DNA of 34,722 nt from an uncultured Bacteroidota bacterium. Lineage in GTDB: Bacteria > Bacteroidota > Bacteroidia > Bacteroidales > Bacteroidaceae. The position numbers and the translations under genes are program-made. Where the stretch lies: the NCBI GenBank assembly GCA_947168315.1, contig CAMVLL010000015.1, positions 1 to 34,722 of the forward strand, read 5' to 3'. Shown piece after piece: positions 1 to 34,722 of the stretch; the stretch's first letter is position 1, and each line of letters starts with the position of its first letter. A model generated the notes under the pieces. That model did not search any database. It saw only the letters and a program-made list of their open reading frames with translations, and was not told the DNA's origin.

Positions 1-39
1 GTTACCGAACAGTTTCCCTACAAATTCATTAAATCCCAT
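1..39 (-). CDS. secA: SecA preprotein translocase ATPase, N-terminal 13 codons only (runs off the window)
   Basis: On the minus strand an ATG at 39 opens a frame reading MGFNEFVGKLFGN to the window edge. The MGF(N)xFxxKLFG beginning is the usual N-terminus of SecA, the motor ATPase that drives unfolded preproteins through SecYEG, in Bacteroidales. Only 13 residues are visible, so the call rests on that short signature. The downstream genes at 147-2896 are on the same strand but lie upstream of secA. A possible secA -7 element lies at 90-97, so secA probably has its own promoter. Confidence 0.6.
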   Translation of the reverse strand, partial: MGFNEFVGKLFGN

Positions 40-89
40 TTTATTTGTTTTTTATTATTATCAATATTGGATGTCTTTGCAAAACGTCG

Positions 90-97
90 CAAAGTTA
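90..97 (-). promoter_or_regulatory. possible secA -7 promoter element
   Basis: Read on the minus strand this is TAACTTTG, a full match to the Bacteroidota -7 consensus TAnnTTTG, about 50 bases upstream of the secA ATG. No convincing TTTG lies at the -33 spacing, so the assignment is tentative. Confidence 0.35.
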
Positions 98-146
98 ATA
101 ACAAAATGCCGATTAACCGCATTTCGTAACATTATTTTCCAGAAAG

Positions 147-1730
147 TTATTTCCGGAGGCCGGTTAATGGGGCCATCATAGCGGCGTTGGGCGCCCTAAT
201 TCGCAAAGCGTGTGAGACGGTCGGAGCGATTTGTCCAACTTTTACAGGAGTTTCTATTATCTCTGGCTTAACATTCCATCCCATCCATATAAGTGGTACA
301 GAGGTATATGCATGGCGAACAATCTGATTGGTACCCGACAAATCGTTCACGATGGTCCATCCTGGAAGGACTTCTATCCAAATATCGCCAGAGGTAACGG
401 CATTGTAGTGATTCTTTATCTTTTCTAATTCCGGTGTCCATGAACCTAATTGAAGACGTTGAGAGGTATATGCATCCTTCACGCCACTGAACTGTACCAG
501 AAATTCTGCACAGCGGTTCATGATATCTGTCAAGTTCAGTTCTTTCTTTTCAATGAGCTTGTGATTCAAGAAAATTTCCTGGTCACCATAGGTCTCTACA
601 TATTGTCCTTCACCGTACAAAGCCACCAGATACATGTTGAGCAAGGCCGCACAACGGTTCATGTGAAACTCTCCGCTTGGAATATGATAATCTGCGGGAT
701 AGGATCCTTCAGGATCAGTACTTCCGGTAGAAGTGATGAAGAGCAGCACGTTCTGCAATCCTATTCGTTTGTCAAGGATTTCCAACAACTCGGCAATGCT
801 ATTGTCAAGGCGAGCATAAGTATCCTGGATCTCCAAAGGTAGTTCGGCTGCCGACTGATGGTTGTAGTTCCCTGCATAATAAACGATGGAAAGCAAGTCA
901 GGTACATCATCATATCCCATCGGTGCACCACTCAGACAAGCATTAACCAGTTTGTTAACCTCATCGTTCACCAGCGGACTGGTCTTAAAGCGACGGTATT
1001 TCATCGTCTTCTCGTTTGAGAAAGAATGCTTAAAGGTTGCTTCCCTGATATCTGTCGGAACATAATTATATACGGTCAATGGCAGGGATGGTGTCCAAGC
1101 CATATCGTCAATTCGAATGTTCAGTCCTTGATGGTCGTTCAATGAAGATACCCAGTTCGGGAAGTTTCCGTAATAGGTCGAACCACTCCACTTGCCAGTC
1201 TCATCATTGATCCAAAAAGCACCTTTCCCGGCATGTCCAGCTGCCAAAACAGCCATCTCACGCGATGGGGCAATGGCATAAACATGCCCCTTCCCTTGCG
1301 TTGCCACTATCAGTTCATCACCCAAATTGGACACCTTCAAGTTGACTGCTGAGGTTGATTCATTCGAATATACCCCCATGTAATGAACATCGTCCACGGA
1401 ACTGATCATCCGCAAGGTGTTCCGGTCCATCCATTTGTTGCCTGTGATACCATTTGTATAAGGAGCCGTCCCAGAGAAAATAGATGCGATGGCTGAAGCC
1501 TGATCCACATTGACAAAGTCATACTCAGCGTTCTGGTATATCCGGCCTTCTTTCATCAAACGCTTGAAGCCTCGGTTGCCATACAATGCGGAAAAAGCAT
1601 CTAGATAATCAGCCCGAAGCTGATCAATCGTGACGCCAACCACCAACTTAGGTACGGTAGGAATGCCTTGTGCCTGCATGCTGATGGCAAGCAACGTGAG
1701 CAACGAAGTGAGTATATATTTATTCTTCAT
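147..1730 (-). CDS. secreted PafA-like alkaline-phosphatase-fold protein, probably catalytically inactive
   Basis: This is a 527-residue exported protein with a signal peptide (MKNKYILTSLLTLLAISMQAQ). It belongs to the type I phosphodiesterase/nucleotide pyrophosphatase and PafA branch of the alkaline phosphatase superfamily. The fold is well conserved: VVGVTIDQLRADYL carries the first metal Asp, GITGNKWMDR carries the substrate Asn, and AGHAGKGAFWI, LEIQDTYARLDNSIAELL and VPLIWMGW are family blocks. The catalytic residues are mostly gone. The segment that holds the Thr nucleophile (TAPGH in PafA) reads QASAI, the KDR pair reads SRE, the TADHG metal site reads TSTGS, and the GTSH metal site reads GTNQ. 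I start it at the ATG at 1730, which overlaps the upstream stop as ATGA, rather than at a longer in-frame extension, because this start begins the signal peptide directly. It is probably translationally coupled to the DUF4105 gene. Family membership is solid. Inactivity is inferred by eye alignment. Confidence 0.85.
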   Translation of the reverse strand: MKNKYILTSLLTLLAISMQAQGIPTVPKLVVGVTIDQLRADYLDAFSALYGNRGFKRLMKEGRIYQNAEYDFVNVDQASAIASIFSGTAPYTNGITGNKWMDRNTLRMISSVDDVHYMGVYSNESTSAVNLKVSNLGDELIVATQGKGHVYAIAPSREMAVLAAGHAGKGAFWINDETGKWSGSTYYGNFPNWVSSLNDHQGLNIRIDDMAWTPSLPLTVYNYVPTDIREATFKHSFSNEKTMKYRRFKTSPLVNDEVNKLVNACLSGAPMGYDDVPDLLSIVYYAGNYNHQSAAELPLEIQDTYARLDNSIAELLEILDKRIGLQNVLLFITSTGSTDPEGSYPADYHIPSGEFHMNRCAALLNMYLVALYGEGQYVETYGDQEIFLNHKLIEKKELNLTDIMNRCAEFLVQFSGVKDAYTSQRLQLGSWTPELEKIKNHYNAVTSGDIWIEVLPGWTIVNDLSGTNQIVRHAYTSVPLIWMGWNVKPEIIETPVKVGQIAPTVSHALRIRAPNAAMMAPLTGLRK

Positions 1731-2896
1731 GAGCGAAATCGATAAACCATCCAATGTGCTACCGATGTAATTAGCAAACTTAATGCCAAAGGCAATACTG
1801 CCGCATTGAAAGTTTGTGGTACGACATACATCAGAATGATGAATATAATCAGATAAACAATATTAACGATGTGATAGACATCCGTCTTTTTCTTAAGATC
1901 TTTCCATATCATTATTGGTAGATAAAGTAACGGGATCGGATTAAACAACATAAACATCCAGTTACTCCCTACCGTCGGATGCACGGAAAAGAACATCAGA
2001 AAACCAATAATTAGTCCGGCTATACCTTGTGCTCCGAACAACAGGACATCCCAGAGCCAATAAATCTGCTTGTTTCGTATCTCCAGATAAGCTATACCCA
2101 AAGCAATCGCAAACAGGATCCACGCACAAGTCTTTGGCGACAAAGGGAAACCCTTCCATATAGGGTCGTGACTGAACTCCAATACGGTCGTTTCCTCACT
2201 GACAAGTTGACGGGTTGTTCCTTCGCTGTCGATGGTCGCATCTCGGATATAGTCCGACAGATAAAATGGCGCAAACATCTGTTCACGGGCACCAATCGTC
2301 TCATCCGCCTCCTGTCCTAATAGTAAATCAATGCCCAACTCGTCCCATTCACTCCCTTTGGTATATTCATGAATGATGGAACGGAACGATTTCCCTGTCT
2401 TGGCATCCGGATAGGCAACTTTACCATTCAGGCATTGCTCTATCCGATCCCTAGCCTTGGACGTACAATTATTGTAAAAATAGTTATAACGATAGATCCG
2501 TTTTTCAGGACGAGCATTATCGATTAATATCTGCCACAGTTTATTAGCCTCGTCCAACGTCAGGTTTAGTGTTTGCTGAACTACCCCCGAACCTCTGCGC
2601 TTATAATTTTCGAGAAAATCGGCATACTCCTCCACACCCAACTGATAGTCGGTCTCTCCTTTGACAAAACGCATGACAAAGTTCGGAGTATTAAAACTAA
2701 ACATACCGTAGTTGAAGACAAGATCAAGCTTTCGGGAATAGTTCTCGCAGCGCAATGCAGTATGACCGAAGAGCTGATAAATCTCCTGAGAGGGCTGACA
2801 CGTCAGCAAACTCCAGCGTAAGCTGTCCTGGCCTTTCCCTTTTAGAGGTAGCAAAAGAAACAGAATTATCAAGATTGTATTATAAAAACTCTTCAT
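1727..2896 (-). CDS. DUF4105 (Lnb N-terminal-type) membrane protein
   Basis: The 389-residue protein has an N-terminal signal segment (residues 1-22) and a DUF4105 domain (about 24-240). The domain has the two family signatures LFGHTALRC near residue 45 and YNYFYNNCTSKARD near 140. The conserved His and Cys suggest an NlpC/P60-like thiol-hydrolase active site facing the periplasm, but the substrate is not known. The C-terminal third (about 255-389) holds roughly five hydrophobic helices, so it is anchored in the inner membrane. The stop codon overlaps the start of the phosphatase-fold gene (ATGA), which makes a two-gene operon. A good -33/-7 promoter lies just upstream at 2915-2946. Confidence 0.85.
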   Translation of the reverse strand: MKSFYNTILIILFLLLPLKGKGQDSLRWSLLTCQPSQEIYQLFGHTALRCENYSRKLDLVFNYGMFSFNTPNFVMRFVKGETDYQLGVEEYADFLENYKRRGSGVVQQTLNLTLDEANKLWQILIDNARPEKRIYRYNYFYNNCTSKARDRIEQCLNGKVAYPDAKTGKSFRSIIHEYTKGSEWDELGIDLLLGQEADETIGAREQMFAPFYLSDYIRDATIDSEGTTRQLVSEETTVLEFSHDPIWKGFPLSPKTCAWILFAIALGIAYLEIRNKQIYWLWDVLLFGAQGIAGLIIGFLMFFSVHPTVGSNWMFMLFNPIPLLYLPIMIWKDLKKKTDVYHIVNIVYLIIFIILMYVVPQTFNAAVLPLALSLLITSVAHWMVYRFRS

Positions 2897-2914
2897 TCTC
2901 TACTTTTTATGTTG

Positions 2915-2946
2915 CGAAGATAGTACAAATCCCGATGAGCGCCAAA
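2915..2946 (-). promoter_or_regulatory. -33/-7 promoter of the DUF4105/phosphatase-fold operon
   Basis: On the minus strand TTTG (2946-2943) is followed after exactly 20 bases by TATCTTCG (2922-2915), one mismatch from TAnnTTTG. The element ends 18 bases before the DUF4105 ATG. Confidence 0.6.
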
Positions 2947-3284
2947 TTTATCCGTTTTTTTCGGTTTCTTTCCTGATAAACCTTATCACTATGCCATAAG
3001 GAAGACTGAAAAGAAGCAATATAAAATAAATAGAGATTTCGATAAGTATGCATCATTCGTTCTTTATAATTGTCCATCAAACTATCGAAAGTGTTAATTA
3101 ATGGAGCATTTTACCTTAAATTTTACTTAAAACAATAGAAAACACCTTTAAGATTACCCAACTTATTCATTTTTTATGTTACTTTGTGGACGAGAACCAA
3201 ACCTATGATAGCATAAAGTCCATCCGTTTTTCGTTAAAAAAACGATGACTTTTGAAATTTTTAACGAGATGTAATAGATTTTAC
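2947..3284. other. intergenic stretch without a supported gene
   Basis: This AT-rich stretch lies between two divergent promoters. Open frames here are short, lack family resemblance and cross the promoter on the right. I see no tRNA, riboswitch or terminator in it. Confidence 0.5.
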
Positions 3285-3315
3285 TTTGATAAGAACTGAA
3301 AAAGTGACATCTTTG
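3285..3315 (+). promoter_or_regulatory. promoter of the outer-membrane/LptC operon
   Basis: TTTG at 3285-3288 is followed after 19 bases by CATCTTTG at 3308-3315, one mismatch from the Bacteroidota -7 consensus. It precedes the 3353 ATG by about 37 bases, with a palindrome in between. Confidence 0.55.
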
Positions 3316-3323
3316 CAGTCTAA

Positions 3324-3339
3324 TTCGTTTTGAAACGAA
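3324..3339. repeat. 16-bp palindrome in the leader of the envelope operon
   Basis: TTCGTTTTGAAACGAA has perfect 7-base arms around a 2-base centre. It sits within about 10 bases of the expected transcription start, a position suited to an operator. It could also fold as a small 5' hairpin. No regulator is identified. Confidence 0.45.
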
Positions 3340-3352
3340 CAAATTATTAAGA

Positions 3353-4639
3353 ATGAACGATTGTAAAAAAAGATATTTTAGTATAATTGCTCTTTGCATA
3401 CTGACTTTGACGGTCTTTGCCCAAGAGGCGATTCAGACGAACTCGCCTTATTCCAGATATGGATTCGGTACCTTGACTGATCAAAGCGGTAGCAATAGCA
3501 AAGCAATGGGAGGAATAGGGTATGCACTGAGAAACGGTTTCCACGTGAATCCGGCTAACCCTGCATCCTATTCAGCCGTAGATTCTTTGACATTTATATT
3601 CGACCTGGGCATGACCCTCCAGAATGCGAACTTTACTGAGAACAATATTAAGACGAATGCAAAGAACTCGACTCTGGATCATGTTGCCATGCAGTTCCGC
3701 CTATGGAAAAGAATGGGAATGACAGTAGGTTTCGTTCCATATTCATATGTAGGATACAACTTCCAAACCAGCCATTCGCTGAAGGATAAGGCCTCGGATG
3801 CTACCGTAGACACCTACTCTACCTATGCTGGAAATGGAGGACTGCAACAGATTCTGGTCGGCTTTGGTTATCGGATGTTCGACAACTTGTCCATCGGAGT
3901 GAACGGAGCTTACCTTTACGGTGACATCAACCATGTCAACCAGACGATGTTCAGCAATGCCAACGCTTATCGTAGCGTTCGTAGAAACGAGATCTCGGTA
4001 AACGACTACAAGTTGGATTTCGGCTTGCAGTACACGTTGAAGGTTAACAAGAACGACAAGGTGACTCTGGGTGCTGTTTATGGACTGGGACACGAGATGA
4101 ATTCGAAAGGTCGTAGATTCGATGAGATTTGGTCAACCAGCTCATCAGTACTGACCTCTTCGGGTGACTCCATCAAGAACGGGTTTGAACTTCCGCAGAC
4201 AATTGGCGTCGGATTGACATACGTCCACAACGAAAAATTGACAATCGGAGTTGATTTTACCCTTCAAAAATGGGCTGACACGAAGTTCTTCGGTGAGGAA
4301 GGTAAGATGACTGACCGGAAGAAATTGTCGATAGGTATGGAATACGTGCCCGACAGATTGGGAAGAGGCTACTTGAAACGCATCAACTATAGGGCCGGTG
4401 CTTTTTATTCCGAACCGTACACGAAGATTGACGGTAGGGATGGAGCTAAAGAATATGGAGTCAGCGCAGGTATCGGATTGCCATTGCACTTGTACTATTG
4501 TAAATCGTACCTAAGCATTTCCGGACAATATGTACACGTTGCTCCAAAGGTAAGTGGCATGTTAAAGGAAAACTATTTGAGAATTAACCTCGGCATGACA
4601 TTCAATGAACCTTGGTTCATGAAACGTCGGGTTAATTGA
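3353..4639 (+). CDS. outer-membrane beta-barrel protein, function unknown
   Basis: This 428-residue protein has a signal peptide ending near VFAQ (about residue 24). The N-terminal block NSPYSRYGFG is typical of Bacteroidota outer-membrane barrels of the FadL/PorV-like type. The following NPANPASYSAVDSLTFIFDLG block and the alternating strand pattern to the C-terminus (about 12-14 amphipathic strands) support a barrel. It is first in an operon with a TPR protein, LptC and a CNNM protein. That context suggests a role in envelope assembly or export, but no substrate can be read from the sequence. The start follows a promoter and a palindrome and begins the signal peptide. Barrel class is likely; any specific function is not supported. 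Confidence 0.75.
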   Translation: MNDCKKRYFSIIALCILTLTVFAQEAIQTNSPYSRYGFGTLTDQSGSNSKAMGGIGYALRNGFHVNPANPASYSAVDSLTFIFDLGMTLQNANFTENNIKTNAKNSTLDHVAMQFRLWKRMGMTVGFVPYSYVGYNFQTSHSLKDKASDATVDTYSTYAGNGGLQQILVGFGYRMFDNLSIGVNGAYLYGDINHVNQTMFSNANAYRSVRRNEISVNDYKLDFGLQYTLKVNKNDKVTLGAVYGLGHEMNSKGRRFDEIWSTSSSVLTSSGDSIKNGFELPQTIGVGLTYVHNEKLTIGVDFTLQKWADTKFFGEEGKMTDRKKLSIGMEYVPDRLGRGYLKRINYRAGAFYSEPYTKIDGRDGAKEYGVSAGIGLPLHLYYCKSYLSISGQYVHVAPKVSGMLKENYLRINLGMTFNEPWFMKRRVN

Positions 4640-4685
4640 TATGTGAGAGAGTAAACCGAATATTAACAATTAATTTAGATAAAAG

Positions 4686-6041
4686 ATGAAGATGAAGTTT
4701 TTTTCAGCACTGTTCATCCTACTTTTGGGTGCACCAGCTGCTTTTGCTCAAACAGGAGCATCAGACGGATCTCGTTTTGGTCATGGCCAAGACAGCTTGA
4801 GATGTTTGCAGAATATCAGTATTTATTCAGAATACGTGAAGACAGGCAACTTCGCAGATGCCTATACTCCATGGAAGGCTGTATTTACTGAAGCTCCTAT
4901 CTCTCAGGTTGCAACGTATACGAACGGTGCAAGAATACTCCGTTGGTTCATTGCTAATGAGAAGGACGCTGCAAAGCAAAAAGGTTATTTCGATGAGTTG
5001 ATGGGCGTTTACGACCAGCGTATCAAATACTTGGATGGTTTGAACAGATTGGTGAAGACCCCGACAACTAAGGGTTCTATCATTGGTTTGAAGGCTCATG
5101 ACTACTACACAATGGGTTGCCCAGACTTGAAGACAGCTTATAATATGTTCAAAGAGTCTATCAACGATGAGAAAGCTGAAAGCGATTATTATGTAATTCA
5201 GGAGTTCATGGATGCTTCTTCTAAGTTGATCAAGGCTGACGAAAGTCATAAGGAACAGTTCATTCAAGATTACCTGATGGCTTCAGCAATTGCTGATGAG
5301 GCTTATAAGGCAGCAAAGAATGACAAGGCTAAAGAACAACTGAAGACTACTAAGGATAATGTTGACGCATTCTTTATCAATAGTGGTGTAGCTACTTGCG
5401 AGAACCTCCAGCAGATCTATGCTCCGAAGGTAGAAGCTAACAAGACCAACCTCGACTACTTGAAACAAGTGATCAGCGTAATGGGTATGTTAGGCTGTAC
5501 TGAGGAGGAAGCTTACTTCGCTGCTTCTGAATTTGCTCATGCTATCGAGCCGACTGCTGAGACTGCTATCGGTTGTGGTTACATGTACTACAAGAAAGGT
5601 GACATGGATAAGTGTATGGAGTACTTCGATCAAGCTTTGAGTTTGGAGAGCGACAGCGAGAAGAAAGCTGAGACTGCTTATAAGACTGCTGTAATCTTGA
5701 TGGCTAAGAACCAGTTGTCACGTGCAAAGAAATATGCTCAACAATCTATCAGCTTGAACAGCAACTATGGTAAACCTTACCTGTTGATTGCTCAGATGTA
5801 CGCATCAAGTCCAAGATGGTCAGACGAAAACGCTTTGAACATGTGTACTTACTTCGCATGTATCGACAAGTGCCAACGTGCTAAATCTGTTGACCCAAGC
5901 GTTACAGAAGAGGCAAACAAACTGATTGGTACGTATTCACGCTATACTCCGAAGGATGAGGACTTGTTCTTCCTCGGTTTGAAGAAGGGTGACTCTGTAA
6001 CTATCGGTGGTTGGATTGGTGAAACTACGACAATCAGATAA
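4686..6041 (+). CDS. periplasmic TPR-repeat protein
   Basis: This 451-residue protein has a clear signal peptide (MKMKFFSALFILLLGAPAAFAQ). The remainder is almost entirely alpha-helical. TPR-like units are clearest at about residues 290-375 (GYMYYKKGDMDKCMEYFDQAL, then AKKYAQQSISLNSNYGKPYLLIAQMY). The early part (about 30-250) has degenerate helical repeats. Such proteins act as protein-protein scaffolds in the periplasm. Its stop codon shares a base with the lptC start (TAATG), so translation is probably coupled. An alternative start two codons later (4692) would not alter the mature protein. Codon use looks biased toward abundant tRNAs, suggesting high expression. The partner is unknown; the upstream barrel and downstream LptC are the obvious candidates. 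Confidence 0.8.
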   Translation: MKMKFFSALFILLLGAPAAFAQTGASDGSRFGHGQDSLRCLQNISIYSEYVKTGNFADAYTPWKAVFTEAPISQVATYTNGARILRWFIANEKDAAKQKGYFDELMGVYDQRIKYLDGLNRLVKTPTTKGSIIGLKAHDYYTMGCPDLKTAYNMFKESINDEKAESDYYVIQEFMDASSKLIKADESHKEQFIQDYLMASAIADEAYKAAKNDKAKEQLKTTKDNVDAFFINSGVATCENLQQIYAPKVEANKTNLDYLKQVISVMGMLGCTEEEAYFAASEFAHAIEPTAETAIGCGYMYYKKGDMDKCMEYFDQALSLESDSEKKAETAYKTAVILMAKNQLSRAKKYAQQSISLNSNYGKPYLLIAQMYASSPRWSDENALNMCTYFACIDKCQRAKSVDPSVTEEANKLIGTYSRYTPKDEDLFFLGLKKGDSVTIGGWIGETTTIR

Positions 6042-6811
6042 TGATAAAAACGGTGAACAGACATCAGTTACACCTTATTATAATATACATAACAGTTGCC
6101 TGTTGGGCAACTGTTATGTTTCTTTTTCTACCTGCTTGCTCGGGCAAGCATAAAAAGTTCGCTGATGCCATCAACAAAGAGGACACACTTGCCTCGATGG
6201 AAACCCTTGGTGTCACGACTTACATATCCGACTCCGGCCTTATACGCTATAAGATTGTTGCTGAGAAATGGGACATCTTCGATAAGAAGAACCCTTCTTT
6301 CTGGGCATTCGAGCGAGGTGTTTATCTGGAAAAGTTCGATACGCTCTTCCACATCGATGCCAGCATCAAGGCCGACACAGCCTATTACTTTGACAAGAAA
6401 AAACTATGGGAACTGCGAGGAGACGTCCACATCCAAAACCTACAGGGCGATAAGTTCGAGACCGAACTGCTTTATTGGGACGAAAAGACTCAACGCATCT
6501 ACTCCGACAAACATATCCATATCGAACAAGCTGATCAGGGAGAGATTGATGGTTATTATGGCTTTGAGGCAAACCAACAATTGACTGAATACACCATCTA
6601 TAACAACTCCGGAATCTTCAATGTGAACAATACCGGAACGGCTCAGGCTCAGCCTGTCAGAACCGATTCCGTCAACACCGAAGAGACTGTGCAGAGTGTA
6701 CCATCACGAAGTATGGCCAGACGTTCCGAGCGTACTGATTACAATACGGAACTGTCCAACCGACGGGAATCTATCAAAGCAGACACTATCCGTCTAAAAA
6801 GAGAACAATGA
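6041..6811 (+). CDS. lptC: LptC, LPS export ABC transporter periplasmic component
   Basis: This 256-residue protein matches the LptC family of the Lpt bridge, which carries LPS from the inner membrane LptB2FG transporter to LptA/LptD. An N-terminal hydrophobic segment ends in LPACS with Cys33. That looks like a lipobox, so it may be a lipoprotein rather than TM-anchored as in Escherichia coli. The core (about 50-200) shows the repeating beta-jellyroll pattern, with WELRGDVHIQN, TELLYWDEKTQRIYSD and QGEIDGYYGFEANQQL typical of the family. A polar, low-complexity tail of about 55 residues after residue 200 is longer than in the proteobacterial protein (about 190 residues). It overlaps the TPR gene by one base and sits one base before the CNNM gene. 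Confidence 0.85.
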   Translation: MIKTVNRHQLHLIIIYITVACWATVMFLFLPACSGKHKKFADAINKEDTLASMETLGVTTYISDSGLIRYKIVAEKWDIFDKKNPSFWAFERGVYLEKFDTLFHIDASIKADTAYYFDKKKLWELRGDVHIQNLQGDKFETELLYWDEKTQRIYSDKHIHIEQADQGEIDGYYGFEANQQLTEYTIYNNSGIFNVNNTGTAQAQPVRTDSVNTEETVQSVPSRSMARRSERTDYNTELSNRRESIKADTIRLKREQ

Positions 6812-6812
6812 G

Positions 6813-8072
6813 ATGAACTTGATTATTGAAATATTGATTACCATAGCTTTTTCCGCCTTTTTCTCAGGAATGGAAATCGCGTTCGTATCCTCTAACAAAC
6901 TACGATTCGAAGTGGACAAGAATGAACAGAGCATCACCTCTCGCATCCTTTCCATCTTCTATAATAACCCGAACAATTTCATCTCCACCATGCTGGTGGG
7001 AAACAATATAGCTCTCGTCATCTATGGTATCTTCATGGCACAAGTCCTCGACAAGTACATTCTGGACGCACTCGTGCAGAACGACTTCATAAAGGTGCTG
7101 TGCGAAACCGTGCTTTCTACTTTACTGATTCTAGTGACAGCGGAATTTCTGCCTAAGACTTTGTTCAAGATCAACCCGAATGGTACAATGAAACTATTTG
7201 CCATCCCGGCTTATATCTGCTATATCGTCCTCTACCCTGTCAGCAAATTTGCTTCTTTCCTTTCAAGTGCCATACTTCGGATGTGTGGTGTGAAGGTAAA
7301 CGAAGAGGATAGTCAGAAGGCATTCTCAAAAGTCGACCTCAACTATTTCATCCAAAGTAGTATCAACGAGGCGAAAGATGACGAAGAGATAGATACCGAT
7401 GTACAGATCTTCCAGAACGCACTCGACTTCACCAACATCAAGATACGCGACTGTATGGTTCCACGTACTGAAATCGTAGCAGTCCCGTACGAGGCAACGA
7501 CAGATGAACTGATGAACAGTTTCGTGGAGAGTGGTATCAGCAAGGTTATCGTGTTCAAGGAGAATATCGATAACATCATCGGATACATCCATTCGTCCGA
7601 GATGTTCCGTAACCCTACCACATGGAAGGAACATATCCGCGAGATTCCTATCGTGCCTGAGACCATGGGAGCCCATAAGTTGATGAAATTGTTCATCCAG
7701 CAGAAGAAATCCTTAGCCGTCGTCGTGGATGAGTTTGGTGGTACCAGCGGTATCATCGCCTTGGAAGACCTCGTGGAAGAGATTTTCGGAGATATTGAGG
7801 ACGAACATGACACTAACAACTACGTAGCCAAAGACTTGGGTAATCACGAATATGTTCTTTCAGGACGTCTGGAAATAGAAAAAGCGAACGAACTGTTTGA
7901 TCTCGACTTGCCTGAAAGTGATGAATATCAAACTATCGCGGGATTTATCCTGGCCCAATATCAAAGTTTCCCAAAACTTCACGAAATCGTGAATATTGAC
8001 AAGTTCCATTTCAAAATCATCAATGTTTCGGCTACCAGAATCGAGCTGGTAAGACTGAAAGTAGATGAATAA
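6813..8072 (+). CDS. CNNM/HlyC-type integral membrane protein with CBS pair and CorC domain
   Basis: This 419-residue protein of the hemolysin/CorC/GldE superfamily has three parts. A DUF21/CNNM membrane domain (about 1-190, four hydrophobic helices, starting LIIEILITIAFSAFFSGMEIAF) is followed by a tandem CBS pair (about 205-325, RDCMVPRTEIVAVP and GTSGIIALEDLVEEIFGDIEDE) and a CorC_HlyC domain (about 340-419, SGRLEIEKANELFDLDLPESDEYQTIAGFIL). Family members are implicated in Mg/Co homeostasis, and the hemolysin label is historical. In Bacteroidota a related protein is called GldE in gliding bacteria. It is the last gene of the lptC transcription unit, one base behind lptC. Confidence 0.88.
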   Translation: MNLIIEILITIAFSAFFSGMEIAFVSSNKLRFEVDKNEQSITSRILSIFYNNPNNFISTMLVGNNIALVIYGIFMAQVLDKYILDALVQNDFIKVLCETVLSTLLILVTAEFLPKTLFKINPNGTMKLFAIPAYICYIVLYPVSKFASFLSSAILRMCGVKVNEEDSQKAFSKVDLNYFIQSSINEAKDDEEIDTDVQIFQNALDFTNIKIRDCMVPRTEIVAVPYEATTDELMNSFVESGISKVIVFKENIDNIIGYIHSSEMFRNPTTWKEHIREIPIVPETMGAHKLMKLFIQQKKSLAVVVDEFGGTSGIIALEDLVEEIFGDIEDEHDTNNYVAKDLGNHEYVLSGRLEIEKANELFDLDLPESDEYQTIAGFILAQYQSFPKLHEIVNIDKFHFKIINVSATRIELVRLKVDE

Positions 8073-8116
8073 TCTATTTTTTTCCTTATAAAATAGTTAG
8101 TAAAAATCTTTTTTTG

Positions 8117-8124
8117 TATCTTTG
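8117..8124 (+). promoter_or_regulatory. -7 element upstream of ppiD-like gene
   Basis: TATCTTTG is a perfect Bacteroidota -7 box about 52 bases before the ATG at 8177. A weak -33 (GTTAG near 8097) is present. The gene can therefore be transcribed independently of lptC. Confidence 0.55.
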
Positions 8125-8176
8125 TGCGCAATTTACGAAAATAGTGTAGAAACAATAATAAAAATTAATTCATAAA

Positions 8177-10306
8177 ATGGCAACATTACAAAAAATCAGA
8201 TCTCACGGTCCACTATTGCTTATCGTAATCGGTTTGGCCCTTTTTGCTTTCATTGCAGGAGATGCATGGAAAGTATTACAACCACATCAGGGCAAGCAAG
8301 AAGTTGGAGTAATCAATGGCAAATCGATCTCTGCACAAGATTACCAGAAAATGGTGGACGAGTATTCAGAAATCATCAAGTTCTCACAAGGTGTGAACGC
8401 TTTGAATGATGAACAATTGACACAAATCAAAGACCAAGTATGGTCAACTTATGTAAATAACGAGTTGATTAGTGCCGAGGCAAAGAAATTGGGTTTAACA
8501 GTTACCGATGCCGAAATCGAATCCATTATTGACGAAGGTTCTCACCCATTGCTGCTTCAGACTCCTTTCCGTAACCAGCAGACAGGTGCATTCGACAAGG
8601 ATATGTTGAAACAGTTCCTCGTAGAATATGCGAACCTCAGCAAGAACACTCAACTCCCTGCTCAATACGTAGAGTACTATGACCGTTTGGGCTCTTTCTG
8701 GAAATTCGTTGAACGCATGCTTCGCGAATCTACATTGAGTGAGAAATATCAGAACTTGATTTCTCGTTCCTTGATGTCAAATCCTGTTGAGACAGAATTG
8801 TCATTCAAGGATCGTACCGAGGAAAGCGACGTATTGCTCGCTGCATTCCCGTTCACAGCTATTCCTGACTCAAGCGTTAACGTAACAAAGGATGAAATCC
8901 AGAAACTGTACAACCAACGCAAAGAAGCTTTCAAACAAATGGCTGAGACACGCGACTTCCAATATGTAGACGTAACTGTCGTTCCTTCTGAGGAAGACCG
9001 TGCTGAGGTTTTGAAAGAGGTTCAAGAATATGTTCCACAACTCTCTAACCCAGAGACTGACCTGAGCACATTTATCCGCTCAACAGGTTCCTCTTTCCCA
9101 TTCAGCGCAATCGCATTGAACAAGAGCGTTCTGCCAACCGACATCAGTGCTCGTCTAGACTCTGTTGCTGTTGGTGAGGTGTTCGGTCCTTATTACAATC
9201 AGACTGATGACTCTTACAACGCATTCCGCGTTCTTTCTAAGGTGTCTTCTCCTGACTCTATCCAGTTCCGTCAACTCCAGGTTGCTATGGAAACAGAGGA
9301 TAAAACTAAGACTTTGGCCGACAGTATCTTCAACGCTTTGAAGGGTGGTGCAGATTTCGCTACCCTAGCAAAGAACTACGCACAACCTGAAGAGGCTTCT
9401 TGGCTTGATACCCGTAATTTTGAAGGTGCTTCTTTGAGCACTGAAAACACTGACCTGCTGAATTCACTGATCCGCGCTAACGTGAATGAATGGAACATGT
9501 CAAAGCTTGGTCAAAGCTATATCCTTACTCAGGTTTTAGGCAAGAAGGCTTACAAAGAGAAATATAACATCGCAGTCATCAAACGTCCGGTTGAGTTCAG
9601 CAAGGAAACATACAACAAGGCATACAACGACTTCAGTCAGTTCGTTGCTCAGAACACAAAGAAGGAAGATGTTGAGAAGAACGCAGAAGAGAATGGTTAC
9701 CGTCTGTTGGAACGTGCTGACTTCAGCAGTGCTGAGCACTATGTAGGTGGCGTTCACAATACACGCGACATCGTGAAGTGGATCTTCGATGCTAAGGAAG
9801 GTGATGTTTCTCCTTTGTTCGAATGTGGTGACAACGATCATATGATGGTTGTTGTATTGAACCGCATCAACAAGGCTGGTTATCGTAACATCGGTTTGGT
9901 TGCTGATATGTTGAGATCAGAACTGATCCGCGACAAGAAAGCAGAGCAAATCATGGCTAAGTATAACGACTTCGCTAAGTTGAACGGTGCTGAAGATGTC
10001 TTGACCGACACGATCAAACACATCACATTCTCTGCTCCTGTTTACGTTTCTAAGACTCGCGCAAGCGAACCTGTACTGAGTGCTTTGGCAAGCAAGACCG
10101 ACGTTGACAAAATCAGTAATGTCGTGAAAGGTAACGCTGCTGTTTACGCTCTGCAAGTTCTGAGCCGTAACAACGGTACTGAGACTTATGATGAGAAGAC
10201 TGAATCAACAACAGTAAGAGCAACTGCTTCACGCTTTGCTAGCATGTTCATCAATGACTTGTACGAAAAAGCAAATGTGAAAGATACTCGTTATCTGTTC
10301 TTCTGA
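8177..10306 (+). CDS. PpiD/SurA-type membrane-anchored peptidylprolyl isomerase chaperone
   Basis: This 709-residue protein has a single N-terminal membrane anchor (about residues 12-30, GPLLLIVIGLALFAFIAGDAW) and a SurA_N-like chaperone domain (about 40-240: VGVINGKSISAQDYQKMVDEY, then VWSTYVNNELISAEAKKLGLTVTDAEIE). A parvulin-like PPIC region follows at about 350-450 (IQFRQLQVAMETEDKTKTLADSIFNALKGGADFATLAKNYAQ), with a long C-terminal chaperone part. PpiD proteins assist folding of outer-membrane and secreted proteins as they emerge from SecYEG. Parvulin active-site motifs are only partly recognisable, so isomerase activity may be weak or lost. Codon use suggests strong expression. A -7 box upstream and an intrinsic terminator downstream make it a monocistronic unit at the end of the envelope cluster. 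Confidence 0.85.
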   Translation: MATLQKIRSHGPLLLIVIGLALFAFIAGDAWKVLQPHQGKQEVGVINGKSISAQDYQKMVDEYSEIIKFSQGVNALNDEQLTQIKDQVWSTYVNNELISAEAKKLGLTVTDAEIESIIDEGSHPLLLQTPFRNQQTGAFDKDMLKQFLVEYANLSKNTQLPAQYVEYYDRLGSFWKFVERMLRESTLSEKYQNLISRSLMSNPVETELSFKDRTEESDVLLAAFPFTAIPDSSVNVTKDEIQKLYNQRKEAFKQMAETRDFQYVDVTVVPSEEDRAEVLKEVQEYVPQLSNPETDLSTFIRSTGSSFPFSAIALNKSVLPTDISARLDSVAVGEVFGPYYNQTDDSYNAFRVLSKVSSPDSIQFRQLQVAMETEDKTKTLADSIFNALKGGADFATLAKNYAQPEEASWLDTRNFEGASLSTENTDLLNSLIRANVNEWNMSKLGQSYILTQVLGKKAYKEKYNIAVIKRPVEFSKETYNKAYNDFSQFVAQNTKKEDVEKNAEENGYRLLERADFSSAEHYVGGVHNTRDIVKWIFDAKEGDVSPLFECGDNDHMMVVVLNRINKAGYRNIGLVADMLRSELIRDKKAEQIMAKYNDFAKLNGAEDVLTDTIKHITFSAPVYVSKTRASEPVLSALASKTDVDKISNVVKGNAAVYALQVLSRNNGTETYDEKTESTTVRATASRFASMFINDLYEKANVKDTRYLFF

Positions 10307-10329
10307 TTCTATTCAATCTAAAAGATAGA

Positions 10330-10359
10330 AAGTCCTGCTCTTGAGAGCGGGACTTTTTT
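10330..10359 (+). terminator. intrinsic terminator after ppiD-like gene
   Basis: AAGTCCTGCTCT pairs with AGAGCGGGACTT (one G-U pair) and runs into six T residues, 24 bases after the stop codon. Confidence 0.9.
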
Positions 10360-10582
10360 ATTTGTTACCCCTAACCATTAACAGAAAAGAATCTCTTATT
10401 GGAAGCGAGAAACAACAAGACTTTTGAACCGATTTGTATAAATATTCTTCACGTAAAGTACTGAATTTTCAAATGAATGACCACCTGAAAAACCGAATAA
10501 AAATTCAATGCGAATTTCTGCAGTCTTTCGGTTCCTGATTTTCAATACGTTAAGGGGTATAATAAAAATACAAAATGAATTT

Positions 10583-10608
10583 GGTGTGAAAAATGGCCAT
10601 TTTACACC
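10583..10608. repeat. near-perfect inverted repeat centred on TGGCCA
   Basis: GGTGTGAAAAATGG and CCATTTTACACC are inverted copies differing by two single-base insertions. No T-run follows, so an operator or cruciform is more likely than a terminator. Confidence 0.55.
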
Positions 10609-10616
10609 TTATATAT

Positions 10617-10655
10617 AATATTAAAATAATATATAGATATATTATTTTTAATATT
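10617..10655. repeat. all-A/T inverted repeat with 18-19 base arms
   Basis: The left arm 10617-10634 and right arm 10637-10655 are complementary apart from one extra T, with a 2-base centre (AG). It lies inside about 65 bases that are nearly all A/T. It is a candidate cruciform or easily melted site. Confidence 0.6.
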
Positions 10656-10759
10656 TAATAATATAAAAATAAACAAGAAATAAGCGCTCTCTGTTTTTTT
10701 CGATTCAAGACTGAACATCCAAGACGGATATGAAATGATCTACTGCGTCAACTACCCCT

Positions 10760-10822
10760 TTCAAAAACTCGATTTTTCGCTTCAAAAACTTGACGTATGA
10801 CTTCAAAAACTCCAATTCTGAT
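10760..10822. repeat. three tandem 21-bp repeats sharing TTCAAAAACT
   Basis: TTCAAAAACT occurs at 10760, 10781 and 10802, exactly 21 bases apart, each followed by 11 divergent bases. On the minus strand the period gives seven-codon units (EFLKS.., KFLKR.., EFLKG..) in an open frame. Confidence 0.75.
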
Positions 10823-10902
10823 AAGAAATATCCAACAAACGAAGTTAAATACTTACTTTTTCCAACGGGATGACACAAGATTGTCGCCTACAGGAAATAA
10901 AA

Positions 10903-10917
10903 ATCTTATCATAAGAT
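10903..10917. repeat. 15-bp palindrome ATCTTAT-C-ATAAGAT
   Basis: It has perfect 7-base arms around one base and lies about 30 bases before the 10-bp array. It could be an operator; no regulator is recognised. Confidence 0.4.
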
Positions 10918-10948
10918 GAAGGAATAGGCCGAAGAAGTGAAAGAAATC

Positions 10949-11028
10949 GGACAATATTGGACATTTCTGACCTTTTTTGGACATTTGTGGGCATCTTCGG
11001 ACATCTTCGTACAAAATCGGACATTGAA
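10949..11028. repeat. eight degenerate tandem decamers, consensus GGACATnTTn
   Basis: Reading from 10949 in steps of ten: GGACAATATT, GGACATTTCT, GACCTTTTTT, GGACATTTGT, GGGCATCTTC, GGACATCTTC, GTACAAAATC, GGACATTGAA. The phase is kept without a single indel, and T-rich tracts recur once per helical turn. The array ends 14 bases before a perfect -7 box. Confidence 0.75.
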
Positions 11029-11042
11029 AATTTGTACTGCTT

Positions 11043-11087
11043 TATCTTTGTATCGTAAAGTTCATGAACACTATACGGTCTTTGACA
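11043..11087 (+). promoter_or_regulatory. orphan -7 element with boxA-like leader
   Basis: TATCTTTG (11043-11050) is a perfect -7 box. It is followed by the palindrome GTTCATGAAC (11060-11069) near the expected start and then by CGGTCTTTGACA (11076-11087). The last matches 9 of 12 positions of the E. coli boxA consensus TGCTCTTTAACA. No rRNA or tRNA follows. The CD225 gene, 130 bases further on, has its own promoter, so this element may drive a short leader or small RNA. Confidence 0.4.
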
Positions 11088-11160
11088 TGTTGAAACTATT
11101 ACAGAATTTTATGTTCCCAAGCGACTAGATATAAATGGGTTTTATTTTTCTCATTCATAC

Positions 11161-11190
11161 TTTGATTTTTTGATATTATTTGTACTTTTG
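11161..11190 (+). promoter_or_regulatory. promoter of the CD225-DUF2752-HD operon
   Basis: TTTG at 11161-11164 and TACTTTTG at 11183-11190 (perfect TAnnTTTG) are separated by 18 bases and lie about 30 bases before the ATG at 11220. Confidence 0.6.
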
Positions 11191-11219
11191 TTATGATTAA
11201 ATACAAAATATGAAAGACT

Positions 11220-11549
11220 ATGGACATATTAGATCAAAATCAAGTGAATGAGCAACAAATAAACGCTCAGAATAACACCACGATGACATCACTTCCTCCC
11301 AAGACCTGGTTGGTAGAAGCAATCCTCGCTACCGTATTCTGCTGTATGCCGTTTGGTATTGCAGGTATCGTATATGCAGCGAAAGTAGAGCCTTATTACG
11401 TATCTGGCAAAATTATTGAGGCACAATTGGCAAGTAGTAACGCCAAGAAATGGACATTGATTGGAGTTGGTGTCGCTATTCTCGGATGGATACTCTATTT
11501 CGCTTTCTTTGCATCCATCTTCGCAGCCATGTATAGCAATATGGATTGA
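11220..11549 (+). CDS. CD225/dispanin-family small membrane protein
   Basis: This 109-residue protein has a polar N-terminal tail (about 1-27) followed by a CD225 domain: PKTWLVEAILATVFCCMPFGIAGIVYA is a re-entrant or first membrane segment, then AKVEPYYVSG, SSNAKKWTLIG and a second transmembrane helix (about 80-103). Bacterial CD225 proteins share the fold of eukaryotic interferon-induced transmembrane proteins; their bacterial role is not established. It is first in a tight three-gene set, with one base separating it from the DUF2752 gene. Confidence 0.85.
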   Translation: MDILDQNQVNEQQINAQNNTTMTSLPPKTWLVEAILATVFCCMPFGIAGIVYAAKVEPYYVSGKIIEAQLASSNAKKWTLIGVGVAILGWILYFAFFASIFAAMYSNMD

Positions 11550-11550
11550 T

Positions 11551-11916
11551 ATGAAGAAGCTCATTTGGGGAATCATACTAGCAGGATTAGCTGTCTATAT
11601 CTACTACAGTTACAATCCATCCAACCATGCATGGTTTCCCAAATGTCCTTTTAAGATGCTGACGGGTTGGCAATGTCCGGGATGCGGCTCGCAACGAGCC
11701 ATCCATAGTCTGTTACACTTGGATATTGTGCAGGCATTTCACTATAATGCCTTTATGGTTCTTTGCATTCCATTGCTCATCCTGCTTATCATCACCGACT
11801 TTTACCGCACACGAGCTCCACGTTTTTACCTAAAGGTTTATCGTGCCCGAAACATTTGGATTTTCTTTGGAATCGTCATCTGCTGGACCATCGTAAGAAA
11901 TCTGGCAGGTTTTTAA
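11551..11916 (+). CDS. DUF2752 membrane protein
   Basis: This 121-residue protein matches DUF2752. The defining motif CPFKMLTGWQCPGCGSQRA (about 33-51) is followed by LDIVQAFHYNAFM and two C-terminal membrane helices; a further helix is at the N-terminus. I start it at the ATG one base after the CD225 stop. A longer frame from 11461 would overlap most of the CD225 C-terminus and adds residues without family resemblance. The four-Cys arrangement looks like a metal or redox site at the membrane surface, but the function is unknown. Confidence 0.85.
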   Translation: MKKLIWGIILAGLAVYIYYSYNPSNHAWFPKCPFKMLTGWQCPGCGSQRAIHSLLHLDIVQAFHYNAFMVLCIPLLILLIITDFYRTRAPRFYLKVYRARNIWIFFGIVICWTIVRNLAGF

Positions 11917-11926
11917 TCAATCACTC

Positions 11927-12550
11927 ATGCAATCTATTGATAAGACTCTGATCAACTATATCGAGAATGAGATTTTCCCGCTGTACGATGGTTTTGATAC
12001 GGCCCACCAGCGTCATCATGCTCATGCCGTCATCGAGGAAAGTCTCCGATTAGCTTCTTTTTACGATGTCAATCCCAACATCGTTTATACGGTAGCAGCC
12101 TATCATGATACCGGATTGCAGATCGACCGTGAGCTCCATCACGTCTATTCCGGGAAGCGCATCCGTGCAGACAGGAACTTGCTGAAGTGGTTTAGTGAGG
12201 AAGAAATCGAGATGATAGCACAGGCTGCGGAGGATCATCGGGCGTCCAACAAAGAAGAGCCCAGAAGCATTTACGGGAAAATAGTGGCAGATGCTGATAA
12301 GGAACTGCAACCAATCAATTGCATCCGAAGAACGGTGCAGTATACGACTTCTCATTTCCCCGACCTGAGTGAAGAAGAACAATATTTGCGTAGTGTAGCA
12401 CATCTGAAAGAAAAATATGCTGAGGGTGGCTACATGCATCTCTGGCTGAAAGAATCGCGTGAAGCTCCTTTCCTATCTGACCTTCGTGCTATCATCAAGG
12501 ATGAAAAAGGGTTACGCGAGATTATCTTCCGACTGATGAGGGAAAAATAA
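11927..12550 (+). CDS. HD-domain metal-dependent phosphohydrolase
   Basis: This 207-residue protein has the HD superfamily ligand set: a His cluster HQRHHAH (27-33), the HD pair in AAYHDTG (60-61), EDHRAS (His104) and a late Asp in ADADKE (122-124). HD proteins hydrolyse phosphoester bonds, often of nucleotides, but the substrate cannot be deduced. It has no signal peptide and so acts in the cytoplasm, unlike its two membrane-bound operon partners. It starts 10 bases after the DUF2752 stop and ends at a strong bidirectional terminator. Confidence 0.82.
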   Translation: MQSIDKTLINYIENEIFPLYDGFDTAHQRHHAHAVIEESLRLASFYDVNPNIVYTVAAYHDTGLQIDRELHHVYSGKRIRADRNLLKWFSEEEIEMIAQAAEDHRASNKEEPRSIYGKIVADADKELQPINCIRRTVQYTTSHFPDLSEEEQYLRSVAHLKEKYAEGGYMHLWLKESREAPFLSDLRAIIKDEKGLREIIFRLMREK

Positions 12551-12573
12551 AAAGGAGCACGATGTGCTCCTTT
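12551..12573. terminator. bidirectional intrinsic terminator between convergent genes
   Basis: AAAGGAGCAC and GTGCTCCTTT form a perfect 10-bp stem with loop GAT. T-rich sequence follows on both strands. It serves the HD gene (plus) and the EEP gene (minus). Confidence 0.88.
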
Positions 12574-12590
12574 CCTATTCTATTGTGTTT

Positions 12591-13598
12591 TCAGTTTACT
12601 GTAAAATCAACACAGACTGGCAGATGGTCACTGAACCCTCCATGATAACGTTGTCCCCAATAGGTACGTGCAGGAATCGGTCCGCCATAACGGTCATCTT
12701 CTTCCAAAAGGAACGGGAAGTTCAGGATCTGTGCCCGTTTGTATTTCGTACGGATTCCTTTATGTCCTTTCAGCATATAGCCTGAGACAATCAGCTGGTC
12801 GAGAATTCCCCATTCTCCTTGATAACGATAGGTACCATCCTTACGACCGTCCATCAGATTGTACAGTTTTCGGGATTTCTTGAACAACTTCGGTTGTTTG
12901 GCTCCGAGAACTTCATAGATAGCCTCATCCTTTGGATAATCGTTGAAGTCGCCCATAATCATCACATTCGGATGATGACGTTTCGCCATCAAGTTATCGA
13001 CGGTTTCCCTCAGGATCTGAGAAGTCAATCGGCGGTACGGCCTGCTCTTTTCCTCACCTCCTGATCGAGAAGGCATATGACAGACAAAGACATCCAACGT
13101 ATCCCCAGAGAGTAATTGTCCACTCACATGCAAGATGTCACGTGTCGGTGGCAAATCAACCACTCCTTGCGGGATGGCGATAAACTCGGTATCCAACAGT
13201 TTGAAGGTAGCCCGCTGATAAAGCAGAGCCACATCAATACCACGCTGATCGGGAGAATTAGTCATCACATAACGGTATCCTGCCTCACGCAAAGGTGAAT
13301 GTTCCACTAAGTCAGTCAGACAGCGATCGTTCTCCACCTCACAAAGGCCGACCAAGTCGGGCACATTATCCGTTCCTGCAGCAATGATCACCTTGGCGAT
13401 ATTATTCAACTTCTCTTGGTAACGTTCATAATTCCAAGCTCTCGGTCTATCCGGAAGGAATTCATAATCGTTCTTCAACGAATCATGCTGGATATCGAAC
13501 AAGTTCTCTACATTGTAGAACATGATCCTGAACGGTTCACCAGCATATACGACTGATGTTAACAGTCCGACACAGATTATCAGCAGCAGTTTCCTCAT
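12591..13598 (-). CDS. secreted endonuclease/exonuclease/phosphatase (EEP) family protein
   Basis: This 335-residue protein has a signal peptide (MRKLLLIICVGLLTSVVYA) and a full EEP fold. The metal and catalytic motifs are in order: FYNVENLFD, GLCEVEN, RGIDVALLY, VCHMPSR, MGDFNDYP, WGILDQL and GFSDHLPV. The family cleaves phosphodiester bonds in nucleic acids or phospholipids, or phosphomonoesters. An exported member in this phylum could be a nutrient-scavenging DNase, but the substrate is not proven. All motif residues are present, so it should be active. It starts two bases after the pepD stop and is thus the second gene of the pepD unit. Confidence 0.87.
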   Translation of the reverse strand: MRKLLLIICVGLLTSVVYAGEPFRIMFYNVENLFDIQHDSLKNDYEFLPDRPRAWNYERYQEKLNNIAKVIIAAGTDNVPDLVGLCEVENDRCLTDLVEHSPLREAGYRYVMTNSPDQRGIDVALLYQRATFKLLDTEFIAIPQGVVDLPPTRDILHVSGQLLSGDTLDVFVCHMPSRSGGEEKSRPYRRLTSQILRETVDNLMAKRHHPNVMIMGDFNDYPKDEAIYEVLGAKQPKLFKKSRKLYNLMDGRKDGTYRYQGEWGILDQLIVSGYMLKGHKGIRTKYKRAQILNFPFLLEEDDRYGGPIPARTYWGQRYHGGFSDHLPVCVDFTVN

Positions 13599-13600
13599 CT

Positions 13601-15058
13601 TTATGCTTTTTCAGGGATATTTTTCAATACATCCAATAAATGTCTCCAGTACATATCGACTGTCGAGATCAGCAAACGCTCATCAGGAGAGTGTACGCCG
13701 CGGAGTGTCGGTCCAAAAGAGACCATATCCAAGAATGGATATTGAGTAAGGAACAAGCCACACTCCAGTCCAGCATGAATAGCACGGACAATAGGTTCCT
13801 TGCCAAAAAGACGTTTGTAGCTTTCAACGGTCACTCCAAGTATTTCAGAATGAGGATTAGGCTTCCATCCCGGATATCCATCCAAAGTCTCCGTAGCGAA
13901 TCCACCCAAACGGAAAGTAGCTGAGATAACAGAAGAGACATCCCTGCGTTGTGATTCGATGGAGCTACGCTGACTGGTCACTACTTTAATGACGTCCTCA
14001 CCCATCTTAACAGAAGCCAGGTTTGAAGAAGTCTCCACGAGGCCCGGCATATCCAGGCTCATCGCATAGACACCGTTGAACATGGAGTGCAAGGTCTGCA
14101 CGATCAACATCGTATCTTCTTCACTGATACCCTTTTCGACAGGTTCAGCCGTTTCCAGTTCGGTAGTGAAGTTCGGTTCAGTCACAGCGAACTCGTTCTC
14201 GATCTCTGCGGCAAAGATATTCAAGGCAATCCGCAACTGCTCCTTATAGTTCATTGGAACACAGCCAATAGCCCATGCCTCACGAGGGATGGCGTTGTGC
14301 AGGTTACCACCATCGATAGCCGACAGATACAGTTTGGTCTCGCGAGCCACACCATAGAGGAAACGAGCAAGTAGTTTGTTGGCATTCGCGCGCCCCTTAT
14401 TGATATCGTCACCCGAGTGGCCGCCGGTCAGACCTTTTACAGCCACACGGAAGAAATAAGCATCCTTAGGCATGTCAACCAGCGCATATTCGTAAACTGC
14501 CTCGGTATTTGCACCACCGGCACATCCGATAAACATCTCGCCTTCATCCTCCGAGTCCAAGTTTATAAGGATATCACCGTCCATGAAACCTTTCTTCATA
14601 CCGAAAGCACCAGTCATACCTGTCTCTTCGTCACGGGTAAAGATACATTGTAACGGACCATGCTTTATGCTGTCATCAGCCAGAATGGCCAAACACGTAG
14701 CAATACCGATACCGTCGTCTGCGCCTAAGGTCGTACCTTTGGCACGCAGCCATTCCCCATCGATATAAGGTTCTATCGGGTTGGTCAAGAAGTTATGATC
14801 TACATCACCGTTCTTCTCGCATACCATATCCTCGTGGCACTGGAGAATCACTTTCTTTCGGTTCTCATAGCCTGGACTTGCCGGCTTGTCAATGCTGACA
14901 TTACCCACTTCGTCGACAACGGTTTTCAATCCATGTTCCTCACCGAAGGCTTTCAGGAAAGCGATGATCTTCTCTTCCTTCTTGGAAGGACGTGGCACTT
15001 TGCAAATCTCATCAAAATAATGGAATACTGCTTTAGGTTTCAAGTTTTTTACATCCAT
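13601..15058 (-). CDS. pepD: PepD, cytosolic aminoacyl-histidine dipeptidase (M20C)
   Basis: This peptidase of about 485 residues belongs to the M20C family (carnosinase-like, Xaa-His dipeptidase). The two-zinc site is visible: LQCHEDMVCE (His75), LGADDGIGIA (bridging Asp114), TRDEETGMTGA (general base and ligand Glu144/145), LINLDSEDEG (Asp168) and a late HAGLECGLF. Its role is to hydrolyse dipeptides taken up from the medium. A longer frame begins with TTG at 15070; I prefer the ATG at 15058 because it gives the usual N-terminus (MDVKNLKPKAVFHYFDEI). It is co-transcribed with the EEP gene. Its product includes histidine, but no link to the his operon is evident. Confidence 0.9.
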   Translation of the reverse strand: MDVKNLKPKAVFHYFDEICKVPRPSKKEEKIIAFLKAFGEEHGLKTVVDEVGNVSIDKPASPGYENRKKVILQCHEDMVCEKNGDVDHNFLTNPIEPYIDGEWLRAKGTTLGADDGIGIATCLAILADDSIKHGPLQCIFTRDEETGMTGAFGMKKGFMDGDILINLDSEDEGEMFIGCAGGANTEAVYEYALVDMPKDAYFFRVAVKGLTGGHSGDDINKGRANANKLLARFLYGVARETKLYLSAIDGGNLHNAIPREAWAIGCVPMNYKEQLRIALNIFAAEIENEFAVTEPNFTTELETAEPVEKGISEEDTMLIVQTLHSMFNGVYAMSLDMPGLVETSSNLASVKMGEDVIKVVTSQRSSIESQRRDVSSVISATFRLGGFATETLDGYPGWKPNPHSEILGVTVESYKRLFGKEPIVRAIHAGLECGLFLTQYPFLDMVSFGPTLRGVHSPDERLLISTVDMYWRHLLDVLKNIPEKA

Positions 15059-15180
15059 AATCTTATTCAATTAGGTATTAGACATCCCTTTTTCTGCAAA
15101 AATTAGTTAATATTTACGCTTTTGCCGACTTTTTCAGATTTTTTGTAAGCCAAAGTCCGAATTAAGTGAACGTAAAAGTT

Positions 15181-15188
15181 TATCTTTG
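15181..15188 (+). promoter_or_regulatory. -7 promoter element for the small membrane protein/Skp-like unit
   Basis: TATCTTTG is a perfect -7 box 20 bases before the ATG at 15209. The -33 region shows no clear TTTG at the right spacing. Confidence 0.5.
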
Positions 15189-15208
15189 CAGGTACAAATT
15201 TAATTGAA

Positions 15209-15427
15209 ATGATTGAAACATTGCTGATAACTTTGTTAATTGTTGCTATCTGCTTCGGATTATTAGGCATTGGCATATGGATAAAGGGTAAGTTTCCCAA
15301 CTTTCATATTGACGGCAACAAGGCACTGAACGACCAAGGTATCCGCTGTGTTGAGGCTCAGGACCAGGAATCACGAAGGGAAAATCCACTTGCTGTTTCC
15401 GAGCACTCCCCAAAAGATAATAATTAA
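15209..15427 (+). CDS. small single-pass membrane protein, conserved in Bacteroidota
   Basis: This 72-residue protein has one N-terminal membrane helix (about 4-26, TLLITLLIVAICFGLLGIGIWI) followed by GKFPNFHIDGNKALNDQGIRC. That Gly/Phe-Pro/His/Asn/Gly-Ile-Cys pattern I recognise from many unnamed small Bacteroidota membrane proteins, with no function assigned. The tail is polar. A perfect -7 box precedes it and the Skp-like gene starts 18 bases after its stop, so both are probably one transcript. Confidence 0.75.
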   Translation: MIETLLITLLIVAICFGLLGIGIWIKGKFPNFHIDGNKALNDQGIRCVEAQDQESRRENPLAVSEHSPKDNN

Positions 15428-15445
15428 ATAATACATAAAATCGTT

Positions 15446-16051
15446 ATGAAAACAAAGAATTTCATTTTCAAAGGAATTTTAGCTCTGGCTGTTGCTTTGT
15501 CATTCAGCCAATGTGCAAACAATCAGAACAATGCAACTCCGGCACCTGCTGCCAACAATGAGGAAGTTGCTAACGCTAACTTAAGAATTGCATTTGTAGA
15601 AATTGATTCATTACTGACCAAGTATAACTTCTGCAAAGATCTGAACGAATTGATGCTGCAGAAAGAGGAAAACATCCGCACCACGTTGAACGAGAAAGCG
15701 AAAAAATTGGAAAATGAGATGCGCGAATTCGAGCGTAAGGTTCAAAACAATGGCTTCACTTCTCAGGAACGTGCTCAGCAGGAACAACAACGTATTCTGA
15801 AGCAACAACAAGACTTGCAGGAGTTGCAACAGAAATTAAGCGACGAGTTGGCTGCAGAGAATCAAAAGAACAATCTGGAATTGCGTGATTCCATCTCTTC
15901 CTTCATTAAACAATATAATAAGGATAAGAATTTCGACCTTATCATCAGCAACTCCGGACTCGACAACTTGCTCTATGCAAAGAAAGTATTGAACATTACT
16001 GACGAGGTGGTAAGCGGTTTGAATTCACGTTATACTTCGAAGAAGAAATAA
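15446..16051 (+). CDS. Skp/OmpH-family periplasmic chaperone, possibly a lipoprotein
   Basis: This 201-residue protein has a signal sequence ending at FSQC (Cys23), a low-complexity N/A/P linker (24-44), then a Skp/OmpH domain. The domain starts with the typical first strand LRIAFVEIDSLL and continues with long coiled-coil arms (about 65-155, rich in E, K and Q). It closes with the strand NFDLIISNSGLDNLLYA. Skp arms hold unfolded outer-membrane proteins in the periplasm. Cys23 with the linker suggests lipid anchoring, but Gln at -1 is a poor lipobox residue, so this is uncertain. It ends at a strong terminator. Confidence 0.82.
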   Translation: MKTKNFIFKGILALAVALSFSQCANNQNNATPAPAANNEEVANANLRIAFVEIDSLLTKYNFCKDLNELMLQKEENIRTTLNEKAKKLENEMREFERKVQNNGFTSQERAQQEQQRILKQQQDLQELQQKLSDELAAENQKNNLELRDSISSFIKQYNKDKNFDLIISNSGLDNLLYAKKVLNITDEVVSGLNSRYTSKKK

Positions 16052-16073
16052 ACATACTGATCAATTATACCGA

Positions 16074-16107
16074 AGAGGGGATGTCGAAAGACAATCCCCT
16101 CTTTTTT
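16074..16107 (+). terminator. intrinsic terminator after Skp-like gene
   Basis: AGAGGGGATGTC pairs with GACAATCCCCTCT around a GAAA tetraloop (one bulged base) and is followed by six T residues. Confidence 0.92.
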
Positions 16108-16161
16108 ATCACTTAACAGGCGTGGCTGATTCCCAATTGTAATTATTTCTTTCGACTATTA

Positions 16162-16192
16162 TTTGACCAATAAACAGAATCGGTTATATTTG
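16162..16192 (+). promoter_or_regulatory. textbook Bacteroidota promoter for the esterase gene
   Basis: TTTG at 16162-16165, a 19-base spacer, then TATATTTG at 16185-16192, a perfect TAnnTTTG. The ATG follows 27 bases later. Confidence 0.75.
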
Positions 16193-16213
16193 CATTATAC
16201 ATATCTTAAATAA

Positions 16214-17350
<1,137 letters not shown>

Positions 17351-17449
17351 AAAAGACATCATCGTGTGAATGGAACGAGATTGGATTATTCATCCACATC
17401 ACCACCCATCACTATTGTAACAACGAAATGTGGATAATTCTAAAAATCA

Positions 17450-17481
17450 AATCGGGCTGCACCTTTCGATGCAGCCCGATT
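17450..17481 (-). terminator. intrinsic terminator of the rubrerythrin gene
   Basis: AATCGGGCTGCA and TGCAGCCCGATT form a perfect 12-bp stem with an 8-base loop. On the minus strand a T-rich run (TTTGATTTTT) follows, 18 bases past the rubrerythrin stop. Confidence 0.85.
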
Positions 17482-17499
17482 CTATCATACAATGAATAA

Positions 17500-18048
17500 T
17501 TACTTCTCGAAATAACGTTTGTATAAGCCTTCGAAGCCTTTACCGTGACGAGCCTCATCCTTTGCCATTTCGTGAACAGTGTCATGGATAGCATCCAGAT
17601 TCAACTGTTTTGCACGTACTGCAATGCGCTTTTTATCTTCGCAAGCACCTTGCTCTGCCAGCATGCGCTTGTAGAGATTTGTCTTCGTATCCCATACTAC
17701 CTCGCCCAACAACTCGGCAAATCTTGAAGCATGATCAGCTTCCTCAAAGGCATAACGTTTGAAAGCCTCGGCAATCTCAGGATAGCCTTCACGATCGGCT
17801 TGACGGCTCATAGCCAAGTACATACCAACCTCGCCACACTCTCCATTAAAATGGGCTCTCAAGTCCTTCAACATTTCCTCGTCACATCCTTTAGCAACGC
17901 CAATCACATGCTCATCAGCAAATACTAGGCCTGCCTCTTCGTCCACTTCCTTAAACTTGGAAGCTGGAACCTTACAAACCGGACATCTTTCAGGTGCTGC
18001 ATCACCTTCGTATACGTAACCACATACTGTACAAATAAACTTCTTCAT
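17500..18048 (-). CDS. reverse rubrerythrin (N-terminal rubredoxin domain), peroxide-detoxifying
   Basis: This 182-residue protein has the domain order opposite to classical rubrerythrin. A rubredoxin-like Fe(Cys)4 domain comes first (Cys6, Cys9, Cys22, Cys25), then a ferritin-like four-helix diiron domain with Glu70/Glu73 (GECGE), EEADH (102-106) and DEARH (164-168). Reverse rubrerythrins of anaerobes reduce hydrogen peroxide with electrons from NAD(P)H via partner proteins and are usually oxygen-induced. All iron ligands are present. It is monocistronic, with a -7 box and a short leader inverted repeat upstream and a strong terminator downstream, and is divergent from nadE. Confidence 0.92.
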
Positions 18049-18080
18049 GTTTTTCTTTATTAAATGTTAGTCAATATATC

Positions 18081-18100
18081 AAGTCTTTTTCTTAAGACTT
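18081..18100. repeat. inverted repeat in the rubrerythrin leader
   Basis: AAGTCTT (18081-18087) and AAGACTT (18094-18100) form a 7-base inverted repeat between the -7 box and the rubrerythrin ATG. It could be a leader hairpin or an operator for an oxidative-stress regulator; no regulator is identified. Confidence 0.4.
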
Positions 18101-18106
18101 CCTTTG

Positions 18107-18114
18107 CAAAGATA
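18107..18114 (-). promoter_or_regulatory. -7 promoter element of rubrerythrin gene
   Basis: On the minus strand this reads TATCTTTG, a perfect -7 box, 59 bases before the ATG. A TTG about 18 bases upstream may be the -33 element. Confidence 0.55.
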
Positions 18115-18189
18115 GCATAATAAGCAAATGAAACAAGCCGTTCTACTCACTTTTTTTCCTTTTTATAAGTTAATTCACAAATTAATCGT

Positions 18190-18197
18190 TATTTTTG
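18190..18197 (+). promoter_or_regulatory. -7 promoter element of nadE
   Basis: TATTTTTG matches TAnnTTTG and lies 35 bases before the nadE ATG. The -33 region is not clear. Confidence 0.45.
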
Positions 18198-18232
18198 CTA
18201 TATAAAGATTCCAAATCGAAAAGAAGTAGAAT

Positions 18233-20161
18233 ATGAAATACGGTTTCGTAAAGGTAGCCGCTGCCGTCCCCATGGTAAAAGTGGCAGATTGTGAGTTCAA
18301 TGTCCAGCAGATTCTGAATCTGATATCCCTTGCTGAGGAGAAAGGGGTGGAAATCATCGCCTTTCCAGAACTAAGCCTCACAGGATACTCTTGTGGGGAT
18401 TTGTTCCAACAGACCCTTCTCTTAGAAGAAGCAGAGATTGCCTTGATGAAGATTGTTAATATGACACGTCAGATGAGCGTCATCTCGATTGTCGGTATGC
18501 CCATCGTTCATAAAGGTGCCTTGATGAACGCCGCCGTTGTTCTACAAAAGGGGAAGGTATTGGGTGCTGTTCCCAAAACACACATACCAAACTACAAGGA
18601 GTTCTATGAGAAACGCTGGTTTGCCTCTGCCAAGGATGTTCCCGAAGGTGAGATCCGTCTGTGCGGACAGCTGGTACCAGTCAGCGCCAACCATATTTTT
18701 GACACACAAGAGACTAGCTTCGCCATTGAAATCTGCGAGGACGTGTGGGCTCCCGTACCGCCAAGTTCTGCTCTCTCACTCAAGGGCGCGGAGATTATCT
18801 TCAACCTATCGGCCGATAATGAATGTATCGGCAAGCACGAGTACCTGCTCTCTTTGCTGAGCCAACAATCAGCTCGCTGTCTGAGTGGCTATGTATATAG
18901 CTCGTGTGGATATGGTGAGTCGACTACCGACGTGGTCTATGCCGGCAACGGACTGATTTACGAATGTGGCAAGTTATTGAGTCGATCGAAACGGTTCCAA
19001 TATAAGGAGCAACTCATCATCAGCGAGATTGATGTAGAACGCATCCGCAATGAGCGGAAGATGAACACTACCTTTACTTCCAGCATTGAAGAAGTATCGT
19101 CCATCTCCGACAAGCATATCGGCACGGAGTTTATCAATCGTCCAAACCTGATCTTGACTCGTACTTATCCGCAACATCCGTTTGTTCCTGAAAACGAAGC
19201 GCTACTGAATGAGCGCTGCGAGGAAATCTTCGCCATTCAAGTGGCCGGACTCATCAAACGAATGGATCATTCACGTAGCGAGAAGGTCGTACTTGGCATC
19301 TCCGGTGGTTTGGACTCTACCCTCGCCCTCTTAGTCTGTGTGCGCGCATTCAATCAGTTGAAGATGGGATACGAAGGTATCATCGCCGTGACCATGCCAG
19401 GCTTTGGCACCACCGACCGCACGTATCAAAACGCATTGAACTTAATGGCTTCCTTAGGTGTAACCATCCGTGAAATCAGCATAAAAGATGCGTGCATCCA
19501 ACATTTCATGGATATTGATCACGACATCAATAACCACGATGTCACTTATGAGAACAGTCAGGCACGCGAACGTACTCAGATTTTGATGGATATCGCCAAC
19601 CAAGTGGGCGGCCTCGTCGTAGGAACAGGCGACTTGTCTGAGCTGGCCTTAGGATGGGCAACTTATAACGGCGACCATATGTCGATGTATGGCGTTAATG
19701 CCAGCATCCCAAAGACTTTGGTTCGCTATCTGGTGAGATGGGTTGCGCTGAATGGAGTGGATGAAGAGTCAAAGAAAACTCTATTGGATATTGTCGACAC
19801 CCCGATCAGTCCAGAACTGATTCCGGCCGACGAACAAGGAAATATCCAACAGAAGACGGAAGACCTGGTCGGACCGTATGAACTACACGACTTCTTCCTC
19901 TATTATTTCTTGCGTTTTGGCTATCGTCCGAATAAAATCTATCTGTTGGCTACCCATACTTTCAAGGGTATCTACGATGAAGAGACCATCAAGAAATGGC
20001 TTTACACCTTCTTCCGCCGTTTCTTCCAACAGCAGTTCAAGCGTTCTTGTCTGCCTGATGGGCCAAAAGTAGGAAGTGTATCGCTGAGCCCGCGTGGAGA
20101 TTGGCGGATGCCGAGCGATGCAAGCGCCAACCTCTGGTTGAAAGAATGTAAGGAACTATAA
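18233..20161 (+). CDS. nadE: glutamine-dependent NAD+ synthetase
   Basis: This 642-residue two-domain enzyme catalyses the last step of NAD synthesis: deamido-NAD plus ATP plus glutamine to NAD. The N-terminal nitrilase-type glutaminase (about 1-280) shows the catalytic triad Glu46 ([11 protein letters not shown]), Lys115 (VPKTHIPNY) and Cys168 (EICEDVW). The C-terminal NAD synthetase (about 320-640) has the ATP pyrophosphatase loop SGGLDS (357-362) and [23 protein letters not shown]. All key residues are present and the length fits the glutamine-dependent class. Its stop overlaps the stop region of hisB on the other strand by six bases, so no separate terminator fits between them. Confidence 0.95.
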
Positions 20162-21301
20162 GACTCCTTTGCTCGAAGGTACTTCGAAATGATAAATATC
20201 CCTTTGCACAGCCATCTTCAACGACCGTGCAAAGGCTTTAAATATACCTTCTATCTTGTGATGCTCGTTCTCACCTTCTGCCTTGATATTTAGGTTCATA
20301 CGAGCCGAATCACTCAATGATTTGAAAAAATGCAGGAACATCTCCGTCGGCATGTCACCGATTTTCTCACGTTGGAATGTCGCATCCCAAACCAACCATG
20401 GACGACCACCAAAATCCAACGCCACCTGACACAAACAATCATCCATAGGCAGGCAAAAACCATAGCGTTCAATCCCTCGCTTGTTGCCTAATGCCTCGTA
20501 CAGACACTCACCTAAAGCCAATCCAGTATCCTCAATGGTATGATGTTCATCCACCTCCAAGTCGCCCTTCACCTTTACGGTCAAATCCATGTTCCCGTGT
20601 TTCGCTATCTGTTCCAACATGTGGTTGAAGAAGCCTAAACCAGTGTCAATATCACTCTTACCCGTTCCGTCCAGATTCAGCTGGATCAAGATATCTGTTT
20701 CCTTCGTCGTCCGTCGTACTTCTGCCCTCCGTTCACCTGCAAACAGGAACTCAGCCACCTTATCCCAGTCGGATGTAACCAGTACACACGACTCCAACAA
20801 GTCAGGACGATCTTCCAAACAGACGGTATCAGGTTGCAAAAGAATCGCCTTGCAACCTAAGTTCTTCGCAAGCTCTACATCCGAAGAACGGTCACCGATG
20901 ACAAAGCTATTGGCTAAGTCGTACTCACCATCTAAATACTTTGTCAGCATACCCAAACGAGGCTTGCGTGTAGGAGCATTATCCTCAGGGAAACTACGGT
21001 CAATGAGTACATCCTGAAATGTGATCCCTTCTCCTTCAAGTGTACGCATCACCAAGCGATGAATAGGCCAAAAGTCATCTTCTGGGAATGACGATGTACC
21101 CAAACCATCTTGGTTTGTCACCATCACCCGCTCGAAATCTAGTTTCTCGCAGATAAAACTCAGGTTTCGTATCATCTTTGGGTAAAACTCCAGCTTTTCA
21201 AACGAATCGACTTGATAATCGATGGGGGGCTCAATGATGAGCGTCCCATCACGGTCGATGAACAATACTTTTTTCTTCATATCATCTGGTTTCATGTTCA
21301 T
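20156..21301 (-). CDS. hisB: HisB, bifunctional histidinol-phosphatase / imidazoleglycerol-phosphate dehydratase
   Basis: This 381-residue fusion catalyses two steps of histidine synthesis. The N-terminal HAD phosphatase (about 1-170) has the nucleophile motif FIDRDGTL (Asp16/Asp18), VTNQDG and [10 protein letters not shown]. The C-terminal dehydratase (about 195-381) shows [21 protein letters not shown] and NEHHKIEG, the His-rich metal sites. The start at 21301 overlaps the hisC stop as ATGA, supporting coupled translation; in-frame ATGs at 21295 and 21280 are alternatives. It is the last gene of hisGDCB and runs tail-to-tail into nadE with a six-base overlap. Confidence 0.95.
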
Positions 21302-22335
21302 TCATAATTTCGCAAGGCTACCAACAATTCATCATCTTCTTCCTTTGTACCAATGGTAATCCGCAGACAATCCTTACATAACGACACCTTATGACGATTT
21401 CGGACGATAATACCTTGGTCAACAAGATAGGCATAGATAGACGGAGCATCGGTTACACGTGCCAGGAAGAAGTTGGCATCTGTAGGAAAGACACGTTTGC
21501 AACAAGGTAATTGTCTAAACGCCTCGAAAAGTCGTGTACGCTCCTCAAGCAATACATCTACCCACGCAGAGACTTGATCCTGCTGTTGTAGGATGGACAA
21601 TGCCTCACGTTGTGTCAGCAAGTTGACATTATACGGATACTTCACCTTATTAAATAGGTTGATGATCTCCTTATCTGCAAAAGCCATGCCCAAGCGAATG
21701 GCAGCACATCCCCATGCCTTACTGAACGTGTTCAGGACAATCAGTTTCGGATACTTGTCCAAGTCAAACCGGAACGACCGTTGTTCGGAAAAATCCCCAT
21801 AGGCCTCATCGATGACGACAATGCCATCGAATTTTTCAAGGATCTGAATAATCTCATTCCGATCCATATTGTTTCCTGTCGGATTATTAGGGCTACAGAT
21901 CCAGATCACCTTGGTCTGAGCATCGGTAGCAGCCAACAAGCGGTTGGCCGACAGTTGGAAATTCGCATCCAAGAGCACCGGTCTATACTCCACATCATTG
22001 ATATCCGCACAAACCTGATACATTCCGTAAGTCGGTTCGATAGCCACCACATTATCTTCTCCCGGATTGGTGAAGCAACGGTAGACCAAGTCAATGGCCT
22101 CGTCACTACCGTTACCGAGAAAAATCTGTTCCTCTGCAACCTGCTTCATAACAGCTATCTTTCCTTTCAGTTCTGTTTGCAACGGATCCGGATATCGATT
22201 CAGCGGAGCATGGTAAGGATTCTCGTTCGCATCCAGAAAAACCCGAGCGACATGTCCACTATATTCGTTTCTCGCCGATGAATAAGGTTTCAAATTCCAG
22301 ATATTCGGTCGTGTCAATGCTTGTAAATCCCTCAT
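21298..22335 (-). CDS. hisC: HisC, histidinol-phosphate aminotransferase
   Basis: This 345-residue PLP enzyme (class I/II aminotransferase) transfers an amino group to imidazole acetol phosphate. The PLP Lys206 is in [18 protein letters not shown]. Other fold markers are [12 protein letters not shown] (phosphate loop), [19 protein letters not shown] and the C-terminal LRITIGT. It starts four bases after the hisD stop and overlaps hisB, so it is part of the hisGDCB operon. Confidence 0.95.
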
Positions 22336-22339
22336 ATCA

Positions 22340-23617
22340 TTATTTCTTTAGTCGGACAGTCACAGCATTTCGGTGGGCATCCAGTCCCTCGTGTGTCGCC
22401 ATTGTCTCGATGGCCGGTCCGATTGTTTGTAATCCTTCTTTTGTAATCTCTTGAAAGGTGATTTTTCGAATGAAAGCATCTAGATTCACCCCGCTATATG
22501 CCTTGGCATAGCCTTTCGTAGGCAAGGTATGGTTCGTACCTGAGGCATAATCTCCCGCACTTTCCGGTGAGAAAGAGCCGAGGAAGACAGAGCCTGCATT
22601 TCGCACTTGTTCCGCTAACGTCGCATAGTCCTTTGTTTCGATAATCAAATGCTCGGGTGCATATTCGTTGGTCAGTTCCATCGCTTCCTCCATGGAATGA
22701 ACCAATACGAACCGACTGTTCTCCAAGGCTTTTGCTGCAATCTCTTTTCGTGGAAGCTCGTTCAACTGACGTTCAACTTCTTTCTCTACTTTCTGCAGCA
22801 ATTCATCCGATGTAGATACCAGCAGCACTTGGCTGTCGATGCCATGTTCCGCTTGCGACAACAAATCAGCTGCGACAAAGGCGGCATTGGAAGTCTCATC
22901 TGCCAACACTTCTACTTCAGAAGGACCGGCAGGCATATCAATCGCCACGTCGTACAACGATACTTGTTGCTTGGCAGCCTGTACATACTGGTTGCCCGGA
23001 CCAAAAATCTTATACACCTTCGGCACACTCTCCGTACCATACGCCATGGCACCGATAGCTTGCACACCTCCAGCTTTGAAGATACGGTTCACTCCAGCCA
23101 TCTTTGCGGCATATAGGATCACAGGATTGATTTTCCCTTGTCGATCGGGCGGTGTACAAAGCACGATTTCCCGACAACCGGCTATCTGAGCTGGGATAGC
23201 CAACATCAGCACCGTAGAAAACAGCGGTGCTGTACCACCAGGGATATACAATCCTACCTTCTCGATGGGGACAGCTTTCTGCCAACAGGTGACGCCCGAC
23301 TTTGTCTCAACTTTCGTTGACACGAATCGTTCTGATTCATGGAATGTACGAATATTCTCGGCAGCCAACGAGATGGCTTTTTTCAGTTCTTCGGGAACCA
23401 TACTCTCTGCTTCGGCTACCTCTTCTGCCGAAACAGTCAGCCCAGAAAGACGAACATGATCAAAGCGTTCCTCATAGTCCAAGACGGCCTCATTGCCTCG
23501 CGACTTAATATCGTTCAACACTCGGTTTACCGTTTCTCGCAAATCCTGTACATCCAGCTCCGGACGGCGAAGCAATTCACTCCAGGTCGCTCTCTTCGGA
23601 TATTTTACGATTTTCAT
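22340..23617 (-). CDS. hisD: HisD, histidinol dehydrogenase
   Basis: This 425-residue enzyme makes the last two NAD-dependent oxidations of histidine synthesis. The zinc ligands Gln255 and His258 (SQAEHG), Asp356 (AGDYASG) and His415 (GLDAHRNAV), and the catalytic pair Glu322-His323 (YAPEHL), are all offset by exactly four from the E. coli numbering, so the alignment is secure. [17 protein letters not shown] and [11 protein letters not shown] are further signatures. It starts 10 bases after the hisG stop. Confidence 0.96.
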
Positions 23618-23627
23618 CTTCGATATT

Positions 23628-24479
23628 TTAGATAATCATTTTCTCAATAGGCAGAACCAAGATGCCTTCGGCTCCCATCGATTTCAACTTCCCGATAATC
23701 TCCCAAAATGAATGTTCGCTTAGCACAGTATGTACCGAGCTCCATCCTTCTTGAGCCAACGGCATGACCGTCGGACTTCTCATGCCTGGCAAGACTTTCA
23801 CAATCTCTTCCAATCGGTCATTTGGAGCATTCATCAACACATATTTCTTGTCCTCTGCCGCCTGTACGGCTGCAATACGGAAGAGCAGTTCGTCAAGTAT
23901 CGCTTTTTTGTCCTCGTCCAAGCCTTGGTTAGCGATGAGCAAAGCCTCGCTCTGCATCACGATTTCCACCTCTTTCAGACTATTGCTCACCAATGTTGAG
24001 CCAGAACTGACAATGTCGAAGATAGCATCTGCGAGATGAATTCCCGGTGCAATCTCTACGGAGCCTGTGATAACATGAATCTCGGCCTGAATCTTATGTT
24101 CTTCCAGGTAATTCTTCAAGATCACTGGATAAGATGTCGCAATCTTCCTGCCTTCAAACCATTCCAGCCCCGGATAATCCTCCGATTTCGGAATGGCAAG
24201 CGACAAACGACACTTGCTGAAGCCCAACCGTTTCACAATGGAAGCATTCTCCTGACGCTCTACAAACTCATTTTCACCCACAATACCCAAATCGGCTACA
24301 CCACTGGCTACCGACTGAGGTATATCATCATCCCTGAGAAACAGAATCTCGATGGGGAAGTTCGGACTTTGCATGAGAAGTGTCCGTTTAAAGGAAGGAA
24401 TCTTGATATCCGCTTCCTGAAGCAACGACATCGTATCGTCATACAAACGTCCTTTTGATTGCACTGCTATACGTAACAT
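23628..24479 (-). CDS. hisG: HisG, ATP phosphoribosyltransferase (long form)
   Basis: This protein of about 283 residues is the committed first enzyme of histidine synthesis and is feedback-inhibited by histidine. The start at 24479 gives the canonical MLRIAVQSKGRLYDDTMSLL; a longer frame would run into the attenuator terminator. SGVADLGIVGENE and DIVSSGSTLVSNSLKEVE are PRPP/substrate-binding motifs. The C-terminal part after about residue 210 (KKYVLMNAPNDRLEEIVKVLPGMRSPTVMPL) is the ACT-like regulatory domain of the long form, so no HisZ is needed. Transcription is controlled by the leader at 24504-24662. Confidence 0.95.
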   Translation of the reverse strand: MLRIAVQSKGRLYDDTMSLLQEADIKIPSFKRTLLMQSPNFPIEILFLRDDDIPQSVASGVADLGIVGENEFVERQENASIVKRLGFSKCRLSLAIPKSEDYPGLEWFEGRKIATSYPVILKNYLEEHKIQAEIHVITGSVEIAPGIHLADAIFDIVSSGSTLVSNSLKEVEIVMQSEALLIANQGLDEDKKAILDELLFRIAAVQAAEDKKYVLMNAPNDRLEEIVKVLPGMRSPTVMPLAQEGWSSVHTVLSEHSFWEIIGKLKSMGAEGILVLPIEKMII

Positions 24480-24503
24480 AATCCAAAATTTGATTTCTAT
24501 CAC

Positions 24504-24530
24504 AAAAAAAGGCTTACCAACCGGCAAGCC
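24504..24530 (-). terminator. attenuator terminator of the his operon
   Basis: On the minus strand GGCTTGCC-GGTT-GGTAAGCC (eight pairs, one G-U) is followed by seven T residues, and the hisG ATG follows 24 bases later. CGGTGGGC, just upstream at about 24557-24564, can pair with the left arm and loop (GCTTGCCG, several G-U) as an antiterminator. GTCACAT inside the leader peptide pairs perfectly with ATGTGAC at 24543-24549. Confidence 0.85.
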
Positions 24531-24567
24531 CTATATCTTTAGTCACATACTCCATCGCCCACCGAAT

Positions 24568-24612
24568 TTATTCGTTAGGTAAATGATGATGATGTGACAA
24601 TACTTCTTTCAT
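24568..24612 (-). CDS. hisL: His leader peptide with four consecutive His codons
   Basis: A short frame encodes MKEVLSHHHHLPNE and stop. It begins about 19 bases after the -7 box and ends 38 bases before the terminator stem. Four CAT codons in a row, directly upstream of a terminator in front of hisG, are the hallmark of ribosome-mediated attenuation, as in the E. coli hisL peptide with seven His. When histidyl-tRNA is scarce the ribosome stalls at the CAT run. That should free the downstream segment to block the terminator. When it is plentiful the ribosome reaches the stop and the terminator forms. This is my reading of the sequence; expression was not tested. Confidence 0.88.
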   Translation of the reverse strand: MKEVLSHHHHLPNE

Positions 24613-24630
24613 ATTTCGTATATTATGCGA

Positions 24631-24662
24631 CAAAAATAAAGTAATTTATTTATATCAACAAA
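24631..24662 (-). promoter_or_regulatory. promoter of the his operon
   Basis: On the minus strand TTTG (24662-24659) is followed after 20 bases by TATTTTTG (24638-24631), a perfect TAnnTTTG. The leader peptide starts 18 bases after the -7 box. Confidence 0.75.
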
Positions 24663-24701
24663 CTTTTATCAGAAAATCTTTCTTTTTCCTTTCAATTTGA
24701 A

Positions 24702-25001
24702 TTAAAATTCATAATCCACGCAAGCACGGTCCGCTTTTACGTCTTTCAATATACCAGCCGCCTTGACATGTTCCGGGTGAACTGAATAAGCTTTCACATC
24801 CTCTAGCGTATCAAATTCGCTCTCCAGACAAATATCCCAATTCTCAGAAGCATTGATATTATAGCCTACGAAGACCTTACGGATGAAAGGTATACATGAA
24901 GGAAGTGCTTCGATAGCTGATTTGAAGGCCAAGATGGATGTCATCTTCTCATCTTGAGAGAGGGATTCTTTTAATTTAAATAAAACAATGTGCTTTACCA
25001 T
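24702..25001 (-). CDS. Dabb (stress-responsive alpha/beta-barrel) family protein
   Basis: This 99-residue protein matches the Dabb family: the start MVKHIVLFKLKES, the central GYNINASENWDICLESEFDTLEDVKAYSVHPEHVKA and the closing CVDYEF are characteristic. Members form dimeric ferredoxin-like barrels, and functions range from stress response to cyclases. Nothing here fixes the activity. It lies upstream of the his promoter on the same strand with no obvious terminator, and is divergent from udk. Confidence 0.87.
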   Translation of the reverse strand: MVKHIVLFKLKESLSQDEKMTSILAFKSAIEALPSCIPFIRKVFVGYNINASENWDICLESEFDTLEDVKAYSVHPEHVKAAGILKDVKADRACVDYEF

Positions 25002-25025
25002 GATTCGTATTTTTAATTAATTTGT

Positions 25026-25033
25026 TACTTTTG
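25026..25033 (+). promoter_or_regulatory. -7 promoter element of udk-mltF
   Basis: TACTTTTG is a perfect -7 box 41 bases before the udk ATG. A clear -33 is missing. Confidence 0.5.
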
Positions 25034-25074
25034 TATGCGAAGATAATCATTTGTTCACAAATTAACCAAATACC

Positions 25075-25686
25075 ATGATAATAATTGGAATTGCAGGAGG
25101 TACAGGCTCCGGTAAAACGACGGTTGTGAAGAAAATCATGGAACGATTCCAACCCGACGAAGTGGTGTTGTTACCACAGGATTCATATTATAAGGATAGC
25201 AGTAATGTTCCTGTTGAAGAAAGACAAAACATTAATTTCGATCATCCAGATGCCTTCGACTGGGCTCTTCTTTCCAAACATATATCGATGTTGAAAAAAG
25301 GGGAATCCATCGAACAACCTATTTATTCCTATATCACTTGTACCCGCCAAAAGGAAACCATTCATATCGAGCCCAAAGAAGTGGTGATCATTGAAGGAAT
25401 CCTTGCCCTTTGGGATAAGAGACTTCGCAGTCTGATGGACCTGAGAATTTTCGTAGATGCTGACCCAGACGAACGACTTATCCGTGTTATCCAACGCGAC
25501 GTCATTGAACGTGGACGAACTGCTGAAGCTGTCATGGATCGATATATAAGGGTTTTAAAGCCGATGCACATGGAATTTATCGAGCCGTGCAAACGTTATG
25601 CCGACCTTATCGTTCCTTTAGGAGGAATGAACACCAAGGCTATCGAAATTCTCCGTCTTTATATCGAAAAGATCCTGGGTAAATGA
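25075..25686 (+). CDS. udk: uridine kinase
   Basis: This 203-residue P-loop kinase phosphorylates uridine and cytidine in pyrimidine salvage. Walker A is GGTGSGKTT (8-16). LLPQDSYYKD and NFDHPDAFDW are the substrate-binding blocks of uridine kinase, and DLRIFVDADPDERLIRVIQRDVIERGR is the lid and base region. Its stop overlaps the start of the mltF-like gene (ATGA), an unusual pairing of nucleotide salvage with wall turnover that may simply be shared transcription. Confidence 0.94.
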   Translation: MIIIGIAGGTGSGKTTVVKKIMERFQPDEVVLLPQDSYYKDSSNVPVEERQNINFDHPDAFDWALLSKHISMLKKGESIEQPIYSYITCTRQKETIHIEPKEVVIIEGILALWDKRLRSLMDLRIFVDADPDERLIRVIQRDVIERGRTAEAVMDRYIRVLKPMHMEFIEPCKRYADLIVPLGGMNTKAIEILRLYIEKILGK

Positions 25687-27068
25687 AAAAAGCTGGGCTG
25701 CTGCTCCTCCTATTCGCACTCACCTTCTTCTTAGGATGTCGACATCATCATGCCGAAAGTAAACAGTTACAGGTGGACTTACCACAGATACAGGACAGTG
25801 GTAAGATTGTCGCTTTGACCTTATACGGATCGGCCTCCTACTTCCTTTACAGAGGAGAGCCAATGGGTTTTGAATATGAGTTGATACAACAGTTCGCGAA
25901 ATCACTCGGACTTCAACTGGAAGTCAAGGTGGCCTCAAGTCAGGAGGATTTGGTCCATATGTTGATGCAAGGTGAAGGAGATATCATCGCCTACAACCTG
26001 GGAATCACCAAAGAACTCAAGGATAGCGTCCTGTTCTGTGGCGATGAGTTGATTACCCATCAAGTGCTTGTTCAGCGAAATGGCTGGGGAAAGCAAAAAC
26101 CTATTCAAAATGTAACCCAACTTATTGGAAAGAAAATACACGTCAAGCCTGGTCGTTACCTTGACCGTCTTCACAACTTGAACAAAGAACTTGGAGGAGG
26201 TATCGATATTGAGGTAGTCGACAATGACAGTCTCTCCGCAGAAGACCTGATTTCCATGGTTGCAAAAGGAGAAATCGACTTTACCGTGTGCGACAACACC
26301 TTTGCTAAACTGAACAAAACCTATTTCTATAATCTGAACATCGACCTCGCCATCAGTTTTGACCAACGATCCTCATGGGCCGTCAGGAAGACCTCCCCTT
26401 TTCTGGCCGAAGCGGCAACCCGATGGTACTGGGAGAACGTGAAAACGTCAAGCTATAAACAAAGTCATAAGCGTTATTTCGAAATCAGCAAGCAGATCCA
26501 ACACGACCCGATTCTCTCTGTTGATGGTGGGATGATCTCACATTATGATCATCTCTTCAAGAAATATGCCAAGGAAATCCATTGGGATTGGCGATTGCTG
26601 GCCTCACTTGCTTATACAGAATCCAATTTCGACACCACAGCTGTCTCATGGGCCGGTGCCAGAGGACTGATGCAACTTATGCCTCTTACCGCAAAAGCGA
26701 TGGGTGTTCCTGAAGGGAAAGAACAAAATCCGGAGGAAAGTATCAAGGCTGCTGTAAAATATCTAGGTCTAACGACCGAAACCTTCCAAAACATTCCTAC
26801 TGAGGAAGAACGTACGAAGTTCGTCTTGGCTGCATACAATGCCGGAACCGGTCATATCCTCGACGCCATGGCATTAGCCGAAAAATACGGGAAAAATAAA
26901 AACATCTGGGATGATAATGTGGAGACATTCGTCCTGTTGAAGAGCAAAGAGGAATATTATAACGACCCTGTCTGCAAATATGGCTATATCCGTGGCACAG
27001 ATACTTACCAATTCGTCAAAGATATCCTTAATCGACTAGAAATATATAAAGAAAAAATTAAGAAATAG
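25683..27068 (+). CDS. mltF: MltF-type membrane-bound lytic murein transglycosylase (lipoprotein)
   Basis: This 461-residue protein has a lipobox (FFLGC, Cys19). A type 3 solute-binding (amino-acid-binding-like) domain spans about 35-270, and a C-terminal SLT lysozyme-like domain about 285-455. The catalytic Glu313 is in LASLAYTESNFD, followed by GARGLMQLMP and AAYNAGTGH. This two-domain order is that of MltF. It cleaves the MurNAc-GlcNAc bond of peptidoglycan from the outer membrane, and the binding-protein domain acts as a regulator in the E. coli relative. Translation probably couples to udk through the ATGA overlap. Confidence 0.9.
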   Translation: MKKAGLLLLLFALTFFLGCRHHHAESKQLQVDLPQIQDSGKIVALTLYGSASYFLYRGEPMGFEYELIQQFAKSLGLQLEVKVASSQEDLVHMLMQGEGDIIAYNLGITKELKDSVLFCGDELITHQVLVQRNGWGKQKPIQNVTQLIGKKIHVKPGRYLDRLHNLNKELGGGIDIEVVDNDSLSAEDLISMVAKGEIDFTVCDNTFAKLNKTYFYNLNIDLAISFDQRSSWAVRKTSPFLAEAATRWYWENVKTSSYKQSHKRYFEISKQIQHDPILSVDGGMISHYDHLFKKYAKEIHWDWRLLASLAYTESNFDTTAVSWAGARGLMQLMPLTAKAMGVPEGKEQNPEESIKAAVKYLGLTTETFQNIPTEEERTKFVLAAYNAGTGHILDAMALAEKYGKNKNIWDDNVETFVLLKSKEEYYNDPVCKYGYIRGTDTYQFVKDILNRLEIYKEKIKK

Positions 27069-27202
27069 GGTACTAAACTCATCTATTCTGTTAAAACATA
27101 CTGATTATTAAGTTAACAAACACAAAATAATTAAGATTCCATTCAACCTTTTACTTGTTTCTCATTCTAAAGGGTAAACAACTAATTTTAAAACTTAAGA
27201 TT

Positions 27203-27766
27203 ATGAGAACAAGAAATTTTTTAATTGGATTGGGAATGGCCCTCTTTTGTGGTCAAGTAGTAGTTTACGCACAGGACAACAGACAACGTCCTCAACGTAT
27301 GAGTAAAGAAGAGATGCAGGAAATGCAGATGAAGCGTGTCGTAAAAGACCTGAAATTAGACGAAGCGACCGCAGCTAAGTTTACACCGTTGTATCAAGAG
27401 TATCAGGCAGCCTTGAAAGCATTGCAGCCAGAACGTCCGGAAGGTTTCACTACACAAAAAGATGGTGAAAATAAGGATGTTTCCAAGAAAGAAGGTCGAA
27501 AAGAGCGTCCACAGCTCACTGACGAACAAATCGACAAGATGATAGCTAAGCGTTTCGAACAAGAAAAGAAGCTATCCGAACTTCGTGAGACGTATTACAA
27601 AAAATTCAGAACTGTTTTATCGGCTGAGCAGGCAAGTAAGGCTATTAATGTTTCACACCAACAACCACGTCCACAAATGCAACGCGGTGGTATGCGTGGC
27701 GGTATGCAACGTGGCGATATGAACCATCGCGGCCCACAAGGCGGTAATTTCCGGTCTCGATTCTAA
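27203..27766 (+). CDS. Spy/CpxP-like small periplasmic protein with Arg/Gly-rich tail
   Basis: This 187-residue exported protein has a signal peptide ending near VYAQ, starting at MRTRNFLIGLG. A longer frame starting 16 codons earlier would place a charged stretch before the signal. The body is helical and charged, with two related segments: KRVVKDLKLDEATAAKFTPLYQEY and a second containing LSELRETYYKKFRTVLSAEQ. This resembles LTXXQ-type chaperones/metal sensors such as Spy, but the LTXXQ motif is poorly kept. The tail from about 165 is Arg/Gly/Met/Gln-rich (MQRGGMRGGMQRGDM). Function unknown. A strong terminator follows. Confidence 0.65.
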   Translation: MRTRNFLIGLGMALFCGQVVVYAQDNRQRPQRMSKEEMQEMQMKRVVKDLKLDEATAAKFTPLYQEYQAALKALQPERPEGFTTQKDGENKDVSKKEGRKERPQLTDEQIDKMIAKRFEQEKKLSELRETYYKKFRTVLSAEQASKAINVSHQQPRPQMQRGGMRGGMQRGDMNHRGPQGGNFRSRF

Positions 27767-27833
27767 AAGGAACTCACTATATACATAAATAAAACCACAT
27801 ATTAACAACTAAATCATTTGTATATAAGTGCGT

Positions 27834-27870
27834 AGGAGTGTACAACGTGTACACTCCTTTTTCTTTTTAT
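27834..27870 (+). terminator. intrinsic terminator after Spy-like gene
   Basis: AGGAGTGTACA and TGTACACTCCT form a perfect 11-bp stem with loop ACG and are followed by TTTTCTTTTT. Confidence 0.9.
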
Positions 27871-27934
27871 ACCCTATTCATCGACAACCTGAAACAAAAA
27901 GACACTTTTAGCCTTGTTATCCCAAAAGATATGG

Positions 27935-27942
27935 TAACTTTG
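27935..27942 (+). promoter_or_regulatory. -7 promoter element of the DPP IV-lipA unit
   Basis: TAACTTTG is a perfect -7 box, 41 bases before the ATG. TTG at 27914-27916 is a plausible -33, 18 bases upstream. Confidence 0.55.
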
Positions 27943-27983
27943 TAAAAACAAATATGATTAATCATTAAAAGACAAATAAAAAC

Positions 27984-30185
27984 ATGAAAAGAATTACCGT
28001 TTTTGCATTCCTGCTTTGCATCTTGTTCTCAGCAAAAGCACAAATGTTTACGATTAATGATGTGGCCAACGTCACCTATCGGGCAGAAGGAATCCGAGGT
28101 ATCAAGCCATGTTTGGATGGCGAGACCTACACTCAGATGAGCAATGACTACAAGCGTATCGTGAAATACTCGTTCAAGACGGGTAAGGAAGTAGGTACCG
28201 TGTTCGACGTAACTACGGCCCGTGATTGCAATCTGCAAACTTTTGACGACTATATCATGTCACCGGACGAAAGTTTGATATTGATCCAATCTGAGACGAA
28301 ATCCATCTATCGTCATTCGTTCACAGCTGTTTACTACATCTACAATGTGCGTAACAACAAGATGGAGCCATTATCGGAAGGAGGGCCTCAGCAAGTACCT
28401 CTTTTCTCGCCAGACGGTACACAAATCGCTTTCGTACGCGACAATAATATCTGGTTGGTAAAGCTACTTTTCGGAAATGCTGAGTCACAGGTCACGAAAG
28501 ATGGTAAGTTCAATGAGATAATCAACGGTATTCCTGACTGGGTGTACGAGGAAGAGTTCGGTTTCAGCCGGGCATTCGACTTCAGTGCCGACAGTCAGAT
28601 GATTGCCTATGTACGTTTCGACGAGAGTCAAGTGCCTATGTATTCCATTCCTATGTACAAGGGGCTTGCTCCTGAGTTAGATGCCTTCAAAACTTATCCA
28701 GGATTTTACTCATACAAGTATCCTGTGCCGGGTGTAAGCAATTCGAAAGTAACGGTACACACTTTCGACATCAAGAGTAAGGTTGACCGCACTTTAGAGC
28801 TCCCGTTGGATGAGGATGGTTATATTCCACGCATCAAGTTCACAGACGATCCAGAAAAACTTGCTGTGATGACACTGAATCGTCAACAAAACCGTTACGA
28901 TATTTACTTCGCCAACCCACGCAGTACCCTTTGCAAGTTGGCTGTTCGTGATGAGGACAAGTGCTACATCAAGGAAGCACCTTATGCCGACATCAAGTTC
29001 TACCCTACTCATTTCGTGATGATGAGTGAGCGAGACGGCTATAATCACCTATATTTATATACGATTGCCGGCAACTTGGTTCGTCAAATCACCAGCGGTC
29101 CTTGGGAAGTGAAGCAGTTCCTGGGATGGGATCAGGTGAAGAACGAGTTTTACTATACCAGCAACGAAGGCAATCCGATCCGCACTGCTCTATGGAAGGT
29201 GGATGCAAAAGGTAAGAAAGTTAAGCTTTCTACAGGAGAAGGAACGAACAGTGCTATTTTCAGCAAGGGTATGAAGTATTATATCAATACATTCTCGAAC
29301 GCAACGACCCCACCGGTCATTACAACAAACGACAATACCGGGAAGGTATTGGCTACACTTGTCGACAACAAGGCATTGAAAGCCAAGCTGGCACAATTGC
29401 CAATGCCGACAAAAGAGTTCTTTAAGTTCACTACTTCGACAGGAACAGAACTAAACGGTTGGATGATGAAGCCTGTCAACTTCACTCCATCTAAGAAATA
29501 CCCGGTAGTCATGCACCAATACAGTGGTCCAGGCTCACAACAAGTACTTGATCAATGGGGTATGGGCGCTCAAGGTAACGGTGGAATCTTTGAAGCATAC
29601 ATGGCCGAGAGAGGATTTATCTCAGTTTGTGTTGACGGACGAGGGACAGGTGGCCGTGGTGCCGACTTTGAGAAATGTACTTATATGGCAATTGGCGTGA
29701 AGGAAGCAGAGGATCAGGTGGAAGCAGCCAAATATCTGCAAGGCCTGTCCTATATTGATGGTAACAACATCGGTATTTGGGGATGGAGTTATGGAGGTTA
29801 CAACACCCTGATGTCGATGAGTGAGGGCACACCAGTGTTCAAGGCAGGTGTCGCTATCGCTGCTCCAACAGATTGGCGCTTCTACGACTCAGTATATACC
29901 GAACGTTTCATGCGTACTCCACAGGAAAACATCGGTGGATATGATGCCGCATCATGCATCGCACGCGTAAACAAGCTGCATGGCAAGCTCCTGCTCATCC
30001 ACGGCTCGGCAGATGATAATGTACATTACCGCAATCATACTGAATATGCGGAAGCTTTGGTACAAGCCGACAAACAGTTCGACATGCATATATACACCAA
30101 CAGGGACCATGGTATCCGTGGTGGAAACACACGTCGCCACCTGATGACCAAAGTAACTGAATATTTTATCCAAAACCTTAAATAA
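27984..30185 (+). CDS. dipeptidyl peptidase IV (S9 family), secreted
   Basis: This 733-residue exported serine peptidase has a signal peptide ending near AKAQ (about residue 19), an N-terminal beta-propeller (about 40-480) and a C-terminal alpha/beta hydrolase domain. The propeller has the double-Glu motif DWVYEEEFGF that binds the substrate N-terminus. The triad is Ser602 (GWSYGG), Asp677 (HGSADDNVH) and His709 (DHGIRGG). DGRGTGGRG is another S9B marker. It removes Xaa-Pro dipeptides; the related Porphyromonas enzyme serves peptide nutrition. The stop shares a base with the lipA start (TAATG). Confidence 0.94.
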   Translation: MKRITVFAFLLCILFSAKAQMFTINDVANVTYRAEGIRGIKPCLDGETYTQMSNDYKRIVKYSFKTGKEVGTVFDVTTARDCNLQTFDDYIMSPDESLILIQSETKSIYRHSFTAVYYIYNVRNNKMEPLSEGGPQQVPLFSPDGTQIAFVRDNNIWLVKLLFGNAESQVTKDGKFNEIINGIPDWVYEEEFGFSRAFDFSADSQMIAYVRFDESQVPMYSIPMYKGLAPELDAFKTYPGFYSYKYPVPGVSNSKVTVHTFDIKSKVDRTLELPLDEDGYIPRIKFTDDPEKLAVMTLNRQQNRYDIYFANPRSTLCKLAVRDEDKCYIKEAPYADIKFYPTHFVMMSERDGYNHLYLYTIAGNLVRQITSGPWEVKQFLGWDQVKNEFYYTSNEGNPIRTALWKVDAKGKKVKLSTGEGTNSAIFSKGMKYYINTFSNATTPPVITTNDNTGKVLATLVDNKALKAKLAQLPMPTKEFFKFTTSTGTELNGWMMKPVNFTPSKKYPVVMHQYSGPGSQQVLDQWGMGAQGNGGIFEAYMAERGFISVCVDGRGTGGRGADFEKCTYMAIGVKEAEDQVEAAKYLQGLSYIDGNNIGIWGWSYGGYNTLMSMSEGTPVFKAGVAIAAPTDWRFYDSVYTERFMRTPQENIGGYDAASCIARVNKLHGKLLLIHGSADDNVHYRNHTEYAEALVQADKQFDMHIYTNRDHGIRGGNTRRHLMTKVTEYFIQNLK

Positions 30186-31039
30186 TGGTAGAGCACGTAA
30201 GGAAACCATCTTGGCTAAAAATCGATATCGGTGCGAACCCACGCTATGCTGCGACAAAGCAGATCATCGAATCGCACCATTTACACACCATCTGTAGTAG
30301 CGGACTTTGTCCTAACCGTGGGGAATGTTGGAAGAACGGGACCGCCACCTTTATGATTGGTGGGAATATCTGTACCAGATGTTGTAAGTTCTGCAACACT
30401 CCGACAGGACGTCCACTTCCTTTGGATGAGAACGAACCACTTCATGTAGCCGAATCCATCCAATTGATGAAGTTGAACCACGCCGTTATCACATCGGTCG
30501 ACCGTGATGACTTGCCGGATTACGGTGCTGCCCATTGGGTTCGTACAATTCAAGAGATAAAACGACTGAATCCGCAGACCACCATCGAGGTGCTTATCCC
30601 CGATTTCCGTGGGCGCGAAGCTTTGGTTCAACAAGTGATCGACGCAAAGCCGGATATTATCTCACATAATATGGAGACAGTCAGACGACTGACTCCGGAG
30701 GTACGCAGCGTCGCCACTTATGACACCAGTTTGAAAGTTCTCAAACAGATTGCTGACAACGGTATGACTGCAAAGTCGGGCATTATGGTTGGTTTAGGCG
30801 AAACACCGAAGGAGGTTGAAGAACTGATGGACGATCTTCTTCGGATAGGTTGTCAAGTACTGACCATCGGGCAGTACCTTCAACCGACTCGAAAGCATTA
30901 TCCGGTGAAAGAATATATCACACCTGAACAGTTTAAAAAGTATCATGAAATAGGTATGGCGAAAGGATTCAAAGCCGTGGAGAGTGCTCCACTCGTCCGA
31001 TCATCCTACCATGCCGAAAGACATATCGGTATTAAATGA
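30185..31039 (+). CDS. lipA: lipoyl synthase (radical SAM)
   Basis: This 284-residue radical SAM enzyme inserts two sulfurs into protein-bound octanoyl groups to make lipoyl cofactors. It has both iron-sulfur motifs: the auxiliary cluster C37-x4-C42-x5-C48 (CSSGLCPNRGEC) and the SAM cluster C63-x3-C67-x2-C70 (CTRCCKFC). The C-terminal RSSY motif supplies the Ser ligand. All are present and the length is normal. The gene follows the DPP IV gene with a TAATG overlap, so it probably depends on its translation, an odd pairing of a secreted peptidase with a cofactor enzyme. A strong terminator follows. Confidence 0.95.
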   Translation: MVEHVRKPSWLKIDIGANPRYAATKQIIESHHLHTICSSGLCPNRGECWKNGTATFMIGGNICTRCCKFCNTPTGRPLPLDENEPLHVAESIQLMKLNHAVITSVDRDDLPDYGAAHWVRTIQEIKRLNPQTTIEVLIPDFRGREALVQQVIDAKPDIISHNMETVRRLTPEVRSVATYDTSLKVLKQIADNGMTAKSGIMVGLGETPKEVEELMDDLLRIGCQVLTIGQYLQPTRKHYPVKEYITPEQFKKYHEIGMAKGFKAVESAPLVRSSYHAERHIGIK

Positions 31040-31067
31040 AAAAGAGCTGCTCGAAAGCAGCTCTTTT
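31040..31067. terminator. bidirectional intrinsic terminator between lipA and recQ
   Basis: AAAAGAGCTGCT and AGCAGCTCTTTT form a perfect 12-bp stem with loop CGAA. Each strand ends in a T-run. It serves lipA (plus) and recQ (minus). Confidence 0.9.
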
Positions 31068-31073
31068 ATTTTA

Positions 31074-33254
31074 TTAGTTAGCCATTTCTGAAATAAACTT
31101 GATTCGTACCAACCGAATCTCATCTTCCGTGTAATCATCTCCAAGCTCATCCATCGCTTCATCGATACTGTCGGTGGTCGATTCCTTGAAATAATCGTAG
31201 ATATCTTGCATATGATCATCATCCATAATCTCATACAAGAAATAATCGATATTCAACTTCGTGCCTGAGTAAACGATTGCCTCGATCTCCTCCAACAACT
31301 CATCGAATTCCAAGCCTTTTGATACGGCGATATCCTCAAAATCAACTTTTCGGTCGATAGCTTGGATAATGGCTACTTTCATTTTCGACTTATTGGCGAC
31401 TGTTCTCACACGCAGATCTTCCGGACGTTCAATCTCATTCTCCTCGCAATGCTTGTGGATCAGTTCGCAGAACTCTTTACCATAACGTTTTGCCTTACCA
31501 GCTCCCACGCCAGGGATGTTCTGTAATTCTTCAATAGTCACAGGATAAATGGTTGCCATCGCCTCGAGAGAAGGATCCTGGAAGATTACATACGGTGGTA
31601 CATCCAGTTTTCTCGACATCTTCTTGCGTAAGTCTTTCAACATCATGTACAAAGCTGGGTCAACTGCAGCGGAAGCTCCACCTCTGACAGGAGCATCCTC
31701 TTCTGTATCCTCAAAGTCCGTGTCTTCGACGATTGTGAAAGACTGCGGATCCTTCAGGAATTTATGTCCGTCAGAAGTTACCTTTAACAGACCATAGTTT
31801 TCCACATCCTTGCTCAGATAACCGGCAATTAACGCCTGACGGATGACAGCGTTCCAGAAACGTTCATCCTCTCCGATACCTGTTCCGAACTCTTCGAGGT
31901 CCTCATGTTCGTGAGCCAGAATTTCAGATGTCTCTTTACCCAATAAGATATCTATTATATAATCAGCTTTAAAGTTCTCTTTGATATCCAAGATAGTCTC
32001 GAGAACGGTACATAACTGTTCCTTTGCTTCCACTTTTTTCTTCGGATTTAAACAATTATCGCAATTACCGCAGTTTTCCTCAGGATAATCTTCACCAAAA
32101 TAATGTAAAAGTGTTTTTCTTCGACAAATAGACGATTCAGCATATGCTGCGGTTTCGGCCAGCAACTGACGACCAATCTCCTGTTCTGCAATAGGTTTTC
32201 CTTGCATGAACTTTTCCAATTTCAACAAGTCCTTGCTGGAATAGAAAGTGATACATGAGCCTTCCCCACCATCTCGTCCTGCACGTCCAGTCTCTTGATA
32301 GTATCCCTCCAGACTTTTTGGGATGTCATAGTGAATAACAAAGCGTACATCCGGCTTGTCGATACCCATTCCGAATGCGATGGTCGCAACAATCACGTCG
32401 ATATCTTCCTTCAGGAAAGCATCTTGATTGGCTGTGCGGACTGCTGATTCCATTCCTGCATGATAAGGTTGAGCATTGATACCATTTGCCTGTAGGATAG
32501 CGGCTAATTCCTCCACTTTCTTGCGGCTAAGGCAGTAAATGATACCCGACTTACCAGAGTTTGCTTTAATGTATTTGATAATGTCTTTATCCACATCATT
32601 CGTCTTCGGCCGAACCTCATAGTATAAGTTCGGGCGATTAAACGAAGACTTGAACTCCACAGCATCATTGATGGCCAGGTTTTTCTTGATATCCGAGCGC
32701 ACCTTTGGGGTAGCTGTAGCAGTCAGTGCAATGACAGGGGCAGTGCCTATTTGATTGATGATTGGACGAATCCGTCTGTACTCAGGGCGGAAATCGTGTC
32801 CCCATTCCGAGATACAGTGAGCCTCGTCTATAGCGTAGAAAGAGATTTTCACATTCTTCAGGAAATCAACATTCTCATCCTTGGTCAATGATTCAGGAGC
32901 GACATACAGCAACTTGGTTCTTCCATCCATGATGTCTTGTTTCACCTGATCGATGGCAGCCTTGTTCAACGAAGAATTGATGAAATGCGCAACACCTTCC
33001 TCATCACTGAAGTCACGCATTGCATCCACCTGGTTTTTCATCAAGGCAATCAAGGGAGAGATAACGATGGCGGTACCATCCATCAACAAAGAAGGTAACT
33101 GATAGCACAAAGACTTTCCTCCACCTGTAGGCATCAATACAAATGTATCTTTTCCTGCAAGCAAGTTCCGAATAATAGCTTCTTGATTTCCTTTAAAAGT
33201 GTCAAATCCAAAATACTTTTTCAGCGCCTTTGTCAAATCATTCTTTTCTGCCAT
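31074..33254 (-). CDS. recQ: ATP-dependent DNA helicase RecQ
   Basis: This 726-residue 3'-5' DNA helicase works in recombination and fork repair. Walker A is TGGGKS (43-48), the DEAH box at 143-146 is in YAIDEAHCISEWGHDFRPEY, and GYYQETGRAGRDG is motif VI. The Zn domain has Cys residues in SSICRRKT and NCGNCDNC (about 377-402), and a HRDC-like region follows at about 530-615 (IPGVGAGKAKRYG). The protein is about 115 residues longer than E. coli RecQ; the extra C-terminal part is acidic and helical (YFKESTTDSIDEAMDELGDD). It is downstream of clpX on the same strand. Confidence 0.94.
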   Translation of the reverse strand: MAEKNDLTKALKKYFGFDTFKGNQEAIIRNLLAGKDTFVLMPTGGGKSLCYQLPSLLMDGTAIVISPLIALMKNQVDAMRDFSDEEGVAHFINSSLNKAAIDQVKQDIMDGRTKLLYVAPESLTKDENVDFLKNVKISFYAIDEAHCISEWGHDFRPEYRRIRPIINQIGTAPVIALTATATPKVRSDIKKNLAINDAVEFKSSFNRPNLYYEVRPKTNDVDKDIIKYIKANSGKSGIIYCLSRKKVEELAAILQANGINAQPYHAGMESAVRTANQDAFLKEDIDVIVATIAFGMGIDKPDVRFVIHYDIPKSLEGYYQETGRAGRDGGEGSCITFYSSKDLLKLEKFMQGKPIAEQEIGRQLLAETAAYAESSICRRKTLLHYFGEDYPEENCGNCDNCLNPKKKVEAKEQLCTVLETILDIKENFKADYIIDILLGKETSEILAHEHEDLEEFGTGIGEDERFWNAVIRQALIAGYLSKDVENYGLLKVTSDGHKFLKDPQSFTIVEDTDFEDTEEDAPVRGGASAAVDPALYMMLKDLRKKMSRKLDVPPYVIFQDPSLEAMATIYPVTIEELQNIPGVGAGKAKRYGKEFCELIHKHCEENEIERPEDLRVRTVANKSKMKVAIIQAIDRKVDFEDIAVSKGLEFDELLEEIEAIVYSGTKLNIDYFLYEIMDDDHMQDIYDYFKESTTDSIDEAMDELGDDYTEDEIRLVRIKFISEMAN

Positions 33255-33309
33255 CGTATTTATTTTAAGGTTTATCCTGGAGCTTTTACGAGCTAATTGT
33301 GATTTCTAA

Positions 33310-33317
33310 CAAAGTTA
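33310..33317 (-). promoter_or_regulatory. possible -7 promoter element of recQ
   Basis: On the minus strand this is TAACTTTG, a perfect -7 box, about 55 bases before the recQ ATG. A -33 is not evident. Confidence 0.45.
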
Positions 33318-33354
33318 TAAACAAGTTTCTAATTTCCTAATATTTTTTTCAGTA

Positions 33355-33378
33355 TTTTTTCAATTACAATTAAAAAAA
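33355..33378. repeat. A/T-only inverted repeat after clpX
   Basis: TTTTTTCAATT and AATTAAAAAAA are inverted copies with one mismatch, directly after the clpX stop. It could be a weak terminator or a processing signal; the stem lacks G-C pairs. Confidence 0.3.
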
Positions 33379-33385
33379 TGATTCA

Positions 33386-34630
33386 CTATACATTTCTCAA
33401 ACGTGACACATTGGCTTTTTCCAATTGTTGCTTGGCGAAGTCCAATGTGACAATATATGAATCAAGATGTTTCGAAGGTAAATCGAACATCACATCCATC
33501 ATGATAGTTTCGACGATGGAACGTAGTCCGCGTGCACCCAATTTGAACTCAATAGCCTTGTCGACAATGTATTCGTACACCTCAGGATCGAAACTCAGAT
33601 CCGTTCCGTCCATCTTAAACAGCTTAACATACTGTTTAACGATGGAATTCTTCGGTTCAGTCAAGATACGTAACAAAGCCGATCTATCCAAAGGATTCAA
33701 GTAAGTCAGGATAGGCAGACGACCGATGATCTCGGGTATCAAGCCATACGATTTCAAATCTTGAGGAGCGATATACTGCATCAGGTTATTTCGGTCGATT
33801 TGTGTACTCTTTTGTGCTGACACAAAGCCTACCACGTGCGTATTAAGGCGTTGAGCGATTTTTCGTTCGATTCCGTCGAAAGCACCTCCACAGATGAACA
33901 GGATATTCTTAGTGTTCACCGGAATCAACTTCTGTTCCGGATGCTTACGTCCACCTTGTGGCGGCACATTTACGATAGACCCTTCCAGAAGTTTCAGCAA
34001 TCCCTGCTGCACTCCTTCACCGCTCACGTCGCGAGTGATGGAAGGATTATCTCCCTTACGGGCAATCTTATCAATCTCATCAATAAAGACGATGCCACGC
34101 TCTGCTTCTGCCACATTATAATCGGCGACCTGCAGCAGACGAGTCAAGATACTCTCAATATCCTCTCCCACATAGCCGGCTTCCGTCAAGACTGTCGCGT
34201 CAACGATGGTAAAAGGTACGTGAAGCATCTTGGCAATGGTTCGTGCCAACAAGGTTTTTCCCGTTCCTGTACTACCAACCATGATGATGTTCGACTTTTC
34301 GATCTCCACATCATTATTGTCGTCGGTCTGCATCAAGCGTTTGTAATGGTTGTACACCGCTACTGAGAGATACCGCTTGGCATCATCCTGTCCGATAACG
34401 TACTGATCGAGGAAGTCCTTGATTTCCGCAGGTTTCGGAATCTCTTTCAGATGAAAATCACTGGCTTCCTTCTTACGCTTTTCGGTAAACTCCTTAACGA
34501 TTTCATTTGCCTGTTCGGCACAAGAGTCACAGATATTTCCGTTCAGTCCCGTAATCAGGAATCCAACCTCGTCCTCCGTGCGGCCACAAAAACTACACGT
34601 ACGTTTATTATGTTTTTTCTTATCTTCCAA
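33386..34630 (-). CDS. clpX: ClpX, ATP-binding unfoldase subunit of ClpXP protease
   Basis: This 414-residue AAA+ unfoldase feeds proteins to ClpP. The N-terminal zinc domain has Cys12, Cys15, Cys34 and Cys37 (CSFC and CDSC). Walker A is GSTGTGKT (119-126), the pore loop GYVGE is at 152-156 and Walker B is VFIDEID (181-187). RKHPEQ and IGRLP are further ClpX marks. The only usable start before the zinc finger is TTG at 34630: no in-frame ATG or GTG occurs between the upstream stop and residue 100. The start is therefore TTG or there is a sequence difference. It lies upstream of recQ and probably just downstream of clpP. Confidence 0.93.
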
Positions 34631-34701
34631 CTTTCTTAAGTTAAATCGTTTAACATATTTTTACGCACCGCGAATTCAACTGGCAAGTGCAATCGCACTT
34701 T

Positions 34702-34722
34702 CTATTGTATGAAGTCCTCTTC
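34702..34722 (-). CDS. possible 3' end of the upstream gene (expected clpP); frame uncertain
   Basis: clpP usually precedes clpX. The last 92 bases upstream of clpX have stops in all minus-strand frames: one frame ends EEDFIQ at 34702, another ends HTIESAIALAS at 34676. Neither matches the ClpP C-terminus I remember well enough to choose. The entry is positional inference only. Confidence 0.25.
   Translation of the reverse strand, partial: EEDFIQ

Follow-up and report, generated by a model that had tools for sequence, protein, structure and literature searches.

The window, a 34,722-nt stretch of DNA from an uncultured Bacteroidota bacterium, carries hisGDCB on its minus strand. The operon's first gene, hisG (ATP phosphoribosyltransferase, long form; 23628..24479), matched both TIGR00070 and TIGR03455 and is followed by hisD (histidinol dehydrogenase; 22340..23617; TIGR00069), hisC (histidinol-phosphate transaminase; 21298..22335; TIGR01141) and hisB (bifunctional histidinol-phosphatase/imidazoleglycerol-phosphate dehydratase; 20156..21301; NF003937). 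All four matches to these NCBIfam models were above a cut-off, in agreement with the earlier note, which had named the genes downstream of the leader from the DNA letters. The longest ORF for hisG opens at a TTG at 24527, which we rejected as the start in favor of the ATG at 24479. On the same strand, an upstream ORF ends at 24702, ~40 nt above the promoter described below. Among 80 loci in named records, the closest HisG is that of MAG RUG12482 (L058), at 90% identity; HisG of Phocaeicola vulgatus ATCC 8482 (L067) is 80% identical to that of the window, and the DNA probably comes from an uncultured organism of the Phocaeicola group.

Upstream of hisG, also on the minus strand, a −33 promoter element TTTG (24659..24662) is separated by a 20-nt spacer from the −7 element TATTTTTG (24631..24638), an instance of TAnnTTTG, the −7 consensus of Bacteroidota. 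Transcription would start ~7 nt after this box. The leader peptide ORF MKEVLSHHHHLPNE (14 codons; 24568..24612, stop included) contains four consecutive CAT codons (24583..24594), the proposed sensing codons, and the Pro-Asn-Glu codons that follow the His run hold the core of region 1 (CCTAACGA; 24572..24579). Region 2 (TCGGTGGGC; 24557..24565) lies 3–11 nt past the leader stop and can pair either with region 1 or with region 3 (GCTTGCCG; 24522..24529), which is common to the antiterminator (2:3) and the terminator (3:4). In the 1:2 core, CCTAACGA at 24579–24572 pairs with TCGGTGGG at 24565–24558; in the antiterminator, CGGTGGGC at 24564–24557 pairs with GCTTGCCG at 24529–24522. The intrinsic terminator (24504..24532; −14.7 kcal/mol) comprises the 3:4 hairpin, whose stem at 24532–24509 has 10 pairs, 5 of them GC, and seven Ts at 24510–24504, with 24 nt between the T-run and the hisG ATG. 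A blind terminator scan picked this terminator, although its total of 8 sites did not exceed that in shuffles (6.5 ± 2.7). On re-reading of the sequence, the order of promoter, His peptide, pairings, terminator and hisG given in the earlier note was exact to the base, and the complementarity that it reported between GTCACAT (24592..24598) and ATGTGAC (24542..24548), here the outer strands of the 1:2 hairpin, was present.

To place the leader peptide in context, we drew hisG upstream regions from the genus, family and phylum and scored an ORF as His-dense if it began with ATG, encoded 7–45 aa and had at least 4 His in 8 residues. Of 193 non-redundant Bacteroidota loci, 139 have such an ORF in front of hisG, compared to 3 of 3,860 shuffled upstream regions; Leu, the next residue by the same criterion, reached 18/193. 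Merging was limited to loci identical over their last 200 nt, so relatives among the 193 are not independent. Within L001–L137, 117 of 137 loci have a His leader, a count in which some genomes appear twice and for which 139/193 is the de-duplicated figure. Relaxing the criterion to at least 3 His in 8 raised the total to 158/193, and 35 loci had no His-dense ATG ORF even then; a few of the loci without one are cut by contig ends, and others are real absences, some within the same family (L019, L085). The six most distant HisG sampled (L201–L206, ~30% identity) had no His-dense ORF upstream. Typical leader peptides are MVRTATHHHHFPNE in P. vulgatus (L067), MKYTATHHHHHFPNE in several Bacteroides and MNITITHRHHHYSIE in B. 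fragilis. Lack of conservation of the His codons in relatives had been proposed as one outcome that would refute the attenuator reading; the leader ORFs are kept well beyond the genus. The peptide tail (PNE, PDE or PGE; 24568–24579 in the window) is often alike in relatives, a constraint explained at the RNA level because CCTRACGA is the partner of region 2.

A covariance model built from the family alignment matched the window element with E = 4e-15 and scored strongly in 23 of the 24 genomes of the same genus that were searched, the window's own included; in the remaining one, G013, hisG is cut by a contig end. For a second copy of the element in the window's own genome, the next best match has E = 0.005 and 28 bits vs 81. 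By eye, several relatives carry only part of the element. Region 2 and the terminator arm are kept in Phocaeicola abscessus (L085/L023), where the L085 leader has one His (MNRILLYHQRPTA), and in L222, whose leader has few His codons; in L019/L076 the terminator arm is present without a leader, with the promoter also kept in L019; and L082, with two His in its leader, shows neither motif in exact form. These are apparently decaying versions of the element.

The promoter is conserved with the leader. Of 93 distinct family leaders, 90 have TAnnTTTG no more than 60 nt from their ATG, 78 of these 90 at 18–26 nt, compared to 7.4% of shuffles (344/4,650). Above the −7 box, 75 of the 90 carry a TTTG, TTGA or TTGT at a distance of 18–22 nt, a count made without a shuffle control. 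Shine-Dalgarno-like 4-mers were found above the leader ATG in 4 of the 93. From the promoter, outer-helix and folding-z tests and part of the 2:3 and spacing tests we omitted L088 and L129, whose "His ORFs" are chance-like.

For the pairings, we selected by eye for diversity 44 of 82 leaders as the family alignment A1. The 82 were kept from L001–L137 after removal by hand of L034, L035, L038, L088, L116 and L129, the remaining removals being due to the terminator threshold. All three pairings (1:2 core, 2:3 and 3:4) are at least 93% intact in A1. The RNAalifold consensus includes the 1:2 core, which has 93.5% of cells paired and both-sided changes at 3 of its 7 pairs, and 98.9% of terminator cells are paired. 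Taken together, the 1:2 core and terminator are 95.5% paired with 7 pairs showing both-sided changes, and on four of five measures they scored above all 500 shuffles, the fifth being equaled by 56. The comparison with relatives that the earlier note had suggested shows conservation of the −7 box, of the terminator and of the antiterminator with which the terminator is mutually exclusive.

Statistical support is weak for the outer part of the 1:2 hairpin, where the His codons lie. The duplex strength of this helix, modestly above shuffles, reached p ≤ 0.05 in 9 of 83 family leaders, and the mean folding z of the leaders was −1.07; in 77 of the 83, the minimum-energy fold pairs at least 40% of the His-codon bases with region 2 or sequence beyond it. 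GTCACAT/ATGTGAC had been put forward as a pairing inside and after the peptide; the best supported pairing around the peptide is CCTAACGA/TCGGTGGG, which had not been listed.

The antiterminator had been called possible. In the 44 sequences of A1, 98.9% of its cells are paired, falling to 24–49% when one strand is slid by 1–3 columns. Its variation within the family is one-sided, and it did not beat a letter shuffle (307/500 as high). Against shuffles of the upstream stretch, a leader's own 2:3 score reached p ≤ 0.05 for 77 of the 86 leaders from L001–L137 and for 13 of the 19 from L138–L166.

A stronger test of the antiterminator than the family alignment is a swap test on distant leaders, in which we took 48 leaders beyond L137 with a His-dense ORF and a terminator and exchanged the pairing partners 500 times. 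The mean 2:3 score was 18.66 for a leader's own partner vs 13.38 for swapped partners (sd 0.40, maximum 14.54), and a score of at least 14 located 8–20 nt past the last His codon was found in 75% of own pairs and 24% of swapped pairs (maximum 40%). The best pairing fell outside these 8–20 nt in 11 of the 48. By hand mapping, 9 of the 48 belong to the window's own family and the rest to nine other families plus the doubtful L152; four of the nine lie outside the window's class, and one is a single leader, L177, whose best pairing is misplaced. The paired segments of distant leaders often differ in sequence, as in CTCAAGCG:CGTTTGAG, GCGCCGG:CCGGCGC and GGGTAAGCT:GGCTTACCC, and yet remain complementary.

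Among 119 distinct leaders, 101 have a hairpin below −9 kcal/mol followed by a T-run; in 6 the terminator is weak and in 12 the finder gave none. By this finder, a strong terminator was absent from 15 of 63 His-dense leaders beyond L137, which may act on translation or may have terminators that the finder missed. The His-dense leaders L139, L140, L143, L182–L185, L190–L192, L195 and L198, for which the finder gave no strong terminator, belong to families f2, f23 and part of f9.

The distance between the His codons and region 2 is nearly fixed. We measured it in 101 leaders whose terminator falls below −9 kcal/mol and whose 2:3 score is 14 or more. The median gap from the last His codon to the start of region 2 is 15 nt (sd 2.4, range 3–19), as the footprint of a stalled ribosome would require. 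Relative to the stop codon, the position of region 2 in the same leaders varies about three times as much (sd 7.5, −28 to +7).

We folded both alternative structures, as the earlier note had advised. When transcription is halted after region 3 and the nucleotides beneath a ribosome on His 7–10 are taken out, the nascent leader RNA folds into 2:3 at −12.2 kcal/mol. The identical fold results with the A-site at Leu 11 or Pro 12, so it is not by itself specific to His. Once the full terminator is present, the minimum-energy fold contains the terminator at 16 of 16 ribosome positions and the antiterminator at none; in isolation, too, the terminator is the more stable (−14.7 vs −12.1 kcal/mol). The outcome must therefore be decided during transcription, as it is in known attenuators. 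In the whole leader without a ribosome, the minimum-energy fold pairs region 1 with region 2.

We propose the following mechanism, which takes the usual footprint size of a ribosome and predicts the start site, a translated leader ORF, ribosome stalling, its kinetics and the histidine response. RNA polymerase would start ~7 nt after TATTTTTG, with a ribosome following on the 14-codon leader ORF. When histidine is sufficient, the ribosome would reach the stop and its footprint would lie over region 2, leaving region 3 free for the 3:4 terminator, and transcription would end after ~120 nt (rather than the roughly 110 bases expected earlier), counting from the start predicted from the −7 box. When charged tRNA-His is short, the ribosome would stall on the His codons, cover region 1 and free region 2, which would then pair with region 3 (CGGTGGGC:GCTTGCCG), block the terminator and allow hisGDCB to be transcribed. 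If no ribosome follows, region 1 would hold region 2 and termination would be the default.

Some of these features could also be expected of a plain terminator, serving the upstream gene or a constitutive short RNA, with the His ORF there by coincidence. Intergenic terminators are common, and the same-strand ORF that ends at 24702 would be a candidate for one. However, the promoter lies between that gene and the leader, with its −7 box conserved there, so that a plain terminator would stop hisG's own transcript, and conservation of the His codons and of 2:3 complementarity is too good for a coincidental ORF. We consider this explanation very unlikely. Somewhat less unlikely, although still improbable, is that the leader acts not on termination but on hisG translation, by sequestering the start, or on RNA stability. 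The 15 of 63 distant His-dense leaders without a strong terminator suggest that another output is possible in some lineages; against it for this leader stands the hairpin below −9 kcal/mol with its T-run, seen here as in most of the 119.

The scarcity of Shine-Dalgarno-like sequences above the leader ATG might instead suggest that the ORF is untranslated and that the RNA is recognized by a trans-acting factor, either as a T-box-like tRNA sensor or by an RNA-binding protein. But translation starts in Bacteroidota generally lack Shine-Dalgarno sequences, and the His frame is kept while the later codons and the stop position vary. Furthermore, an Rfam search of the window at the gathering score returned no match, T-box (RF00230) and His_leader (RF00514) included, and neither of these two matched 24400–24720 when the search was relaxed to E = 10. 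(The two best relaxed matches, MicC and Phe_leader, were far below their cut-offs and were rejected.) We regard a trans-acting element as extremely unlikely. The leader combines an ORF rich in the amino acid that the operon produces, an intrinsic terminator and an antiterminator that excludes it and that a stalled ribosome would leave free. On this comparative evidence, which bears out the interpretation in the earlier note, we are highly confident that a ribosome-mediated transcription attenuator sensing charged tRNA-His lies in front of hisGDCB, and ribosome stalling on the His codons very probably decides hisGDCB transcription. Similar candidate his switches were found in many relatives across Bacteroidota.

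The likeness to the enteric his leader that had been pointed out holds for the logic and fails for the RNA model, as the absence of a His_leader match at E = 10 indicates. Like enteric hisL (RF00514), the window leader has a His-codon peptide, a terminator before hisG and alternative pairings that would be governed by a ribosome. In contrast to the longer A–F series of the E. coli leader, it has three short, mutually exclusive pairings (1:2, 2:3 and 3:4); it has four His codons where the enteric leader has seven; and it has a Bacteroidota promoter and lacks a Shine-Dalgarno-like sequence. The abstract of Vitreschak et al. 2004 (FEMS Microbiol Lett) reportedly lists Bacteroidetes/Chlorobi among the groups with candidate attenuators.

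The closest published element that we found by position and phylum is in Flavobacteriaceae. In its passages on structured leaders, a 2021 transcriptome study of Flavobacterium psychrophilum (PMC9723704) describes an uncharacterized structured 5′ element before hisG, conserved in Flavobacteriaceae and without an Rfam match, and mentions "strong clues" of leader-peptide attenuation before amino-acid operons. For hisG, those passages mention neither His codons nor an antiterminator or a mechanism, details that may be in its supplement. The his attenuators of Firmicutes, as far as their description in PMC9413887 allows the comparison, are likewise made up of His leader peptides, a terminator and an antiterminator before the his operon, in a different phylum from the window; they have three to five His in a row and occur in the B. 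cereus group, Peptostreptococcaceae and Erysipelotrichales. Short leader ORFs have been described in B. thetaiotaomicron 5′ UTRs, with BT_4401 as an example, in an article whose main text does not contain the word histidine (PMC7366714), and the relevant passages of a study of his genes in Bacteroidota mention attenuation for enteric bacteria only (PMC8305728).

In their passages on distribution, comparative studies place amino-acid leader-peptide attenuators in Proteobacteria, Actinobacteria and some Firmicutes (PMC2965389, PMC3766115, PMC9413887, PMC4833913). There, PMC9413887 assigns his attenuators to Proteobacteria and some Firmicutes, PMC4833913 names gamma-proteobacteria and some Firmicutes, and PMC3766115, which covers Rfam motifs only, gives two RNA regulogs for Bacteroidaceae and proposes gamma-proteobacteria as the possible origin of attenuators. 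In the portions of the open-access literature covered by our search, we found no account of his attenuation in Bacteroidaceae. The mechanism itself is known; its occurrence in Bacteroidaceae is probably new, within the reach of this search, and within the phylum it is probably old.

A his attenuator conserved in many Bacteroidota would fill a gap in the known phylum range of attenuators and provide a histidine-starvation sensor for major gut bacteria. It could also serve as a simple reporter for transcription-translation coupling in a phylum whose starts mostly lack Shine-Dalgarno sequences. We see evenly balanced grounds for and against the broader view that his attenuation is old and widespread in Bacteroidota, with its own RNA architecture and leaders that lack Shine-Dalgarno sequences, and that it works alongside similar attenuators of ilvD and perhaps thrA. 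If that is so, old attenuation in Bacteroidota would contradict the published picture of a gamma-proteobacterial origin with few transfers, and the ribosome would have to trail RNA polymerase closely in this phylum.

Other amino acid genes of the lineage were inspected for leaders of a similar kind. No His leader was seen before hisH in three upstream regions (L257, L258 and L261). Since another gene may precede hisH in its operon in L257 and L261, only L258, the hisH of the window's own genome, is a fair test, and it had no His leader within 450 nt upstream. In five of six loci (L263–L267), ilvD is preceded by an Ile/Leu/Val-rich leader; none was seen in the sixth, L268, which is from another family. 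The leader in the window's own genome is MKNIILNNLSVLHLILIVVVILPG (L267; G000:C13, upstream of 25299). After the stop, these leaders have a GAGAAAGG-type segment which, judged by eye, could pair with the 5′ arm of a terminator that follows, and the two searched, L263 and L267, had no Rfam match. The ilvD leader is therefore a candidate branched-chain amino-acid attenuator of like build, and its resemblance to the his leader suggests that attenuation may be a general habit of the lineage.

An aspartate-kinase gene (TIGR00657) of 811–823 codons, which we took as thrA from its length, was examined in L270–L274. Its leaders showed no evident terminator by eye, and no Rfam family matched those of L270, L271 and L273. 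In P. vulgatus and relatives, the leader peptides are Thr-rich, mostly with Met (MTIYYLHTTTTLGMGHMTTTMSTSTTMTPRG in P. vulgatus), and that of the window's own genome (L273) is Met-rich with a single Thr (MTAFYLHQMYISMRMCSWSMDMPFRAE). The thrA leaders are followed by a conserved segment, TTCTACGTGA..CACGCTTACGGA.
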